64,000 nucleotides of DNA from a virus: the IMG/VR virus record IMGVR_UViG_3300005537_000001, positions 248,001-312,000 of that record; one strand, 5' to 3'. Position 1 is the stretch's first letter, and each line of letters opens with the position of its first letter. Under the pieces are notes generated by a model that did not search any database, was not told the DNA's origin, and saw only the letters and a list, made by a program, of their open reading frames with translations. Positions 1 through 64,000 of this stretch are shown here, piece after piece. The translations under genes and the position numbers were made by a program.

Positions 1-222
1 GTAACCGCGGTAGCTCCTCCCATCTCAAAGGCCAAGGCGCGGGAAGCTGCCTTCGCAAATCTCAGTCACGATGAACTGTTGGCCCTCGTGGTACAGCAAT
101 CACGCTTCCTCGCCGAAGCAAAATCACTCCTTCGAATTGCCGCCAAGACGTTTCGCTGGGTGAACAAGCCAACCGACGCGCAAGTCATCGACGATTTTTT
201 GCGCCGCGTCAAGGGTGACTAG
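1..222 (+). CDS. hypothetical protein, 5' truncated by window edge
   Basis: Frame 1 is open from the first base to a TAG at 220-222 and gives 73 residues of a C-terminus. The visible part is helical and charged and ends in DFLRRVKGD. The start lies outside the window. Its stop shares a base with the GTG of the next gene, so the two are probably translated together. I recognise no family. Confidence 0.6.
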   Translation, partial: VTAVAPPISKAKAREAAFANLSHDELLALVVQQSRFLAEAKSLLRIAAKTFRWVNKPTDAQVIDDFLRRVKGD

Positions 223-437
223 TGCAAGAGGCATGTGAGAAGCTTCGCGAGGAGCTTAGAAAGGTAAGCCCGAAGATCTACGTATCCCACGATAACGTAA
301 GCATCATAGAGGTGCACGGTGATCCAAGCATCAAGGCCTACGTACCCAAGAAGTATGATGGCTTTGACGTTCAATTCAGCGTTTGGGATGGTCAAGAAAT
401 TATTCTTGATATCGACGAAATAATTGTCAGCGGTTAG
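222..437 (+). CDS. small hypothetical protein
   Basis: 71 residues. GTG start at 222 overlaps the previous stop by one base (TAGTG), typical of coupled phage genes. An N-terminal helix (EKLREELRK) is followed by strand-like segments and an acidic C-terminus. No recognisable motif. It sits upstream of thymidylate synthase with a gap of about 100 bases. Confidence 0.55.
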   Translation: MQEACEKLREELRKVSPKIYVSHDNVSIIEVHGDPSIKAYVPKKYDGFDVQFSVWDGQEIILDIDEIIVSG

Positions 438-535
438 TCGGCGCGCTTCAGCACACCGGGGCATAGATGGATGCAAAACGGTTCGAATCCTAAATACGGC
501 CGAGGAGCGCGTTGACACTTTGAAGGAAAATAACA

Positions 536-1462
536 ATGGAAAGAGCTTATCTTGATCTCCTGAGTGAGGTTCTGCGGGATGGTGAAGATCGAATGGATCG
601 TACCGGCGTGGGTACAAAATCCGTATTCGGTCGTCAGCTGCGCTGCAACCTAAAGAATAATTTCCCACTCATCACCACCAAGCGAATCCCATGGAGACCA
701 GTTCTTGGTGAGCTGCTTTGGTTCATAGAGGGATCTGGAGATGAGCGGCGACTTGCCGAAATTACCTACGGAACTAGAGATCCAGAACAAAAAACTATCT
801 GGTCTCCAAATGCCGAGTACACCACGGGATCCAAATTCAAGCCGGAGTTCACTGGTGACCTCGGGCGAGTCTACGGTGTGCAGTGGCGGACTTGGCAGCA
901 TCACGTTGTGCGCCACGCTGGGACATCGGTAAATCACCCAGATGGTGGAGAAACTTTCTACAGCGCAAGCGTTCTCCGTCAGGAAATTGATCAGCTTGCT
1001 AACATCATCAACAAGATCAAGACGAACCCAGCTGATCGTAGGATGGTGCTGACGGCGTTCAACGTTGGTGAGATGGATCAAATGGCCCTGCCACCTTGCC
1101 ACATGTTTTCCCAATTTCACGTTAACGAAATGAAGAAGGAGCTGGACTGCCTTGTCTACATTCGAAGCAATGACTTATTCCTTGGGACGCCGTTTAACAT
1201 CGCGTCATACGCGATACTAACGTACGCGATCGCGCACGTTACAGGGTACACTCCGGGTGATCTCATCGTTACGATAGGCGACGCGCACATCTATCGCAAC
1301 CATCTAGATCAAGTTAAGGAGCAGCTCGCGCGAGAGCCACTCCCTCATCCATATTTGGTTTTAAACCCAGAAGTTACCGATATCGACAAGTTTACCATGG
1401 ATGATTTTCGATTGGTTAACTACAAATCGCATGAGGCGATAAAGGCGCCGATGGCTGTGTAG
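536..1462 (+). CDS. thyA: thymidylate synthase (ThyA type)
   Basis: 308 residues, close to the usual length of folate-dependent thymidylate synthase, which methylates dUMP to dTMP using methylene-tetrahydrofolate. Visible landmarks: the N-terminal DRTGVGT loop (21-27), the DRRM arginines near 168-169 that bind the phosphate of the other subunit, catalytic Cys188 in PPCHMF, and the SNDLFLGTPFN segment (211-221) that places Asp and Asn on dUMP. The motif before it reads YIR instead of the common QR, a small departure. AAGGAAAATAACA before the ATG serves as ribosome site. As in T4, a phage enzyme supplies dTMP for replication; the MazG-like gene downstream also fits nucleotide-pool control. Confidence 0.95.
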   Translation: MERAYLDLLSEVLRDGEDRMDRTGVGTKSVFGRQLRCNLKNNFPLITTKRIPWRPVLGELLWFIEGSGDERRLAEITYGTRDPEQKTIWSPNAEYTTGSKFKPEFTGDLGRVYGVQWRTWQHHVVRHAGTSVNHPDGGETFYSASVLRQEIDQLANIINKIKTNPADRRMVLTAFNVGEMDQMALPPCHMFSQFHVNEMKKELDCLVYIRSNDLFLGTPFNIASYAILTYAIAHVTGYTPGDLIVTIGDAHIYRNHLDQVKEQLAREPLPHPYLVLNPEVTDIDKFTMDDFRLVNYKSHEAIKAPMAV

Positions 1463-1463
1463 C

Positions 1464-1640
1464 ATGGATAAGCGGTTATTAGAAATTTTAATTCTTGCTG
1501 AAGAGCAGGTTTTTCTACGCACGCAAGAATATCCATTTCAAGATCAATCTGAGCGTAGTCACTGTTGGAATACTCTCAAAAAAATTCAAGATGCGATACG
1601 CGTAGAAACTACAGGGGATAAAGATGACAATGTCAAATAG
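1464..1640 (+). CDS. small hypothetical protein
   Basis: 58 residues from an ATG one base after the thyA stop, ending at TAG 1638-1640 and overlapping the next start by 17 bases. Helical (LLEILILAEEQ) with a central polar stretch. The tight packing between two recognisable genes is the main support. No family recognised. Confidence 0.5.
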   Translation: MDKRLLEILILAEEQVFLRTQEYPFQDQSERSHCWNTLKKIQDAIRVETTGDKDDNVK

Positions 1641-1890
1641 GGGGCTCACCAAGCTTATCGAAGAGTGTGGTGAGCTTGCGCAGATTGCCGCTAAGAAGAT
1701 AGCCTATCCCGATACCGACGTGCATCCGGATGGTAAAGGTTCTTTGATTGGTCGACTTGAAGATGAAGTTGCAGACGTCATGGCCGCGATAGCGTTTGTA
1801 GCTGAGAAATTGGGACTTGATGAAGCAAGAATGTTCGCTCGCGGTGATGCAAAGCGCAAGCAATATCAAGAATGGGATACGGAAAAATGA
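1624..1890 (+). CDS. MazG-like nucleotide pyrophosphohydrolase
   Basis: 88 residues. It carries the signature of all-alpha NTP pyrophosphatases: EECGE at 13-17 and, after a spacer, ExxD in DEVAD (Glu48, Asp51), which together bind magnesium. These enzymes hydrolyse (d)NTPs or alarmones to monophosphates. One short four-helix unit is present, as in phage MazG-like proteins, not the tandem E. coli form. The start overlaps the preceding small gene; the stop overlaps the next start in ATGA. Placement beside thyA suggests dNTP-pool control; substrate cannot be read from sequence. Confidence 0.75.
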   Translation: MTMSNRGLTKLIEECGELAQIAAKKIAYPDTDVHPDGKGSLIGRLEDEVADVMAAIAFVAEKLGLDEARMFARGDAKRKQYQEWDTEK

Positions 1891-2171
1891 AAATAGTAGT
1901 CGAAGATCCTATATCAGGGCAACCTCTCATAACATCTGGCTACATGCAGGTCAGACCAGAACCATTAACAGTAGCGGAACTTCGAAATACAGTGCGTTTG
2001 GCCGCCAAAGGTGTTGCACCAGAAAATCCTACTGGAGCCCTCCTCGCGATGATTCGCGCCCTCGCTCGAAAGTACCCGATGACACCATTCGCCGCGGACA
2101 TCGCTGACGTAATGGGAGAGCCTGAGCTAGTCAACCAATGGAACCCACTCGAGGCTTCCAAGATAGATTGA
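1887..2171 (+). CDS. small hypothetical protein
   Basis: 94 residues. I chose the ATG at 1887, which overlaps the stop of the MazG-like gene in ATGA, over an in-frame ATG 15 bases upstream. Strand-rich N-terminus, then a helical region (LRNTVRLAAK, LLAMIRALARKY). No motif recognised. It is the last gene before the first late promoter. Confidence 0.6.
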   Translation: MKIVVEDPISGQPLITSGYMQVRPEPLTVAELRNTVRLAAKGVAPENPTGALLAMIRALARKYPMTPFAADIADVMGEPELVNQWNPLEASKID

Positions 2172-2186
2172 TATCCCACCCGATGC

Positions 2187-2194
2187 TATAAATA
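2187..2194 (+). promoter_or_regulatory. T4-type late promoter (TATAAATA)
   Basis: Perfect TATAAATA octamer 27 bases before the GTG of the large adhesin-like gene. In T4 this octamer spans about -13 to -6 and is the only element of late promoters. A 20-base dyad (2195-2214, CTCC...GGAG) follows directly and includes the ribosome site. Confidence 0.75.
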
Positions 2195-2221
2195 CTCCTA
2201 GTTCTAACTGGGAGTTTTGTT

Positions 2222-4939
2222 GTGTCCAATGCCGCCATTAATATTATAACGGGCATCCCGTTCCCCGTAACATTTAATGCCGGAACAAATACATTCGCGA
2301 TCAATACGGCTGGTGATTATACTGGGATGTTTGTCACCAATGCTATCCTAACCGCGCTAGGTGGACCACCCAATGGTGGCTATCAAAAGGTGATTGCATC
2401 ATCATTTACCGGTAATCACACAACAGTTACCGTATCATCCTATTCAACAAATACCGCATATCCTGGTCCAACAACATTCACTGCTGGAACCGGAACAATA
2501 ATTTGGTTTACCGATACAGCTGCTGGATCAATTCCATACAATGTTCTATTTTCAATTCCAGGCACATATAGCTGGACAGTACCTGTAGGTGTCACTTCTA
2601 TTTCCGCCACGACAATTGGCGGTGGTGGTGGAAGTGGTAATAATTTCGGAAGTGGTGGTGGAGGTGGAGCCAATGCCCACGTGTCCACCATGAGTGTGAC
2701 GCCAGGTGATATCTGGACTATCATCGTTGGATCACCTGGTGCCGTAACTGGCAATGGCGGAGATTCAGTTATGCGCAACGCTGGCTCTACTATAGTTATC
2801 ACTGGTGGAGGAGGTGCGGCAGGCATAAATGGTGGAAATAATTCTGCTGGTGGAGGTGGTGGAGGTGGTGGATATGGTGCCGCCGGTGGATCTGGTTCTG
2901 TTCCAACCACGCTAGAATTTGCTGGCGGAGTTGGTGGAACGCCAACGATTGTTGGCATATCTGGTCTACTTGGTTTTGGCGGAAATGGTGGAGGCTCCGA
3001 TCCTAACGATGAACCATTTCCATCAGGTAGTGATGGCTCAGCTGGAGGTGGTGGAGGTGGAGCTGGTGGATTCGATGCAGCTGGTGACGGTGGTGGCACT
3101 GGAGTAGGACCTACAGTTCCCGGTGCAAATGGCGCCGGCGGTACTTGGTTTCCAGATGCTGGCAACCCTGGATCACCAGGTACTGGTGGTTCACTTCAGC
3201 AATTTGGAGGTGGAGGTGGGGATAGCACCGGTACTGGTTCAACTGGAGGTGGAGGTGCAATTTATATTTTCTCAACTTCACAACCTACTGTGGGTCCCCC
3301 ATCAAATCTCAGCGCTGCTCGCGGTAATCAAATCGTAACGCTCACGTGGACAGCATCAGATGTACCAGGCTGCACATACAATGTTTATCAGGGAACATCA
3401 TCTGGTGGTGAAAGCGGTACACCAGCGTTAACAGGCATATCTTCAACAACAGCTGTAGTAACGTCTCTGACTAATGACACAACATACTTTTTCAAAGTCG
3501 CGGCTGTCTTTAATTCGATGGTAAGCTCATTTTCAAATGAAGCAAGCGCGACACCAGCAAATAATTTAGCTGATGCATCCATAACGTCAGGAACAGATTT
3601 TACATTCCCGTATGGTGGCATTTGGGAAAGCGCTGGCGTAGGTTATTCAAGCTCAAGCGCGAGCGGTGGTCCTACAGGAACGTCAAATATAACAACCGTT
3701 AACGGTCAACCAATATACGCAATTGGAGCGGTGACCGGATTTGGCTATGGATCTACAGCACCAAGTCCAATAGTTCTAGTGGTGCTTGGTGATACGATCA
3801 ATTCTGTACCACAAAATTTCTTTGACCATATCGTAGTCACGTTAGCTGGAGGTTCTTCATTTACCTTTTATTCTGCATCTACAGATTTCTACAATTTTGG
3901 TTCAAGTTCAGCTGCACCATCTGCTGAAGCTACCCAATGGGCGTGGGAAATTTCCAGTCCAACTCCATATTTTGTAAACGGTGAAGTTACCGATGTTAAG
4001 TTTTTTGAGGCACCAACTAGCCCATGGTCACTAGTTACTGGTCATGGATTTACGGGTGTCATAGAAACAGTCGCGCACAATGGAAGCAACCTGTGGGTTG
4101 CAGCTGGCACCAATGGTCAAATAGCAACGTCTCCTGATGGTACAACATGGACGCAGCAGGCAAACAATTTTCTATCTACGGATTCTATAGAAATTTTAAC
4201 ATTTGGTAATGGTATATGGGTTGCCGGAGCCATAGCAGGCACCTCACTATTCACGTCAACGTCAACAGATGGCATCACATGGACGGCTCGTACGTCAACT
4301 CCATTCAATGCTGCTAGTGGGCATGGATCAATGGTGTTCGGCGGAGGTCAATTTGTAGTATTTGTCAATAGTCAGTATGGAACATCTCCAGATGGGGTCG
4401 CCTGGACGCTCCAAACAAGTTTCAGTTTTGGTAACACCAATCAAAGTCCCGATGGTCATCATCTGATATTCGATGGTGTTAATTATGTAGTTACCCTTGA
4501 AGGTCCAGGAAGCACTACAGAAATAGCAAGCTCTACAGATGGAATTAACTTCACGACAAATTCTGTTGCAGCTGGAATTACTTGGTCAAATAACGCAACG
4601 GGTGGTATTGCATTCAGTGGATCACTGTACGTGGTCGGTCAAGGAAATGGCACTACTAAACCGCAGGGCGCATCTGGAAATTCTGTATCTACCATAACAA
4701 CTCCGGTTAACTTTAATTTTCCAAATAGCTTTCGTTCTGCTGATATCTGTTCTTCTATCGCATATGGTAACGGAATGTTTGTAGCTCTTTCAGAGCGATC
4801 AGGTGCAAGTTCTTCGTCGGATGGTATTACATGGATACCGGAAGTACTACCTGGTTCTCCATTTAATATGTTTACGATTGCATACGGTAATAGCAAATTC
4901 GTCGCTGTAGGGTCGTCAAAAATATTCATAAGGAATTAG
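2222..4939 (+). CDS. tail adhesin-like protein: Gly-rich, Fn3 and Asp-box-like repeats
   Basis: 905 residues, GTG start after GGGAG. Domain order: a module of about 95 residues (NIITGIPFP to about 97) shared with the gene at 5551; a strand segment (YSWTVPVG) leading into a Gly-rich region (about 135-350) like those of phage adhesins that form polyglycine helices; a fibronectin type III domain (about 358-450, ends NEASATPA); a beta domain; then from about 600 to the end Asp-box/BNR-like units such as SPDGTTWTQ and STDGITWTA, suggesting a beta-propeller. This looks like a virion-surface receptor-binding protein. Assignment is by architecture; the receptor is unknown. Confidence 0.7.
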   Translation: MSNAAINIITGIPFPVTFNAGTNTFAINTAGDYTGMFVTNAILTALGGPPNGGYQKVIASSFTGNHTTVTVSSYSTNTAYPGPTTFTAGTGTIIWFTDTAAGSIPYNVLFSIPGTYSWTVPVGVTSISATTIGGGGGSGNNFGSGGGGGANAHVSTMSVTPGDIWTIIVGSPGAVTGNGGDSVMRNAGSTIVITGGGGAAGINGGNNSAGGGGGGGGYGAAGGSGSVPTTLEFAGGVGGTPTIVGISGLLGFGGNGGGSDPNDEPFPSGSDGSAGGGGGGAGGFDAAGDGGGTGVGPTVPGANGAGGTWFPDAGNPGSPGTGGSLQQFGGGGGDSTGTGSTGGGGAIYIFSTSQPTVGPPSNLSAARGNQIVTLTWTASDVPGCTYNVYQGTSSGGESGTPALTGISSTTAVVTSLTNDTTYFFKVAAVFNSMVSSFSNEASATPANNLADASITSGTDFTFPYGGIWESAGVGYSSSSASGGPTGTSNITTVNGQPIYAIGAVTGFGYGSTAPSPIVLVVLGDTINSVPQNFFDHIVVTLAGGSSFTFYSASTDFYNFGSSSAAPSAEATQWAWEISSPTPYFVNGEVTDVKFFEAPTSPWSLVTGHGFTGVIETVAHNGSNLWVAAGTNGQIATSPDGTTWTQQANNFLSTDSIEILTFGNGIWVAGAIAGTSLFTSTSTDGITWTARTSTPFNAASGHGSMVFGGGQFVVFVNSQYGTSPDGVAWTLQTSFSFGNTNQSPDGHHLIFDGVNYVVTLEGPGSTTEIASSTDGINFTTNSVAAGITWSNNATGGIAFSGSLYVVGQGNGTTKPQGASGNSVSTITTPVNFNFPNSFRSADICSSIAYGNGMFVALSERSGASSSSDGITWIPEVLPGSPFNMFTIAYGNSKFVAVGSSKIFIRN

Positions 4940-4942
4940 TAA

Positions 4943-5218
4943 ATGCGAACGTCAGCAATCACTAGACCATTTATCAGTTCACTCATTTCTGCAAATCCCA
5001 CGGCCACGCAATTTCTAGTTGGTGATGCTGGCATGATCTGCAAGAATTTTGTTAATTCAGAGTATACGTCTAAATTAGCAATTTTTAACGGACTAACTGC
5101 CAATACTCCCGTCACGAGTAAAGTGAAGGTTGGATCAACCATGCACACTTTAACTGTAGAGCGTAGATATAGCTCAACGCTTGGTTTTAACTTAGTGTTG
5201 ATAGTTAAAACGAGTTGA
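4943..5218 (+). CDS. small hypothetical protein, paralogue of the gene at 5271
   Basis: 91 residues, starts 3 bases after the adhesin stop. It shares a pattern with the 92-residue product at 5271: an N-terminal IS.....ANP..T.F..G block and a central YT..LA.FN.L block, then a strand-rich C-terminus. The pair sits between two adhesin-like genes that are themselves related, so they may be small virion or chaperone partners. That role is inference from position. Confidence 0.6.
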   Translation: MRTSAITRPFISSLISANPTATQFLVGDAGMICKNFVNSEYTSKLAIFNGLTANTPVTSKVKVGSTMHTLTVERRYSSTLGFNLVLIVKTS

Positions 5219-5227
5219 CTTAACATC

Positions 5228-5235
5228 CATAAATA
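5228..5235 (+). promoter_or_regulatory. T4-type late promoter variant (CATAAATA)
   Basis: CATAAATA differs from the T4 late consensus only at base 1. It is 35 bases before the ATG at 5271, in a short intergenic gap. Confidence 0.6.
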
Positions 5236-5270
5236 TATTCTTCCTGTGCAACATCACGGTTGTAATTTCA

Positions 5271-5549
5271 ATGAACGCTAAAAAGGCATTTATAATTTCT
5301 CTATTCGCTGCCAATCCAAGCACGACCCATTTTATGATTGGCGTGCAGCATGCTCCACGCGCTCAGCCAACGATGACTAACTACACAGGCAGCGCGTATA
5401 CAGCCAATCTAGCAACGTTTAACTCTCTTCCAGTTGGAGAAACGCGATCTGACACCGCTACAGTTAACGGCGTGCCATGCACGATTAGGTTCACGCGCAA
5501 GCTTGATATGTCAACAAAGATAGATCTGTGGTCTGTAACGAGAAGCTAA
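5271..5549 (+). CDS. small hypothetical protein, paralogue of the gene at 4943
   Basis: 92 residues. Shares the ANP..T.F.IG and YTANLATFN blocks with the upstream paralogue but has an insertion after the glycine (QHAPRAQP). Own late promoter at 5228. The stop (TAA 5547-5549) is one base before the next ATG at 5551. No known family recognised. Confidence 0.6.
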   Translation: MNAKKAFIISLFAANPSTTHFMIGVQHAPRAQPTMTNYTGSAYTANLATFNSLPVGETRSDTATVNGVPCTIRFTRKLDMSTKIDLWSVTRS

Positions 5550-5550
5550 C

Positions 5551-6831
5551 ATGACAAACGCAATCAACATCATAACGGGAACGCCATTTTCAGCAACGTT
5601 CAACAACGGCACTAACACGTTCACGATAGCTGGTCATGATTACACCAATTTGTTCGTTACTAACGCTATTCTTACCGTGCTCGGCGGTACGCCTAACGGT
5701 GGCTATCAGAAAGTAACATCTTCTACGTTCACTGGTGGCAACACCGTTGTTACCGTAACTTCATATTCTGTTGATACCACCTTTCCAGGTCCAACAACAT
5801 TTTCAACTGGAACGGGTATCGTACTCTTGATGACGAATGTTGCATCACCAGCTGGATTTACTTGGACAACCCTTACAACCGGATTTGAAGCTGATGGAAA
5901 CTACAGCGACCTAACGTATCAAAATGGTTTGTGGGTGATTTCCACCGTAACTGGCACAGGAGTGCGAGGATTCGTCCTAACGTCACCAGATAGAACTACT
6001 TGGACAAAGAGCCTTCTGCCAGTTGCTGCCACTGGCATCCAATACATGTCCAAACCACAATTTGGAAATGGTGTGTGGGTAATCTCAGTCAATATTACCG
6101 ATGGGTCCGATTTAATTTTCACGTCGCCAGACACTGTAACGTGGACACAGCGATCGTGGGGATTCGCTGGCACAAATAACGATGTCGCAATTTCACCATA
6201 TGGAAATGGAACATTCGTAGCGGTTCAAACTTTTGGTTCGGGCGGTGGCGGTGCCCAATACGCAACTAGCCCAGATGGAATAACGTGGACTATGCAGACC
6301 GCGTTTAACGCGGGACAGTGGCAACCAGGAAACGCGTTTAACGCGGGCAATGGTAATGGCGGATTTATATTCGATGGCACACAGTTTGTAACGTTTGTAA
6401 CTCTACCATCAGCGTCGGTGAATAACGCCGTAACGTCTACGGATGGAATCAACTGGACGCCATCGACAACGACATACAACAACAGCCCAGCTGGATTAGC
6501 ATTTGACGGCACCCACTATGTTATGGGCTTTGCGTCAGGTGACAGTGGATTCATCGGAACAAATCCGCTGTTGATTAATACTCCGATTACATTCGCCGAC
6601 GTGTTTAGCGATACCGAAAATCTAGCTTTCGGCGGTGGTTCATGGGCAAGAGTCTATGATGCCGACACTGCGGTAGATTCATCACCAAATGGAACAACCT
6701 GGACAGCAGATGCATCTACGGCTGGTGGCAGCGCGACCCTTTATAGCGTCGCGTTTGGTCAATCACACTTCATAGCGACTGGACTATTCTTTCCAGGTAA
6801 CACAAGTTTTGCGATGGTAAGAGCTGCGTAA
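5551..6831 (+). CDS. adhesin-like protein with Asp-box-like repeats
   Basis: 426 residues. The first ~95 residues match the N-terminal module of the 905-residue protein at 2222 (shared FVTNAIL, GGYQKV, PGPTTF). It lacks the Gly-rich and fibronectin domains and goes directly to repeated units such as SPDRTTWTK, SPDTVTWTQ, SPDGITWTM and STDGINWT, alternating with FDGT..V strands, as in a beta-propeller. Probably a shorter virion-surface or accessory receptor-binding protein from the same family. Confidence 0.65.
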   Translation: MTNAINIITGTPFSATFNNGTNTFTIAGHDYTNLFVTNAILTVLGGTPNGGYQKVTSSTFTGGNTVVTVTSYSVDTTFPGPTTFSTGTGIVLLMTNVASPAGFTWTTLTTGFEADGNYSDLTYQNGLWVISTVTGTGVRGFVLTSPDRTTWTKSLLPVAATGIQYMSKPQFGNGVWVISVNITDGSDLIFTSPDTVTWTQRSWGFAGTNNDVAISPYGNGTFVAVQTFGSGGGGAQYATSPDGITWTMQTAFNAGQWQPGNAFNAGNGNGGFIFDGTQFVTFVTLPSASVNNAVTSTDGINWTPSTTTYNNSPAGLAFDGTHYVMGFASGDSGFIGTNPLLINTPITFADVFSDTENLAFGGGSWARVYDADTAVDSSPNGTTWTADASTAGGSATLYSVAFGQSHFIATGLFFPGNTSFAMVRAA

Positions 6832-6857
6832 TGATTTTGTAGAAAAGGATATGACAT

Positions 6858-7337
6858 ATGACATCAGATATAGACATGAGCTTGAAAGCGGGTTGGAATC
6901 CATACGAGCCGTTCTATCCTAAGGATGATTTTTCCAAGCAGCTTCTTCTATCAATCCCCTCAAAGGTGTCCAAGTGGCTTGAACTTCTTAATCAAGATAC
7001 CACCGGAGAATATGGTGAGCTAGCTTGGAACTACACTCCAGAGGGCGGTACCATAATCTTCGCGAACGAATCAAACGAAAGATTCGTTCAAATCTGGTGG
7101 GACTATCAGGACGGCGTAGTAACAATATGCGGCAGCGATGAGCGCTTTGAAGATATAAGCAGCCATCTTGAATTTTTTACCGCGGTAGAATTTTCCATCT
7201 ATGATGAGCTTGAGTCACTCCATCACGCCATCAACGATAAAACAATCTACGTACCCACCCATGTTAGGGCGGATGAAGCTAAGTCGGCATTTGATCTCGA
7301 TTTAGAAGCTGCACGTCGAAATGCCAAATCAAGCTGA
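6858..7337 (+). CDS. hypothetical protein
   Basis: 159 residues. AAGGAT lies 7 bases before the chosen ATG at 6858; an ATG at 6851 is in another frame. Acidic, aromatic-rich, alternating strands and helices (VQIWWDYQDG). The 3' end overlaps the next gene by 17 bases. No family recognised. Confidence 0.65.
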   Translation: MTSDIDMSLKAGWNPYEPFYPKDDFSKQLLLSIPSKVSKWLELLNQDTTGEYGELAWNYTPEGGTIIFANESNERFVQIWWDYQDGVVTICGSDERFEDISSHLEFFTAVEFSIYDELESLHHAINDKTIYVPTHVRADEAKSAFDLDLEAARRNAKSS

Positions 7338-7746
7338 AATATTTCGTCACCTTCGACCCAGCTGGTACGATCGAAAATCACACACCGTTAAACCACTAAC
7401 TAATGGTGGTATCTCCTTTCTGCTGAAGCCTACCGCCGAGCGCACATACAATTTTTGGATTTATATTTGCCCCGAAGACGCATCCTTCTCAGCAAAGCAG
7501 GCGGTAAAAACGCTAAGGGAAATTGCCGCTCGTCAAACCGTTCCGTGGGGAACGCTGACTACAAGCGATGAACCAATAATTGAGCAGCTAACAAAGTTCA
7601 TAATTTATGAGCAACACGTCCTGCCATCCGAAGTGGGACATCAAGTTCTGAAGATAGTAATGGTAAATAGCTATGCAACGCACAAGCTACTTAACGCTCA
7701 GGGTAAATCTGCAGAATCACGCAAGCATTACGTTGATGAAACATGA
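7321..7746 (+). CDS. hypothetical protein
   Basis: 141 residues, starting inside the end of the previous gene. Mixed alpha/beta with basic N- and C-termini. No motif recognised. The stop overlaps the start of a tiny membrane peptide in ATGA, so the genes probably form one transcript. Confidence 0.6.
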   Translation: MPNQAEIFRHLRPSWYDRKSHTVKPLTNGGISFLLKPTAERTYNFWIYICPEDASFSAKQAVKTLREIAARQTVPWGTLTTSDEPIIEQLTKFIIYEQHVLPSEVGHQVLKIVMVNSYATHKLLNAQGKSAESRKHYVDET

Positions 7747-7826
7747 CGCAATTTTTACTTGACATAGCATTTACACTCCTAGCGCTAGTCATCATCTGGC
7801 GCGTTATCAAGCTTATGATTGGATAG
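7743..7826 (+). CDS. tiny membrane peptide
   Basis: 27 residues: an N-terminal MTQ, one hydrophobic segment (LDIAFTLLALVIIW) and a basic tail (RVIKLM). The ATG overlaps the preceding stop in ATGA. Single-span peptides like this are common in T4-like genomes. Support is position and composition only. Confidence 0.4.
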   Translation: MTQFLLDIAFTLLALVIIWRVIKLMIG

Positions 7827-7868
7827 CAGGAGTATCCAACAATAGATAGAGCATAAAGGAGCTCTATC

Positions 7869-8354
7869 ATGATAACAAAAACAAGATTCGTTCGCTTTGG
7901 CGATCTCATAAATGGCGTTGAAGAGGGAGCGATAATCCACGGGTGCAACGCCCAAGGGGTAGCCGGAGCTGGCATCGCCCTTCAAATACGAAACAAATAT
8001 CCAGATTGCTTTGAGACGTACAAGAACACGCTGGTTACGCTAAAGAAAAATGGCATCGACCCCATGGGTCACGTCATTCCATACGAGGCCAGCTCTAAGC
8101 TTATCGTTCTCAACGCGATAACCCAAGATGGATTTGGTCGCGCTGATGGTAAGCGCTACGTAAGCTATGACGCAGTGCTGCAAGCCTTCGAGCACGCGGC
8201 TAGCTTCGCGCACCTAAACAAGCTGCACGTACACTACCCACAGATAGGAGCTGGGTTAGGTCGTGGAGATTGGTCGATAATTTCTGACATAATTGAAGCT
8301 GCATTTCAGCCGTACCCAGAAGTTAATCGAACTCTCTGGATTTATCAAGCATGA
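7869..8354 (+). CDS. macro-domain protein (ADP-ribose binding/processing)
   Basis: 161 residues, the size of a free-standing macro domain. Visible landmarks: a GD-I start (VRFGDLINGVEEGAIIHGCNAQG) with Asn27 in the GCNAQG loop, the GVAGAGIA loop (30-37) that cradles the ribose, and the Gly-rich IGAGLGRGDW near 117-126 that holds the pyrophosphate. Such domains bind ADP-ribose, remove ADP-ribose from proteins or nucleic acids, or act on ADP-ribose-1''-phosphate, the by-product of 2'-phosphate removal during RNA repair. Ribosome site AAAGGAG at 7856-7862. In a phage it could serve RNA repair or reverse host ADP-ribosylation defence; sequence does not decide. Confidence 0.8.
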   Translation: MITKTRFVRFGDLINGVEEGAIIHGCNAQGVAGAGIALQIRNKYPDCFETYKNTLVTLKKNGIDPMGHVIPYEASSKLIVLNAITQDGFGRADGKRYVSYDAVLQAFEHAASFAHLNKLHVHYPQIGAGLGRGDWSIISDIIEAAFQPYPEVNRTLWIYQA

Positions 8355-8836
8355 CGCATTACTATGATGAGCCGCTGAATGATGAGACATTCAAGATCAT
8401 CATTTCGACCTGCGTATCGTCTACGCTTAGCAGCTTAAATGACCCAAAGCGCTTCAACACCCGGGCTCGCACGATAGGTAACAACATTTACGATATGTCA
8501 CCCATCTTGTCTGGTAAGATAAGCGTGGGGAGCATTCTAGCGAAGCAGAAAACAATTGAGCATTTTAACGGGCGACAGGAAGGTGGAATAGAAATTCTCA
8601 AGTATGTTAAGCGTCAGTTGATCGCTGGAAGATCACTCAACGTTAAGTTTGTCAAATCTCTAGTCGACAAGCATCGTCAGGTTCACTACACTTCAGCTGA
8701 AGAAAATACAAAGCTGGCCGTCATAGCCAAAAAGAATCCATTGCTGCAGAAGAATTGGAAGAAAATGTATCGAATATGTGGCATCAAGCTGATAAAATAC
8801 GTCAAGCATCGACGATATGAGGACTATTCAGTATGA
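8351..8836 (+). CDS. hypothetical protein
   Basis: 161 residues, coupled to the macro-domain gene through ATGA. Basic, helical C-terminal half rich in Lys (KNPLLQKNWKKMYRI), compatible with nucleic-acid contact. No family recognised. Confidence 0.6.
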   Translation: MTHYYDEPLNDETFKIIISTCVSSTLSSLNDPKRFNTRARTIGNNIYDMSPILSGKISVGSILAKQKTIEHFNGRQEGGIEILKYVKRQLIAGRSLNVKFVKSLVDKHRQVHYTSAEENTKLAVIAKKNPLLQKNWKKMYRICGIKLIKYVKHRRYEDYSV

Positions 8837-8851
8837 TGACTGACGTATGCT

Positions 8852-8859
8852 CATAAATA
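8852..8859 (+). promoter_or_regulatory. T4-type late promoter variant (CATAAATA)
   Basis: CATAAATA 31 bases before the ATG at 8891, in the 54-base gap after the preceding stop. Likely drives the run of small genes up to the tail protein at 9662. Confidence 0.6.
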
Positions 8860-8890
8860 CCATTGGATCGTTTCCTTAGGACTGGAGAAA

Positions 8891-9106
8891 ATGTCGACAC
8901 CAATCAAGCCGAAGAAAGAATTTCAAGATGACACAGGTCATCACAAGCCCCGCGACTTCAGCAAGAAAAAGCGCAAAAAGGGTTTCTCTGAAGATAAAGC
9001 TGCAAATCGTCAAGAGCGAATTGGTTTTAAAAATTATCTTCGCGAGCTTGAAGAAGATGAGCTGGACGATCAGCTTGATCACATTGACGAAGAGTATCTA
9101 ACATGA
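8891..9106 (+). CDS. small charged hypothetical protein
   Basis: 71 residues: basic N-terminal half (KKKRKKGF), acidic C-terminal half (LEEDELDDQLDHIDEE). GGAG ribosome site before the ATG. The preceding late promoter suggests expression with virion genes. Stop overlaps next start in ATGA. Confidence 0.6.
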   Translation: MSTPIKPKKEFQDDTGHHKPRDFSKKKRKKGFSEDKAANRQERIGFKNYLRELEEDELDDQLDHIDEEYLT

Positions 9107-9270
9107 CAACTAACGTAAGAGTCGACGCCCACGTATCCCCAGATAAGGAAGTGCACATTCTAATCGCTGGTAAGCTCCACCGTGTTTTGCAAAACGGTGA
9201 AACTGAAACGGTTTACACGTATGATGATCACGTTGTAACGGTCAAAGAAGTTCTCAAACAGGAAATTTAA
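9103..9270 (+). CDS. small hypothetical protein
   Basis: 55 residues from an ATG overlapping the previous stop (ATGA) to TAA at 9268-9270. Strand-rich (VHILIAGKLHRVL, ETVYTYDDHVVTV). No family recognised. Confidence 0.5.
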   Translation: MTTNVRVDAHVSPDKEVHILIAGKLHRVLQNGETETVYTYDDHVVTVKEVLKQEI

Positions 9271-9423
9271 ATGGCCAAGTTACTTGGAAATGATGTCGTT
9301 ACGACTGCAGAATTTGAGACATTCAAAAAACAATTTAACCGTGAATTTAGGTTGTGCGCCTTTGTTGGTAGCATTTTGACCCTCATCAACTTAGGTCTTG
9401 TTGTTTACGTTCTAATTCGCTAA
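9271..9423 (+). CDS. small membrane protein
   Basis: 50 residues, starting directly after the preceding TAA. A polar N-terminal helix (FETFKKQFNREF) is followed by one membrane span (LCAFVGSILTLINLGLVVYV). Single-span protein with probable cytoplasmic N-terminus; function unknown. Confidence 0.5.
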   Translation: MAKLLGNDVVTTAEFETFKKQFNREFRLCAFVGSILTLINLGLVVYVLIR

Positions 9424-9443
9424 TAAAATTCAAGTGGAAGCAT

Positions 9444-9665
9444 ATGTCCAAAAAATTCAACTTTATCTCGGGCATAGAAGAAGACAAGAAGAATCCTAAG
9501 GTCAAATATCAAGTTTTCGAAGTAGCGATGGGTATTGAGCGGGCCGAGGTACTAATCCCGATAGACAAGGCTGACGAATTCTTAGCTGAAGCCACAGACA
9601 AAAAGCCAAAAGGTTTCTCATCCCTTAAGAAGATAGCTTCCGAGTTTGGAGGCTTAGTGAAGTGA
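9444..9665 (+). CDS. small hypothetical protein
   Basis: 73 residues; AAGTGGAAG precedes the ATG. Contains VKYQVFEVAMGIERAEV and a short C-terminal helix. Overlaps the next gene's GTG by 4 bases. Possibly a minor virion or assembly protein from its position ahead of the tail genes; no family recognised. Confidence 0.55.
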   Translation: MSKKFNFISGIEEDKKNPKVKYQVFEVAMGIERAEVLIPIDKADEFLAEATDKKPKGFSSLKKIASEFGGLVK

Positions 9666-10597
9666 CCGCTACCCAGCTGTTTACCAACAATGCTGTAGCC
9701 TTACTAGCTGCGGATATTGGTCCTACGGATATGTCGCTAACCGTACAGGCTGGCCTTGGGGCCCAATTCCCTCAGCCAACCAATCCTGGTGACTTCTTCT
9801 TGGTCACCCTTGAACCGGTAAATCCTCCCGTTTCGCCGAGAGAAATTCTCTATATTACCGGCCGCGTTGGAGATGTGCTTACCGTTGGCATCCGCGGGTT
9901 TGAAGGTACCACGCCAAGCGCTTGGTCATCCATAACGACTCTAGTCGACCACCGCATTACAGCTTTTACTATAAACCAGGCGATGCTTTTGCCTGCCGAT
10001 GGTGGAGGTGCAGCTCTTAACCTTTATGCTGAAAATCCACAGGCTGGATTTATCTCCCCTTCGGCGATTGGAAATAACGCGGTAGGAATCGGTTATGCCG
10101 CTAACGCTGGAGCTGCAAAGTCACTATCAATAGGCGAGCAATCACAATCTCGAATTCAAGGTGGTGTTGTTCAAGCTTGTGGTAGATTTTCAACAACTGG
10201 CGACGCTCAGACTGGTAGATATTTGGTTCGTACTATCTCAACAAATGCTACACCAACTGAATGCTTTGCGGATGGTCATGGTGGATCAGTTCGCTTGGTT
10301 CTTGTCGACAATTCTACGTGGACATTCAGAATCACGGTGACCGCTCAGCGGCAAGATGCGTCAAACGGCTGGGCTGGTTACGAGCTTAAGGGCGTGATCT
10401 TCAGAACCATAGGCCCAGCATCAGTGACTATGCAGGGAATAGTTTCATCAGAACAGATTGGTGCAAGCAATCAAGCTTGGAAGGTTACGGCATCTCCTGA
10501 TCCAGTTAACGGATCGCTAAAGATATCCGTCACCGGTGAGACCGGTAAGCAGATTAGGTGGTTGTGCTTGGTAGAAACCGTAGAGGTAACGGATTGA
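9662..10597 (+). CDS. tail-fibre or appendage protein
   Basis: 311 residues, GTG start in the 4-base overlap. N-terminal half is a beta domain (REILYITGRVGDVLTV, RGFEGTTPSAW) like those at the base of appendage proteins. Residues about 118-160 resemble the left-handed beta-roll of trimeric adhesin heads (SAIGNNAVGIGYAANA). The C-terminal ~190 residues match the end of the 1221-residue fibre downstream, sharing YAENP, a GDAQ.G.Y..R motif, GW.....GVI and a final W...LET.EV. Probably a homotrimeric virion protein that shares its tip with the next gene. Confidence 0.65.
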   Translation: MTATQLFTNNAVALLAADIGPTDMSLTVQAGLGAQFPQPTNPGDFFLVTLEPVNPPVSPREILYITGRVGDVLTVGIRGFEGTTPSAWSSITTLVDHRITAFTINQAMLLPADGGGAALNLYAENPQAGFISPSAIGNNAVGIGYAANAGAAKSLSIGEQSQSRIQGGVVQACGRFSTTGDAQTGRYLVRTISTNATPTECFADGHGGSVRLVLVDNSTWTFRITVTAQRQDASNGWAGYELKGVIFRTIGPASVTMQGIVSSEQIGASNQAWKVTASPDPVNGSLKISVTGETGKQIRWLCLVETVEVTD

Positions 10598-10625
10598 ACT
10601 TATAGTTGATCTTTCTACAAAAATG

Positions 10626-10633
10626 GATAAATA
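10626..10633 (+). promoter_or_regulatory. T4-type late promoter variant (GATAAATA)
   Basis: GATAAATA 37 bases before the ATG of the 1221-residue fibre gene. A dyad (GGAAC...GTTCC, 10634-10652) follows at once, and GAGAGG just before the ATG is the ribosome site. Confidence 0.6.
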
Positions 10634-10670
10634 GGAACTGAAGGAATGTTCCTTATGAGAGGTAAATCCA

Positions 10671-13600
10671 ATGGATTTCAATTATGATACAGGTACTATT
10701 GATACAGTATCAATACTAGACACTACCGAGGCATCACCACTGCTTGGTGGCGTAACCGGTGTTCTTTACGTACTTGGTTCTGGAGCGATATCACTTCCAT
10801 TTGGTTCCACCGGACAACAGCCTACTCCAGCTATCGGCGGCATGCTTCGCTACAACACAGCTGGATTTTTAGAATTTTTCAATTCGACAGTGCCAACATG
10901 GCAAACGCTGTCAACGGGCGGTGGTTCAGTTACTTCAATCACCGTAACTACCGGCGCTGGTCTTGATGTTTCTTCTGGTTCTTCCCAGACCATTACTACA
11001 AGCGGTACCTTCGCGCTCACCCTATCTCCGACCCTTCAGAGCCTAGCTGGTCTCGCCTCGAGCGGAATCGTTGTAAACAATGCTGGAACAATTTCAGCTG
11101 CTACAATCACTGGCACGGCCGGTGAGATAGTCGTTACAAACGGTAGCGGTGCCGCGGGAAATCCAACGATTGCGCTTGCCACCGTTGGTACGCCGGTAAG
11201 CAGCTCACTAGTCACCATTACCACCGACGCTTTCGGCAGAGTCACCGCGACAGCTCCGGTAACTCAGTCAGAATTAACAACCGTAATCGGTACATTCTAT
11301 CTACCAGAAGCTGGTGGTACGATGTCGGGCGCCATCAATATGGGTGGCAACGAGATTAACAACATGAGCATGGCCGTCACGCCTGCATCTAGCGATGCAG
11401 CTACCGTCGGTTACGTTCAAAGCTTGATTCAGGGTCTGTCTTGGAAGGAGGCTGTTGCCGCAGCTACGACGACTACCCTATCATCTGTCACGTACAACAA
11501 CGGATCGGCGGGTGTTGGCGCTACGCTAACCGACGCTTCAGCTGGAACGGTGCTTGTAATCGACGGTTACACGGTTCTACTCAACGATCGAATTCTTGTT
11601 AAAAATCAAGCAAGCCAAATTCAGAACGGAATTTATGTGCTAACAACAGTTGGCGTTTCAGGCACGACGCCGTTCGTTCTTACTCGCTCAACCGACGCTG
11701 ACACAAGTTCCCAGTTATTTGGCGCAACTGTTTACGTTAACCAGGGCACTGTCAACGCCAATACCGGTTGGACTCAAACTACATCTGGCACGATTACAAT
11801 CGGCACCTCAAGCATATCTTGGGCACAATTTTCTGGTTCAGGTGCGTTCACTGCCGGCGCCGGAATTTCGATAGTTGGAACAACGATTTCAAATACTGGA
11901 GTTTTGTCATTCCAAACAAACCTAAGTGGTTTGACACCATCTACGTCAACTACTGGAGCTGTAACTTTATCCGGCACCCTAGGTATCGCGTCAGGTGGTA
12001 CTGGTCAAGTTACTCAAACTGCAGCGTTTGACGCTCTGTCACCGCTGTCAACGGCTGGTGATTTGCTATTCTTCAACGGCACTCACAATGCTCGTCTACC
12101 AGTCGGAACCAATGGTCAAATTCTAGCGGTTGTTTCTGGTGAACCAACGTGGGAAACTCTCGCGTCAAATGCTGTCACGAGCATCGCTGGTACCGCCAAT
12201 GAAATTACAGCATCAGCTTCAACCGGTGCGGTAACTCTCAGCACACCAACAACTTTCATCGCTCCAGGTTCAGTAGCTGTAACTACTACGCTTCAGGTAT
12301 CTACAACAAATAATGTAACGTCAGCCGGAAATTCACAGGCTACCGCTACGCCGTTAACGGCAGATTATAACAGGGTTACTACGGTAGCTGCAGGAACTGG
12401 AGTTATTCTACCAATTCCACTACCTGGTAATTTGACCGGTGTTGTAAACCACGGCGCAAATCCGCTGTTCATATACCCAGCAGTTGGCGTAACAATTGAT
12501 GAGCTGATGCCAAACAACGCTGTTGTTTTGCCAGCTGGACAAACCTATACGGTAATGGGCGTAACCTCAAGCAACATGTGCACAGTTAAGCCATCGTTTG
12601 CGGCTGGCACAGGCATGTCGCTAAGCGATCTCAATGGCGTCGTAACGTTCAGCAACGCTGGTGTTCTATCGCTAACTGGAACGGCAAATCAAATTACTGC
12701 TTCTGGATCAACTGGTAACATTACCCTAAGCTTACCAACATCGGTTGCAATATCAAGCTTGACGCTATCCGGTTTGACGGGAAATTCATTCCTATATTCT
12801 GGTACCAGCGGTTTGCTAACAACTACTACTGCCGCACCAACTAACGGTCAGCTGCTAATTGGATCTACTGGCGTAGCTCCAGTAGCTGGAAACATTACTA
12901 CATCCGGCGCTGGTATCTCGGTAACGAATGGTGCCGGAACAATCACGCTTGCAAATACTGGCGTAACATCCATCGTTGCTGGAACCGCTATTTCAATATC
13001 CGGATCAACCGGCGCTGTAACCATAAACAATACCGGCGTTACGTCTTTCAGCGCCGGAACAACCGGCTTCACGCCTAACGCATCAACCGGTGGAGCTGTT
13101 ACTCTCGGTGGTACGCTTAGCGTTGGCAGTGGTGGTACTGGTGATACCAGCTTTACGACCAATGGTATTATCTTTGGTGCTGGTACCGGTGCTCTAGGTG
13201 TAACAGCGGCTGGTACTACCGGGCAGATACTGGTCGGTAACACTGGAACGGCACCGTCATGGGCATCAACAGCATCAACCCTTGTTACATCTTTCCAGAC
13301 AAGCCTATCTGGACTTACTCCGTCAACGGCTTCAACCGGAGCCGTTACGCTAGCTGGTACGCTCAACTCCACATCAGGTGGAACTGGAACAACAACTCCA
13401 CCAACAGCCGGTCAGCTGCTGGTTGGTACAACTGGTGGTCAATACGTACCTTTCACGGTAACATCTGGCACGGGAATTAGTACCACGACAGGATCTGGTA
13501 CGCTGCAAATTAACAACACCGGCGTAACCTCAAATGTAGCTGGAGCTGGAATATCAGTTTCTAGCGCAACAGGCGCGGTGACGATCGCAAACACCGGCGT

Positions 13601-14336
13601 TCTAAGCGTATCTCTTACCGACGTGTCAACGACACCGATATTCACAACGTCACCAACCACGGCAACGACAGGAGCTGTAGCTGAAACGTTAACTCTTGTT
13701 ACTCAAGCTGCCCACACCGTCTTAATCGGACCAACATCTGGTGCGGCAGCGCAGCCAACATTTAGACAATTGGTATACGCTGATGTTGTTGGCCCAGCTG
13801 TAAAGCTGTACGCTGAAAATCCATCATCTCCGGTATCACCATCGGCTACCGGCGCAAATGCTACGGCGATTGGATCAGCTGCTCGATCATCCCAATATGG
13901 TGGGTTGGTACAATCTGCTGGTGAATTTTCACTCGCTGGCGATGCGCAGCACGGTACATACATTCTGAGAAATCAAACTACAAATGCAACTCAAACGCAT
14001 TTGTTTTTGGACGGTACTTCCCTAGAATATATCGTTCCACCAAACACCGTTGTTTCTTTCAACATCATGATCGCGGCAATAAACACCGCGATAACTGGAG
14101 CTGGTGGTGGTTGGAAGTTTGAAGGCGTCATCTACCGTGGTGCAACGGTAAGCACGACGGCGTTCATCGGAACTCCAGCCGAAACAACCCTCGGTAGAAG
14201 TGGAGGATTTAACGCGACGGTTACCGTCGCCGCGAATGCATCTACTGGAGCTCTCGCGATTGAAGTAACTGGATTAACATCAACAACTATCAATTGGCTA
14301 GCAACGCTTGAAACAACTGAGGTAGGCGCTTCATAA
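10671..14336 (+). CDS. large modular tail-fibre protein
   Basis: 1221 residues, low in Cys and Lys, very rich in Gly, Ser and Thr. Order: a capsule-like N-terminus ending GGMLRYNTAGFLEF; a coil of repeats with the phrase GTAGEIVVTNGSG; an ~150-residue module (about 242-395) with YVQ...GLSWK, a DGYTVLLNDRILVKN strand and LTRSTDAD; many repeats of SGGTG, GQILVGNTG and TSFQTSLSGLTPST types; then a C-terminal tip shared with the gene at 9662. Long repeat shafts with exchangeable modules are typical of host-recognition fibres. The exact T4 counterpart cannot be assigned. Confidence 0.75.
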   Translation: MDFNYDTGTIDTVSILDTTEASPLLGGVTGVLYVLGSGAISLPFGSTGQQPTPAIGGMLRYNTAGFLEFFNSTVPTWQTLSTGGGSVTSITVTTGAGLDVSSGSSQTITTSGTFALTLSPTLQSLAGLASSGIVVNNAGTISAATITGTAGEIVVTNGSGAAGNPTIALATVGTPVSSSLVTITTDAFGRVTATAPVTQSELTTVIGTFYLPEAGGTMSGAINMGGNEINNMSMAVTPASSDAATVGYVQSLIQGLSWKEAVAAATTTTLSSVTYNNGSAGVGATLTDASAGTVLVIDGYTVLLNDRILVKNQASQIQNGIYVLTTVGVSGTTPFVLTRSTDADTSSQLFGATVYVNQGTVNANTGWTQTTSGTITIGTSSISWAQFSGSGAFTAGAGISIVGTTISNTGVLSFQTNLSGLTPSTSTTGAVTLSGTLGIASGGTGQVTQTAAFDALSPLSTAGDLLFFNGTHNARLPVGTNGQILAVVSGEPTWETLASNAVTSIAGTANEITASASTGAVTLSTPTTFIAPGSVAVTTTLQVSTTNNVTSAGNSQATATPLTADYNRVTTVAAGTGVILPIPLPGNLTGVVNHGANPLFIYPAVGVTIDELMPNNAVVLPAGQTYTVMGVTSSNMCTVKPSFAAGTGMSLSDLNGVVTFSNAGVLSLTGTANQITASGSTGNITLSLPTSVAISSLTLSGLTGNSFLYSGTSGLLTTTTAAPTNGQLLIGSTGVAPVAGNITTSGAGISVTNGAGTITLANTGVTSIVAGTAISISGSTGAVTINNTGVTSFSAGTTGFTPNASTGGAVTLGGTLSVGSGGTGDTSFTTNGIIFGAGTGALGVTAAGTTGQILVGNTGTAPSWASTASTLVTSFQTSLSGLTPSTASTGAVTLAGTLNSTSGGTGTTTPPTAGQLLVGTTGGQYVPFTVTSGTGISTTTGSGTLQINNTGVTSNVAGAGISVSSATGAVTIANTGVLSVSLTDVSTTPIFTTSPTTATTGAVAETLTLVTQAAHTVLIGPTSGAAAQPTFRQLVYADVVGPAVKLYAENPSSPVSPSATGANATAIGSAARSSQYGGLVQSAGEFSLAGDAQHGTYILRNQTTNATQTHLFLDGTSLEYIVPPNTVVSFNIMIAAINTAITGAGGGWKFEGVIYRGATVSTTAFIGTPAETTLGRSGGFNATVTVAANASTGALAIEVTGLTSTTINWLATLETTEVGAS
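11395..11850 (+). repeat. shared fibre module (YV-DG-LTR type), copy A
   Basis: Region of the 1221-residue fibre with GLSWKEA, VLLNDRILVKN and LTRSTDADT. Related copies are in the fibre at 21132 (about 21915-22440) and in the giant minus-strand fibre (complement of about 60240-60760). Protein-level repeat, not identical DNA. Confidence 0.6.
13800..14336 (+). repeat. shared fibre tip module, second copy
   Basis: The last ~178 residues of the 1221-residue fibre match the last ~190 of the gene at 9662 (10015-10597), including YAENP, GDAQ.G.Y and WKFEGVIYR versus YELKGVIFR. Diverged duplicates at the tips of neighbouring genes. Confidence 0.65.
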
Positions 14337-14337
14337 G

Positions 14338-14356
14338 CGATAGGTGACTATCGTTT
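14338..14356 (+). terminator. short hairpin after the fibre gene
   Basis: CGATAG-GTGA-CTATCG followed by TTT, two bases after the TAA. A 6-bp stem is weak, so it may be an attenuator or RNA-processing site. Confidence 0.35.
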
Positions 14357-14374
14357 CCAATAGGGTACCCGTGC

Positions 14375-15400
14375 ATGAATTTTGATTATATTTTAGAATC
14401 CATAATTCCTGAAAATACGGGGATGATCACGCTAGGTGGCTTGCAGGGTGTCGAAATTCCAGCTAGCTCAGCTGCGAATCGCCCAAGCTCTCCTGCAGCT
14501 GGATCGCTGCGCTTCAATACGGATACGTCATTTCTTGAATATTGGAATGGTTCATCTTGGGTAACAGGTGGAACCGTAACATCTGTCGCCATATCAGCTC
14601 CAGGCATATTCACAACTAGTGGGACGCCTATTACGGTTGCTGGTACGTTAACCCTAACGCTTGCAACTCAAGCTGCAAATACAGCGTTCATGGGTCCTAC
14701 ATCTGGAGCTGCTTCAGCTCCAACATTTAGGGCTCTTGTGGCATCAGACGTTTCGTCAGTTGCTGTAAACTCATTTAGCGGTGGATCAACTGGATTAACA
14801 CCATCTAGCTCTACTACCGGTGCTATAGTTTTAGCTGGAGCGTTGGCGATAGGATCAGGTGGCACTGGTAAAACGACGCAGTCAGCTGCGTATAACGCTT
14901 TGTCACCGATGACAACCGTCGGCGATATAGAATTTGAAGGTGCCGGTCCTTCAGCAGCACGCCTAGGTATTGGATCAAATGGTCAAGTGTTAACCGTTGT
15001 AGCTGGTTTGCCGGCATGGACAACGCTTGCAGTTGGTGCGGTTACATCTTTTCAAACTAGTCTTGCTGGATTAACTCCGTCAACTGCTTCAACTGGTGCC
15101 GTGACTTTGGGCGGAACGCTTGGTTTAGCGTCAGGTGGAACCGGAACAAATTTGACTGCCGTTAGCGGTGGAGTTGTTTTTAGCACCGGCGGAAATCTTG
15201 GAATATCAGCTGTCGGCACAAGCGGTCAAGTTTTAACATCAGCCGGAACCGGCGCGCCTACTTGGACAACGTTTGCGGGTGGCATTCCTAACGTGATTTC
15301 AGCACCGACGGTTATGCTTGCTGATTTTTCATACGACGTTATTGAGTATCTAAATATCAATTCAATTCTAACCCTAAATGGGAACCTAAGGATATCATAA
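14375..15400 (+). CDS. modular tail-fibre protein
   Basis: 341 residues. Begins MNFDY, like MDFNY in the larger fibre upstream, and has the same AAGSLRFNTDTSFLEYWN element (compare GGMLRYNTAGFLEF). The rest is repeat shaft (SGGTGKTTQSAAY, GQVLTVVAGLPAW, TSFQTSLAGLTPST) ending in a short distinct segment (LADFSYDVIEYLNINS). It lacks the ~150-residue module and the YAENP tip, so it may be a truncated duplicate acting as a proximal fibre segment. Confidence 0.65.
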   Translation: MNFDYILESIIPENTGMITLGGLQGVEIPASSAANRPSSPAAGSLRFNTDTSFLEYWNGSSWVTGGTVTSVAISAPGIFTTSGTPITVAGTLTLTLATQAANTAFMGPTSGAASAPTFRALVASDVSSVAVNSFSGGSTGLTPSSSTTGAIVLAGALAIGSGGTGKTTQSAAYNALSPMTTVGDIEFEGAGPSAARLGIGSNGQVLTVVAGLPAWTTLAVGAVTSFQTSLAGLTPSTASTGAVTLGGTLGLASGGTGTNLTAVSGGVVFSTGGNLGISAVGTSGQVLTSAGTGAPTWTTFAGGIPNVISAPTVMLADFSYDVIEYLNINSILTLNGNLRIS

Positions 15401-16522
15401 ATGTCTGCTCAAATCATCTTCAATGAAAACTCATCTGCTCCAGCTGCCCCAAGTTCAGGCAATATAACGCTATACGCGTTAAATGATGGCAACTTCTACG
15501 TCATCAATCCTTCTGCGACAATTTCACCAATTCTGACGGGTGGTAATCTTGCAGGTACGGCTAACCAAATTGCAACAGCTGTCGCATCTGGAAACGTTAC
15601 CCTCAGCCTACCATCTACCGTGATAGCTCCGGGATCTCTAACATATACTACAGCGTTTTACGACACGACAAACAACGCCGTAACTGCAGCTGGTACCACG
15701 CAAGGCACGGCTACAGCGCTCACTAGCTCATACAACAACGTTACGACTGGAACAGCTAACCAGGGAGTTATTCTACCAACTGTAACGTCAGCTGGTCAAA
15801 CGGTGTACGTAAACAATAATACCGGCAACAACATAACCGTGTATCCACAAACTGGTGCATCTATTAACGGGGCTGGCGCTAACGTAGGAATGACCATCAT
15901 TCCTGGCAACATAAACGCGTTCATCGCGGCGAGCACTTCAGCTTGGACAACAACGATCAACTATTATCAGGGTACGGTAAACCAGATAAACATTTCTGGT
16001 TTCGGCGTTGCGACGGTCTCCCTCGCGCAGCCATCGGTAGCTATAACGACAGCCTCTGGAATAATCAGCACCGTCGAAACGGTTTTGAAAACCCTTTCGA
16101 TTGGTAGCAATATTGCAGTTGGCGACCAATATGTTATCGAAGGATTTGGAACATTTTCGCAAACTAACACGACGTCCGCAAACACGACATTTACAGTTAG
16201 ATGTGGAACTGCCGGCACTACGGCCGATACGTCAATTGGTACGGTTAGTCCGGCAACCTTGGGCGTCGTATCAACCAACGTACCATTTCACTTTCGAATA
16301 CTGGTAACATTCAGAACAATTGGAAGCACAGGTTCGGCTCTTTCTAACGGATTTATAGCAAGCCAAGGATCGGGAATAACATCATCTGGTTTTGTTTCTG
16401 GAAACACATCACCACCCACGGTAAATACAACTACGAATAACATTTTGAGCGTAACCTATTTTACTACAAATGCTCAGCAGTCTGCAACATTCAACACATT
16501 AACAATATCAAAAATAAGGTAA
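15401..16522 (+). CDS. tail-fibre protein
   Basis: 373 residues, ATG directly after the preceding TAA. N-terminal half repeats the family phrases (GTANQIATAVASGN, FYDTTNNAVTAAG), then a beta module with GQTVYVNNNTGNNITVYPQ, also seen in the big minus-strand fibre as a voltage of V-FPA-G-I-GA type. The C-terminal ~170 residues form a separate strand-rich domain (GDQYVIEGFGTF, FHFRILVTFRTIG) that may be the tip. Clustered with the fibres on both sides. Confidence 0.6.
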   Translation: MSAQIIFNENSSAPAAPSSGNITLYALNDGNFYVINPSATISPILTGGNLAGTANQIATAVASGNVTLSLPSTVIAPGSLTYTTAFYDTTNNAVTAAGTTQGTATALTSSYNNVTTGTANQGVILPTVTSAGQTVYVNNNTGNNITVYPQTGASINGAGANVGMTIIPGNINAFIAASTSAWTTTINYYQGTVNQINISGFGVATVSLAQPSVAITTASGIISTVETVLKTLSIGSNIAVGDQYVIEGFGTFSQTNTTSANTTFTVRCGTAGTTADTSIGTVSPATLGVVSTNVPFHFRILVTFRTIGSTGSALSNGFIASQGSGITSSGFVSGNTSPPTVNTTTNNILSVTYFTTNAQQSATFNTLTISKIR

Positions 16523-16525
16523 AAT

Positions 16526-16927
16526 ATGACGACAACAATGACCCTTGAGCAATCTCAACAGGTTGCCTACGCTAAGATCAACAATTTTACGCAATTTTTG
16601 ATAAATGATTTCTTCACGTGGAATAACAACCAGTGGAACAGCGACGCGCAGTCTCAGTCAAACATCACCGGCGTTAACATGCTCGCGTTGCTAAATGGTG
16701 GAAATTTACCACCAGGATTTCAATGGAGAGATTACTACAACAACATGAACACCGTAACTGGTGCCGACATGGCCGCCATGTTTGTCGCCGGCGCAAATTT
16801 TGTTTTCGCGGTGTATAACGCTGCCTGGAAGCACAAAGCCAACGTCGCCGCCCTAACAGATCCCGATGCCGTAAAGAATTATCATTTTGGTTCAAATTAT
16901 TGGCCAGATCCAATGGTCGAGCTGTAA
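16526..16927 (+). CDS. DUF4376-like protein, possible fibre assembly factor
   Basis: 133 residues. Helical, with a C-terminal pattern (AMFVAGANFVFAVYNAAWKHK, then NVAAL) resembling the DUF4376 domain often encoded just downstream of phage tail fibres. I infer an assembly or fibre-associated role from this resemblance and from position. Starts 3 bases after the fibre stop and overlaps the next ATG by one base. Confidence 0.5.
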   Translation: MTTTMTLEQSQQVAYAKINNFTQFLINDFFTWNNNQWNSDAQSQSNITGVNMLALLNGGNLPPGFQWRDYYNNMNTVTGADMAAMFVAGANFVFAVYNAAWKHKANVAALTDPDAVKNYHFGSNYWPDPMVEL

Positions 16928-17346
16928 TGTCGATAAATTCCTGCACGACCGACAGCGAAAATGTAAATTCAATCGGTCGTGATCGCCGGGCAGCCATCAT
17001 CGCAACGCTGCAGATGAAACTACCGCAGGGTGGTCATCATCCGCAACACGTAAATCCAAACACTAGGCAGAATTTCAACATCTTCCGCAGAGATGTGGAT
17101 AGAGAAGATTCAGTTGAAACTGAAACGCTTGAGCTACCACAGATAGCTGTAACCATTACGCTTGACGGTGAAAGCTTCGTTCAAACTTTGGATCGTGGTG
17201 ATGATCAATTTAGACCGATGATTAACGTATACGGGTTGTCTCTCCGAGAGATGATAGATCCGATCCCGATAATCTACGGGTTAACCATCAGAAACGTGGT
17301 AGACGAATCTGTAAATATCACTATCGATAATATTAGGACCCTCTAA
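16927..17346 (+). CDS. hypothetical protein, possibly structural
   Basis: 139 residues from the ATG at 16927, which overlaps the previous stop by one base; an in-frame ATG 27 bases earlier lies inside the upstream gene. N-terminal half is polar and basic, C-terminal half strand-rich (AVTITLDGESFVQTL, INVYGLSL, VNITIDNI). No family recognised. Confidence 0.55.
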   Translation: MSINSCTTDSENVNSIGRDRRAAIIATLQMKLPQGGHHPQHVNPNTRQNFNIFRRDVDREDSVETETLELPQIAVTITLDGESFVQTLDRGDDQFRPMINVYGLSLREMIDPIPIIYGLTIRNVVDESVNITIDNIRTL

Positions 17347-18015
17347 ATGCAGCTATCATTTTCAGCTGACAAATCAACCGATCTAGCTTTCAAGGTAGGC
17401 ATAGCTGGAACGCAAACAGTACCAACGATGGTTTCTGTCGTACTCGAGCGAGATGGTAAAACCATTTCCTATAAGGCGGAACAGCAGGGGGATGAATGGG
17501 TTGCTAAGATTGAAAACCCTGGTTCGATGTTTAAATTTGGCGAAGTCAAGCTATCCGTAAATGTAGTTATTCACAACCGCATCTTCACACCTCTAAAATC
17601 GGTCGCTATGATCGTCGGTGACACAAGTGATCCCGAACCAGCTGTGCAACATGACGTAGAACCCATGACGGTAGATGTGCCTAAGGATGCGCCAAATGAA
17701 GTCTCGCATGCTGAGATAACACTTCCAGCTTTTGAGGATAGCGACGTGGTTGAACAAGTTGTCCCAACACCTGAACCAGCTGTTGTTAAGCCAACCGAAA
17801 CTGAAGAACAGAAAAAGCAAAAAGTTAAGGATCTTCTGGCGCGCGCCCAAAAAGATGTTGACAAGAAGAAATCAGAATCTACTCACATTCGCACAAGCCT
17901 CCTGAAGAGCGTTGATCAAGCGCCACCTGTCGTAGAATCTGAAAAACCAAAGAAAAAGAAGTCAAAGCCGGCAGATGTCTTCAGCATCAAGAAGCTGGGC
18001 GTTCGCACAATTTAA
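17347..18015 (+). CDS. hypothetical protein with Ig-like N-domain and Lys/Glu-rich tail
   Basis: 222 residues. The first ~95 form a beta domain (PTMVSVVLERDGKTISY, KLSVNVVIHNRIF). A Pro/acidic linker (120-150) precedes a highly charged helix (TEEQKKQKVKDLLARAQKDVD) and a Lys-rich end (KPKKKKSKPADVF). The charged coil resembles scaffold or core proteins of T4-like heads in composition only; I cannot assign it. Confidence 0.55.
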   Translation: MQLSFSADKSTDLAFKVGIAGTQTVPTMVSVVLERDGKTISYKAEQQGDEWVAKIENPGSMFKFGEVKLSVNVVIHNRIFTPLKSVAMIVGDTSDPEPAVQHDVEPMTVDVPKDAPNEVSHAEITLPAFEDSDVVEQVVPTPEPAVVKPTETEEQKKQKVKDLLARAQKDVDKKKSESTHIRTSLLKSVDQAPPVVESEKPKKKKSKPADVFSIKKLGVRTI

Positions 18016-18041
18016 CATAATTTCGATCGATTTAACATAAT
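18010..18041 (+). repeat. 12-bp direct repeat, 20-bp period
   Basis: ATTTAACATAAT occurs at 18010-18021 and again at 18030-18041, separated by TTCGATCG, itself palindromic. It lies just upstream of the sigma70-like promoter at 18051. Two turns of helix between copies suits a protein-binding site, but no binding protein is implied by the sequence. Confidence 0.45.
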
Positions 18042-18050
18042 AGTTTGAAG

Positions 18051-18079
18051 TGTACTTTCAACCTGATCTATTGTACAAT
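18051..18079 (+). promoter_or_regulatory. sigma70-like promoter, TGTACT-17-TACAAT
   Basis: TGTACT at 18051-18056 and TACAAT at 18074-18079 with a 17-base spacer. The same -35 word and spacing recur at 41751. It would drive the membrane-protein gene, whose AGGAG ribosome site is at 18097-18101. Confidence 0.5.
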
Positions 18080-18107
18080 AATGGTCAGGTTGATACAGGA
18101 GCTTCAA

Positions 18108-18629
18108 ATGATTTTCATGATGGCTTTGTTTTACTTGTTCATACCGTTGTTCATACTGTACCTCGTGCTGGTACGTTTTCTCGGAAGAATCAAGGCGCGA
18201 ACAACCTTTTTTCTCATAGTTGCAGCTTGTTTTCTTTACGTATGGTGCTTCATTACCGGCTTGCTGTTCAGCTTCTTCTTTGAACCTGAATCGTATTGGC
18301 ACTCGATGAACATCAACATGGATTATTGGAACGCCTTTGGGCTGCCGTCTGATGCTGATCATCTAGGTCACATCTTCAAGATGCCGTACATCGCGGCAGA
18401 TCAAGCTCTACGCATTTCCTTCTACATCCTGCGAACGCACTTCAACTGGAGCTTTGGTCTCTCCTTTGCAGCTGGCGGCATCATCTACTACGGTTGGTGT
18501 CTCGGTGCCTTCTACGCTCGCCGAATACGTGACCCAATGTTTGGATTCGGTGAAGGAATGACCGAAGCTGCAGTCGAACGTGAAAAGCAAAAATTTCTGA
18601 AGGAGTGCAAGGCCCGCGGCACAATCTAG
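18108..18629 (+). CDS. integral membrane protein
   Basis: 173 residues from the ATG at 18108, chosen because AGGAG lies 6 bases upstream; an in-frame ATG at 18045 overlaps the promoter and has no such site. Hydrophobic spans near residues 3-22 (ALFYLFIPLFILYLVL), 32-56 (FFLIVAACFLYVWCFITGLLF) and 115-135 (FGLSFAAGGIIYYGWCL), plus a charged C-terminal helix. Monocistronic, with its own promoter and a strong terminator. Function unknown; phage membrane proteins of this kind can act in superinfection control. Confidence 0.65.
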   Translation: MIFMMALFYLFIPLFILYLVLVRFLGRIKARTTFFLIVAACFLYVWCFITGLLFSFFFEPESYWHSMNINMDYWNAFGLPSDADHLGHIFKMPYIAADQALRISFYILRTHFNWSFGLSFAAGGIIYYGWCLGAFYARRIRDPMFGFGEGMTEAAVEREKQKFLKECKARGTI

Positions 18630-18652
18630 TCACTCAACCTGTTAATCAACCT

Positions 18653-18678
18653 GAGCCACCGCGAGGTGGCTCTTTTTT
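18653..18678 (+). terminator. intrinsic terminator
   Basis: GAGCCACC-GCGA-GGTGGCTC followed by TTTTTT: 8-bp GC-rich stem, tetraloop and T-run. Ends the membrane-protein transcript before the late promoter of the ClpP gene. Confidence 0.85.
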
Positions 18679-18709
18679 AACCTGGTTCCGGGTTAAAGGT
18701 CTCCAACGG

Positions 18710-18717
18710 TCTAAATA
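18710..18717 (+). promoter_or_regulatory. T4-type late promoter variant (TCTAAATA)
   Basis: TCTAAATA 42 bases before the ATG at 18760. One mismatch from TATAAATA at base 2, so weaker evidence than the others, but located right after a terminator and before a gene. Confidence 0.45.
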
Positions 18718-18759
18718 TTGCATCAGCTTCTAGTCATCTCTCACCTGGAGTTCTCCCGC

Positions 18760-19431
18760 ATGGAACTTAAAATGCCAAAACACATCCTAGAGAAAGAAGA
18801 TGGGACGTCCAAGGACTTCAATGAAGTCTCCATCGAATCCTTGGGAGCTCACGTTTTATTCGGAGAGGTAGATAGGGATTCGATGAAGGCGGCTACAACC
18901 TTCTTGCTCAAGGCAAATCAAATTTTTAAACCGAGCCAAGAGCTTACGTTCTTCATCAATACTCTTGGTGGTGATTGCTATGACGGTTTTGCGCTAATCG
19001 ACGTTATGGAGATATCGCGCAACCCAATCAAAACGGTAGGCCTTGGCAACATCGTATCGATGGGGGTGTTGATACTTGCAGCTGGAAACAAGGGACGCCG
19101 AGTAATGACGCGCAACACCCAAGTCATGGCGCACCAGTTTAGCGATGACACTAGCGGTAAATTTCATGAAATCATGGCTGCGTTTAAGGCTGACATCTAC
19201 CTTAAGCGTCAATTTATTGAGCACTTTAAGCGACACACCACGATGAACGTAAAGCAGATTGAAGATATACTTTTTGGGCCAACTGACCGTTGGTTAACTC
19301 CTACCGAGTGCAAAAAGTTTGGAATAGTCGATCACATCGTAGATGAGCTACCACAGTTCAGTCTCGACCTTCCTTCTCAGCTTGTTCAGCAGCCTCTCGC
19401 TTCTTTATCAAAGCGTCGATCTCGGAAATAA
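18760..19431 (+). CDS. ClpP-family (S14) serine protease
   Basis: 223 residues from the ATG at 18760, with GGAG upstream; the frame extends back to a TTG that overlaps the promoter. Matches the ClpP fold: INTLGGDCYDGFALID (66-81), catalytic Ser100 in IVSMGVLI, catalytic His125 in VMAHQFSD, and Asp in the GPTDRWLT.TE segment that aligns with the E. coli triad. ClpP-type enzymes degrade proteins in rings with AAA+ partners; in phages related folds also serve as prohead proteases. No AAA+ partner or capsid gene is adjacent, so either role stays open. Its 3' end overlaps an antisense small gene by 74 bases. Confidence 0.8.
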   Translation: MELKMPKHILEKEDGTSKDFNEVSIESLGAHVLFGEVDRDSMKAATTFLLKANQIFKPSQELTFFINTLGGDCYDGFALIDVMEISRNPIKTVGLGNIVSMGVLILAAGNKGRRVMTRNTQVMAHQFSDDTSGKFHEIMAAFKADIYLKRQFIEHFKRHTTMNVKQIEDILFGPTDRWLTPTECKKFGIVDHIVDELPQFSLDLPSQLVQQPLASLSKRRSRK

Positions 19432-19582
19432 ACCGAAGGTATTGTGACGCGAAAGAAGCATTTATCCTACGCATGTTGTAGTAGGTATCTCCCATCTGCC
19501 CTTTTACATCGTAAAGCTGAACGATTGATAGCTTGTCCCATTCAGACTTAGGTGGAATCTTATTATTGAATTCTTCTGCCAT
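19358..19582 (-). CDS. small hypothetical protein, antisense to the clpP 3' end
   Basis: 74 residues on the minus strand. Good ribosome site (ACAGGAGAACGCAAC before the ATG) supports translation. Helical and charged (LIKKREAAEQAEKEGRD). The C-terminal 24 codons lie opposite the end of the ClpP gene, an unusual convergent overlap in a plus-strand region. An upstream TTAAATAT near 19608-19615 (reverse) is a possible weak late promoter. Function unknown. Confidence 0.5.
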   Translation of the reverse strand: MAEEFNNKIPPKSEWDKLSIVQLYDVKGQMGDTYYNMRRINASFASQYLRFISEIDALIKKREAAEQAEKEGRD

Positions 19583-19646
19583 GTTGCGTTCTCCTGTAGG
19601 ATGATATATTTAAGTCTTCCCATCCATCACTTCCTGGGGCTCCCGC

Positions 19647-19654
19647 TATAAATA
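19647..19654 (+). promoter_or_regulatory. T4-type late promoter (TATAAATA)
   Basis: Perfect TATAAATA, 39 bases before the ATG at 19694. A dyad GTGATCA-GCAA-TGATCAC (19659-19676) follows; with T4 spacing the transcript would start near 19660 and carry this as a 5'-terminal hairpin with a GCAA tetraloop. Confidence 0.75.
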
Positions 19655-19693
19655 TCAAGTGATCAGCAATGATCACCTCATATAGGGATCAAC

Positions 19694-20095
19694 ATGAAGC
19701 TAACAGAAATTAAGCCGGTCGTATCAGAAGACTACAACCTTGCTGAGGGAGTTATTCCGGTACATCTGACAATGACGCTGGAACAAGTAGTTCGTGACGG
19801 TAAAATTACGAATAACGTAGCTTATTTCGTTATCGGCGCTCTCGTAGAAATGTTTAAGAACGGCGGTATGAACACGCGTTGGCCTCGTGATCTCAACGCC
19901 TACTCAATGACGACAAACTCCGAAATAATTGATTCCGTTAGGGGTCTATCCGCGATGGAACATGTTGGCATGGCATCATGGTTGCTAAGTGAGCTGCAGC
20001 GTCCGGTTAACTTTGAAACAAATCCATACTGCGTACGAACTAGCCCACAAGATCCAACCGAATGGATGCGCTGGGTTCTAGCCAGACAGGTATAA
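19694..20095 (+). CDS. hypothetical protein
   Basis: 133 residues with a helical middle (AYFVIGALVEMFKNGG) and a Trp-containing C-terminus (DPTEWMRWVLARQ). Preceded by a perfect late promoter, so probably a late or virion protein. No family recognised. Confidence 0.6.
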   Translation: MKLTEIKPVVSEDYNLAEGVIPVHLTMTLEQVVRDGKITNNVAYFVIGALVEMFKNGGMNTRWPRDLNAYSMTTNSEIIDSVRGLSAMEHVGMASWLLSELQRPVNFETNPYCVRTSPQDPTEWMRWVLARQV

Positions 20096-20196
20096 TATCA
20101 AAATCCAACAACATCAAACAGGAGGAGCGTAAAAACTCTAACGGCTGAATTTGGTCCGATGACTGCCCCATCAACTAACTCACAAGGGGTCTTTCA

Positions 20197-20940
20197 ATGT
20201 CAAAGCGCAAGCAGCGTTATCCACAAGATGTACCATCAGAAAGTGGTGGTCAAGCGGTGAAAATAAAGCATCAGATAAAGGCGAAGAATCTTACTCAAGA
20301 TCAGTATCTTGAATCGCTTCGCGAACAATCACTCACTATCTGTGGTGGTCCAGCTGGCTCCGGCAAAACATTCCTAGTGACAGCCGTCGCTATGGATAAG
20401 CTAATCAACAACGCGGTGTCGCGCGTAATCATAACTCGTCCAGTCGTTGAAGCTGGTGAAAACCTCGGCTTCCTACCAGGAACTCTTGAACAGAAGCTGG
20501 ATCCATATCTTCTACCGCTGATGGATGCTATCGAAGATCACATTGGCCCAACGATGACAAAGAAGCTTGTTGAGAGCAAAAAGATTGAGATAGCGCCGCT
20601 GGCGTTTATGAGAGGGCGGACGTTCAATAACTGCTTTGTCATTTTGGATGAAGCTCAAAACTCCACGGTAAAACAGATGAAGATGTTTCTAACCCGCATG
20701 GGGTACGATAGCATTTTCGCGATAAACGGGGATACTACCCAGAGCGATCTGGAGCGTCCTCGCGGAGTTGGAGATGATTGGGAAAATGGTCTCCAATATG
20801 TCATCAGAAAATTGAAAGGGAGGGATGAAAATATCAGTTACATTGAATTCCAGAATAGGGATGTTGTTCGATCCCACATGGTCCAGAGAATTCTAACGTT
20901 GCTAGATTCTCCTGACCAAGAGACAAACACGCGGATCTAA
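20197..20940 (+). CDS. phoH: PhoH-like P-loop ATPase
   Basis: 247 residues, close to the PhoH family size. Walker A GPAGSGKT at 51-58, the family block ITRPVVEAGENLGFLPG (79-95), EKLDPY-like EQKLDPYLLPLMDAI, RGRTFNN, and Walker B VILDEAQN (148-155). PhoH proteins are cytoplasmic ATPases related to RNA helicases; many marine and T4-like phages carry one, often linked to phosphate stress, but the phage role is not settled. AAGGGG ribosome site before the ATG. Stands alone between non-coding gaps of 101 and 191 bases. Confidence 0.9.
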   Translation: MSKRKQRYPQDVPSESGGQAVKIKHQIKAKNLTQDQYLESLREQSLTICGGPAGSGKTFLVTAVAMDKLINNAVSRVIITRPVVEAGENLGFLPGTLEQKLDPYLLPLMDAIEDHIGPTMTKKLVESKKIEIAPLAFMRGRTFNNCFVILDEAQNSTVKQMKMFLTRMGYDSIFAINGDTTQSDLERPRGVGDDWENGLQYVIRKLKGRDENISYIEFQNRDVVRSHMVQRILTLLDSPDQETNTRI

Positions 20941-21004
20941 TTTCATAGGCTGGACCTAAGGGTACCAGCACTACATTGAGGATGCACGCACTTCACTAAT
21001 CGAC

Positions 21005-21032
21005 CTGGGGTACGTTAGGTGACGTACCCCAG
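21005..21032 (+). terminator. hairpin after phoH
   Basis: CTGGGGTACGT-TAGGTG-ACGTACCCCAG, a perfect 11-bp stem with a 6-base loop, without a clear T-run. Sits between phoH and the late promoter of the next fibre gene; terminator or RNA-stabilising hairpin. Confidence 0.55.
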
Positions 21033-21049
21033 CTTGTTATCCGGCGCCT

Positions 21050-21057
21050 TATAAATA
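21050..21057 (+). promoter_or_regulatory. T4-type late promoter (TATAAATA)
   Basis: Perfect TATAAATA, 74 bases before the ATG of the 775-residue fibre gene. The rest of the 191-base gap holds only the hairpin at 21005 and the AGGAG ribosome site at 21119. Confidence 0.75.
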
Positions 21058-21131
21058 TCTGATCGGCTTCATGGTCAAATACCGGACATCCATGAATTTC
21101 CACCTTGTGAACCGGCGCAGGAGAAAGCAAA

Positions 21132-23459
21132 ATGACATACGTAATTAACTGGTCTAGCCAGTCCCCATTCAACAATGACACTGGTGAATTTGCCGCGGCG
21201 AACATCGGCAAAACAACGATCAACATCACCAATAATACGTCTAACGGATCAACCACGCTAGTATTAACTGGGCAGGGTTTTTCTGGATACGGTGCCATCC
21301 AGCAGGAAAACTTCATTCGCCTGATGGAAAATTTTGCTTCCGAATCCGCACCAGCTAATCCCACGGTTGGTCAGCTGTGGTATCAAACTACAACCCAAAC
21401 TACGATGGTCTACAACATTGTAACCCCAGCTAACAACACGGTTACCGGTAGCGTAAATTCCGGTTCATTTAGCTCTGGTGAAAACATAACTCAAGCCGTT
21501 ACGGGAGCAACCGCAACGCTCATCGGTACGGTACCATCGGTTGGTCCTATGACCCTAGTAGGAAATTCGATAGTTGGCACCCCAGACGCAACGCATCAGT
21601 GGAGTGGAAATTCAAGCCTTGCGACATTTAGTCCAACAGCTGCTCCAGTATTTCACGCGGCAACATTTGGTTGGTCGGCAATTGTATCTCCGACGTCGAT
21701 CTCTGGTGCTCTAGGGTATGTACCATACAACCCAGGTACAAACATCGCTGGATATCTAACATCGGCTACCGGCATTTCCGGTCTAACCGGTACCGCAAAT
21801 CAAGTTTTGGTAAATGGCACGAGTGGAACACCACAGCATGGAGCTGTTACCCTAACGCTGTCGTCAACGCCGACATTCACTGAAGTAACTATCACCAACC
21901 CACCAGTTCTTGGTACCGACGCAACCAACAAGCTTTACGTAGACACCAACTCGCAGGGACTTAACGTTCATCCAGCTTCAAACTATCTTGACGATGGAAC
22001 TGGACCAAGCCAAATCCCTGGCGCAACGTACACTAACGGATCTCTAGATGCAAATGGTGGACATGGTATCGGAGCTACTCTTTCTGGAACAGGCTCACTA
22101 ACCGTCGACGGCAACGTTGTCGCGCTAGCGCAGCGCGTTGTAGTTAACATAGCCGGTGGTAGCATCAGAAATGGTATATACACGCTAACAACCGCATCAC
22201 CATGGGTACTTACGCGCTCTACGGACATGGATGATCACATTGAAAATCAATTTGTGCCAGGCGATTTTACGTTTGTCACCAGTGGAACAAAATATGCTAA
22301 CAGCGGTTGGTCTCAAAGCGCTCTAGGTTCTGGAGCTCCTAACGTTCCAGCTGGATTCCCAAACAACGCCAATCACTCGATAATAATTGGCACCGATGCT
22401 GCTGCTTTTACCCAATTTTCTGGTCAAGGCGCATTCACGGCAGGCGCCGGATTGAATTTAATCGGTAGTCAATTCAACAACACCGGCGTAATTACGCTGT
22501 CTCCAGGCGCCGGAATAATGATTGGTGGAACATCAACTGCACCAATTGTTACCGCAACAGCATCCATCACCGGAACGTCAAATCAAGTTTTCGCGAACGG
22601 TACTTCTGGTTCAGCACAGGTTGGAGCTGTAACGTTAACTCTCCCTCAAAACATCGGTACATCTTCTACTCCATCGTTTGCTGGATTAAATTTTTCGGGT
22701 GGAACTGGTGCCGCGATATCGCCAAATCCACTAACGTTCGGGTCGATCACTCTAAGCGGATCGAAAGGTTCATCACCACCATTTGCCGGTATCCAGTTTA
22801 GCGATACGATTGGAAATAGAACGTTCATGGTTTCCACACCAGCAACTAACTCAACTTCTGGTCTATTTAACATCGGTACCGGAACTTGGGATTGGTTGTT
22901 TTTCAACGGCACGCTAACCGTCGGTAACATACCAGCTGCAAACATTTTAGCTGGTACAGCATCGATCAGCATAACCGGTTCATCTGGTTCATGCACCGGA
23001 AATGCCGCAACCGCAACCACGGCGGCAAACTGCACCGGCAACTCTGCCACCGCAACCACGGCGGCAAATGGTGGCGTCACAAGCGTCAACTCGCGAACTG
23101 GTGCGGTAACAATATCGTCATCGGATGTAACGAGCGCGCTTGGATTCACCCCAGCTTCAGCTGGAGCGGTTCCATCATTTACGGCAAGCGTTAATGGACA
23201 AGCAAATTTCCCAAGTGGATTCCAGATGAGATGGGGAGTTGTGTCGCACACGGTAGGCAGCACCCAAACTCACTCATTCTCAGCACCATTCAGCAACGCG
23301 TGCTTTGTAGTTATTCCAACGGTTAGAAACAACGTTGGTTCTGGTGTTTCAGCTGGCGTTGAGTTTTTCAACATCGTTGACGGCTCGGTAAACCAGTTTG
23401 GTTGGACTCAATTTTCAAACAACACCTGCCAGATTGAGTACGTCGCGTACGGTAATTAA
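21132..23459 (+). CDS. tail-fibre protein with gp53-like C-terminal domain
   Basis: 775 residues. N-terminal ~95 residues carry the phage appendage signature ENFIRLMENFASESAP followed by NPTVGQLWYQT. About 255-440 is the YVD/DGN/LTRSTDMD module also present in the fibres at 10671 and 57495. Short repeats near 617-645 (TGNAATATTAANC then TGNSATATTAANG) precede NSRTGAVTISSSDVTSALGF. The last ~75 residues (QMRWGVVSHTV ... WTQFSNNTCQIEYVAYGN) resemble the gp53-like tip domain of tail fibres. AGGAG ribosome site and a perfect late promoter. A host-recognition or whisker-type virion protein is likely. Confidence 0.7.
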   Translation: MTYVINWSSQSPFNNDTGEFAAANIGKTTINITNNTSNGSTTLVLTGQGFSGYGAIQQENFIRLMENFASESAPANPTVGQLWYQTTTQTTMVYNIVTPANNTVTGSVNSGSFSSGENITQAVTGATATLIGTVPSVGPMTLVGNSIVGTPDATHQWSGNSSLATFSPTAAPVFHAATFGWSAIVSPTSISGALGYVPYNPGTNIAGYLTSATGISGLTGTANQVLVNGTSGTPQHGAVTLTLSSTPTFTEVTITNPPVLGTDATNKLYVDTNSQGLNVHPASNYLDDGTGPSQIPGATYTNGSLDANGGHGIGATLSGTGSLTVDGNVVALAQRVVVNIAGGSIRNGIYTLTTASPWVLTRSTDMDDHIENQFVPGDFTFVTSGTKYANSGWSQSALGSGAPNVPAGFPNNANHSIIIGTDAAAFTQFSGQGAFTAGAGLNLIGSQFNNTGVITLSPGAGIMIGGTSTAPIVTATASITGTSNQVFANGTSGSAQVGAVTLTLPQNIGTSSTPSFAGLNFSGGTGAAISPNPLTFGSITLSGSKGSSPPFAGIQFSDTIGNRTFMVSTPATNSTSGLFNIGTGTWDWLFFNGTLTVGNIPAANILAGTASISITGSSGSCTGNAATATTAANCTGNSATATTAANGGVTSVNSRTGAVTISSSDVTSALGFTPASAGAVPSFTASVNGQANFPSGFQMRWGVVSHTVGSTQTHSFSAPFSNACFVVIPTVRNNVGSGVSAGVEFFNIVDGSVNQFGWTQFSNNTCQIEYVAYGN

Positions 23460-23495
23460 ACAATATTGATGTCAGTTTTAGGATGGGTTGTGGGC

Positions 23496-23503
23496 GATAA
23501 ATA
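23496..23503 (+). promoter_or_regulatory. T4-type late promoter variant (GATAAATA)
   Basis: GATAAATA 32 bases before the ATG at 23536. Confidence 0.6.
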
Positions 23504-23535
23504 TGTCAGCTACAACCCATCTTAGGATTTCAATA

Positions 23536-24162
23536 ATGAATACACCAATTAGCCACCGCGTTTCAGATTTAGCAAATGGATCTGGCATTCTTATGCCAGC
23601 TCTCAAGTATCGATTCTACGTTCGATTCCTCGACGCGGATAAGCAACCACTATCATACGGTGATGACCTAACTCGACAGGTTGTTAGCATCTCGCCGTAT
23701 AACCAAACCGCAGATGTTGGTGAAGCCGAGAGCGACGCTCTCTTCATCAAGATGGAAGAAGATGTATCGATGAAGGCCGCGAAGGCGATGCAGCTGCTGC
23801 TCGCTGAAGATGATTTTACCCTGCGGATGGAAACGGTTGATGGAAATGATCGGGTTGTAAAAACCGTCGATATTGAGATGGCCTGGCTCCAAAAAATTAT
23901 TCACAGCGACGTAGATTATGGAGCTACTTCAGGCGGTCGAAATCACAAGCTTCTCAGTCTGAAGATACCGGAACCAATGGGTTCAACGATTAACGCGATG
24001 CGTGAGAAGAGTCCTGAAGCAGAGATGATCTTCCAGCTTATAGCTGGATCAGAATTCAGCCTGCACGCTGAAGATTTCAATTATCTCGGATCTACAGTGT
24101 CACCTATCTTGGTAATAGGTTATAATGCAGGTAGCGTAAAGGTAAACTTCGAGCAAGCATGA
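23536..24162 (+). CDS. putative tail tube-like protein
   Basis: 208 residues from the ATG at 23536, which follows TTAGGATTT and the late promoter; an upstream in-frame ATG lies over the promoter. The pattern ALKYRFYVRF...LTRQVVSISPY and a long strand-helix-strand body resembles the N-terminal part of T4-type tail tube proteins (a strand pair, then R-Q-V-x-S). I offer this as fold-level similarity only. A late virion protein in any case. Stop overlaps the next ATG. Confidence 0.45.
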   Translation: MNTPISHRVSDLANGSGILMPALKYRFYVRFLDADKQPLSYGDDLTRQVVSISPYNQTADVGEAESDALFIKMEEDVSMKAAKAMQLLLAEDDFTLRMETVDGNDRVVKTVDIEMAWLQKIIHSDVDYGATSGGRNHKLLSLKIPEPMGSTINAMREKSPEAEMIFQLIAGSEFSLHAEDFNYLGSTVSPILVIGYNAGSVKVNFEQA

Positions 24163-24560
24163 AGATCATAACCGGCTATCCACCGCTCATCGACAAGATC
24201 GATGCAGCGTTTAGCTGCAAGGATCAGCCGGTAATCTACGCGTGGGGAGATACGATCTATCAACCGTTCGATTGGATGATTCCAGATTTCCTGGTCGCGC
24301 ACGAGGAAATGCATGGCCAACGGCAGGGAGATGACATCGAAGGTTGGTGGAATCGATACATCGAAGATATCGAATTTCGCTATCAGGAAGAACTTCATTC
24401 TCACGCAAAAGAATTTCAGGTTAGATCCCGCGGAGTCAAGGATCGCAACAAGATATCCCAGCTTCTGATGTGGTCAGCTGCTCGTCTGAATGCTCCTCTC
24501 TACGGCAAGATGACTAACCTGAATAAGGCGATGAAGGATATAAAATCCCTTACACGCTGA
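24159..24560 (+). CDS. putative zinc metallopeptidase-like protein (HEEMH)
   Basis: 133 residues. HEEMH at 48-52 fits HExxH, and a following EELHSHA helix could supply a third ligand. Small phage proteins with this motif are often predicted peptidases, but activity is unproven. Coupled to the tube-like gene by ATGA; a promoter-like sequence lies at its 3' end. Confidence 0.5.
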   Translation: MKIITGYPPLIDKIDAAFSCKDQPVIYAWGDTIYQPFDWMIPDFLVAHEEMHGQRQGDDIEGWWNRYIEDIEFRYQEELHSHAKEFQVRSRGVKDRNKISQLLMWSAARLNAPLYGKMTNLNKAMKDIKSLTR

Positions 24561-24578
24561 TTGAGTGCGTGTTACAAT
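24550..24578 (+). promoter_or_regulatory. possible sigma70-like promoter or hairpin, TTACAC-17-TACAAT
   Basis: TACAAT (24573-24578) with the extended -10 context GCGTGT, as at 41774, and TTACAC 17 bases upstream. The same bases form an inverted repeat (ACACGC...GCGTGT), so a terminator hairpin is the alternative reading. It lies immediately before the ATG at 24585. Confidence 0.35.
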
Positions 24579-24584
24579 GTGCCT

Positions 24585-24920
24585 ATGAGCACTCATCGTC
24601 AACTTTGGGAAATTCTTGTCCCTACAATCCGTCGGATCGGCGGAAAACCGTATACCACGCGCTATCACCGGGTGTGGGATAAAAAAATTCGCGATATCAG
24701 CCGCGGACTTACCATCTTAGCTCCGTCAAAAGGTCAGTGGATTTCTCCAACCGGAGAATTACTTATCGAGCGAATGATTCCTGTTAGATTTTTAGCGACG
24801 CGCGCTGAAGCTGAAAAGGTTGTTGACATCACGCTCGAGTATTACGATCAACTTGCGGTACTGTGCTACCAGATTTCTTCCGAAGTAATTCTCAAGCATC
24901 GAGCTGAAAATGACCTATAG
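24585..24920 (+). CDS. hypothetical protein
   Basis: 111 residues from the ATG at 24585; an in-frame TTG at 24561 would lie over the promoter-like element. Basic N-terminal half (TIRRIGGKPYTTRYHRVW), helical acidic C-terminal half (AEAEKVVDITLEYYDQL). Overlaps the next gene by 11 bases. No family recognised. Confidence 0.55.
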   Translation: MSTHRQLWEILVPTIRRIGGKPYTTRYHRVWDKKIRDISRGLTILAPSKGQWISPTGELLIERMIPVRFLATRAEAEKVVDITLEYYDQLAVLCYQISSEVILKHRAENDL

Positions 24921-25245
24921 GCTCTTCATCGACGATGAGCGTGATCCGCCAAATGATGGGCGGGAATGGATTATAGCTCGTTCTTCCAAAGAAGCTATCA
25001 TGACATTCTACAACCTCGGGTCTCCCGATTACGTTAGCTTCGATCATGATCTTGGCGGAGATGACACTTCGATAAAATTTGTTGATTGGATGATCGATCA
25101 TACCCTTGATCTTCTCGAGCGTGACATCGACCCGGGTCATCTGTCATTCCCGAAAGCGTATTACATTCACAGTCAAAATTCGGTTGGCGCCGGAAACATC
25201 GACGCTAAGATGAAGCGTTTCATACATCATTTGGACAACATATGA
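24910..25245 (+). CDS. cyclic-phosphate-processing receiver-like (cREC) domain protein
   Basis: 111 residues forming one domain. It starts RLFIDDERDPP (4-14) and continues with VSFDHDLGGDD (42-52) and a C-terminal YYIHSQN (84-90) with Asn-Ile after it. This set of Asp, Asp-His-Asp and His-Ser-Asn matches the cREC family, described from comparative genomics as a receiver-like domain tied to cyclic nucleotide phosphate processing. It resembles a response-regulator receiver but lacks the usual signalling partners. Located two genes upstream of an Rnl1-type RNA ligase, which fits a role with RNA ends; that role is inference. Confidence 0.65.
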   Translation: MTYRLFIDDERDPPNDGREWIIARSSKEAIMTFYNLGSPDYVSFDHDLGGDDTSIKFVDWMIDHTLDLLERDIDPGHLSFPKAYYIHSQNSVGAGNIDAKMKRFIHHLDNI

Positions 25246-25550
25246 TTATTATCAGCTGCCTTGTTGCATATTATCTAATAGGCACCGCTACCGCCGCTTG
25301 GTTGTCCAAGACATATCCAAGCATAGATCATCAAGATCCAGCGTTAAAGCATGTTATGATACCGCTCTTTTGGCCACTTGTTGCGCTTATGTTTATCATG
25401 CGAATAATTTGTAAAATTCACATGATGATCTACACGGTAATGTCCCACGCGCTAAGCGTTTTCAACATGCGCATTACCAAAGATGGTAGCGATACCGTCA
25501 TTCGCTTTCACGTACCAAAGAAGGCAGAACTAAGTGCTAAAGATAACTGA
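25242..25550 (+). CDS. small membrane protein
   Basis: 102 residues. N-terminal span (MIIISCLVAYYLIGTATAAWL), second hydrophobic region (VMIPLFWPLVALMFIMRIICKI), then a soluble basic tail (DTVIRFHVPKKAELSA). ATGA overlap upstream and 17-base overlap with the ligase gene downstream. Function unknown. Confidence 0.6.
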   Translation: MIIISCLVAYYLIGTATAAWLSKTYPSIDHQDPALKHVMIPLFWPLVALMFIMRIICKIHMMIYTVMSHALSVFNMRITKDGSDTVIRFHVPKKAELSAKDN

Positions 25551-26712
25551 CATCCAGGAGCTTCGCGAGAAGGTAGCTCACAAGGAAGAAATTCGCGAGT
25601 CAACGCTAAGCGCGGATCTCACCAGCTTCTGCTACATGATCTCGGCCGAGAACACCTTCGACAATCCGTGGGCGCGCGAGTGCCGCGGAATCGTGTTCGA
25701 CAGCGCTGGAAAGGTTTGTTCGCGTCCGCTTCACAAGTTCTTCAACGTGAATGAGCGCGAAGAAACGCGCGCCGAAAATTTGGATTGGGCAAACGTTGTT
25801 CGAGTCATGGATAAGCGAGATGGATCGATGATTCATCCCGTTAAAATGTCTGATGGCAGCATTAGATTGAAGTCGAAGAAATCATTTGATTCTGACGTAG
25901 CCAAGGCAGCCACAAGCTGGGTCATAAGGGAATTTGAAGCTGGTAGGAAGGGTGTGAATGACATTCTATCTAAGCTGGTGCTAGATATCGATTGCACCCC
26001 CATTTTTGAATGGACAGCTCCAGATGCTCGAATAGTTTTACCTTATGAGCAACCAGAGCTTCGCCTGCTCCACATCCGAGACAATGAGGATGGAAATTAC
26101 TGGAGTCTATCGGCGTTAGTGCGCATTGCTGAAGAGTACAACATAAAGATGGTAGATGAAGTTGACGAATTTTGGTGGAAGATGGGTGGTGAAGGTTTAC
26201 CAGCCACGCGCGAATTCAACATCGACAAGATGCTCGAAGCGGCAAAGACTCGTGAAGGCATCGAGGGTTGGGTAATCCAATTCAGTAATGGTGAAATGGT
26301 TAAGTTGAAAACCGACTGGTACATGAAGCGTCACAAGGCGATGACATTTCTACGCGAGCGCGATATAGCAGATTTGGTTTTGACGGAAGGGATAGACGAT
26401 CTGAAGGCTCTTCTCATTGGCGACGGTGTTAACATCCAGCAGATCCTCGACATCGAAGCTCGCGTAATTGAAGACATCCGAAACATTGAGCGCAACACGA
26501 AGGCAGTGTGTACCCAACATGATTTTATGCTTGATCGAAAGACGTTTGTGCAAAAATTTCGTGAGAAAGCTGGTCCATACTTTGGTCTGTTGATGAATTT
26601 GTATTCTGGAAAGACAGCAGATTACAGATACTTCTTCGAGAAAAACATGCTCAAACAAAATTACGGGTTGGGACAGCTTACCTTGATACCATCCGTTGCG
26701 GAGGGAGAATGA
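25534..26712 (+). CDS. rnlA: RNA ligase, T4 Rnl1 family
   Basis: 392 residues, near T4 RNA ligase 1 (374). GTG start inside the previous gene. Nucleotidyltransferase motifs in order: ECRGIVFD (49-56), motif I KRDGS with adenylated Lys94, motif III-like FEWTAP..RIVLPY (159-171), motif IV EGWVIQF (244-250), motif V MVKLKTDWY (255-263), then an all-helical C-terminal domain as in Rnl1. It joins 5'-phosphate and 3'-hydroxyl RNA ends using ATP. In T4 this enzyme reseals tRNA cut by the host PrrC anticodon nuclease. No obvious Pnkp partner is in the window. Confidence 0.9.
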   Translation: MLKITDIQELREKVAHKEEIRESTLSADLTSFCYMISAENTFDNPWARECRGIVFDSAGKVCSRPLHKFFNVNEREETRAENLDWANVVRVMDKRDGSMIHPVKMSDGSIRLKSKKSFDSDVAKAATSWVIREFEAGRKGVNDILSKLVLDIDCTPIFEWTAPDARIVLPYEQPELRLLHIRDNEDGNYWSLSALVRIAEEYNIKMVDEVDEFWWKMGGEGLPATREFNIDKMLEAAKTREGIEGWVIQFSNGEMVKLKTDWYMKRHKAMTFLRERDIADLVLTEGIDDLKALLIGDGVNIQQILDIEARVIEDIRNIERNTKAVCTQHDFMLDRKTFVQKFREKAGPYFGLLMNLYSGKTADYRYFFEKNMLKQNYGLGQLTLIPSVAEGE

Positions 26713-26849
26713 AACTTAAGTTGATCGAAGCTTTGCTTGTAGCGCTGCTTGTCTTGGCAATAGCTGGATTTATTGCCCACGTCGTGTGGCTCTTTACCAT
26801 CGTGGTGCTGCTTGCCATCGGCGTTTACGCGCTGAGGATGCTATTTTGA
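26709..26849 (+). CDS. small membrane protein
   Basis: 46 residues with two adjacent hydrophobic spans (LIEALLVALLVLAIAGFI and VWLFTIVVLLAIGVYAL). The ATG overlaps the ligase stop in ATGA. Function unknown. Confidence 0.5.
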   Translation: MKLKLIEALLVALLVLAIAGFIAHVVWLFTIVVLLAIGVYALRMLF

Positions 26850-26858
26850 AAGGCTATC

Positions 26859-27116
26859 ATGGAGCTAACTGAATTAGAAATTATCGCGTTGGAAGTTCTA
26901 GCACAAGCTGGAGACTCAATGCTAGTTTCAAAAATTCCTGATCGTAAGATATCCGGAATGTTCGGTCCAGAACCAGGAATGGCGACATACAAGAAGCTTG
27001 AAAAGAAGGGGTTGCTGTTCTTTACTGAACAAGATTCGATGCCGGATGGATTTCAATTTACCGAAGAAGTATATTTAACCGATGCCGGTAAGGTAGAATT
27101 TGAGAAGCATAGATGA
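26859..27116 (+). CDS. small hypothetical protein, possible winged-helix
   Basis: 85 residues. Helix (ELEIIALEVLAQAG), a second helix (ATYKKLEKKGLLFF) and a strand pair (QFTEEVYLTDAGKVEFEK): the order H-H-S-S with L..KGL is seen in winged-helix DNA-binding domains. This is a fold guess only. Confidence 0.45.
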   Translation: MELTELEIIALEVLAQAGDSMLVSKIPDRKISGMFGPEPGMATYKKLEKKGLLFFTEQDSMPDGFQFTEEVYLTDAGKVEFEKHR

Positions 27117-27448
27117 GGAATGCGCGTAAGATACGAGCGGCCATTGCTAGGAAAAAGAAGGAACGTCAAGTAGCGCCCAAGAAGATTGAGCGCATATCGT
27201 TGAGCGAATTCGTGAAGCAGAGAAAAGAAAATACTAGGCGAAACACGTTTGTGCCGCTATATACCCACAGATCCAGCTTGGATGAGATTAGCAGACCAAA
27301 TACAGCTTCATGCGTAACTGGTAAAGCTGAACAGCAGAAATATACCGGTGACAAACTTCTCGGGATTGCGTTACTTCATAAATCGAATTACGTGCCAATC
27401 TTCAACCACGAAGAAGCTGTAAGCGTGGCAAAAATGAGGAGAAACTAA
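27113..27448 (+). CDS. basic hypothetical protein
   Basis: 111 residues. Strongly basic N-terminus (ARKIRAAIARKKKERQ) and a conserved-looking C-terminal phrase (KLLGIALLHKSNYVPIF) that recurs in phage hypothetical proteins. ATGA overlap upstream; one-base overlap downstream. Function unknown. Confidence 0.6.
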   Translation: MRNARKIRAAIARKKKERQVAPKKIERISLSEFVKQRKENTRRNTFVPLYTHRSSLDEISRPNTASCVTGKAEQQKYTGDKLLGIALLHKSNYVPIFNHEEAVSVAKMRRN

Positions 27449-27636
27449 TGCGGTGGCTTCTGAAATATCCAATTACAGCTGATGAGGTAAATCAGCAGCT
27501 TGCTGAAATTCAAATTCACGTTGGTCCCGATTCACCCTGTGGTGATATTGGGCCGATGATTCGTCAGGGCATCCAGGAATTCTTCCAAAGTGAAGACAAC
27601 ATGGCTAAGCTTCTAGAACATTTGAGGATCAAATGA
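27448..27636 (+). CDS. small hypothetical protein
   Basis: 62 residues; ATG overlaps the previous TAA by one base (TAATG). Helical (ITADEVNQQLAEIQIHV; IRQGIQEFFQ). Function unknown. Confidence 0.5.
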   Translation: MRWLLKYPITADEVNQQLAEIQIHVGPDSPCGDIGPMIRQGIQEFFQSEDNMAKLLEHLRIK

Positions 27637-27872
27637 CTATGGTAAAAGTACACATTAACATGGATGAAGGTTGGAGTTGGTCAATTGGACAGCGCCTCGG
27701 CTGCACTGAAACTATTGAGATTGATGAAGAGCTTGTGCGCGAGTACAACATGCTCAGTCGACATTGGTATGATCTTCAAGGTCGCCTTGAGCAACTGTAT
27801 CGAGTACAAGAAGGATTGAAACCGTGGACTCAACCAGAAATTCCAGAACACGTGCGGTTGACGGGAGGATAA
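27633..27872 (+). CDS. small hypothetical protein
   Basis: 79 residues with Trp-rich start (GWSWSIG) and a helical centre (VREYNMLSRHWYDLQGRLEQL). ATGA overlap with the preceding gene. A second in-frame ATG at 27639 is an alternative start. Function unknown. Confidence 0.5.
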   Translation: MTMVKVHINMDEGWSWSIGQRLGCTETIEIDEELVREYNMLSRHWYDLQGRLEQLYRVQEGLKPWTQPEIPEHVRLTGG

Positions 27873-27873
27873 G

Positions 27874-28947
27874 ATGGAACGCAAGCTAGTAACGGTTAGA
27901 CAAATCAACACCCTTGACCCAATTCCTGGCGCAGACGCTATTGAGGTTGCCGGAATCGAAGGTTGGAAGGTAGTTACGAAGAAAGGTGAATTCAACATCG
28001 GAGATTTTTGTCTCTACTTCGAAATTGACTCATTCCTGCCTGAAAGTGATCCTCGCTATTCATTCTTGATGAAGAGCGGGGTGCGTGAATTTGAGGGCGC
28101 GCGCGGTCACAAGCTACGCACAGTCAAGCTGAGGGGGCAATTGAGCCAAGGGCTAGCGCTACCGCTCGGATTATTTCCTGAGCTATCGATTACGGGTGAT
28201 GCTAGCCTAAAAATCGCGATGCGCGATTTCGATCTAGCCGAGAAGCTGGGTATCAAGAAATATGAAGCTCCAATCCCAGCTCAGCTAGCTGGTCTTGTGA
28301 AGGGCGCGTTTCCAAGCTTCATCAAGAAGACTGATCAAGAGCGCTGTCAGAACCTTATCGGTGAAATTTTTATCGATAACAAGCATTCATCCTATGAAGT
28401 TACGACGAAGCTAGATGGTACCAGCGTTACTTTCTATCACTACGATGGTGAAGGTGGAGCGTGTAGCAGAAATCTTGAAATGAAAATTGTAGATGAAAAC
28501 AAGGAAAATTCAATAGTCCGAATGTTCATCGACAGTGGGATTCAGCGTGCGCTCACCTTTCTTAACCACAACGTAGCTATTCAGGGTGAGCTGATGGGAC
28601 CATCTATTCAAGGTAACCGTGAGGGCCTAAAGCACCATGTATTCTACGTGTTTGACATCCAAAATTTGCACACAGGGGGATATTTCACCCCAGCTGAACG
28701 AACGAATTTTGTTGATGGGCTTATTGCCGGTGGCATGAATAGTGGCATCGTATCTCACGTTCCGGTTCTTCATGAAGCTAAAACGCTTTCTCAGCTGGGT
28801 ATTTCAAACGTTGAAGAGCTGCTCGCGTACGCTGAAGGTGTAAGCATAAACAACCCAATTCGCGAGGGAGTTGTATTCAAGCGTACCGATGGAAAGTTCA
28901 GCTTCAAGGCAATAAGCAATTCTTTCCTAACGAAAGAAAAGGACTAA
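27874..28947 (+). CDS. RNA ligase, Deinococcus DRB0094 (Rnl5) type
   Basis: 357 residues, near the size of Deinococcus radiodurans RNA ligase. It has an N-terminal extension of ~150 residues with the DPIPGADAIEVAGIEGWKVV start typical of this family, then ligase motif I TTKLDGTS with Lys179, motif III-like AIQGELMGP, motif IV REGVVFKR (330-337) and motif V FSFKAISN. In Rnl5 the N-terminal module directs sealing of nicks where the 3'-OH side is RNA. A second RNA ligase of a different family, five genes from the Rnl1-type one, suggests separate substrates. Confidence 0.85.
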   Translation: MERKLVTVRQINTLDPIPGADAIEVAGIEGWKVVTKKGEFNIGDFCLYFEIDSFLPESDPRYSFLMKSGVREFEGARGHKLRTVKLRGQLSQGLALPLGLFPELSITGDASLKIAMRDFDLAEKLGIKKYEAPIPAQLAGLVKGAFPSFIKKTDQERCQNLIGEIFIDNKHSSYEVTTKLDGTSVTFYHYDGEGGACSRNLEMKIVDENKENSIVRMFIDSGIQRALTFLNHNVAIQGELMGPSIQGNREGLKHHVFYVFDIQNLHTGGYFTPAERTNFVDGLIAGGMNSGIVSHVPVLHEAKTLSQLGISNVEELLAYAEGVSINNPIREGVVFKRTDGKFSFKAISNSFLTKEKD

Positions 28948-28948
28948 C

Positions 28949-29392
28949 GTGAGCATTTCAGCCAAGCTCGCCGCTGATCTTCTAGCTATGGCGATTCGCT
29001 TTAGCGGTTTACCCGGAATGCCAGCCGATCAGCTGCCATTTTTTGAGCCAATGACAACCGCTCAGCTGGGAATGCAGGTGTGTCCGTACGTAATGACAAA
29101 ATGCGATGGAATAGTTTCGGCATACAACCATGAAGACTATGTCGTTATCTACCTTGACACGCTAAACGTCGAAGATGTAGTTGACAGCTCGTTCTTAGTG
29201 CATGAGCTGGTACACGTGCTGCAGCATCACGCTCACATCGTCCCAAAGCCATTGACCTGTGAAGCTTTGAAGCGAATGGAAATTCAAGCTTATTCTGCCC
29301 AGAACGCCTACTTGAAGCACATGGGCAGCAGCTTGAGATATGGTCGAACCGCTGAATCGACAACGTGTGAATCAATGCTTGATAAATACTAG
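28949..29392 (+). CDS. putative zinc metallopeptidase-like protein (HELVH)
   Basis: 147 residues, GTG start one base after the ligase stop. VHELVHVLQHH (84-94) contains HExxH with an Asp-rich strand before it, and KRMEIQAY downstream could add the third Glu ligand, as in gluzincin-like folds. A phage protein of unknown target. A GATAAATA inside its last codons may be chance. Confidence 0.55.
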   Translation: MSISAKLAADLLAMAIRFSGLPGMPADQLPFFEPMTTAQLGMQVCPYVMTKCDGIVSAYNHEDYVVIYLDTLNVEDVVDSSFLVHELVHVLQHHAHIVPKPLTCEALKRMEIQAYSAQNAYLKHMGSSLRYGRTAESTTCESMLDKY

Positions 29393-29399
29393 GCCGTGA

Positions 29400-29429
29400 T
29401 TTACTTTCATTGTTACCCTGTGATATAAT
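29400..29429 (+). promoter_or_regulatory. sigma70-like promoter, TTTACT-18-TATAAT
   Basis: TTTACT at 29400-29405 and TATAAT at 29424-29429, 18-base spacer, 17 bases before the ATG at 29447 with AAGGAG between. The -35 and TTTACTTTCA context repeats at 34044. Confidence 0.65.
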
Positions 29430-29446
29430 TTGCAAAAGGAGAACAT

Positions 29447-29935
29447 ATGGAACTCAGGCTGTATTCTTTTGTAAATTTTTACCTCTCGTCAATCCAGCAG
29501 GGAATCCAAACCGGTCATGCCGCGGTTGATCTCGTTCGCAAGTATGAAGAGAACACCGCCCATCCAAGCGATGATCACCAAGATCTTTGCGAGATGGTTG
29601 CTGACTGGGCCGACAATCATAAGACGTTCATCATTCTTAACGGTGGCGACAAGGATGCTGTTGCCGCTTCCACGCAAATTATCAGTACGTCCGGATTTCC
29701 GTTTGCGGTGTTTTTGGAACCTGGCATCAACAACGCTGAATGCGTAGCTGCTGTTCTACCGGAGTCTATCTTCAACGCTAAGCTCCGTCAATCGAATGCG
29801 GCCCTGAGCCTACAAGATTCTCAGCCAGTGTACGAGTACGTTAATCCTGAAAATACTCAGGTTACTGCGTACTACCCTAATCACAAGCATTACGAGCTTA
29901 TCAAGCTGCTAAGAGCGAGTCGCTTAGCATCATGA
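29447..29935 (+). CDS. hypothetical protein, weak PTH2-like resemblance
   Basis: 162 residues. The segment IQQGIQTGHAAVDLVRKY followed by W.....KTFIILNGGDKDA and FPFAVFLEPGI recalls peptidyl-tRNA hydrolase 2 (QxxHA, then KIVL and a G-P-A-x-I strand). If correct it would release peptidyl-tRNA from stalled ribosomes, which suits an RNA-damage context. The similarity is fold-level and uncertain. Overlaps the next gene by 4 bases. Confidence 0.45.
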   Translation: MELRLYSFVNFYLSSIQQGIQTGHAAVDLVRKYEENTAHPSDDHQDLCEMVADWADNHKTFIILNGGDKDAVAASTQIISTSGFPFAVFLEPGINNAECVAAVLPESIFNAKLRQSNAALSLQDSQPVYEYVNPENTQVTAYYPNHKHYELIKLLRASRLAS

Positions 29936-30516
29936 GCTATGTAGTAGGCCTGAGCGGCACCCACGGCACCGGAAAATCAACAATCTTGCAGGGCGTTAAA
30001 GCCGCGGGACATCCTGTAGTAGAAACATCTCTTTCGCGCGAAGCGCAAAAATCTCTAGGATGGTCAGCGCTAACTGAGGCTGAAAAATCCATTGAGAATA
30101 TGTGGGCGCTTCAAGAAGCTATTCTGTTCGCTATGTTCAATCGCGATATGACTATTCACGAATCGAAAGTTCTAACTCTCGTAGAACGCACGCCCGCCGA
30201 CGTGTGGGCTTACACCGCGATGTGGTGTAAGCGCCATGATATCGATCCTTTTGAAGATTGGCACGCCAAGATGTATCTGGAGAGATGTCAAGAACTGGCG
30301 CGGGATTATACCTTGTTTATTCAGGTACCAATTACGGAAGACGTTCAGTTCGTTGCAGAACCAAATCGCGCCGATCTTCCAAGCCGGCTTTTCGTAGAAA
30401 CAACAATTGACAATTTTATCCGGTACGGTGCTTTACCGTCTATAAAAATTAAATCAACGACACCAAACAATCGCATCGCGGATACAATTTCCGCGATGCA
30501 TCACGTTAGAACATAA
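29932..30516 (+). CDS. P-loop nucleotide-kinase-like protein
   Basis: 194 residues. Walker A SGTHGTGKST at 8-17, then VVETSLSRE and WALQEAILFAM, a layout like AAA_28/NadR-kinase or deoxynucleoside-kinase folds. LVERTPADVWAY could supply the Asp after a strand; the SRLFVE and DTISAMH end is helical. Probably phosphorylates a nucleoside, cofactor or nucleic-acid end, but no substrate can be read. ATGA overlap upstream. Confidence 0.65.
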   Translation: MSYVVGLSGTHGTGKSTILQGVKAAGHPVVETSLSREAQKSLGWSALTEAEKSIENMWALQEAILFAMFNRDMTIHESKVLTLVERTPADVWAYTAMWCKRHDIDPFEDWHAKMYLERCQELARDYTLFIQVPITEDVQFVAEPNRADLPSRLFVETTIDNFIRYGALPSIKIKSTTPNNRIADTISAMHHVRT

Positions 30517-30526
30517 GAAGAAAAAT

Positions 30527-31174
30527 ATGACAGAGAAAAAGAAGACAACGCAGCAGACTCCGGAATTTGGTTTGGCGATGGATTGGGAAACGAGTGGAGC
30601 TGTGTTCGGTGGAGACAGCTCCAAGGATCATCAAGGATTGTCTTTCGGTGCAATCATTTTTCGTACTAAAACTTTCGAGCCAGTAGCCAAGCTATATCGC
30701 TTAATCAAGTTTGATGAAAAATATACATGGACGGAGGGCGCTCAAAAAATTCACGGTCTCACCAAGGAACATCTTGCAAAAAATGGTGTAACTCAAGAAG
30801 AAGCTGCAACGGATCTTTTGGAAATTATTCTGAAATATTTTGGTCCATCTTCCAAGATTATGTTTCTAGGTCATAATCCATGGTTTGATATTGGATTCAC
30901 GAACCAGCTACTCAATGCGGTTGAATTTGAACTCACCGATGAAATCCTAAATCCCAAGCATCCAACGTTTACGCAGCTGGAACTCCATCACGTTATTCTT
31001 GATACATCGGCGCTTGGTTTCATCACGCTTGGACTATTTAAATCTGATTTGCTGTTTGACAAAATTGGTGGTGATGAATACGCGCGAGCTGAACATAATG
31101 CCCTGCGCGATGCCGAAATGACGCTACAAACGTGTCAAGCTATTAAACAGCTGGTAGAGGTTGCCCTTGGATAA
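30527..31174 (+). CDS. DEDD (DnaQ-like) 3'-5' exonuclease
   Basis: 215 residues. Exo I AMDWETSG supplies Asp19 and Glu21, the middle motif is LGHNPWFDIGF, and the last motif AEHNALRDAEMTLQ supplies His and Asp. Includes the W..GAQKIHGLTKEHL block common in the DnaQ superfamily. Hydrolyses DNA or RNA from 3' ends with two metal ions; whether it serves repair, RNA turnover or host DNA breakdown is not visible. Confidence 0.8.
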   Translation: MTEKKKTTQQTPEFGLAMDWETSGAVFGGDSSKDHQGLSFGAIIFRTKTFEPVAKLYRLIKFDEKYTWTEGAQKIHGLTKEHLAKNGVTQEEAATDLLEIILKYFGPSSKIMFLGHNPWFDIGFTNQLLNAVEFELTDEILNPKHPTFTQLELHHVILDTSALGFITLGLFKSDLLFDKIGGDEYARAEHNALRDAEMTLQTCQAIKQLVEVALG

Positions 31175-31634
31175 AGTTAAAACTCTAAAGCAGCTAGTAG
31201 CTGCATGGGTTCGCTATCGAAAAAGCGGTGGTGAATACGTAAATTTGTCAGATGATGTCGACCGATACTGGCGTGAACAGCTTGGTGACCTCTATGAGCA
31301 ATTCTACACGGATGTAGATCTGGATGTTAGCGTCGGCCTTGGCTGGATAAAACTGTACGTTGAGGCGTGTCGCAAAATGAAGGCGGTCATCGATGCCAAT
31401 CCTACCGTACAGCTTAAGGTTGTTCAAGTAAAGCAGAAATTCGGCGGCTTGAGAATCTACGCTCAGGTGCCGGGTGAGGGCGCTACGGTTGATCTTGTCA
31501 AAAAAGCTATAAACGAGATTATCAAATGCGCGGCAGAAGAAGCAGATAGAACATGTGAGGTATGCGGTGATCCTGGAGCTTTAGTTTCCGGAGCTGGCAT
31601 CCGCGTTTCTTGTTCAAAGCATTCCCGCATATGA
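31161..31634 (+). CDS. hypothetical protein with C-terminal zinc-binding motif
   Basis: 157 residues if the TTG at 31161 is used; TTG at 31167 is equally possible, both inside the end of the exonuclease gene. Contains VKQKFGGLRIYA and an ACEEADRTCEVCGDPG-like end with CxxC, then C..H (SCSKH), suggesting a zinc site. Similar short proteins are common in phages; function unknown. Confidence 0.6.
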   Translation: MPLDKVKTLKQLVAAWVRYRKSGGEYVNLSDDVDRYWREQLGDLYEQFYTDVDLDVSVGLGWIKLYVEACRKMKAVIDANPTVQLKVVQVKQKFGGLRIYAQVPGEGATVDLVKKAINEIIKCAAEEADRTCEVCGDPGALVSGAGIRVSCSKHSRI

Positions 31635-31834
31635 AAGAAACATTTGTATTTGACGGAATAGAGGTCGCAAAAACTGGTAGAGAAGCATTCCGTGAAATAA
31701 AATCAACTACCAGCGCTAAACTACCACGAAAAATGAAGCTGGTGGAAATTACACCGGCTGACACTGATGTAGGTGATTGGAAAAAGTGGATCGACCCATC
31801 GCAGCTGTACATCATTGAACCATCTGATAAATAA
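31631..31834 (+). CDS. small hypothetical protein
   Basis: 67 residues from the ATG at 31631 in an ATGA overlap. Acidic and strand-rich with LYIIEPSDK end. No family recognised. Confidence 0.5.
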   Translation: MKETFVFDGIEVAKTGREAFREIKSTTSAKLPRKMKLVEITPADTDVGDWKKWIDPSQLYIIEPSDK

Positions 31835-31837
31835 AGC

Positions 31838-33037
31838 ATGGCAATCTACAATGTTCTCCAATGTTCAGTGTGTCGGCGGAAAAAGGATGTTCTTCGAGAT
31901 CCAGTTCACGCCGCGCCCAATCAATGCACCATTACCAAGTCGTGCAGTGGATTTCTGTTTCCAATCGGCGAAACCACCATTTTAACTCCACCTCCGCCGG
32001 TAGTTGGATTGACAGATTGGTTTCCAAGAGGTCAAAAACCAACATCAGTTCCTCTTGCCCCAGCTGAAAAAACGGTAGATCTTTCTACCTCTGGTACGGG
32101 CATCATAACCATGGGACTTTCAGTTCCAATGTCAACCGCGCCAACACCAGCTAATCCATGGGGAGCATCGCCGCCAGCAAACGTTGTTGTCGCATTTACC
32201 CAACAGCTAACTCAAGATATTCCTTTTAACGAATTCATTTTCAACGTGGCGTCAACTACAGCGATAATAGCTGGTCAGGATTCTACTGGAAAAAATCTTC
32301 GCTTCAGCTTAGCTAACGTGTTAGATGGTTTGGTGTTCGTGCTGGTTAACGGCGTCGCAAGCTTTCCAGATAATACTCCAAGTGGTTGGTCAACCACGAT
32401 CGCCAACCAAATTACCTTCAACACCCCAATCGCAGCTGGTTCAATTGTAACCGTTTCGATATTCGTTAAGCCACCAACGGCGATGGTTTTCCTGCAATTC
32501 AACCTAAATCAAACCCTCATCTTGAATGCAAATTCCGGGTCATGGGGAAATATCAGGTGGGTTGAGGAATATGATCCAACAACTGGCACCATCAAGGCGA
32601 ACAAGTGGTGGTTGTATACGTGCACTGAAGTTGCCGATCTAGGAAATTCAGCTCGGCTTTCGCTGCTTGGCGTTTTTACAGACACCACGATGTCCAAGCC
32701 GGTGCTACCTTATGCTGCAACCCCAAATGATTTTAGCGGCATAAGATTCTTACTCGCGTCGCCGCCTTATGATAACACCGATCGCTATCTTAATTTTTTC
32801 ATCGATGGAAATTTACTAGCTGGTGAATCGGCGCTGGTTACCGCAACATCCACCATCACCGAATTGTTCGCTGATACGTCGGCTCTAGCTGAACTGTATC
32901 CGCCATTTCAGCTGATAGAAACTGCTAACCTGTCAACGTCGTACATCAGTGCCGATACGTTTCCAACCAATGATTCAGTTCCATTGTCAACACCAAAATC
33001 TCTACTATCTGGTACAAAAATATTGGGGCCAACATAA
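31838..33037 (+). CDS. probable structural protein with N-terminal Cys cluster
   Basis: 399 residues. Starts with a possible zinc ribbon (CSVCRRKK ... CTITKSC, about 9-36) followed by a Pro-rich linker and long beta-rich regions (ANVVVAFTQ, NEFIFNVASTT, FVLVNGVASF). Its composition (high Thr, Ser, Pro, Asn) matches virion proteins, and two more strand-rich genes follow with one-base overlaps. No T4 homologue recognised. Confidence 0.5.
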   Translation: MAIYNVLQCSVCRRKKDVLRDPVHAAPNQCTITKSCSGFLFPIGETTILTPPPPVVGLTDWFPRGQKPTSVPLAPAEKTVDLSTSGTGIITMGLSVPMSTAPTPANPWGASPPANVVVAFTQQLTQDIPFNEFIFNVASTTAIIAGQDSTGKNLRFSLANVLDGLVFVLVNGVASFPDNTPSGWSTTIANQITFNTPIAAGSIVTVSIFVKPPTAMVFLQFNLNQTLILNANSGSWGNIRWVEEYDPTTGTIKANKWWLYTCTEVADLGNSARLSLLGVFTDTTMSKPVLPYAATPNDFSGIRFLLASPPYDNTDRYLNFFIDGNLLAGESALVTATSTITELFADTSALAELYPPFQLIETANLSTSYISADTFPTNDSVPLSTPKSLLSGTKILGPT

Positions 33038-33579
33038 TGCTAGCTGATAAGCTTATACCAAGCTTTTACATCATCGAGGTCGAGGGTAAGGCCGTCGACA
33101 CGTTAATTCCTGGAAATTTCGGCATTCAAAAAATATCAGTTGGGTCTCGCGATTTTACCAATGACATGATGGCGTGGGCCGCGCTTTCGGACGCGATGCA
33201 GTTCATCGTGCTTAATCCAGAGCTAGACAAAGCTGGAGCTCAAGAACAGATGGATTATAATCCAGAATTTTTCCCAACGCTGCAACACGCACCAACTCCC
33301 GAAGAAAAAAATAAGCTGCAGGAAGCTGAGGATGCTGCCGATGAGGCTACAGAAGCTCTCGGAATTCCGGGTAGAATTGCTGTTCCAATAACGCGAGTGT
33401 TTGATCCTCTTGGTGATTTTGTTGAATCTCGATGGGTTATCGAATCACCGGAATTTAAGGTTCAAGGCAAGATAGCCGTAAATCCGGACAAATACATGCA
33501 CTACAAGATAGCAGATCTTGAGGTAAAATCCGGTCCTCCACAGCTCAAATCAACCCAATCAAGCATCTACCTGCACTAA
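33037..33579 (+). CDS. probable structural protein
   Basis: 180 residues, TAATG overlap on both sides. A block FGIQKISVGSRDFTND and SDAMQFIVLNPELDK is echoed in the next protein. An acidic, Ala/Glu-rich helix occupies the middle (LQEAEDAADEATEAL). Possible baseplate or head-minor component; no family recognised. Confidence 0.5.
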   Translation: MLADKLIPSFYIIEVEGKAVDTLIPGNFGIQKISVGSRDFTNDMMAWAALSDAMQFIVLNPELDKAGAQEQMDYNPEFFPTLQHAPTPEEKNKLQEAEDAADEATEALGIPGRIAVPITRVFDPLGDFVESRWVIESPEFKVQGKIAVNPDKYMHYKIADLEVKSGPPQLKSTQSSIYLH

Positions 33580-34040
33580 TGGAAACATCAACCCCAGCCA
33601 GCTTCAACTATGACGTTAAAATCGGTCATGGCGCTGATATTTTAAAAACCGGACCACTTGGAAAGGGTCTGGTAAATTGCGGTGAAATCGTAATTACTTC
33701 ACGGTCATTTACCGATTACGCTGAATGCGAGAAGACTCTATCCAATCTCATGTCGGCGCTTTCCTTTATTGAAACAAAGTGCAGCTCCCAGGGGCACGTC
33801 ATAGTTACAAAGCTTAATCCTATCCTGGATACTACCGGCAAAAAGCACAATGACGCTGACTCATGGGATAAATTTACCGTCATGCGCTCATACGTCGCTA
33901 ACGCCGATGAGCTTAAAAAATCAACTCTCAACTATCACGTTCTCGGTCAGATAAGGGTGGATCAAATGATAGTTGGTGTTAAGCCTGTTCCCGCCCCACC
34001 CTTGAGCCCAATAGCTCAAACGCAGATTGAATTCAAATAA
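33579..34040 (+). CDS. probable structural protein, related to upstream gene
   Basis: 153 residues. Its LVNCGEIVITSRSFTDYAEC and LSNLMSALSFIETK line up with the corresponding part of the 180-residue protein upstream, so the two look like diverged duplicates. Ends PPLSPIAQTQIEFK. Function unknown. Confidence 0.5.
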   Translation: METSTPASFNYDVKIGHGADILKTGPLGKGLVNCGEIVITSRSFTDYAECEKTLSNLMSALSFIETKCSSQGHVIVTKLNPILDTTGKKHNDADSWDKFTVMRSYVANADELKKSTLNYHVLGQIRVDQMIVGVKPVPAPPLSPIAQTQIEFK

Positions 34041-34043
34041 GCG

Positions 34044-34072
34044 TTTACTTTCACGAGGTAGCGCGTTATAAT
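34044..34072 (+). promoter_or_regulatory. sigma70-like promoter, TTTACT-17-TATAAT
   Basis: TTTACT at 34044-34049 and TATAAT at 34067-34072 with a 17-base spacer, in the 74-base gap before the DsbA-like gene; AGGAG follows at 34104-34108. Likely drives DsbA, polymerase and clamp. Confidence 0.65.
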
Positions 34073-34114
34073 TGACGTACTCCCTCTCTAATAACAATCC
34101 CATAGGAGATCAAT

Positions 34115-34450
34115 ATGGCAAAGAACCAGCTGGTGGTGCCCGGCAGAAAGAAATCATTCACTGAAATTTCTGACATCATCAAAAATCCATCGACAAACTC
34201 CAAGCTTAAAGCATTCATCGATGAAGCGGTAAATGCAAAAATCAAAATTCTAGATCAAAATGAAGCTATCAAGGGTCTTCGCGATGAAGCTCTTAATCAG
34301 CTCGGTCTTCAACCAAAAATGTTCAACTTTCTTGTTAGCTTGATGTTCAACAACAACTTTGACGAGAAGCTGCACGAGATCGGTGAGCAGGAGACCGCCA
34401 TCGAGGGGTTGATGCAGACTGGATCCTCAGCGAAATCGGATGATGAATGA
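34115..34450 (+). CDS. dsbA: DsbA-like double-strand DNA-binding protein
   Basis: 111 residues (T4 DsbA has 89). The central part NAKIKILDQNEAIKGLRDEA then LNQLGLQPKMFNFLVSLMF matches the T4 pattern of KLKI..YNE.IK.IR..A, LGVDGKMFN.LL.L. In T4, DsbA binds DNA near late promoters and modulates late transcription. The N-terminus is longer here and the C-terminus acidic. It precedes the polymerase gene with an ATG overlap. Confidence 0.7.
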   Translation: MAKNQLVVPGRKKSFTEISDIIKNPSTNSKLKAFIDEAVNAKIKILDQNEAIKGLRDEALNQLGLQPKMFNFLVSLMFNNNFDEKLHEIGEQETAIEGLMQTGSSAKSDDE

Positions 34451-37275
34451 TATCTGATTTGAATTCCGAAAAGCGGAATTATGTGGCGGCATGGGCTGAT
34501 TACAAAAGCGATAAAATTGTAGTCATCGAGCGTGATGCTAGCGGTAAGCGACATCGCAAGCGCTATAATCCTCCATATTATTTCTACGTCCCAGATGAAG
34601 AGGAAGGAACAGAAACCTCAATCTTCGGTGATAAGCTGACTCGAGCTGAATTTGGGACGCGCGAAGAATATACGGCCGCGAAGGAACAATTTCAAGTCAA
34701 GTTTGAATCGGATATTTCACCGCTTCGGCGAATTCTCATGGACATCTATTATGGGCGTCCAACTCCTATCGTGCATTACGCGTTCCTTGACATCGAGGTA
34801 GATTATTCACAGGCACTCGGATTCGCTGGCCCGCAAAACCCATACGCGCCAATCAACGCGCTATCAATCTACCAGTCATGGACTGGTAAATATCTTTCAT
34901 ACGTGGTTCCCCCTAAGGGGTGGTCTGGGTCAGTTGATGATTTATATTCTGAGATAGACAAGCTTATTTCAGAAGGTAAGCTGCGTAAAAGCATAATTCC
35001 AGAAATCATCATATGCAGAGATGAAACTGACATTCTCAACAAGCTGGTTGAAGCGGTTGAGGATGCCGACATTCTTTCGGGATGGAATTCAGAATTTTAC
35101 GATATTCCATACATTTGCTTAAGAATTAAACATCTTTTGGGTTGCGGATCATTAGAGATACAGCCGCTGCAGAAGGAAAATTGCGGTGATGGAAAGCGTT
35201 GTAAAAAATGCGAACTAGCATTAGCAAAACTAGATCATCAGGGATGTTCAGGGCCCAAATTGGAGTGGAAACGTAAATTTAATGTTATTAAGGGTCAACC
35301 TAAGGATATAGGTGGTAAGGAACTGGATCCTCTTTTTGTATTCACAGGTAAATCTCACTTAGACTACATGGCGCTCTTCAAGAAATTTACATTTGAAGGT
35401 CGAACGTCATATTCACTTGGCAACATCCTAAGTGAAGAAGTAGACGTTGGTAAGTTGGAATATGATGGCACGCTTGAGCACCTATACAAAAATAATTTTC
35501 CACTGTTTACAGCCTATAACTTCAGAGACGTTGATGGTCTTGTTCAGCTTGATCAAAAATTTAAATTCATCGCGCTCGTAAATCAAATGGCGCATGAAAA
35601 CACCGTAGAATTCAAGCACATGCTTGGAACGGTTGCATATGTTGAGACAGCTATCGCAAACCACGCGCACTATGTTCTCAACAAGCGCGTTCATGATAAA
35701 AATATCATCGAGCATGACAAAGTTGAAGGCGCCATCGTTATGACGCCAAAAATCGGCCTTCATCCCTACGTAGGATCGGTCGATATCAAATCTCAGTATC
35801 CTAATACCATTCGCTCTCTCAATATTTCTCCCGAGATGATTCGTGGGCAGTTTGAAGCTAACGAACAAGCATGGCAGGATATTCGCGATGGCAAGGAAGT
35901 TCAACACACCCTGATTCTTGAAAGCGGTGGCATTGAATCGCACACCGCTGAGGAATGGAGATGGGAACTGCTGCAAAGACAGTGGGCGATATCAGCGTAC
36001 GGTACCGTATTTGATCAAAGTCAAGGTCCTGGCATCGTTGCGCAGGTAGTAGGATTCTGGTATGAGGAGCGCAAGCGCCTCCAGAAGGAAAAGAAGAAAT
36101 TTGACAAGCTCGCTAAGGACGAAACAGATCCTGCCAAGAAGAAGGAGTATGAGAAGCAGGCGGAGCACTTCGATCTTCTGCAGCTTACCAAGAAGATCTC
36201 CATGAACTCTCTTTACGGTGCGCTCCTCAACGTTGCGTTTAGATTTGGTGATGAGCGAATGGGCGCATCAGTAACAGCGACTGGACGAGCAATCACCACG
36301 CACGTAGTTGAAACTCTCAGCGACATCCTTACAGGTTCTCGCACCGGCTTCAACGTAAAAAGATTCATCAATAAGAAAAGCGGTAAGAGAGAAGTAACTT
36401 ACGAACCAATCTCAGATGCCATCATCTACGGTGATACCGATTCATGCTACTTCAAAACGTACGCGGACAACAAAGCTGATGCCGTAGAGACTGCAGATCT
36501 GGCAGCCACCCAGCTGAACGCCTCTTTCAAACCATTCATGACAACAGCTTTTAGCTGTCAGCCAGATTTTGCTATCTTCATCGAAGCTGGGCGTGAAATC
36601 GTTGCGGTGAGGGGTTTGTTTCAGGCGAAGAAGAAATACGTTCTCAAGATAGTCGATCTAGAAGGATTTCCACCAAAACCAGATAAAGAGATCAAGAGCC
36701 AGGGATCAGAAATCAAAAAGGCTGATACGCCCAAGATCATTCAGAAATTCTTGAAGAAAACGGTCGACATGATCCTAGATGGATCAGATTATGATTCCAT
36801 CTGCACGTTTGTAAATCAGCAGCGCAAGGAAATTTTGAAGACCAAGATCAACGTGTTCCAAATAGGGGTTACCAAGCAAGTAAATAAGCTTGATAAGTTC
36901 CTAGCGGAGTACAACAACCCGGGCACGGTACGAAGTGAATCAGGGCGCAAGCTCAGCGTCCCAGGTCATGTTAGAGCCGCGTGCAACTACAATTTTCTGC
37001 TCAACACCTTCGATAAGGGTTCAAAGGATATTCGGTCTGGTGACAAGGCCACTGTTTATTATCTCAGACCCAATCAATTCAATTTTGATTCAATAGCCTT
37101 TCCAGCTGAGAACAGCAAATTTCCCAAATGGTTTGAAGAAAACTTCAAAGTAGACATCAAGAGAACCGAAGACAAAATGTTTGACAACAAGCTGAAGGGA
37201 ATTTTCAAGGCGCTCGGCAAAGATGTTCCATCGCCGCAATCAGTGCTCACGAATAGTATATTGGATTTCGGATGA
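34447..37275 (+). CDS. 43: DNA polymerase, family B (T4 gp43-like)
   Basis: 942 residues (T4 gp43 has 898). Exonuclease motif I FLDIEVDYS with Asp115 and Glu117; polymerase motif A VDIKSQYPNTIRSLNIS near 444; motif B KISMNSLYGALLN near 584; motif C IIYGDTDSCYF near 658. Unlike T4 there is a Cys-rich insertion of about 45 residues around 228-275 (NCGDGKRCKKCE ... HQGC), probably a zinc site in the exonuclease region. This is the replicative polymerase with proofreading. Upstream and downstream genes overlap in ATGA. Confidence 0.95.
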   Translation: MISDLNSEKRNYVAAWADYKSDKIVVIERDASGKRHRKRYNPPYYFYVPDEEEGTETSIFGDKLTRAEFGTREEYTAAKEQFQVKFESDISPLRRILMDIYYGRPTPIVHYAFLDIEVDYSQALGFAGPQNPYAPINALSIYQSWTGKYLSYVVPPKGWSGSVDDLYSEIDKLISEGKLRKSIIPEIIICRDETDILNKLVEAVEDADILSGWNSEFYDIPYICLRIKHLLGCGSLEIQPLQKENCGDGKRCKKCELALAKLDHQGCSGPKLEWKRKFNVIKGQPKDIGGKELDPLFVFTGKSHLDYMALFKKFTFEGRTSYSLGNILSEEVDVGKLEYDGTLEHLYKNNFPLFTAYNFRDVDGLVQLDQKFKFIALVNQMAHENTVEFKHMLGTVAYVETAIANHAHYVLNKRVHDKNIIEHDKVEGAIVMTPKIGLHPYVGSVDIKSQYPNTIRSLNISPEMIRGQFEANEQAWQDIRDGKEVQHTLILESGGIESHTAEEWRWELLQRQWAISAYGTVFDQSQGPGIVAQVVGFWYEERKRLQKEKKKFDKLAKDETDPAKKKEYEKQAEHFDLLQLTKKISMNSLYGALLNVAFRFGDERMGASVTATGRAITTHVVETLSDILTGSRTGFNVKRFINKKSGKREVTYEPISDAIIYGDTDSCYFKTYADNKADAVETADLAATQLNASFKPFMTTAFSCQPDFAIFIEAGREIVAVRGLFQAKKKYVLKIVDLEGFPPKPDKEIKSQGSEIKKADTPKIIQKFLKKTVDMILDGSDYDSICTFVNQQRKEILKTKINVFQIGVTKQVNKLDKFLAEYNNPGTVRSESGRKLSVPGHVRAACNYNFLLNTFDKGSKDIRSGDKATVYYLRPNQFNFDSIAFPAENSKFPKWFEENFKVDIKRTEDKMFDNKLKGIFKALGKDVPSPQSVLTNSILDFG

Positions 37276-37505
37276 TAATTCCTGGATTATACACTCCTGA
37301 CGAGTTCATCTCACCTCTAATTGGTCAATTTAAACTTGAGGGAACAACGCTACATGTTTATGTTGGCGTAAATAACTACAATTGGGTAGAACTGGGCGAG
37401 ATACGCAGCGCGTGGATTATTATTGCGGCTGCTTTAGCAGAGGCTGGCTGGACTGCAGATGAAGTGATCGCGATAATGAAAAATATCAGACCGAGAGAAA
37501 CATGA
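37272..37505 (+). CDS. small hypothetical protein
   Basis: 77 residues, starting inside the polymerase stop (ATGA). Strand-rich N-terminus (TLHVYVGVNNYNWVEL) and a helix (AWIIIAAALAEAGW). Sits between polymerase and clamp candidate; function unknown. Confidence 0.55.
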   Translation: MIIPGLYTPDEFISPLIGQFKLEGTTLHVYVGVNNYNWVELGEIRSAWIIIAAALAEAGWTADEVIAIMKNIRPRET

Positions 37506-38254
37506 AACTGACACCACAAGACACCAAGAATCTTCTATCAGTTCTTACCGCGTGCGCGGTAGGAGGAATAGAGTCAATCATAATCGAAGATGGCATCGCC
37601 CGCGGAGCTAATGAGGCGAGGACTTTTGCCATTCTTACCACCGACAGCGATGTTCCCAAGCTTCCACAGAAGATGGGATTAGGATCTGACAAGGCTGCCC
37701 GCTTAAGCTCTCTCAGACAGCGTCTTGAGCTTTTCGGCGGAGACACCAGCACCATCATCGATGCTAAGGAAACGGAACGAGGTGAAATAAGCTCACTCGA
37801 TATCACGTCCGGTAAAAACAAAGTTCAATTTCGCTGCACGTCTGCGATGCTGATCAAAGCTCCAAAAAGCATAAATGATGTACCAACGTTCAAGCTGTTT
37901 GTAACGAGACCTGAGCTGAAAATGATTCTTAATTCGATTAAGATTATGGGCGGAAAAACCGTTCAGATAATCATCAAGAAGGATCGTACCGCTCAAATCA
38001 TCGCCGTAGATGAAGCGAATGATCCATTTACTACGGCCCTTGAAACTCCGGTAGAGATATTAACCGGCGATGAGCAGGATTCGGTAGTTCACTACTATCA
38101 TGGTGATATTTTCCATTCTACGCTGAGAGCTCAAGCTGATGTTGACGTCATAACCTTTGATGTCGGATCATCTGGAACGATCCGCGCAAAGATACATGGG
38201 CATTCTGTTGTCGTGATGCCCAAGATTCCAGAAAATTCAGACGAGGAAGAATAA
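37502..38254 (+). CDS. 45: sliding clamp candidate (T4 gp45-like)
   Basis: 250 residues; T4 gp45 has 228. The start MKLTPQDTKNLLSVL resembles MKLSKDTTALLKNFA of T4, and the body alternates strands in a two-domain pattern (SLDITSGKNKVQFRC and ISVNILLINDEN-like TVQIIIKKDRTAQII). Position two genes downstream of the polymerase supports it. In T4 the trimeric clamp tethers the polymerase and activates late transcription. Similarity is moderate, so a related strand-rich accessory protein is the alternative. Confidence 0.6.
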   Translation: MKLTPQDTKNLLSVLTACAVGGIESIIIEDGIARGANEARTFAILTTDSDVPKLPQKMGLGSDKAARLSSLRQRLELFGGDTSTIIDAKETERGEISSLDITSGKNKVQFRCTSAMLIKAPKSINDVPTFKLFVTRPELKMILNSIKIMGGKTVQIIIKKDRTAQIIAVDEANDPFTTALETPVEILTGDEQDSVVHYYHGDIFHSTLRAQADVDVITFDVGSSGTIRAKIHGHSVVVMPKIPENSDEEE

Positions 38255-38255
38255 C

Positions 38256-38636
38256 ATGTCGGAACAACCAATCGCCCCAATTCGCCAAAGCAGCTTTTCG
38301 GATGCCGTGACCATCGGCGCCCTCAACACTAAGCTTGCAGAAGCTAACGCGGCCCTCGCGAAATGGAAAATAAGCATTCTCGGAGATGTGGTAGCTGCAG
38401 AAGGCGGCTTTGCCGTCAAGCTTAACATCTTCAACGGCAATGACCGAGGATTTATCTACGTAATTACTCCTGAGGATGTTGAGTATTATTCAGCTGATCA
38501 ATCTGGGTTGATCGATACTCTTGTAGAGTTGGTTCACACGCATCTCTTCAAGGAGCTAATCAAGAATGAGCTTACCCCATTCGTTGCAAATGGTATTCGA
38601 AACGCAGCGCTGCGCAAATCGCAGAATAAATCATGA
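38256..38636 (+). CDS. hypothetical protein
   Basis: 126 residues; ATG one base after the previous TAA. Helical N-terminus (LNTKLAEANAALAKWK), then strands (GFIYVITPEDVEYY) and a helical C-terminus with basic residues (RNAALRKSQNKS). Possibly a replication accessory protein from position only. Confidence 0.55.
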   Translation: MSEQPIAPIRQSSFSDAVTIGALNTKLAEANAALAKWKISILGDVVAAEGGFAVKLNIFNGNDRGFIYVITPEDVEYYSADQSGLIDTLVELVHTHLFKELIKNELTPFVANGIRNAALRKSQNKS

Positions 38637-38947
38637 AGCAGAGTTGGTTAGTAGCCCTTAAGGAAAAACTATCGAGGCGATCAAAGCAGCCATGGGCATG
38701 CTTTGAAACAACAGGTCCTGATGCAGCCGGTAAGCTTGGATTTTCGATAGCGTGGAATCCCGCCTTTACCGAAAATCTTCAGAAGCTAGGTATGGCTGGT
38801 CAGACTGACGAGGAAACCATCCAGCTGTTCTTTCTACAGCTTAGAATGATTCCAGATAGCATGAATCCAGATTCTGAAGTTGCAGCGGTAAATCCGGAAG
38901 CAACGCCAAATCTTACCGATGAAGCCAACAAATTCGTAAGAGGTTAA
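38633..38947 (+). CDS. hypothetical protein
   Basis: 104 residues, ATGA overlap. Basic start (LKEKLSRRSKQPW) and an internal GKLGFSIAWN strand. No family recognised. Confidence 0.5.
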   Translation: MKQSWLVALKEKLSRRSKQPWACFETTGPDAAGKLGFSIAWNPAFTENLQKLGMAGQTDEETIQLFFLQLRMIPDSMNPDSEVAAVNPEATPNLTDEANKFVRG

Positions 38948-38949
38948 AC

Positions 38950-39405
38950 ATGAATGTGACCGTGTGCGCTAAAATACGCCCATCACAAAGCAAAAAGTTG
39001 GGTGGTGTTAGACAGATGTGCGGTAACCCACACGCGCATGATGGCGAATGTGGTAGTTGGATACTTGTATCTCAGCCAGAACATGCTGTGGCTATGAGAA
39101 CCCATACTATCAAGCTGGTTGAGCTAGAGGAACGCAACGTGCCAACGCTAGAAACAATTCTCACCGAAATTCGCTCAGAGCGAACCCATCAAGATAAGAA
39201 ATGGGGAACAAAGTTTGATGATGCAAACACCATCAATGACTGGGCCGCCTATGCTAACATTTATCTCAGCAATGCTACGACGATGAAGGCATCGCGCGAG
39301 GAGCAGCGCGAAGGTATCCTCCAGGCGGCAAGCCTTCTCATAGCTGCGCTCGAAGCATTTGACCGCAATCGCGGCTTCCCAGCTCGTCACTACGATAAGA
39401 AATAA
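38950..39405 (+). CDS. hypothetical protein with common phage C-domain
   Basis: 151 residues. N-terminal part has Cys and His residues (CAKIRPSQS, MCGNPHAHDGECG) that could bind metal. The C-terminal half has the widespread phage pattern EIRSERTHQDKKWG...DWAAYANIYL...AASLLIAALEAFDR, seen in many phages but not characterised. Function unknown. Confidence 0.6.
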   Translation: MNVTVCAKIRPSQSKKLGGVRQMCGNPHAHDGECGSWILVSQPEHAVAMRTHTIKLVELEERNVPTLETILTEIRSERTHQDKKWGTKFDDANTINDWAAYANIYLSNATTMKASREEQREGILQAASLLIAALEAFDRNRGFPARHYDKK

Positions 39406-39420
39406 TTGGAAAAATAATCT

Positions 39421-40419
39421 ATGAAGCGAATGGTAGTAGACACGGCTAACCTCCTTTTCCGAGTTGCCGCGGCGCATGGCAAATACAACCAAACTGGTAC
39501 GGCTGAAGAGCGAGCTGGATTAGCTTTACATATGGCGCTTAACAGCTTGAACAAATATTACAAGATGTTCAAGCCCGATCAAGTGGCTATGACGTTTGAA
39601 GGATTTAACAACTGGCGAAAAGAATACACCAAATCCTCCGCGTGCAAATCGCAGAAGGTGTACAAGGCTAATCGAGTGAAGGATCCATCGATGATTCCCT
39701 TCTTTGAGCTCATCAAGGCTTTCGAAGATTTGGCGCGCAATCATACCTCGCTAGTTTGCCTATCTGCACCAACCCTTGAAGGTGACGATCTTTTCGCTGG
39801 GTACGTTCAGCGCTTCACCGAAGCCGGAGATGAGGTTATCGGTATCTCTGGCGACAAGGACTTTGTTCAACTACTCAAGTATAAGAATTTTCAGCTCATC
39901 AATCCAGATACCGGCAAACCTCGCAATCTAATCGACGTCTGCGGAGTAGATGATTCAATCTTCTTCATGTTCGAGAAGGGCATGCGCGGTGATAAGGGTG
40001 ACAACGTGTTTCCTGCCTATCCTCGCGTGCTCAAGAAGCGCCTGCTAAAGTGTCTCAACAATGACTATGAGCTCACGAAGATCATGAATGAAACGTGGAG
40101 CTTTACTGATCCAGAAACTAAGCTGGAAACAACCTATCGCGTTGGAGATCTCTTTGATGAAAATATCTTGCTCATGGATCTCAGCGCTCAACCAGAAAGC
40201 GTGAAGAAGGTAATAAGCGACACGCTAGATCATGAGTTGGTAAATCATGGCAAGTGGAATTTTTTTCAGTTTACCAAATTCTGTGGTAAATATGGTTTGA
40301 AGCAGATAGCAGAAAATTCTACACAATTCGCAAAATTATTTTCCGTAACCGGAACAAACTCTCCGCATAGAGAAGAAACGGAAGCTATCGCTAAGAAGAA
40401 AGAGCTGCTTGAATTTTGA
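39421..40419 (+). CDS. rnh: 5'-3' exonuclease, T4 RNase H / FEN family
   Basis: 332 residues (T4 RNase H has 305). Acidic active-site motifs in order: MVVDTANLLFR with Asp7, TLEGDDLFAGY with Asp122 and Asp123, GISGDKDFVQLL near 143, and GMRGDKGDNVFPAYP near 193. In T4 this nuclease removes RNA primers and 5' flaps during lagging-strand synthesis. The gene follows two non-overlapping small genes and is closely followed by the convergent homing endonuclease remnant. Confidence 0.9.
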   Translation: MKRMVVDTANLLFRVAAAHGKYNQTGTAEERAGLALHMALNSLNKYYKMFKPDQVAMTFEGFNNWRKEYTKSSACKSQKVYKANRVKDPSMIPFFELIKAFEDLARNHTSLVCLSAPTLEGDDLFAGYVQRFTEAGDEVIGISGDKDFVQLLKYKNFQLINPDTGKPRNLIDVCGVDDSIFFMFEKGMRGDKGDNVFPAYPRVLKKRLLKCLNNDYELTKIMNETWSFTDPETKLETTYRVGDLFDENILLMDLSAQPESVKKVISDTLDHELVNHGKWNFFQFTKFCGKYGLKQIAENSTQFAKLFSVTGTNSPHREETEAIAKKKELLEF

Positions 40420-41114
40420 TTCGATGGAATAATTCTTCTTTAGTTAAAGTTGATTTAGAATTCTTTTTACAATTGTGCCTCCACGGAATCATTTTCAAAT
40501 TGCATCTGTGACCTATTATTTCGGGTTCTATGTTTTGTAAAAATCCATCTTTGATAGACAAAAGATGATCCAATTTGATATGCTCCAGGCACGCCGCAAA
40601 GTCCTCGACGCTCGAAATGTTCTAATAACGTAAGATCATTTTTGAAGGTGACGCGCATGCAGGCCGATCGATATTTTTCGAATTTAGATCGTTTAGCATC
40701 TGGTAGATGTAGACCCTTTTCGATTTTCGTTTTGTGCGCCTTAATGTACATCGCATTATATTTTTCCTGGGACATACTCAATGCACGCTTTTGGGCTCTA
40801 TTTGCTATTCCAGTGTCACCCATAGTTTGTAGAATCATTTTTTGAGTACAGTCAGACGAGCACGTTTTATTGTATCTGGGGATTCCTCTCTCTTCAAATC
40901 TAACAGCACCCCCACATATTTGACATGTTGGACGCTCAATTAGTTCGGCGTTGATGAAATGTAATCTCTCTTTAAGAGAGGCAGAGGTAAGTATTTTTGT
41001 TGCTTGATTTATTTCTTCGAGTACATCTGGTCGACAACGAATCATTCGTTGCGCGTTGACATTTATTCTATCTGCGCCCAATATTTTAAGCTGGATTAAT
41101 TTATCTTTCATCAA
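40391..41114 (-). pseudogene. frameshifted HNH homing endonuclease
   Basis: Two overlapping minus-strand reading frames together make one homing endonuclease of about 240 residues. The first (ATG at 41114) has a zinc-like CQIC...CSSDC pair and reaches LEHFERRGLCGVPGAYQI, then shifts into a meaningless tail. The second continues exactly where the family motif should (DHLLSIKDGF, HRCNLKMIPWRHN, KKNSKS). An extra G (C at 40570-40571 on the plus strand) after QI breaks the frame. Family members read YQIDH here. The gene could be dead, rescued by frameshifting, or affected by a sequencing error. Its 3' end overlaps the RNase H gene by 29 bases; a reverse late promoter lies upstream at 41139-41146. 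Confidence 0.75.
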
Positions 41115-41138
41115 ATGATCTCACAATATTTTATGGGA

Positions 41139-41146
41139 TATTTATC
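41139..41146 (-). promoter_or_regulatory. T4-type late promoter variant (GATAAATA), minus strand
   Basis: Reverse-complement GATAAATA 24 bases upstream of the ATG of the homing endonuclease. Homing genes in T4 are often expressed late from their own promoters, which fits. Confidence 0.5.
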
Positions 41147-41169
41147 CTGATCAATCATCCTGTCTCCGC

Positions 41170-41177
41170 TATAAATA
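41170..41177 (+). promoter_or_regulatory. T4-type late promoter (TATAAATA)
   Basis: Perfect TATAAATA, 74 bases before the ATG at 41252. It is back-to-back with the minus-strand late promoter at 41139, so the two late genes diverge here. CCAGGT occurs three times in the leader after the octamer. Confidence 0.7.
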
Positions 41178-41251
41178 CCAGGTACCTACCAGGTATGGGG
41201 TTTTTCAAAACGTAAGCACGTCATCCCCAAATAGCAATAGGAGACTCCAAC

Positions 41252-41698
41252 ATGGCACAGGCTAAAGACACAATCGAATTATCTCAAACTTCCCTTCCAC
41301 ATGTATTTCTCTGCGACATCGACGACTCGGGTCTGCTCAAGGAAATTTTGGTTGTTAAGAAGTTCAAGGATGGTTCAATCTACTACGTAGAAATCGACAC
41401 CCTCCACACGATCGACAAGGGTCGCATCAAGAAAATCGTATCCTCACAACACGCCGACAAGTATGAGTGCTGGGAACTTCTCTCACAGGCGCGTCTTTCA
41501 AACGGCATGAACGCTCTAGATTTCTTCCACAGCAACAACGTCAAGGTCAAGCGCCCTCGTGGTGCTCGCGCGGTAACTGGCTCTCTCGAGCAGGTACAGG
41601 CGTATGGTTCTGACAAGCTGATTGGTACCGAATTCGGCACCAACCCAGCTGAAATTAACCTAGACAAGGCTTCTGGCGTATTCGTTCCTAAGTCATAA
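41252..41698 (+). CDS. probable late/virion protein
   Basis: 148 residues behind a perfect late promoter and followed by a strong hairpin, so monocistronic and probably abundant. Alternating strands (VFLCDIDDSGLLKEILVV, SIYYVEIDTLHTI) and a Arg-rich stretch (VKVKRPRGARAV). GGAG ribosome site. No family recognised. Confidence 0.6.
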   Translation: MAQAKDTIELSQTSLPHVFLCDIDDSGLLKEILVVKKFKDGSIYYVEIDTLHTIDKGRIKKIVSSQHADKYECWELLSQARLSNGMNALDFFHSNNVKVKRPRGARAVTGSLEQVQAYGSDKLIGTEFGTNPAEINLDKASGVFVPKS

Positions 41699-41720
41699 TC
41701 TGCTTCGCGTTAGAAAATCA

Positions 41721-41750
41721 CAGGGCTTACTTAACATAACGTAAGCCCTG
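41721..41750 (+). terminator. strong hairpin terminator
   Basis: CAGGGCTTAC-TTAACATAAC-GTAAGCCCTG: perfect 10-bp stem with a 10-base loop, 22 bases after the preceding TAA. No clear T-run on the plus strand. Confidence 0.6.
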
Positions 41751-41779
41751 TGTACTATACGGAGGTTGCGTGTTATAAT
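41751..41779 (+). promoter_or_regulatory. sigma70-like promoter, TGTACT-17-TATAAT
   Basis: TGTACT at 41751-41756 and TATAAT at 41774-41779, spacer 17, with an extended -10 (TGT before TATAAT). It drives the transglycosylase-primase-helicase run. GGAGATG ribosome site at 41809-41815. Confidence 0.6.
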
Positions 41780-41817
41780 CTAACGACAGACCGACCCTAA
41801 TAAGGAAGGAGATGTAG

Positions 41818-42459
41818 ATGAAACTTAGCAGCGCTTTGGTTTCAGTGTTAACGATGTTTGTAGTTGGAGTTGTGGTAGGAAATTTATTTCAATCACCTCC
41901 TCCGCAAGTGAACATCCCGGTAGCACCCAACGACGGTAGTGGCTACGAAATAAAATACCCGGAACATCCCACACGACGACAATCACAGATACTTGGACTA
42001 GCTTTTGACATCGCTAAGAGAGACGGTCATAAGTATCCGCAGCTTCTCCAGGGAATTATCCTTCAAGAAACGTTAGCTGGAGATTTGAAGCGATACAAGG
42101 TAATTGGGCAGGAATTCGGACTTAAACCTAACCAGCGGTATTACGGAGTGTCGCAAATCAAGCTGGCAGCGACGTGGGAAGTTTTAAGACGCTATCCAGA
42201 AATGTGGGAGCAATTTGCATTTAACACCCACACTGACGAAGAGATTATCGCGAAGCTTGTAGATGATGATCACTTCAACATGGCCGTAGCTAGCAAGTAT
42301 CTGCTAATACTTGGTGAGCGCGGTTATGATACAATGGCTTCACTGGCCTGCGCGTACAACAAGGGTGCAGGTGGAGCTCGAAAAACAGATCCTAAAACAG
42401 ACCCATATTCAATGGGCGTCATGGCACACATTGGAGTTATAGCACGAAATGGCCAATAA
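41818..42459 (+). CDS. lytic transglycosylase (SLT-like), membrane-anchored
   Basis: 213 residues. N-terminal hydrophobic segment (SALVSVLTMFVVGVVVGNLF, 5-24) acts as signal anchor. Catalytic Glu84 in GIILQETLAG, the YYGVSQIKLAA block, DHFNMAVASKYLLIL, and ACAYNKGAGGA: the order E, GxxQ, then AYN of the SLT fold. It would cleave peptidoglycan in the periplasm, either for entry-related or late lysis-related wall opening. It sits in a replication operon, which suggests expression before the lysis genes. Confidence 0.75.
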   Translation: MKLSSALVSVLTMFVVGVVVGNLFQSPPPQVNIPVAPNDGSGYEIKYPEHPTRRQSQILGLAFDIAKRDGHKYPQLLQGIILQETLAGDLKRYKVIGQEFGLKPNQRYYGVSQIKLAATWEVLRRYPEMWEQFAFNTHTDEEIIAKLVDDDHFNMAVASKYLLILGERGYDTMASLACAYNKGAGGARKTDPKTDPYSMGVMAHIGVIARNGQ

Positions 42460-42787
42460 AATAGAAGAATACGTTGAGAAACTTGACGACGATGAGAAGA
42501 TAAAAATCATCAATGGATACGAAGTTCTTTCGTCGACGGGCGTAATTGGTGATGAACCTATCCGCACTCACGCGGAAGCTCTCATGAAGGAAGAACTATC
42601 TTTCAGCGCCTCACATGTGTCCATGTGGATGTCTCAGGTGGCGTTTGAATGCTATCGCTATTTCGCGTGGAAGGAAATTAGTATGAGGTTGATCGCACAG
42701 GCTGAGATGAATTATTACAAAAATAAGAAAGAAACGCTAACACCAATACCTCCCGGCTATACGCTTGATCAAACTCCAGAAGCTTGA
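42449..42787 (+). CDS. hypothetical protein
   Basis: 112 residues, overlapping the transglycosylase end by 11 bases. Mostly helical (IEEYVEKLDDDEKIKII; SHVSMWMSQVAFECYRYF). Position just before the primase may hint at a replication link. No family recognised. Confidence 0.55.
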   Translation: MANKIEEYVEKLDDDEKIKIINGYEVLSSTGVIGDEPIRTHAEALMKEELSFSASHVSMWMSQVAFECYRYFAWKEISMRLIAQAEMNYYKNKKETLTPIPPGYTLDQTPEA

Positions 42788-43751
42788 AGATCTAATACAC
42801 GAAAAGATTGCTTTAGGAACTGCGGACTCAAGGGGATTCTTCTCTCTCAAGTGCCAAGTATGCAACGACTACAAGGTGCGCGCGGGATTCAAGTTCGACA
42901 TGGGCAGCATTGGGTACAATTGTTGGAACTGCTCAACTACTGGCAAGTATGAAGAGTTCGGTGGCCGTATCTCAAAGAATTTCCGTAGGATCCTAAACGC
43001 ATATGGAATTGAAGACAGCGAGATTAGCGCGGTAGTCAACACCACTTTCTTCGTTAAGAAGGAAAAAGAAGACACTAAGATCACGCTGGCAAAGTTGACC
43101 AAGATCAACACGGCAACACCCACGGTAAAACTTCCACCTAAATCTCTATCTCTTGGTCATCCAGAATTTCTAGATTATCAGCAGAAGCTAGTTACGTATC
43201 TCATGGAGCGCAAGATTGATCTTGACAGGTACAAATTTTTCTTTTCTCTTGAGCCGAGATTTCTAAACCGAATCATCATTCCTTTTTACCGAGATGGTAA
43301 GCTCATCTACTGGCAGGCACGACACATAGACAACTCTGAAAAGAAGCGCTACGACAACGCGCCGATTGGTAGAGATGCCGTGATGTACAACTTCGATCAG
43401 CTAAACAGCTATTCCCACGCTCCACTATTTGTAGTAGAGGGAGTGTTTGACGCGATGATGGTGAATGGTGTAGCTATCCTAGGTAGCAAGTTGAATGAAG
43501 CTAAAATTGAGCTACTTTCAAAGACCGCGCGCAGGCTAGTTTTTGTGATAGATAAAGACAGCAATGGTAAGCATCTAGCCGAAGACGTCTTAACTAGAGG
43601 GTGGGAAATAGCATTTTCTCCAGATGGATCAGAAGATCTCAATCAAAGCGTGCGCAAATTCGGTCTGCTATACACGATATACGAGCTAAAGAAGAGCGTT
43701 ACAAATAACAGCGATCAAGCTCACCTCTTGATTAACAAATATTGCAGGTAA
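42765..43751 (+). CDS. 61: DNA primase (T4 gp61-like)
   Basis: 328 residues with TTG start overlapping the previous gene by 23 bases. Zinc ribbon with Cys30, Cys33, Cys53 and Cys56 (CQVC and CWNC), then a TOPRIM fold: FVVEGVFDAMM near 224 (Glu) and VFVIDKDSNG near 260 (Asp pair). T4 gp61 is 342 residues with the same order. Makes RNA primers for Okazaki fragments together with the helicase two genes downstream, as in the T4 primosome. Confidence 0.85.
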   Translation: MIKLQKLEDLIHEKIALGTADSRGFFSLKCQVCNDYKVRAGFKFDMGSIGYNCWNCSTTGKYEEFGGRISKNFRRILNAYGIEDSEISAVVNTTFFVKKEKEDTKITLAKLTKINTATPTVKLPPKSLSLGHPEFLDYQQKLVTYLMERKIDLDRYKFFFSLEPRFLNRIIIPFYRDGKLIYWQARHIDNSEKKRYDNAPIGRDAVMYNFDQLNSYSHAPLFVVEGVFDAMMVNGVAILGSKLNEAKIELLSKTARRLVFVIDKDSNGKHLAEDVLTRGWEIAFSPDGSEDLNQSVRKFGLLYTIYELKKSVTNNSDQAHLLINKYCR

Positions 43752-43752
43752 T

Positions 43753-44046
43753 ATGACGACTGAATCTCGAGCGACCGCGGACAATCCGCGTGGACTGATT
43801 AACCATTTATTGGCAGCACCGGACACCCAGCTGGACGCATGCGTGAAACCGCTCATAGAGCAGTGGGATGACGAACCAACTGCCTACCAAATTCTAGAAG
43901 TCCTCGATCATTGCATCTACGGACCATTGGCATCCGGTTTCGTAATCAGGGTTTTACAGGGGATGTGTAATCAAGCTTTGGAAAACGAAGGTAAGACCCA
44001 CGAAGAGGCATACGCTTATGCCGTTCGGCACTGGAGGAAGCGTTAG
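43753..44046 (+). CDS. small hypothetical protein
   Basis: 97 residues, helical (QILEVLDHCIYGPLASGFV) with an acidic middle. Its stop shares a base with the helicase GTG. Between primase and helicase, but without recognisable motif. Confidence 0.55.
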   Translation: MTTESRATADNPRGLINHLLAAPDTQLDACVKPLIEQWDDEPTAYQILEVLDHCIYGPLASGFVIRVLQGMCNQALENEGKTHEEAYAYAVRHWRKR

Positions 44047-45356
44047 TGGAACTTGAAAAGCAAAAGCTGATCCTAAGCTTGGTTGCCGGAAACCGAGATC
44101 TGTTGGCGCTTACAGCTGGCATCATCAAGCCATCATACTTTGACCCTTCGCTTAAGAAGAGCGTCAAATTCATTCAGGATTATTTCGAAAAGTACAAGGA
44201 CGTTCCCAAGCTTGCGACTCTTCGCGCTGAAACCGGGTTGATATTGGAAGATAGCGGAAAGATAACCCGCGCGGACGTTCAATACGTTGCGAGTGAGATG
44301 GAAGATTTTTGTAAGACCAGGGCGGCTACTGAAGCCGTTATTCAGTCGATGGAATTCATTCAAAAGGGAGAGATTGGAAAGATCATTCCCGCGCTAAAGG
44401 AAGCCGTAGCGATCGGTCTTCAGAAGGACATTGGCATAAATTACTTTGAAAACGTTGAGGAGCGGCTCAAGCAGACGTTAGAAGTTGAAGCTCGGCTTTC
44501 AACTGGATGGGCAGAGGTTGATGAGATGCTGGGCGGTGGGGTTGCTAGGCAGGAACTTATCGTCTTTACCGCAAATTCTGGAGGAGGCAAGTCCATGACG
44601 ATGCTTAACCTCGCCAGGAATTTTCTAGCCCAGGGTTATAACGGCGTCTACATATCCCTTGAAATGCGGGCTGGAGTTGTATCTAAGCGACTAGATTCCA
44701 TGATCTCGCTAATCTCACAGGAAAACCTGCTGCGGGAGATGCAGAAGGTTCTAGTTGCTATCGAAAGTTCAGCTGGAAATATGGGTAAATTTTTCGTCAA
44801 GAGGATGCCGGAAAATAGAACCAACATCAACGACATTCGATCATATCTACAGCAGCTTGAGCAATCAACTGGATTTAGACCCGATTTTATCGTTGTAGAT
44901 TACCTCGACATCATGGGTACTACCATGTCAGTTTCTCACGACAATCTGTTTATCAAGGACAAGTACGTAACTGAAGAAGTTAGAAGCTTGGGATTTGATT
45001 ACGATTGCGTAATGGTCTCTGCTTCTCAGCTTGGAAAGCACGCCGCTAAATCAGAAACGCTTGATCAATCAGATGTGCAAGGTGGTAGTTCCAAAGTAAA
45101 TACATCCGACTACACGATAGCGGTCAAACAGGACGACCTGATGCGGGCCGCCGGTGAAATCTTTTTCCAAGTTCTGAAGTCTAGAAACTCACGTGGAGTT
45201 GGTCGACGAGTTTTATTGGGTTGGGATCCCATTTCTCTGCTCATTAGCTCACTGCAAAAAGCTAAAAATGGCTTGCAGTTGAACAAAAAGAAATCACCGA
45301 TCATTTTGGAAACAGCGCAGGGGAATGATGGAGTCCTCGGATTGATGAACACGTAA
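44046..45356 (+). CDS. 41: replicative DNA helicase (DnaB / T4 gp41-like)
   Basis: 436 residues (T4 gp41 has 475). Starts at GTG 44046. N-terminal helical domain, then RecA-like core: Walker A TANSGGGKSM near 177-184, strand ISLEMR, Walker B DFIVVDYLDIM near 279, and SASQLG near 325. Unwinds duplex DNA 5' to 3' at the fork as a hexamer and recruits primase. Adjacent to primase as in T4 but in the order 61 then 41. Confidence 0.9.
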   Translation: MELEKQKLILSLVAGNRDLLALTAGIIKPSYFDPSLKKSVKFIQDYFEKYKDVPKLATLRAETGLILEDSGKITRADVQYVASEMEDFCKTRAATEAVIQSMEFIQKGEIGKIIPALKEAVAIGLQKDIGINYFENVEERLKQTLEVEARLSTGWAEVDEMLGGGVARQELIVFTANSGGGKSMTMLNLARNFLAQGYNGVYISLEMRAGVVSKRLDSMISLISQENLLREMQKVLVAIESSAGNMGKFFVKRMPENRTNINDIRSYLQQLEQSTGFRPDFIVVDYLDIMGTTMSVSHDNLFIKDKYVTEEVRSLGFDYDCVMVSASQLGKHAAKSETLDQSDVQGGSSKVNTSDYTIAVKQDDLMRAAGEIFFQVLKSRNSRGVGRRVLLGWDPISLLISSLQKAKNGLQLNKKKSPIILETAQGNDGVLGLMNT

Positions 45357-45385
45357 AACAATATTTTTCTCGGAGATAATAACAA

Positions 45386-45685
45386 ATGAAGATCGAAGCC
45401 CCAGCCACAATCACAGTTGATGGTAAGGAATATCCAGTATCAGGTTTCAACGAAAACATTCAGCGCCTTGTCGCTATTCACACCGCGTGGAGAAATGATC
45501 TACAGGAAGAGCGTCTTGCTCTTGCAAAGACTGAAGCTGCTATTCGAGCCCTCGATGTTGAGCTTTCACAGAATGTTCAAGCCGCGGTAGCTCCAGTACC
45601 GCCAGCTCCGGTTGCCCCAGCTGATGTGACGCCTGCAGCTCCAGCTGCAAACGACGCTACACCGACTGCTCCAGCTGCAGTTTAA
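45386..45685 (+). CDS. small protein with DUF6447-like start and Ala/Pro tail
   Basis: 99 residues. TITVDGKEYPVSGFNENIQRL resembles the T-x-DGKEY-x-L start of small phage proteins, followed by a coiled helix (EERLALAKTEAAIRAL) and a low-complexity Ala/Pro tail (VPPAPVAPADVTPAAP). GGAG ribosome site. Likely structural or accessory; function unknown. Confidence 0.5.
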   Translation: MKIEAPATITVDGKEYPVSGFNENIQRLVAIHTAWRNDLQEERLALAKTEAAIRALDVELSQNVQAAVAPVPPAPVAPADVTPAAPAANDATPTAPAAV

Positions 45686-45706
45686 GTCCTTTTAGCGTGA
45701 CTTATT

Positions 45707-45734
45707 AAGCGGACCCTCACGGGTCCGCTTTTGT
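45707..45734 (+). terminator. intrinsic terminator
   Basis: AAGCGGACCC-TCAC-GGGTCCGCTT followed by TTGT: 10-bp stem with a tetraloop, after the replication operon. Confidence 0.85.
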
Positions 45735-45752
45735 ATCTGTAGTGATCTGAAC

Positions 45753-45760
45753 CATAAATA
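45753..45760 (+). promoter_or_regulatory. T4-type late promoter variant (CATAAATA)
   Basis: CATAAATA right after the terminator and 27 bases before the GIY-YIG gene start at 45788. Suggests late expression of the homing endonuclease and possibly the giant gene that follows. Confidence 0.5.
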
Positions 45761-45787
45761 TCTCATGACAATATGCACGGACATCTC

Positions 45788-46597
45788 ATGAACACGACCA
45801 CTGATAAGTGGTGCGTATACATTACGCGTCATAGAACAGGAAAATTCTATGGCGGTAAAGGTGTGACCGAAGCCGTGCAAAATGGAACCTATAAGGGTTC
45901 TGGAGTAATGCTTCACAAATATTTCAAAAAATATCCAGCAACTGAGTGGATATCAGAAATTTTATCAACTCATGACATTGAAAATGATGCTTATGCAGCT
46001 GAAGCAAATTTTGTAACAGAAGAAATGCTGTTAAATCCAGACTGTTTAAATCTTATACCAGGTGGACATGGATGGACATCCGAGCAAGTGATAAAGCACA
46101 ATATTGAGATGTGGAAGAATCCATTATTTGTAGATAAAATGAGAAAGATGAAAGCAGCTCATTGGTTAGATCCACAATTTGTAGAGCGCATTACAAAAGC
46201 GGCATCCGAATTTCAAACTAAGCGTTGGCAAGATCCAGAATACCGCAAATTTATGACAGAGGTGTCAAATCGCACTGTTAACAGAACCTGGAGAAATCCA
46301 GAATTTCAAGCAGAAATGAGTAGACGAGCTTGGGCAAAACCAGAAGTGAGGGAATTTCAGAGGCGTAAGACAACTGAGCGTTGGGTATCTGGTCCACTCC
46401 GCGAACAACAAAGAATAGGCGCTCAAAAGGTATGGGAAGATCCTGTTAAGAGTGCACAAATGCGAGTTCAACGTTCAAATAGAATGAAAAATATTCGATG
46501 GATGAATAAAGATGGAGTTGCTCGACAAATACCGATTAATTTGATTGCACAGTTCGAAGCTGATGGATGGAATGGGGGAATGAAATGCAAATCCTAA
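45788..46597 (+). CDS. GIY-YIG homing endonuclease
   Basis: 269 residues from the ATG at 45788; an in-frame ATG 15 bases earlier is an alternative. N-terminal GIY-YIG-type domain: WCVYITRHRTGKFYGGKG then YKGSG, and a later Glu (LPG-like NLIPGGHGW). The middle holds repeats of the form WKNPLFVDKM, WLDPQFVERI, WRNPEFQAEM and WVSGPLREQQ, the NUMOD-like DNA-binding style. The end reads INKDGVARQIPINL...GWNGGMK. Visibly more A-rich than its neighbours. In T4-like phages such genes cut the homologous site of rival genomes and copy themselves in. Its 3' end overlaps the next gene by 13 bases. Confidence 0.8.
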   Translation: MNTTTDKWCVYITRHRTGKFYGGKGVTEAVQNGTYKGSGVMLHKYFKKYPATEWISEILSTHDIENDAYAAEANFVTEEMLLNPDCLNLIPGGHGWTSEQVIKHNIEMWKNPLFVDKMRKMKAAHWLDPQFVERITKAASEFQTKRWQDPEYRKFMTEVSNRTVNRTWRNPEFQAEMSRRAWAKPEVREFQRRKTTERWVSGPLREQQRIGAQKVWEDPVKSAQMRVQRSNRMKNIRWMNKDGVARQIPINLIAQFEADGWNGGMKCKS

Positions 46598-49500
46598 AAT
46601 CAATAGTATTGACAGAAGGCATCGATCATATTGAAGATTTGCCACCTCAGCAATTCATTCGCACAATAGAAGCTCTGAAAGATAAAATTATAACTGAAAA
46701 ACTGGATGGAACTGCACTTCGGTTTGGAATCGATGATGCTGGATTCTTTACATCTAGAGAAGGTAAATCCCCCAAGCGTGGTCGGTTCTACAGCGTTGAT
46801 GATTATCCATCAACAGCCAATTCTAACTCATTCCGCGCGGCCCACGTAGCCTTGGAAAAGGTCGAGCCGATAATTAGAAAGTATCTAAAATCCGGAGATA
46901 CGGTTGAAATTGAAGTACTGTTTGGTCGTCAGCCCAACACCGTAACCTACGGTCACGATGGAAAAAATTTCATCGTTCTTCTGCGCGGAGTGAATGGCAC
47001 ACCAGATGAGCGAGTTAGCAACTTAGCAGGCGCGCTCAAGGATAAGATTGTTTCGGCAGAGTCCGAAGTAATTTCATCACCAGATGGTGATAAGCTTGAA
47101 GCTAAAAGTGAAAAATCTAATTGGCAGTTCACAAACGTAGCTCCAATTCAAGCTGAAAAGATAAACACAAAGCAGGCGCTAGAGATGCTTGCAGAATTGA
47201 AAGCCTACATGGCCCAAAAGAATGAAGCATTTCCGGATAAGACAAATGCTGAAGTAGCTGAACTTGTTCTTACCGGTGTTCCAAAGGAGCAGCGTGGGTC
47301 GGCAAAAGCTGAGCGCGAAAAGGTAAACGCGCACATCATGGATAAATTCAAGAATCCGATCAAGGAGCTGCTGCTCAATCACTTTGTGCGAAAGATAAAA
47401 CCGTTCCTTCAGGATAAGAAGCTTGGTAAGGGTGAGGACATCGGCGTTGAGGGTGTAGTTGTTCGCGACCCAGTTACCGGCAGTCAAACGAAGATCGTTG
47501 ACAAGGATGTGTTTACCGCGATCAACACTTTCAACTCCGCTGTTCGCAACAACATTTCGGGACTTGTAAGAACGACTGATGAGAAGGCGCCAATCGAGAT
47601 GCGAGGTGGTGCTTTTGGTCAAGCGAAGATAAAAATCGCTGAATTATTGGGAGCGCATGAGCTGGCTCTATCATCAGCCATGAAGCGCTATATTTCTCAA
47701 TACAAAGGTTCTGATGAGGCAGCTACAGCCCTTAACGTTGCTAAACATCTCAGCATTACCAGCTTACCGGCTGTCCGCACCAAAATTTCCGGCATTCTAA
47801 CGGGTGTCGTGAAGGAGGTCAACACTATTCTTCAGGGATTCAAGAAGGAAGCTGGTGAGTTTAAGCTTCAACTTAAAACCGGTAAAGAAATTGGTATCAG
47901 CTCGGAGATCATGAAGCGAACGCTTACCGCCTTTGCTGAAACAAAGAAAGAAATAGCTGAAGTAAATTCTAACGTTCTGCATAGTCGCACGGCAGCAGAC
48001 CTCATAATGGCGCTGTATGGCAAGACGATAAGTCAGATCTTCAGTGAAGGAGAATCAAAGGTGAAGGAAGAATTTGAATTAATCCGTTCTGCAGATGCGA
48101 TAAATGAAGCCGACAGCGTAAAGCGCGAAGCATTTAAAAAGGTTAAGGAGCTTCAAGATAAAAATCCTGAGGCTCGAGTTTCCTGGAATGTAGTAAAGGG
48201 TGTAGCGACGGTATATCTTGGAACCAAAAAGGTTTGGTCAAAACCACTAGCTGAAGCTGGTGGGGTTGGTGCTAGTGCCGCAGGCGGCATGGGTTCAGGT
48301 AATGGAGCTATGGCTGCAGGTGGTGCCATAGGCGGATCTGGCTATGGTGGTGCGTTTAGCGGTGGGCACGGTAGCACAGGTCCAGGATTTTCTGGTGGAC
48401 GTGGTGGTAGCTTAGGTGGAAAATCTTCTGGAGGTAAGGAGGCGCGTATGTCTGATCCTTCAAAATATCTCAAGGAGCCTTCCGAAAAAGAACCTAACGC
48501 AAATCCATTTAAGATGCTCAAGGGTAACAAAATGGTAACCAAAAAAATTCGTAATTTCGTACGGCCGCTTAAATTTCCAATAGTCCAAAAGGAACCAACT
48601 GAAAGAAAGAAGCGCGTCGGCGAGGATGCTGGGGCTGCGACAACTTCAGCTGGAGCTATCGGAAATTTCCAGATGCCTGTTGGCGCGATAGGACCGGGTT
48701 TTGCTGGCACCGGATCAAAAGCTAAATTGCTAAGTAGGATTCCAGTGACTAAAAACAAGAAAAAATATTCTCTAATTTCTGCGGTTAACGAAGATGGATT
48801 CGCCCATCTTTCTGACATGAAATTTGCGGCCAATGTTGATGTTCCAGCTGGAAATGAAGTTGAATTCAATCAAGCTAGAAATCAATCACCTATCGACAAA
48901 ATAACTCCCATGACCGTAGATCGATATCTTAACCGCGCGCATGAAATAAACGACGCGGTTGATACGGTAACGTTTGGCATGGAGGCAGATGATGGATCGG
49001 TAACTAAAATCTACGTCAATGCATCTCAAGCTGATGGTTTTGAAAAGGCTCTGGCCGACATGTTGGGAAGAGAAACAGATCTTGAGCAAGTTGTAAACAA
49101 TCTTGCCAATCGCTTTGACATCGTTGATGTCGAGTGGCCTGATACGCTGAAACAGCAAGTTCAACAGCAACCTTCCGTTCCGCAATCTGATGAAACTCCA
49201 GCTGGTCCAGTAGATACATCTACCGAGCAGCCTACCGCAGACGGCGATGATTCCAACATAAACCTCGACCTTGAGCCAGAACATGCAGATGATGCAGATA
49301 CAGCTGGTGATGGAGAAATCAACCAAGAATTGACTCTTGACGAACCAGAAGAAGATGATGAAGATGATGAAATTGACGATGACGACAGCGATGAGGATGA
49401 GGAGGAACTAAAAGCACCTGATGATGAGCTAGATGATAATGGGGATACTGAGTCGAGCAGCGATGAAGATTCCGATAATGAAGATGAGGACAATGATGAA

Positions 49501-50277
49501 GATGAAACCACCGATGATGAGGGGTTAGAGCGTGATGATTTTGGTCAGCTAGTCGATAAATCCAAGAAGAAAAAGAAGAAGAAAAAAGAAGAAACCACTG
49601 AGGAATCGGTAAAGCTTCAAGAGGCGGTATCATTCGCTAATCCAGCCGCTCAGGCGATAGCTGATATGTTAATCGCGATGGGCTTCGACATTAGCGCAAG
49701 TCGAGCATACTCATATCAAGCTAACCAGCTGATAGACAAAAATTCCCCTGGGCTGCTTGTCGCTCGGTCAACATCTGTAGCAAGCAAGCTTGGCGGTGCC
49801 GCATCAACCTTAGCCGCGGCGCTCAAAGTATCTGGTGGCGGTGCATCAACTCCGGCTAAAACAACGACTACTACGCAAACGGCGACCGCCGCGCCTGCGA
49901 CACCAAAATCAACGCCTACGTTTGCAAATCCGGCGATTCAAATTATCGCAAACATATTGTCGGCGATTGGTTATGATTTAAATTCGACGCACTCATTTAC
50001 CGTTCAAATGAAATCGCTCATCGGTCATAATTCCCCAGGTTTGATCGCGGCTAAGCAGCAAAGCGTGCTGTCAAAGATAAAGGGAGCGCGGGACGCTCTT
50101 GCCGCCGGGCTAAAATCCAGTCCAGGTGCTTCTCCTGGATCAGCTTCAGCTGGATCTCTCGGTGGACCAGATTCTGACGCAGGAAGTGGGAGCGGTTCAC
50201 CGTTAGCAATTACGAACCTATCATCAGGATATTCATTGATCGGTTCCATCATCGCTGAAACAAGTGTAAAAATTTAG
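46585..50277 (+). CDS. giant protein with nucleotidyltransferase/ligase-like domain
   Basis: 1230 residues from the ATG at 46585, preceded by GGGGGAATGAA; an in-frame ATG 18 bases upstream is less favoured. N-terminal ~310 residues carry ligase-superfamily motifs: EKLDGTALRFG with Lys39 (motif I), TVEIEVLFGRQPNT near 110 (motif III-like), IGVEGVVVRDP near 289 (motif IV) and TKIVDKD (motif V). Then a long helical part (about 310-550), a Gly-rich linker (about 565-625), a basic patch, an acidic coil (about 900-1005, many Asp/Glu) and a 67-residue unit repeated twice at the end. It is not T4 gp30 DNA ligase. Which substrate is sealed or capped, and whether it is a virion protein, is unknown. Confidence 0.6.
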   Translation: MQILKSIVLTEGIDHIEDLPPQQFIRTIEALKDKIITEKLDGTALRFGIDDAGFFTSREGKSPKRGRFYSVDDYPSTANSNSFRAAHVALEKVEPIIRKYLKSGDTVEIEVLFGRQPNTVTYGHDGKNFIVLLRGVNGTPDERVSNLAGALKDKIVSAESEVISSPDGDKLEAKSEKSNWQFTNVAPIQAEKINTKQALEMLAELKAYMAQKNEAFPDKTNAEVAELVLTGVPKEQRGSAKAEREKVNAHIMDKFKNPIKELLLNHFVRKIKPFLQDKKLGKGEDIGVEGVVVRDPVTGSQTKIVDKDVFTAINTFNSAVRNNISGLVRTTDEKAPIEMRGGAFGQAKIKIAELLGAHELALSSAMKRYISQYKGSDEAATALNVAKHLSITSLPAVRTKISGILTGVVKEVNTILQGFKKEAGEFKLQLKTGKEIGISSEIMKRTLTAFAETKKEIAEVNSNVLHSRTAADLIMALYGKTISQIFSEGESKVKEEFELIRSADAINEADSVKREAFKKVKELQDKNPEARVSWNVVKGVATVYLGTKKVWSKPLAEAGGVGASAAGGMGSGNGAMAAGGAIGGSGYGGAFSGGHGSTGPGFSGGRGGSLGGKSSGGKEARMSDPSKYLKEPSEKEPNANPFKMLKGNKMVTKKIRNFVRPLKFPIVQKEPTERKKRVGEDAGAATTSAGAIGNFQMPVGAIGPGFAGTGSKAKLLSRIPVTKNKKKYSLISAVNEDGFAHLSDMKFAANVDVPAGNEVEFNQARNQSPIDKITPMTVDRYLNRAHEINDAVDTVTFGMEADDGSVTKIYVNASQADGFEKALADMLGRETDLEQVVNNLANRFDIVDVEWPDTLKQQVQQQPSVPQSDETPAGPVDTSTEQPTADGDDSNINLDLEPEHADDADTAGDGEINQELTLDEPEEDDEDDEIDDDDSDEDEEELKAPDDELDDNGDTESSSDEDSDNEDEDNDEDETTDDEGLERDDFGQLVDKSKKKKKKKKEETTEESVKLQEAVSFANPAAQAIADMLIAMGFDISASRAYSYQANQLIDKNSPGLLVARSTSVASKLGGAASTLAAALKVSGGGASTPAKTTTTTQTATAAPATPKSTPTFANPAIQIIANILSAIGYDLNSTHSFTVQMKSLIGHNSPGLIAAKQQSVLSKIKGARDALAAGLKSSPGASPGSASAGSLGGPDSDAGSGSGSPLAITNLSSGYSLIGSIIAETSVKI
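49633..49833 (+). repeat. C-terminal 67-residue unit, copy 1
   Basis: Begins FANPAAQAIADML and contains NSPGLLVARSTSV; 67 residues. By my gap-free alignment 33 residues match copy 2. Separated from it by a Thr/Ala-rich linker. Confidence 0.7.
49921..50121 (+). repeat. C-terminal 67-residue unit, copy 2
   Basis: Begins FANPAIQIIANIL with NSPGLIAAKQQSV at the same place as copy 1. Same length without gaps, followed by a Gly/Ser-rich end. Predicted helical. Confidence 0.7.
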
Positions 50278-50293
50278 TGACTTAGGATATAAT
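50265..50293 (+). promoter_or_regulatory. possible sigma70-like promoter, TGTAAA-17-TATAAT
   Basis: TGTAAA at 50265-50270 (inside the previous gene) and TATAAT at 50288-50293, 17 apart. ATG at 50302 follows only 8 bases later, so the transcript would be nearly leaderless. Low certainty. Confidence 0.35.
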
Positions 50294-50301
50294 CAAGACA
50301 C

Positions 50302-50961
50302 ATGAAGTTTGCCTACCCAGAGTTATCATCACGCAATGAATTAGGAATGAGGGTATATGATACCCCTTCAGGCTGGCTGCCATCAGTAACAACGATATTG
50401 GGAACAACGATGCCGGAAGAGAAGGCCGCTTCGTTGGAGAAGTGGAGAACCTCCCTAGGCAGAGAGAAGGCAGATAAGGTAACGCGTGATGCCGCGAATA
50501 ATGGCACACAAGTTCACAAGCTCATAGAGCGTTTTTTGAAGGGTGAAGAACTATTCCGCGAAGGTGAAGCATTTGAACCGTTAGAAATCTCGGGGTTCAA
50601 CGCGCTCAAGCTTAAGCTGAAGAAAATTGATGAGCTGTGGGGATTGGAAATTGCTTTATACTCTGACCTACTTGCGGTAGCTGGACGGTGCGACTGCGTC
50701 GGAATTTACAAAGGTAAACCGAGCATCATCGACTTCAAAACGTCGATGCGGCTTAAGGGTGAAAAGCAGATAGAGGATTACAAGCTTCAAATATGCGCGT
50801 ACTCCATCATGCACAATGAGATGTTTGGTACTGAAATTACAGATGGTGTAATCTTGATGACATCAGCTGGAGGTTTTCCACAAGAGTTTATCGTGGATTT
50901 AACCAAATATGTTGATCCACTGATCGCTCGAATAGATGAATTCTATCAACGACTTTCATGA
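50302..50961 (+). CDS. PD-(D/E)XK nuclease, MGME1/Cas4-like
   Basis: 219 residues. N-terminal LPSVTTIL, then GTQVHKLIERFL, an Asp in the GRCDCVGIYKG strand, and IIDFKTSM as the D-x-K motif, with YKLQICAYS as the Gln-x-x-x-Tyr helix. These features match the RecB/Cas4/MGME1 nuclease superfamily, which trims DNA ends. It lacks the Fe-S cysteines of Cas4. Probably processes flaps or recombination ends. Overlaps the HtrA-like gene's upstream open frame but ends before its GTG. Confidence 0.75.
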   Translation: MKFAYPELSSRNELGMRVYDTPSGWLPSVTTILGTTMPEEKAASLEKWRTSLGREKADKVTRDAANNGTQVHKLIERFLKGEELFREGEAFEPLEISGFNALKLKLKKIDELWGLEIALYSDLLAVAGRCDCVGIYKGKPSIIDFKTSMRLKGEKQIEDYKLQICAYSIMHNEMFGTEITDGVILMTSAGGFPQEFIVDLTKYVDPLIARIDEFYQRLS

Positions 50962-50971
50962 GGTGATCCAC

Positions 50972-52144
50972 GTGAACAAACTACTGACCTACCTCGCCTC
51001 CTTCGTCCTAGCAATTGGCATCGCCGCTTGCTCGCCAACAAATCAACCTCCAGCTCATATCACCCAAACTATCATCCAAGGCGGTTTGCCCGATTTTACG
51101 CCGATAGTAGATGAGGTGATGCCAGCCGTTGTTACGGTGTTTGTTACGGTTCCAGCTAAAGCTTCCCCTGGATTAGATAATCTAATACCATTTTTCTTTC
51201 AGATCGTTCCCAACGATTCTAAGCCGATAGTTCCCAAGGAACCACAGCTACCAAAAACCGTAACGATGCAAGGTTCTGGATTCGTCATAACTACCGATGG
51301 TTACATCATTACAAATAATCACGTAGTTGATGAAGCTACAAAAATTGCAGTTAGATTTTCAGATAATCGTGAGTATGCCGCCAGAATAATTGGTACCGAT
51401 GAACGATCTGACATCGCTCTGCTAAAGATTGACGGCAAGAATTTTCCGACAGTTAGAATTGGACACTCATCTGCTGTGAAGGTTGGGCAGTGGGTTCTAG
51501 CCATGGGGGCACCGTATGGTTTTGAAGGCACGGTTACAGCCGGAATAGTTAGCGCTAACAATCGATACATGCGCTCCGGTGAGCTTGAACCGTACATTCA
51601 AGTAGACGCGGCCGTTAACCATGGAAATTCCGGCGGAGTTCTAGTTAACATGGCTGGTGAAGTTATCGGCATCAATTCTCAAATTTGGAGCAACAGTGGA
51701 GATTTTAACGGCCTTGCATTTGCTATTCCAATCGATTATGCGATAGATGTTGAAAAGCAGCTGCTTGCTACTGGTCACGTAGTTAGGGGTAGAATCGGTG
51801 TCGTTATACAGTTTGTAGATCAAAAGGAAGCAGATGCTGGTGGGCTGGACAGACCTCGTGGAGCCAAGCTAGCTAGCATTGAAGGTGGCGGACCAGGAGC
51901 TGCGGCCGGGTTGAAGAAAGATGATATCGTGTTGTCGGTTAACAACTCTCCCATTGAAATTCATTCTCAGATGCCGCTGCTTATAAGTAATTTGAAGCCT
52001 GGTTCTGTAGCCGTCCTAAGCGTGTGGCGAAATAAGCGGGCTATCACGGTTAAGGTAAAAGTTGACGAAATGCAAACTACGCTAGCCCAAGATAACAAAG
52101 ACCTTAGGTCGCTTCCAGCTCCAAAGGATGATGAAAAGAAATGA
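50972..52144 (+). CDS. HtrA/DegP-like serine protease, lipoprotein
   Basis: 390 residues from the GTG at 50972, chosen because AGGTGATCCAC precedes it; the frame continues upstream into the nuclease gene. Signal peptide LTYLASFVLAIGIAAC has a lipobox (I-A-A-C), so the mature protein would be lipid-anchored in the periplasmic side. Trypsin-like core: NNHVVD (His117), SDIALLKID (Asp147) and GNSGGV (Ser220), then one PDZ domain (about 285-370) with PGAAAGLKKDDIVL. Shorter than DegP (two PDZ). In bacteria these enzymes degrade misfolded envelope proteins. A phage role could be envelope remodelling, stress relief or exclusion; none is shown. Confidence 0.85.
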   Translation: MNKLLTYLASFVLAIGIAACSPTNQPPAHITQTIIQGGLPDFTPIVDEVMPAVVTVFVTVPAKASPGLDNLIPFFFQIVPNDSKPIVPKEPQLPKTVTMQGSGFVITTDGYIITNNHVVDEATKIAVRFSDNREYAARIIGTDERSDIALLKIDGKNFPTVRIGHSSAVKVGQWVLAMGAPYGFEGTVTAGIVSANNRYMRSGELEPYIQVDAAVNHGNSGGVLVNMAGEVIGINSQIWSNSGDFNGLAFAIPIDYAIDVEKQLLATGHVVRGRIGVVIQFVDQKEADAGGLDRPRGAKLASIEGGGPGAAAGLKKDDIVLSVNNSPIEIHSQMPLLISNLKPGSVAVLSVWRNKRAITVKVKVDEMQTTLAQDNKDLRSLPAPKDDEKK

Positions 52145-52791
52145 CTGTAATTATCAACGCAACCTTTGCACCCGGCGGTGACGCGGATAAATCTTTCGCT
52201 AATGCCGCCGAAGCGCTGCTTAGAGGTTTAGGTCTTACGATTCACGCTACCACTACCCCCGATGGACACATGGTCATCACCGCGCATCAGAGCGCGTCAG
52301 ATGTTCCTGCTGAAATCACGCCATCCACACCCGAATTAACAATTGATCTGCCAGCTGACAGCGTTATCGCAGCTTCTGAAAATCCACAAGAAGTACCAAC
52401 GCTTGAGCAAGGTGTGGTCGTGTTGAAAAATCTTTCTTCAGCATGCCTCGTGCCATTTAGCGTCGACCGGATGTTACCAGCTACAGTTCTCAAGGTGCAA
52501 GATTTGAGTTCAACTGGTGAACTAATTTCATTTTCGTATAGTGGCATGTCATTTAAAATGCCGCCAACTCGAGGTTATTCACGTACTACTGGCGTCGATG
52601 TGCGCAATAATGCTCCGGAATACACTTATATGTCCATCAGATTGTTGGTTGATTTTGTTGGAACTAATTCCGATATACAACCAATTCTTTTCAAAATTGT
52701 GCAATGTGACGATGGTGAAGCTTCGTGTGTAGTGTTTGGGCAAGACGTTGCGAGTTTAGTTGACGAAATAATGGTTAAAAAGTTTGCGTAA
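52141..52791 (+). CDS. hypothetical protein
   Basis: 216 residues, ATGA overlap with the HtrA-like gene. N-terminal half with Pro/acidic linkers, C-terminal half strand-rich (ISFSYSGMSFKMPP, YTYMSIRLLVDFVG). Could be a partner or target of the protease by coupling, but no family is recognised. Confidence 0.55.
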   Translation: MTVIINATFAPGGDADKSFANAAEALLRGLGLTIHATTTPDGHMVITAHQSASDVPAEITPSTPELTIDLPADSVIAASENPQEVPTLEQGVVVLKNLSSACLVPFSVDRMLPATVLKVQDLSSTGELISFSYSGMSFKMPPTRGYSRTTGVDVRNNAPEYTYMSIRLLVDFVGTNSDIQPILFKIVQCDDGEASCVVFGQDVASLVDEIMVKKFA

Positions 52792-52806
52792 CCGGCGTAA
52801 CTATTT

Positions 52807-52814
52807 GATAAATA
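52807..52814 (+). promoter_or_regulatory. T4-type late promoter variant (GATAAATA)
   Basis: GATAAATA 52 bases before the ATG at 52867. A second octamer-like sequence follows at 52836. Confidence 0.5.
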
Positions 52815-52835
52815 TACGCATAGCGCCATCGTTAA

Positions 52836-52843
52836 AATAAATA
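52836..52843 (+). promoter_or_regulatory. T4-type late promoter variant (AATAAATA)
   Basis: AATAAATA 23 bases before the ATG at 52867 and 29 bases after the first. Either or both may be used; the tandem arrangement is unusual here. Confidence 0.4.
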
Positions 52844-52866
52844 TCCCCACAACGTGCCTCAACAAC

Positions 52867-53130
52867 ATGGATACAAAAATGGAAAATGAACCACTAATTT
52901 TGCAGACGCTTATGGAAATGAAACTCGCGCAGGGACGAGTAGAGCAAAAAGTCGATGATGCTAATCTAAAGCTGAATGCAATTGAAACGCAAACAACAAA
53001 AACAAATGGCAGAGTGAGCGTGCTAGAACGTTGGAAATCTTTCCAAAGAGGAAAGATGGTTATGGTTAGCGCAGTATCTGGTGGTGTAATGGCTGTTCTC
53101 ACGCTACTTGCATACATCAAGTACCACTAA
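52867..53130 (+). CDS. small coiled-coil membrane protein (holin/XhlA-like)
   Basis: 87 residues. A long amphipathic helix (LMEMKLAQGRVEQKVDDANLK) is followed by TNGRVSVLERWK and a C-terminal membrane span (MVMVSAVSGGVMAVLTLLAYI) with a short basic end. This layout is that of XhlA-type phage haemolysins and related small lysis or envelope proteins. Two late promoter octamers precede it. Holin identity is tentative. Confidence 0.55.
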   Translation: MDTKMENEPLILQTLMEMKLAQGRVEQKVDDANLKLNAIETQTTKTNGRVSVLERWKSFQRGKMVMVSAVSGGVMAVLTLLAYIKYH

Positions 53131-53166
53131 AATCCGTTGATCGATATCACATAATAGAGAGCGAAT

Positions 53167-53802
53167 ATGCATAGTCCTTTTACCGTAGTACAAGATTTCT
53201 TGTCTCCGCTGCAGTGCGAGAAAATAGTGGACAGCATCCACATCGCTCAGCCGGATGTAGACAAGGATGGTCGCCCGATCAAAATTGAGCGTCATAATCT
53301 TTTCTGGGAACAGGATATTGCAGAGCGCTTTCGAACTATCGTTCCTGAAATTGAAGAGCGATATAACTGCGTGTATCGAGGTTTAGAAAAGCCGATATTT
53401 CAGTATTATCCGGAAAATGCCAAGAATCCAGCTGAGCAGCCAGGCTGTGAGAATTCCAGATACATCCGTAAAAAATGGGTTCAATACAAAGATGTCGACC
53501 TAGTTGGATTTATCTGGCTTAAGGATTTTAACGACAACGTTCCGCTTGATATTCGGCATGAAGTGTTTGGTGGTAAGCTAGAATTCCCAGTTCATAACTT
53601 TAGCCTCGTTCCACAGCGCGGAACGCTGGTGCTGTTTCCAGCTGGACCGCACTTTATCACCGTCATCTCTCCTATCCTCCTTAGCGATTTGTATCAGATT
53701 AAACTTAACGTGGCTATTACCACCCAGGGTGGTGGACGGTGGCTGTATCAACCCGTCAATTTTCCTGGAAAGTGGCAAGAGTGGCTCGCCGGTCACTACT
53801 AA
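53167..53802 (+). CDS. 2OG-Fe(II) oxygenase-like protein
   Basis: 211 residues. Starts VVQDFLSPLQCEKIVDSI, then RKKWVQYKDVDLVGFIWLKDF, GGKLEFPVHNFSLVPQRGTLVLFPAGPHFITVI, an order typical of phage prolyl-hydroxylase-like proteins (iron-binding His, strand, FP...H). The first metal-binding HxD is not clear, so activity is doubtful. Such proteins are frequent in T4-like phages; target unknown. Confidence 0.5.
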   Translation: MHSPFTVVQDFLSPLQCEKIVDSIHIAQPDVDKDGRPIKIERHNLFWEQDIAERFRTIVPEIEERYNCVYRGLEKPIFQYYPENAKNPAEQPGCENSRYIRKKWVQYKDVDLVGFIWLKDFNDNVPLDIRHEVFGGKLEFPVHNFSLVPQRGTLVLFPAGPHFITVISPILLSDLYQIKLNVAITTQGGGRWLYQPVNFPGKWQEWLAGHY

Positions 53803-53993
53803 TCGTGCGCTCTAGTGATCAAATCACAGCCTGATTTATACTATCAGGTGTTCCTATCGCCTCGTTTACAGTGAAATTCTGTGTCTTGTATAGAGCATAA
53901 GATCCGTGCGTTTTTCATTATTTCAGGTTGAAAGTGTAACCGCGTTGATATTTGTGATAAGATGCTTCAATTGAAAGAGCTTGTGGAGACGAT
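53803..53993 (+). other. intergenic region with hairpin and candidate promoters
   Basis: 191 bases between two genes. Contains the hairpin CCTGAT...ATCAGG (53830-53848), a TTTACA-18-TATAGA promoter-like pair (53865-53894) and TGTAAC-17-TAAGAT (53935-53963). No ribosome site or open frame of note. Confidence 0.4.
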
Positions 53994-54170
53994 ATGAAAT
54001 TTTGGGCAGCGCTTTGTTCATCTTTACTGATGGTCGCTGTTTTGCCATCAGTCAGCCTTATTCATCTTGCGCTGCTGTTAAATCCTTTCTGGTTTCGGAA
54101 GAGCGCTCTTGATGCGTTTTATCGTCATCGCTGGTTGAAATATTTTTCCATCTTCTCGATGTGGGTCTAA
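53994..54170 (+). CDS. small membrane protein
   Basis: 58 residues: a hydrophobic N-terminal half (LCSSLLMVAVLPSVSLIHLALLL) and a basic aromatic C-terminal half (FYRHRWLKYFSIF). Candidate promoters lie upstream. Ends one base before the next ATG at 54172. Function unknown. Confidence 0.5.
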   Translation: MKFWAALCSSLLMVAVLPSVSLIHLALLLNPFWFRKSALDAFYRHRWLKYFSIFSMWV

Positions 54171-54171
54171 C

Positions 54172-54465
54172 ATGAAATCCTACACTGACGCTGTCATCAG
54201 TATCGTTGAGAAGATTAGATCTGCTAATCCACACGATTATCGATCCTATCAGATGTGCACGGCACTGTCCATCGTGTACAATATCCCATACGAAAGTGTG
54301 GCGGAAGATATGGCCGCAGTCAATGCTCGTTTTGATCATCTCGCTAAGGAGCGGGTGAAAGCAGAACGCTCGGCGCAAAATGAATCACGCCGTCTTGCCA
54401 ATATCGCAGCGGGTGGAAAACCGAATAGAGAGCCCAAGCAAAGGAAAATGGATCTTCGAGCGTGA
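54172..54465 (+). CDS. small basic hypothetical protein
   Basis: 97 residues, helical; basic, polar C-terminus (ERVKAERSAQNESRR, KPNREPKQRKMDLRA). Overlaps the next GTG in GTGA. Function unknown. Confidence 0.55.
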   Translation: MKSYTDAVISIVEKIRSANPHDYRSYQMCTALSIVYNIPYESVAEDMAAVNARFDHLAKERVKAERSAQNESRRLANIAAGGKPNREPKQRKMDLRA

Positions 54466-54941
54466 AGCCATTTCCAAAGCTGGATGTGATGAAAAAGAAT
54501 GATGTGCTGGTTAGGTTGGAGCTCCGAAAGTACCATTGGCAGCTCGTAAAGGGCTACATGCACGACGCGAGCAAGCAGATACTTCTCGTCGGCGATCGGC
54601 CGGGTCCAAGCGCGCCGAAGGAACCGTATTACCATCACACTCCTTTCTATTCAACTAAGCATTGTTCTGGTTGGTTGAATCTACTTCTTGAACAAGAAAA
54701 GATACCGGAAAAGAAGCTGGTGTGGATTAACAGCGCTGATGAAAACGGTGAGTACTATCCAATCGCCTTAGCAACAGCGATGAAGCCGAAAAAGATTATC
54801 GCGCTAGGTGGTAAGGCAGCAGCTTGGCTTAGAAAGAACGACGTTAACGACTTTATCGCGGCTCCACACCCACAATATTGGAAACGATTTCACAACAAAG
54901 AAGCTTATCCGCTTATAGAGATTCTTCACAATCTCACGTAA
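54462..54941 (+). CDS. uracil-DNA glycosylase-fold-like protein
   Basis: 159 residues, GTG start. The strand-Gly-Asp block ILLVGDRPGPSA (about 41-52), a WLNLLL helix, LVWINSADENG, IIALGGKAAAWL and HPQYWKRF occur in the order expected for the UDG superfamily. Catalytic residues cannot be confirmed, so activity on uracil-DNA is uncertain. Last plus-strand gene; converges with the lysin. Confidence 0.45.
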   Translation: MKPFPKLDVMKKNDVLVRLELRKYHWQLVKGYMHDASKQILLVGDRPGPSAPKEPYYHHTPFYSTKHCSGWLNLLLEQEKIPEKKLVWINSADENGEYYPIALATAMKPKKIIALGGKAAAWLRKNDVNDFIAAPHPQYWKRFHNKEAYPLIEILHNLT

Positions 54942-56565
54942 CTCTACTTCTCCAGTAAGCTACACCACCCAAATCCCTTCCTGCCGCGGCGTTACCGACC
55001 CCGTCGTGGTGAACCAAGCCGTATTGAAAATCACCCTGGTTTAGGTTGGGAAATTGACTAGACCACGCCGTCGAGACGATTGATTTTCCAGCTATCTTAG
55101 TGCTATCAGCTTGGTATGCCGTCCAAAACGGCAAAATTTCCGTTTTGTAAAATGCGATATACGCTCTGGTCGCTAGCGTAGAATCACAGCGGTTCGCGCA
55201 AGTTGGTGGCACACCGATTATCCCATAATAGTGAACAGCCGTTGCGTCCAGCATCTGATATAAGCCAGTTGCTGAGCTAGTTGGATTTTTCGCGAATGGA
55301 TCTAAACTGCTTTCTATAGTGGCGACGGATTGTATAAATTTTGCATCGAATGGTGTCAAGGTAACATCTGACGCGCACGCCGACTGTATAGCGCTAATAA
55401 CTTCAGCTGCATCTGGAGTAATTGCAGGCGCGCACGCTGATCTGTGAGAATTTATGTTGTTGGTCGGAGGCGTTGGTGGATTTCCATCAGGCTGAACTGG
55501 AACAGCCGTATCTTGCGGTAGTACCGGCGGACAATCAGCATTAGCTGCAGCTGTCTCTCCTGTTGTCAATCCAGCGTTAGAATTTGTTATGTTCTCAAAT
55601 CCAGTTGGAGCTGGATCACCATCAACTGTAGCAGCTGGGTCATTGTCAATCGCGACTGAAGTTGTGCCATTCAAATATGCCATAGGATCAACAGGATTTC
55701 GCCATGATCCTTTGTGAACTTCAAAGTGAAGATGCATGCCGGTTCCAATGCCAGCGTTTCCTTCAAGAGCTATTTTTTGTCCAGCTGATACTAGCTGACC
55801 AACGGTAACATATATGTTACCATCATTCATGTGGCCATAAATTGTAGTTGCTACAAGGTTCTCTTGTGAGTCGCGATGCTCGATGACTATCCAATTACCA
55901 AAACCTATCGCTGGACCAGCCTTGGTTACAACACCATCACCTGCTGCCACTATAAACCCCTGAGAATGATCAACCATCGCGATGTCAATGCCGTTGTGCT
56001 GGGTGCTGGCTCCAGGAGCTGGAGGTGTTCTTGGACCAAACGCGCAGGTAACGTGAGCTTCGGAGCTTGTTGTCCCGACAAGGGGGAAAACAAGCTGGAC
56101 AGTATCGGATTTTGTTCCAATCTTTGGGTAGAAATTAAATTCGCGCGAATCGATGAACCCGCTGCCGTCATTGACCTCGATGAGAACTTTGTAAAGCTTA
56201 TTAGCATTCGCGCCGGAGACCGTTCCACTTAGCAATCCAGTTAGCGTATTGAATGATAGTTCCGTAAGCGGTGATAATCCTGAGCTGCCGTTGACCGCTA
56301 TCTGCCAACCTGTTGCTGTTCGCGTGGAGCTTGGCGTAAGCTTGAAGGTAACATTGACGTTCCCGTTAAGATCAGACGTAAGTGAGGTGTTGTTGATGAG
56401 GTTTGGAGTTGTACCACCGATATCATTCTTCAGCCCCGAAACCGAGCCTGCTCTCCGCATGTAACAATCCAGATTTTCGCCAACTTGAATTTGCGTTGGC
56501 TGACGATATTCTGGTATCGGGGCCCACAGCGGTGTTCTATCGGGAGGGGTGCAGCTGCAACTCAT
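54934..56565 (-). CDS. two-domain peptidoglycan hydrolase (M23 peptidase + SLT)
   Basis: 543 residues. Domain order: a short Cys-containing start, an Ig-like domain (about 60-145, LSFNTLTGLLSGTVSG), an M23/LytM metallopeptidase (about 160-300) with HNGIDIA (His190, Asp194), YGHM (His245) and GMHLHFE (His278/280) as zinc and catalytic ligands, a Thr/Pro linker, then an SLT transglycosylase domain with ATIESSLDPFA and ATGLYQMLDATAV. It can cut both peptide stems and glycan strands. No signal peptide visible, so it is either released by a holin or virion-borne. Last gene of the minus-strand lysis operon. Confidence 0.85.
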   Translation of the reverse strand: MSCSCTPPDRTPLWAPIPEYRQPTQIQVGENLDCYMRRAGSVSGLKNDIGGTTPNLINNTSLTSDLNGNVNVTFKLTPSSTRTATGWQIAVNGSSGLSPLTELSFNTLTGLLSGTVSGANANKLYKVLIEVNDGSGFIDSREFNFYPKIGTKSDTVQLVFPLVGTTSSEAHVTCAFGPRTPPAPGASTQHNGIDIAMVDHSQGFIVAAGDGVVTKAGPAIGFGNWIVIEHRDSQENLVATTIYGHMNDGNIYVTVGQLVSAGQKIALEGNAGIGTGMHLHFEVHKGSWRNPVDPMAYLNGTTSVAIDNDPAATVDGDPAPTGFENITNSNAGLTTGETAAANADCPPVLPQDTAVPVQPDGNPPTPPTNNINSHRSACAPAITPDAAEVISAIQSACASDVTLTPFDAKFIQSVATIESSLDPFAKNPTSSATGLYQMLDATAVHYYGIIGVPPTCANRCDSTLATRAYIAFYKTEILPFWTAYQADSTKIAGKSIVSTAWSSQFPNLNQGDFQYGLVHHDGVGNAAAGRDLGGVAYWRSRVT

Positions 56566-56978
56566 TATTTCTTCTGCGTTAAGTTTGTTTCCACTTTCTT
56601 CTTTGCTGCATCGGCTGTTTCCGCGGCTTGAGCTGCATCAGACAGCTGCTTCTGCTGAATGTTCTGAGCTGCAGCGGTTTGATCAAGCTGAGCTTGTTGC
56701 CCAGTGAAAAACGTAGCTATGTCCTTAAGCTGATTTTCAAGGGAACGAGTGTACTGTTCCTTAAGCAGCAACCACGCCGCTACGTCAGATTGCTTTGCAG
56801 TATCAACGTTGATAGGTGCTACTGGAGCTGGTAGAGTCATTAGCTGAGCTGGTGGAATCTTGATAACGTATTCAGTTTGGGTAATGATCTGCTTCTCAAG
56901 TGGAACCGGTTTTACGCGCGCTGGGATGCACGCGCTTAGAGATACGCAGAGGGCTAGCGTGATGAGTATGTTTTTCAT
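56565..56978 (-). CDS. outer-membrane spanin subunit (Rz1-like lipoprotein)
   Basis: 137 residues. Signal MKNILITLALCVSLSAC with lipobox L-S-A-C at Cys17, then a proline-rich start (KPVPLEKQI, PPAQLMTLPAPVAPI) and a coiled-coil helix with many Gln and Ala. Matches o-spanins, which with an inner spanin fuse the outer and inner membranes at lysis. Shares one base with both neighbours (TAATG), so the three lysis genes form one coupled operon. Confidence 0.75.
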   Translation of the reverse strand: MKNILITLALCVSLSACIPARVKPVPLEKQIITQTEYVIKIPPAQLMTLPAPVAPINVDTAKQSDVAAWLLLKEQYTRSLENQLKDIATFFTGQQAQLDQTAAAQNIQQKQLSDAAQAAETADAAKKKVETNLTQKK

Positions 56979-57415
56979 TATTTTGTTCCTTCGATGCCGC
57001 GAACAGTTTCACGAAGATCTGGTGCTAGAGGACCATCATTTGCAGCATTTTTTTCCATGTCGGAAAGCTTTTTACCAAGAACACCAATTGCCGCAACGTT
57101 TGATTTTTGCTGGGCTGCTAAGCTTGTAACTGCAGCTTGAGCATCGCTTCGTTCTTTAATTAACCCGGCGATTGTAGCTTGATCTGTAGAATTTACGCCA
57201 GTGCACGTGTTTAGATTTGCCTTGAGCACGTCGTTGTTTTCTTGAAGAATTTTGTTATTTTGGGTTAGCGTTGTATTGTTTTGTTCGAGGCGGTGAAAAT
57301 AATCCCACTCATGTTTAATCCAAAAACCACCGCCCAAAGCTAAAGCTACGCAGGCGAGCGCGATGAGCATCTTGACTTCTGTTACGCCAGGAATTAGATC
57401 TGAAAGTAATCCCAT
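56978..57415 (-). CDS. inner-membrane spanin subunit (Rz-like)
   Basis: 145 residues. One N-terminal transmembrane span (MLIALACVALALGGGFWI) then a long coiled coil rich in Gln, Asn and Leu (RLEQNNTTLTQNNKILQENNDVL), ending NDGPLAPDLRETVRGIEG, the usual Rz-type C-terminal pattern. First gene of the minus-strand operon; AGGAG before the ATG. Confidence 0.7.
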   Translation of the reverse strand: MGLLSDLIPGVTEVKMLIALACVALALGGGFWIKHEWDYFHRLEQNNTTLTQNNKILQENNDVLKANLNTCTGVNSTDQATIAGLIKERSDAQAAVTSLAAQQKSNVAAIGVLGKKLSDMEKNAANDGPLAPDLRETVRGIEGTK

Positions 57416-57437
57416 ATATTATCTCCTATCTGATAGT

Positions 57438-57473
57438 AAAAGGGGCCGACTGATTAAAAGGTCAGTCGGCCCC
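57438..57473 (-). terminator. intrinsic terminator between giant fibre and lysis genes
   Basis: Stem GGGGCCGACTGA / TCAGTCGGCCCC with loop TTAAAAGG; on the minus strand it is followed by CCTTTTACT. It ends the giant fibre transcript; read-through would supply the lysis operon. Confidence 0.8.
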
Positions 57474-57494
57474 TGTACGACGCTCTAGAGCTCA

Positions 57495-60400
57495 TTAGCC
57501 ATGAGCGGCTGGTGTAATACCAGGTACACCCTCGATGACAACGAATATGTTGATCGCTGAAGTTAGCGTAACGATAAGGTTGTTTGCATCGACGAACAAT
57601 ACCTGCTGTGGAAGCAGCATGCTTGGACCAACGTAGATCGTACCAAGAGCACCGCCGGTTGTTACCGCGGATGTTACCGTTATCACGGTGTTACCTCCGG
57701 TAAATACCGAGCTTGATACCGTCCACGTACCATCATTGCTCGTAGAGCCAACTACCGCAAATTGGAAACCATTCACGAAGATTGCCGTTTGATCGCTACC
57801 CGCGATGGTGAACGATGTGGTAGAGGTTGTATTGACAGCAAAGCTGGCAGGTACCGTTGAATCATAGCACACGACAGATACACATTCCTGGTTGAGGTTG
57901 TGGTTAATCTTGTATGCCTTCTTAGCACCAGCATCTGCAGCTGAACTGTACGTAAACTGAACTGGAGAAGCTGTAAAGACTCCGGTAGCAGAAGCAACTA
58001 GAACAGTTCCAACGACAGCGGCTGAGTTGTTGACGCCAGTGCCACCAGATGTTGAGCCTAGAATTCCAGCTAGAGTCACGGCGCCCGTAGTAGATGCGCT
58101 TGGTGTCAATCCGGATAGTGATGTCTGGAATGATGTAACGCCGGTGTTGTTGACTGTTACAGCTCCAGTGCCACCAGAGATCGATATGCCAGTTCCAGCA
58201 ACGATGGATGTAACACCGGTGTTTGCAAGTTGGATTGAACCAGCACCGTTCGTTACTGAGATACCAGCTCCGGTAGTTGTAATGTTGGCTGCAACTGGAA
58301 CATTTCCAGTAGAACCAATCAGCAGCTGACCGTTGGTTGGCGCTGAAGTGGTTACCAGGTTGTTGCCTGCATCGGAGTATACGAATGACTTAGCGGTGTT
58401 GGTATCAACCTTAAGCGTTGTTGTTACCTCAACAGAACCAGGAGCGATGAACGCTGAAGGAACGCTGAGAGTTACGCTGCCAGTTGAAGCTGAGGCTGTA
58501 ATTTCATTGGCCGTACCAGCTAGCGATGTAACGCCGGTATTCGCAAGGGTGATTGAACCAGCACCGTTCGTTACCGAGATACCAGAACCGGAGGTCACGA
58601 TGTTGGCAACAACTGGGTTGGCACCAGTAGAACCGATCAACAGCTGACCGTTGGTTGGTGATGCTGATGCGACAACGTTGCTGTTAGCGTCAGAGAACAA
58701 GAAGGCGCTTGCCGTATTTGTATCAATCTTCAACGTTGTCGTTACTTCTACAGAACCAGGCGCGATGAACGCGGTTGGAATTGCGATCGTTACGCCAGCT
58801 GGAGATGATACCGCCGTTGTTGTAATTTCATTCGGTGTACCGAAGATGTTGAATGATGATCCAACAACCAATGGAACCGTACCAGAGCCATCGGTATCGA
58901 TCGGCGTGGAATTAGTTAGGAATGTTGGGGCACCAGTTCCACCGGATAGAACTATCTGACCGGTAGTACCAGCGGTTGAAACCGCTAGGGCTGTTCCTGT
59001 ACCATAAACTAGTCCACCAGCCGTAGCCGTCAAGCTTGCATTAGTACCACCGCTTGCAAGACCGAGGGTGCCAGCTAGCGTTATGGCGCCAGTTGTTGCG
59101 GTCGATGGTGTAAGACCGGCAAGGCTTGTCTGGAAAGATGTAACGGCTGTCGTTGATGCATTTGCCCACGACGGTGCGCCACCGGTGTTACCGACAAGGA
59201 TCTGACCAGTTGTACCGGCCGCGGTTACCTGCAGCGCTCCGGTTCCGTTACCGTAAACAACGCCGTCAGAGGTAAATGAGGTTGCACCTGTACCACCGTT
59301 GGAAACTACCAGCGTGCCGCCGAGAGTTACGTTACCCGCCATGGTGCTTGAAGGAGTCAAACCGGTTGTTCCACCGTTGAACGATAGAACGCCAGTGTTG
59401 CTGATTGAAGTGTTACCGTTGTTGTAGGTAACTGAAATGCCAATACCATTTACAACGACTGGGTCGATTGAGTACCACTGGGTAGTGGTTGATGCTTGAC
59501 CAGTCCAGGTACCACCAGCTGGTACGCTTATTGAATTGTTAGCACCAGCACCGTCGATGGCAGCTCCACTTGCAGGGAATACCAATACTCCCATCGAGCC
59601 AACGTTAACTACGGTAACTTCAGCACCAGCAAACGCTGGAACTGGAAGTAATACAGCAGTATTGCCCGGTGTTGCGGTTACAACGCAGAATTCATGTCCT
59701 AGCGGAGCCGCGGCACCTTGAGTTGTGCCGTTCGCCGTTATCATGCCCGTGCTCTGATAGGTCAAACCGTCAAATTTCGCGGTTGTCGTAACTTCCAATG
59801 AACCTGGTAGAACAACCGTCGACGGTAAGCTTAGAGTTACAGAACCAACCGAGCTGCTTGCCGCGATTTCATTTGCGGTACCAGCGATGCTCGTTACCGC
59901 GAGCGTGTTGAGAGCGACGAATGTTGGATCAGCTCCGGTATTACCAGTAAGAACGGTACCAGTTGCACCTACCGCCGTAGCGACAATTGAGCTTGTACCC
60001 TCACCAAGTAGAACACCGTGAGTCGTTAGCGTTGTAGCTCCGGTACCACCATTGCCAACCGCTAGGGTGCCAGTGACGGCATTTGCGTTTGCAAGATTTA
60101 CAGCGCTCCACGTAGCTGTTGTGCCATGTGTTCCAGATGATGTTAGCACTTGACCAGCTGTCGCTGAAGAATCTACGGCAACGTTGTTTAGACCATCGAT
60201 GTATGTTGTTACACCATCGGTGCGAACGCTTATGACGTTACCAGCCGTATTCAAACCGCTCGTAAACGTAAAGACCGATCCACCAGAGAACTGGGAGAAT
60301 AGAATGCTAGTTGTACCAATTGTTATTGGGTCTTGTGTAGACTGCACCCAACCAGTTGTTGCCTGAGTTGTACCATCCGTGATGAATACCGCTGCTGCAT

Positions 60401-63400
60401 CCATTTCAGCTGGAGTGTTGTTGTCGGTAGCGCGAGTCAATACCCAATTAGTTGAGCCAGATCCGGTATTTGTAACGGTGTATATACCATTCCACACACC
60501 GCTTGAATTGGTTATGTTGGATTCGTTCTTTACGAGAACTCGCTGACCAGTTGATAGCGTGATTCCATCAAGTACGAGCGCTGCCTGAGTTCCGGCATTT
60601 GTCAGCGTAGCACCGACTCCAGAAGCACCGTTGTTATACGTTGGCGCTGTTCCAGTTAGAGTAAAGAAGTTTTCCGTGGTTCCCGCGGTTACGGCGGTTT
60701 TCCATGATAGACCATTATTTGCGGCGTCAACGTATGCCTTTGTGGCAGCATCAGTTGGGCTTGTAACTGTTCCATGCAGCGTCACACCTGAAAATGATCC
60801 AGTGCCAACGAACGATGCACCGTTGGCAACGAACATGCCAGAACCATCACCTTCGAGAATTTGATTAGTTGTTAGCGTTGATGATACAGACTGCCACGTT
60901 GGAGCACCGGTACCACCAGAGATTAGCGCTTGACCAGCTGTACCAGCTGTACCGATAGCTAGGGCAGAAGCTGTGCTGTAGACTGGAGCACCAGCTACTG
61001 GTGTGAGGTTGGCATTTGTGCCACCATTTGTTAGACCAAGAAGACCGGTTACAGCTGCAGATTGAGCTAGATTTACGGCACCAAACGCTGGTGTTCCACC
61101 GGAACCAGCCTGTAGCACCTGAAATTGAGTACCAGCCGCGGTTACACCGACGGTGCCAGTACCATTACCGAATAGAATGCCATCCGTCGTTAGCGTTGTA
61201 GCTCCAGTACCGCCAGATGCAACGCCTAGGGTGCCAGATAGAACAACGGCACCAGTTACAGGTGAAGCTGTTATACCAGCGAGCGTTGTAGCAAACGACG
61301 TTACGCCGGTGTTAGAGATGATCGTTTCACCTGGTGAATACGTTACCGACAAACCGGTTCCGCTCATTACGATAACTGGATCAATCGTGTACCAGTTACC
61401 AGAGTTAACGGACTGATACGTTGCAGTTCCACCCGTTGGAATCAAAACGGCGGCACCAGTTGCACCACCGTCGATTTGGTCACCACCAGCTGGGAATACA
61501 GCTAGCGTATGAGCGCCCAAGTTAACTACGGAAATTTCAAGACCGACACCAGATGCAGGAAGTACTACGCTGTCATTCGCGGTAGCTACGGTAGTAACTA
61601 CGTTATATGAGTGAGTAAGAGGTGTGGCACCGCTCTGACCACCACCCGCAAATGCCGTGATGCCAGTTGTAGCGCTTTCAAACGTTAGACCATTTACCGT
61701 CAAGTTGCCGGTAGAAGTTACCGAGCCTGGAGCGACAAGAGTTGAGGACAAGCTTAGCGTTACCGTACCAGTTGCAGAAGATGCATTGATCTGATTAGCA
61801 GTACCGAGGATTGAGTTAGCAACGTTGGACCATGTTGGAAGGGCACCAGCTCCTGCCGATGTTAGCACCTGTCCACTAGTGCCAGCTGAACCGTTAAGGC
61901 CAAGCGCACCAGAAACTAGATTTACTCCAGTTCCGGCGCTGATGCCATTGATCGTAAGCGCCGTGCCTGAAGCTGGGGTGTTGATTGTAACGTCACCAGC
62001 AGCTGAAATTGTCATTCTTGTTGACAGTGATGTCGCGCCGGTTTGGAATTGGATTGTACCACCAGAACCATCAGAACCACCAACGCCGGCTTCAAGATTT
62101 AGACCACCACCGTTACCACCAGAACCTGTCGCGTTACCACCCTGAAGCGTTAGCACACCACCAGTTTGAGTTCCACCAGTACCAGTTGCAGCTCCACCAG
62201 CTACCGTAACGGCACCACCTACAGAAGCGGTACCAGTTGCAGCTCCACCAGCTACCGTAACGGCACCACCGTTACCAGTTCCACCAGCCGCGCCGGCGGT
62301 AAGATTTACAACGCCGCCAGCCGTATTGTTTGCGGTGCTACCAGCACCGGCAGTTAGAGTAAGCGCGCGACCTGGATTGGTGTCGGTGCTTGGACCAGAT
62401 TTAACCGTCAGCGCGATGTTGGAACCCATCACGATGTTGCCGCCGAGTGAAGTGTTACCAAACGCTAGCGTTTCGGTTGTGTCGGTCCACGTAAAATCGG
62501 ATGTACCGGTTAGAACGCCACCAGCGCTTCCATAGCCGATAAACGTTGCGGTTAGTGGAGCAGCTGGAGCAGCCCATGTTGGAGGAGAAGTTGATGATCC
62601 TCCAGATGTTAGAACTTGACCGGCGGTACCGAAGGATGGTGTTGAACCAATGCCAAGGGCGCCAGAATCATTAATGGTGAACTGCGTTGAAACTGAAACA
62701 TCACCAGTTTGCAAAATAATTGATCCACCGGTACCAGATGGTGATGTGCCACCCATCAAAATAACTGCACCACCCGGGCCGCTCGTCATACCAGGACCAC
62801 CGGATATCGTTACAGCTTCACCCCGCGCTGGTCCAGCTCCCGCGTGACCACCCGCAATTATTACCCCGCCACCTAGGCTGCCGCTTGATGTTATACCACC
62901 GGTGATAAAAACTCTACCACCTGCAACACCACTGACACCACCACCACCACCATTGATAACCACATCACCAGAAGTTTGACCGATACCAGACGCCTGTCCA
63001 CCTTGAACGGTGACTTGACCGCCAACAGATGTTGACGATGTTCCGCCGGAAATAATTACAATGCCGCCTCGACCAGATCCAGTGTTTGCGCTACCAGTGA
63101 CGTTAAGATTTGGAGATGTTGCTCCAGTTGTTCCTGGGATGGTAAGTATGCCATCTACGGTTGATGAACCAATGCTTAAAGTTTTAGTCGTTTCAGTCCA
63201 GGTAAAATCTGGAGTGCTCGTAACCGTGTTTGTCGCGCTGCCGTACGCTACCTGGGTAGCGGTAAGCGTAGTTGCCGTGGTCGTCCACGTAGGTGGTCCA
63301 CCCGCGCCAGCTGACGTTAGCGTCTGACCAGCCGTACCAACTGAGTTACCAGTACCAACGCCAAGCGCGCCTGATGGGTTAATCGTTAAAGCTAGAGCCG

Positions 63401-64000
63401 CGGCGGTTGTACCAGTTGTGACTGTGAATGAACCAGATGTACCAGTTGCAGAGATACCGGTAGCTAGACTTACGCTACCACCACCACCCGCGCTTGACGC
63501 ACCACCAGCTTGAACTATGAACGATGATCCAGCACCACCTGAAGTTGTAGCAGGAGTAGAGGCACCGGTAAACGTTATGTTGCCACCATGCGCGTTAGCT
63601 CCAGCACCAGGCGTGCCGATTGAAACTAGAAATGCACCTGATGGTTGGTTTGTTGCTCCACCAGCACCAGTCGTTAGGGTTAAATTGTTGCCAGATACCG
63701 TGGACGCGGTGCCGACGCCAGCTTGAATCTGCAGAGTGCCACCACCACCGGATGGACCAGATAGCGTACCGGTTCCGTTGGATGCACCGATGCTTAGAGT
63801 TGCTGTAGATTCACTCCACGTAAAGTCGGAAGTGCCGGTAAGAAGGTTACCAGCTGAACCATAACCAACGAACGTTGACGCTAGGGTTGCGCCAGTCGAA
63901 TTTACAGTTACGGCACCAGTCGCTCCGGACACTGAAATATTGGTACCAGCAACGATGGATGTTACGCCGGTATTGTTGATTTGAAGTGTACCAGCTCCAG
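57495..64000 (-). CDS. giant modular tail-fibre protein, 5' end outside window
   Basis: At least 2167 residues; the frame is open to the window edge, so the true start is outside. Almost entirely Gly/Ser/Thr/Val repeats: GGAVTVAGGAATG-type blocks, SGGTGATTLTTDG and GTAGTTGQILVGNTG phrases. Around 1070-1220 of the visible part lies the YVDAANNGLSWK/LTRATDNN module, also in the plus-strand fibres. The C-terminal ~100 residues contain INHNLNQECVSVVCYDSTVP and a copy of the VTSSS.FTGGNTVITVT module found at the N-termini of the genes at 2222 and 5551. A very long shaft with exchangeable parts suggests a long or whisker-like tail fibre. Confidence 0.75.
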   Translation of the reverse strand, partial: GAGTLQINNTGVTSIVAGTNISVSGATGAVTVNSTGATLASTFVGYGSAGNLLTGTSDFTWSESTATLSIGASNGTGTLSGPSGGGGTLQIQAGVGTASTVSGNNLTLTTGAGGATNQPSGAFLVSIGTPGAGANAHGGNITFTGASTPATTSGGAGSSFIVQAGGASSAGGGGSVSLATGISATGTSGSFTVTTGTTAAALALTINPSGALGVGTGNSVGTAGQTLTSAGAGGPPTWTTTATTLTATQVAYGSATNTVTSTPDFTWTETTKTLSIGSSTVDGILTIPGTTGATSPNLNVTGSANTGSGRGGIVIISGGTSSTSVGGQVTVQGGQASGIGQTSGDVVINGGGGGVSGVAGGRVFITGGITSSGSLGGGVIIAGGHAGAGPARGEAVTISGGPGMTSGPGGAVILMGGTSPSGTGGSIILQTGDVSVSTQFTINDSGALGIGSTPSFGTAGQVLTSGGSSTSPPTWAAPAAPLTATFIGYGSAGGVLTGTSDFTWTDTTETLAFGNTSLGGNIVMGSNIALTVKSGPSTDTNPGRALTLTAGAGSTANNTAGGVVNLTAGAAGGTGNGGAVTVAGGAATGTASVGGAVTVAGGAATGTGGTQTGGVLTLQGGNATGSGGNGGGLNLEAGVGGSDGSGGTIQFQTGATSLSTRMTISAAGDVTINTPASGTALTINGISAGTGVNLVSGALGLNGSAGTSGQVLTSAGAGALPTWSNVANSILGTANQINASSATGTVTLSLSSTLVAPGSVTSTGNLTVNGLTFESATTGITAFAGGGQSGATPLTHSYNVVTTVATANDSVVLPASGVGLEISVVNLGAHTLAVFPAGGDQIDGGATGAAVLIPTGGTATYQSVNSGNWYTIDPVIVMSGTGLSVTYSPGETIISNTGVTSFATTLAGITASPVTGAVVLSGTLGVASGGTGATTLTTDGILFGNGTGTVGVTAAGTQFQVLQAGSGGTPAFGAVNLAQSAAVTGLLGLTNGGTNANLTPVAGAPVYSTASALAIGTAGTAGQALISGGTGAPTWQSVSSTLTTNQILEGDGSGMFVANGASFVGTGSFSGVTLHGTVTSPTDAATKAYVDAANNGLSWKTAVTAGTTENFFTLTGTAPTYNNGASGVGATLTNAGTQAALVLDGITLSTGQRVLVKNESNITNSSGVWNGIYTVTNTGSGSTNWVLTRATDNNTPAEMDAAAVFITDGTTQATTGWVQSTQDPITIGTTSILFSQFSGGSVFTFTSGLNTAGNVISVRTDGVTTYIDGLNNVAVDSSATAGQVLTSSGTHGTTATWSAVNLANANAVTGTLAVGNGGTGATTLTTHGVLLGEGTSSIVATAVGATGTVLTGNTGADPTFVALNTLAVTSIAGTANEIAASSSVGSVTLSLPSTVVLPGSLEVTTTAKFDGLTYQSTGMITANGTTQGAAAPLGHEFCVVTATPGNTAVLLPVPAFAGAEVTVVNVGSMGVLVFPASGAAIDGAGANNSISVPAGGTWTGQASTTTQWYSIDPVVVNGIGISVTYNNGNTSISNTGVLSFNGGTTGLTPSSTMAGNVTLGGTLVVSNGGTGATSFTSDGVVYGNGTGALQVTAAGTTGQILVGNTGGAPSWANASTTAVTSFQTSLAGLTPSTATTGAITLAGTLGLASGGTNASLTATAGGLVYGTGTALAVSTAGTTGQIVLSGGTGAPTFLTNSTPIDTDGSGTVPLVVGSSFNIFGTPNEITTTAVSSPAGVTIAIPTAFIAPGSVEVTTTLKIDTNTASAFLFSDANSNVVASASPTNGQLLIGSTGANPVVANIVTSGSGISVTNGAGSITLANTGVTSLAGTANEITASASTGSVTLSVPSAFIAPGSVEVTTTLKVDTNTAKSFVYSDAGNNLVTTSAPTNGQLLIGSTGNVPVAANITTTGAGISVTNGAGSIQLANTGVTSIVAGTGISISGGTGAVTVNNTGVTSFQTSLSGLTPSASTTGAVTLAGILGSTSGGTGVNNSAAVVGTVLVASATGVFTASPVQFTYSSAADAGAKKAYKINHNLNQECVSVVCYDSTVPASFAVNTTSTTSFTIAGSDQTAIFVNGFQFAVVGSTSNDGTWTVSSSVFTGGNTVITVTSAVTTGGALGTIYVGPSMLLPQQVLFVDANNLIVTLTSAINIFVVIEGVPGITPAAHG
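62179..62270 (-). repeat. tandem DNA repeat in the giant fibre
   Basis: A 41-base sequence (starting GTACCAGTTGCAGCTCC) occurs at 62179-62219 and 62230-62270, a 51-base period equal to 17 codons. On the protein it gives successive GGAVTVAGGAATG blocks. Recent duplication, as the copies are identical. Confidence 0.8.

Follow-up and report, generated by a model that had tools for sequence, protein, structure and literature searches.

Phage enzymes that are injected into the host are known, among them ADP-ribosyltransferases and RNA polymerases. In T4, the IP proteins and Alt are directed into the prohead by leaders of 10-20 residues, which are cleaved off afterwards (PMC7411985, PMC9958956). 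A late motif resembling that of T4 was reported for the Rak2-like phage CBB (PMC5259590), and members of the Pol-beta family RlaP occur together with phage RNA ligases (PMC7824862). In the literature searched, no description of an RNA-ligase-like injected phage enzyme was found.

The window, the whole stretch of 64,000 nucleotides analysed here, corresponds to G000:C1:248001-312000, where G000 is the record of a jumbo phage of 368,054 bp with XacN1 and the Rak2-like phages among its relatives. Among sequenced phages, the nearest major capsid protein was that of Xanthomonas phage XacN1 (55%), followed by Stenotrophomonas phages CM1 and RAS14 (50%) and then by PA5oct, Phosso and Rak2-like jumbo phages. 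On balance we lean towards the reading that one ORF of this window encodes an RNA-ligase-like enzyme fused to a late head-type protein, which would be packed into the prohead and cut by the prohead protease, with the mature enzyme in the head. A putative leader with a prohead-protease-type site, a probable late promoter and xE sites at domain borders are newly noted here for a ligase-like enzyme.

The ligase-like domain

The fusion ORF was found at 46585-50277 on the plus strand with 1230 codons for amino acids, the position and length given in the original prediction. Its longest reading begins at 46567; since the relatives align from the ATG at 46585, this ATG is taken as the likely start. 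Comparison of the whole protein with Pfam, PHROG, NCBIfam and PDB sequences gave no match above the cut-off. The features of the locus are collected in Table 1.

Table 1 Features of the fusion gene and its surroundings (window coordinates; a slash marks the predicted cut)
Feature	Position	Strand	Basis or remark
T4 Rnl1-type RNA ligase	25534-26712		PF09511, 122.8 bits
OB + RNA_ligase-type RNA ligase	27874-28947		PF21189 + PF09414
Terminator-like hairpin AAGCGGACCC-TCAC-GGGTCCGCTT with T-run	45708..45731	+	81-nt fold -23.6 kcal/mol, z -3.3
CATAAATA, probable T4-type late promoter	45753..45760	+	one base off TATAAATA
Homing endonuclease gene	45773..46597	+	PHROG 314, E 7e-22
Putative leader MQILKSIVLTE/G, residues 1-11	46585..46617	+	resembles T4 capsid-targeting sequence with gp21-type cleavage site
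Ligase-superfamily nucleotidyltransferase domain, residues 12-325	46618..47559	+	motifs, fold, family matches
Motif I EKLDGT, residues 38-43 (Lys39 at 46699-46701)	46696..46713	+	invariant; predicted catalytic Lys
Glu110 in VEIEVLFG, motif III-like	46912..46914	+	invariant
Motif IV EGVVV, residues 289-293	47449..47463	+	E289, G290 invariant
Motif V TKIVD, residues 302-306	47488..47502	+	K303 at least 90%, D306 invariant
C-terminal helical domain of the enzyme, residues 330-490	47572..48054	+	AF2 helices; BFVD match to PA5oct, 480 columns; stand-alone PA5oct protein ends here
Internal xE site INE508/A, border of the two fused genes	48100..48108	+	conserved alignment column
Gly-rich linker	48265..48504	+	sequence
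TSAGAIGNFQ	48643..48672	+	exact 9-mer in common with major capsid protein N-arm
SLISAVNE, leader-like internal site ahead of small alpha/beta domain	48769..48792	+	sequence
Small alpha/beta domain, ends FDIVDVEWP	48907..49161	+	AF2 blocks 80-87; tblastn
Acidic disordered stretch	49180..49584	+	sequence; pLDDT < 50
KLQE/A, leader-like internal site ahead of C-terminal repeats	49612..49623	+	neighbouring alignment column
C-terminal helical unit copy 1, 67 aa, residues 1017-1083	49633..49833	+	repeat comparison
C-terminal helical unit copy 2, 67 aa, residues 1113-1179	49921..50121	+	33/67 identical to copy 1
SIIAE/T, last leader-like site	50245..50259	+	sequence; similar in several relatives

A ligase-superfamily domain had been proposed from the motifs EKLDGT, EGVVV and TKIVD, and this proposal was borne out by motif conservation, fold and family matches. 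All three motifs are present as described. In an alignment of 16 relatives with identities down to about 25% (three of them at 25-29%), E38, K39, D41, G42, E110, E289, G290 and D306 were invariant, including the lysine whose conservation had been named as decisive. K303 was lost in only one of the aligned relatives. Judged from these sequences, the conservation of the ligase motifs exceeds chance. The two RNA ligases described elsewhere in the window were both confirmed by Pfam.

The structure of residues 1-505 was predicted with AF2 from 15 sequences (pLDDT 78, pTM 0.70) and gave the ligase-type core that had been expected. The 24 best PDB matches of the model were all ligases, with T4 Rnl2 (2hvq) in first place (E 2.7e-3), followed by archaeal RNA ligases and the Naegleria RNA ligase; no PDB match had an E value below 0.001. 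Among the viral models of BFVD, PA5oct gp256 was the best match (E 1.8e-25), and further matches were phage and giant-virus proteins, many of them named RNA ligase. The Pfam family RNA_ligase (PF09414) matched weakly in 14 of the 15 family members (best E 1.7e-4), and the protein of the window reached 17.5 bits against a cut-off of 27. Formal membership was rejected at this score. Alignment of the family profile with true RNA ligases by hhalign covered motif I only, with a probability of 1.8%. Because the sequence profiles are weak, the domain is called an RNA-ligase-like nucleotidyltransferase and not a member of PF09414.

The same superfamily motifs would be expected of a DNA ligase or a capping-type guanylyltransferase, and an Aquifex protein annotated as putative DNA ligase was among the fold matches. 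However, the best fold matches are nearly all RNA ligases, and AF2 predicted no OB domain after motif V, where DNA ligases and capping enzymes carry an OB fold, but a helical domain instead. Either identity is highly improbable. Two observations favour RNA repair: the fold matches are RNA ligases, and the enzyme gene of Phosso and Atu_ph07 is followed by a gene of a Pol-beta-type nucleotidyltransferase, a kind of protein to which RlaP, a partner of phage RNA ligases, also belongs.

The relative which lost the motif V lysine (L022, 3634-6867) also lost the SREGK loop after motif I, and it kept the leader, the promoter and the architecture. Its enzyme is probably dead, as far as the sequence tells, and catalysis is thus not always kept. 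This observation would fit a structural role, in which the protein enters the prohead as part of the scaffold and either keeps the nucleotidyltransferase fold for shape or binding or is degraded as a whole during maturation. Cleavage reduces gp22, gp67 and gp68 of the T4 core to small peptides (PMC9958956), and the second half of the fusion protein is acidic and of low complexity. Yet elsewhere the motif residues are all invariant or nearly so, and the enzyme part is the best conserved portion of the fusion protein; we hold a purely structural role to be quite unlikely.

Another relative (L029:4603-5900) is broken right after motif I (EKLDG) by an apparent split intein, identified by eye, with an N-part, a C-part (..FFANGILVHN/SNLWFG) and a separate ORF between them. 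By eye, this ORF resembles a Vsr/EDxHD-type homing endonuclease.

For the part behind the enzyme, the original prediction had listed a Gly-rich linker, an acidic coil and a duplicated C-terminal unit of 67 residues. Linker and duplication are real. The acidic stretch is real as well, but it is predicted to be disordered and not a coiled coil. In general, the second half was modelled poorly (AF2, pLDDT 50). Downstream, at 50936-52144 of the window, a DegP/HtrA-like protein is encoded, with Trypsin_2 and PDZ domains and an N-terminus like that of a lipoprotein (LAIGIAAC), which is unusual for a phage.

Late promoter, leader and internal sites

The terminator-like hairpin ends the upstream replication operon with primase and DnaB-type helicase, and the probable late promoter follows. 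In 14 of 18 related loci the exact T4 late promoter TATAAATA stands 33-49 bp ahead of the gene, and two more (L007, L024) have it with one base changed; the window itself has one mismatch. In the whole genome, ATAAATA was located ahead of 47 of the 507 ORFs, compared with about 5 expected, and a homologue of the late sigma factor was detected (E 1.4e-19). As an insertion, the homing endonuclease gene separates the late promoter from the fusion gene, and its stop overlaps the start of the latter. The upstream region of L019 looks alike with a similar reading (..W-N-x-G-M-K); the other relatives have no endonuclease upstream.

T4 Rnl1 (gp63) doubles as the catalyst of tail-fibre attachment. An RNA ligase with a late role is thus known in T4, and the late promoter found here would also suit an assembly factor of tail or fibre. 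The leader and the xE sites indicate the head, however, and the window carries a separate Rnl1-type gene at 25534, so that we consider a function of this kind very improbable.

Each of the 17 distinct long-form starts, from about 17 metagenomic phages, has some 8-13 residues up to and including [LI]xE, with G, A or S as the next residue. The pattern [LI]xE/[GAS] agrees with the consensus at which T4 gp21 cuts. In the alignment of 14 full-length sequences, the leader columns held L/I, E and G/A/S in 14/14 sequences each, while the middle residue was of ten kinds. Residues 1-10 were disordered in the model (AF2 pLDDT 26). A gene for a gp21-type protease is located in the same genome (G000 353361-353777, PF03420, 83 bits), so that a short N-terminal leader at a protease-type site occurs together with such a protease, as with internal head proteins of the T4 type. 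The genome also encodes a gp22-like acidic core protein. With a matrix made from the leaders of the relatives alone, the N-terminus of this core protein ranked second in the genome, at a score for which about 0.4 chance matches are expected. A matching site, AHLQE/T, was found in the N-arm of the major capsid protein (G000 358873-360141), with the arm sequence AHLQE/TAAAGTSSAGAIGNFQ.

Genome-wide, [LIVM]xE N-termini numbered 92 against 66 expected, and a tighter pattern 28 against 15.6. Because this enrichment is only mild, the leader alone is weak evidence. In a sample of 105 PA5oct genes, xE leaders were present in 8/50 MS-detected and 5/55 other proteins, a difference without significance (p 0.38). 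Similar leaders were noticed on further ORFs (G000 147551, 89318, 353914, 363805 and 188357), for example MNILKTVVALNE/DA, MSLLQDLFQLNE/KA and MLIQDLLNISE/AM, several of them with ATAAATA upstream. These ORFs are candidates for further internal head proteins.

Besides the leader, only two alignment columns showed a conserved hydrophobic-x-E with at least five different middle residues, namely INE508 and a site at about residue 1015, both at domain borders. At INE508 the hydrophobic residue was kept in 14/14 and the glutamate in 13/14 sequences of the same alignment, with a variable middle residue. At the second site E was found in 13/14, in the column beside KLQE/A, where the row of the window is gapped. 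D or E often stands after the cut in the internal sites, which are less T4-like than the leader site.

Furthermore, the nine residues SAGAIGNFQ are common to the fusion protein and the N-arm of the major capsid protein, a further pointer to the head. In the stand-alone protein of RAS14, AGAIG was seen directly after the LNE/T site.

Split homologues and probable origin of the fusion

Stand-alone homologues of the enzyme were detected by tblastn in Pseudomonas jumbo phages of the PA5oct group, in Sinorhizobium phage Phosso and in Agrobacterium phage Atu_ph07, always after primase and DnaB-type helicase. The enzymes of PA5oct, Phosso and Atu_ph07 lack both leader and late promoter; they stop at about residue 490 of the window protein, at the place of the first internal site. 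In IMG/VR, the long form was found at about 20 further loci by a scan with a four-sequence alignment, since an alignment of six sequences was too diverse. In bacterial and archaeal genome contigs no relative was found.

In Phosso and Atu_ph07 the gene for the Pol-beta-type nucleotidyltransferase adjoins the enzyme gene, with 39% identity between the two phages. It lies directly downstream of the stand-alone ligase-like gene (L001:13199-14059, L003:11028-11861). The homologue in the phage of the window lies far off (G000 174105-174929).

The second half has separate counterparts as well. XacN1 ORF347 and RAS14 WAX21626 correspond to part of it, and the small alpha/beta domain (FDIVDVEWP) belongs to a separate late gene in both phages. 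They have their own leader, MTKxLNE/TAG, and TATAAATA at -35 (XacN1) and -33 (RAS14). The virion-detected RsoM2USA ORF438 (51.7 kDa) was considered as a homologue of XacN1 ORF347 and dropped, as the ORF order does not fit. Enzyme and second half, the latter with leader and promoter, thus exist separately, and these sequences suggest that an enzyme of the replication region became fused with a late protein at the present site 508, gaining late expression and the leader.

The existence of stand-alone enzymes is also what a soluble, late-made RNA-repair ligase with an unrelated long tail would lead one to expect; it would act outside the virion, and leader and xE sites would be coincidental or serve another purpose. 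The PA5oct homologue carries no MS-detected flag in its record, and the gene adjoins replication genes. Against this stand the exact preservation of L/I, E and G/A/S around a varying middle residue, the disorder of the leader in the model and the lack of leader and promoter in the stand-alone homologues. A soluble ligase is therefore unlikely.

Proposed fate of the protein and comparison with known systems

For the preferred reading, a packaged and cleaved enzyme, the following course is proposed. Part one, residues 12 to about 490, would be the RNA-ligase-like nucleotidyltransferase known as a separate protein from PA5oct, Phosso and Atu_ph07. Part two would be a late head-type protein with a Gly-rich and basic arm, the small alpha/beta domain, the acidic linker and helical repeats. 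In the fused lineage the enzyme would have acquired the late promoter and a leader of 11 residues. The protein would be synthesised late alongside the head proteins, and leader and second half would pull it into the prohead core, which the fused enzyme probably enters like T4 Alt. Cleavage by the gp21-type protease after LTE11, INE508 and further sites would remove the leader and probably release the enzyme from its carrier. Once mature, the enzyme would remain in the head and may pass into the next cell along with the DNA, in the manner of T4 Alt and the IP proteins. Lys39 is predicted to form lysyl-AMP for the sealing of RNA, most likely in the repair of host-cleaved tRNA at the start of infection.

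An enzyme of the virion or of a large complex had been suggested from the architecture. Leader, late promoter, protease gene and fusion to a late gene agree with this suggestion, and packaging itself is inferred from them.

Thus, the fusion protein may be an enzyme that reaches the host together with the viral DNA. If it is packaged, RNA repair would be possible in the first minute of infection, and the locus would show how a stand-alone enzyme moved into the virion by gain of promoter, leader and carrier. The further-reaching idea that a lineage of jumbo phages packs an RNA ligase into its head within a polyprotein cut by the protease, and that the ligase is injected together with the DNA and mends tRNA or other RNA cleaved by host defence nucleases before phage gene expression, is doubtful at present. 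The stand-alone, fused and carrier-only versions form a natural set for testing what sends proteins into the phage head.

Among described families, DUF6267 (PF19782) shares the block EG..V...K.V...F..LN (hhalign 35.7%, E 3.8e-4, 30 columns) and a K-x-D-G motif. Formal membership was rejected as no significant Pfam match was obtained, and by these sequence likenesses DUF6267 is a sister family at most. With T4 Rnl2 and PF09414 the enzyme has motifs I, III, IV and V and the fold in common. It differs by its score below the Pfam cut-off, a single lysine in motif V, its own helical C-terminal domain, the head-type partner, the late promoter and the leader.

T4 Alt and IPI-III, internal proteins which enter the host, are alike in the short leader of the [LI]xE/[AGS] type, late expression and a gp21-type protease in the genome. 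In contrast, the fusion protein has another enzyme fold, additional internal sites and a large carrier joined to the enzyme, and its packaging is a prediction. PA5oct gp256, Phosso 446 and Atu_ph07 gp066 represent the same enzyme in the same neighbourhood, but they are stand-alone proteins of 300-450 aa without leader and late promoter. XacN1 ORF347 and RAS14 WAX21626 share the FDIVDVEWP domain, the acidic linker, the LNE/T leader and TATAAATA, whereas they have no enzyme part, another C-terminal end and another position in the genome.
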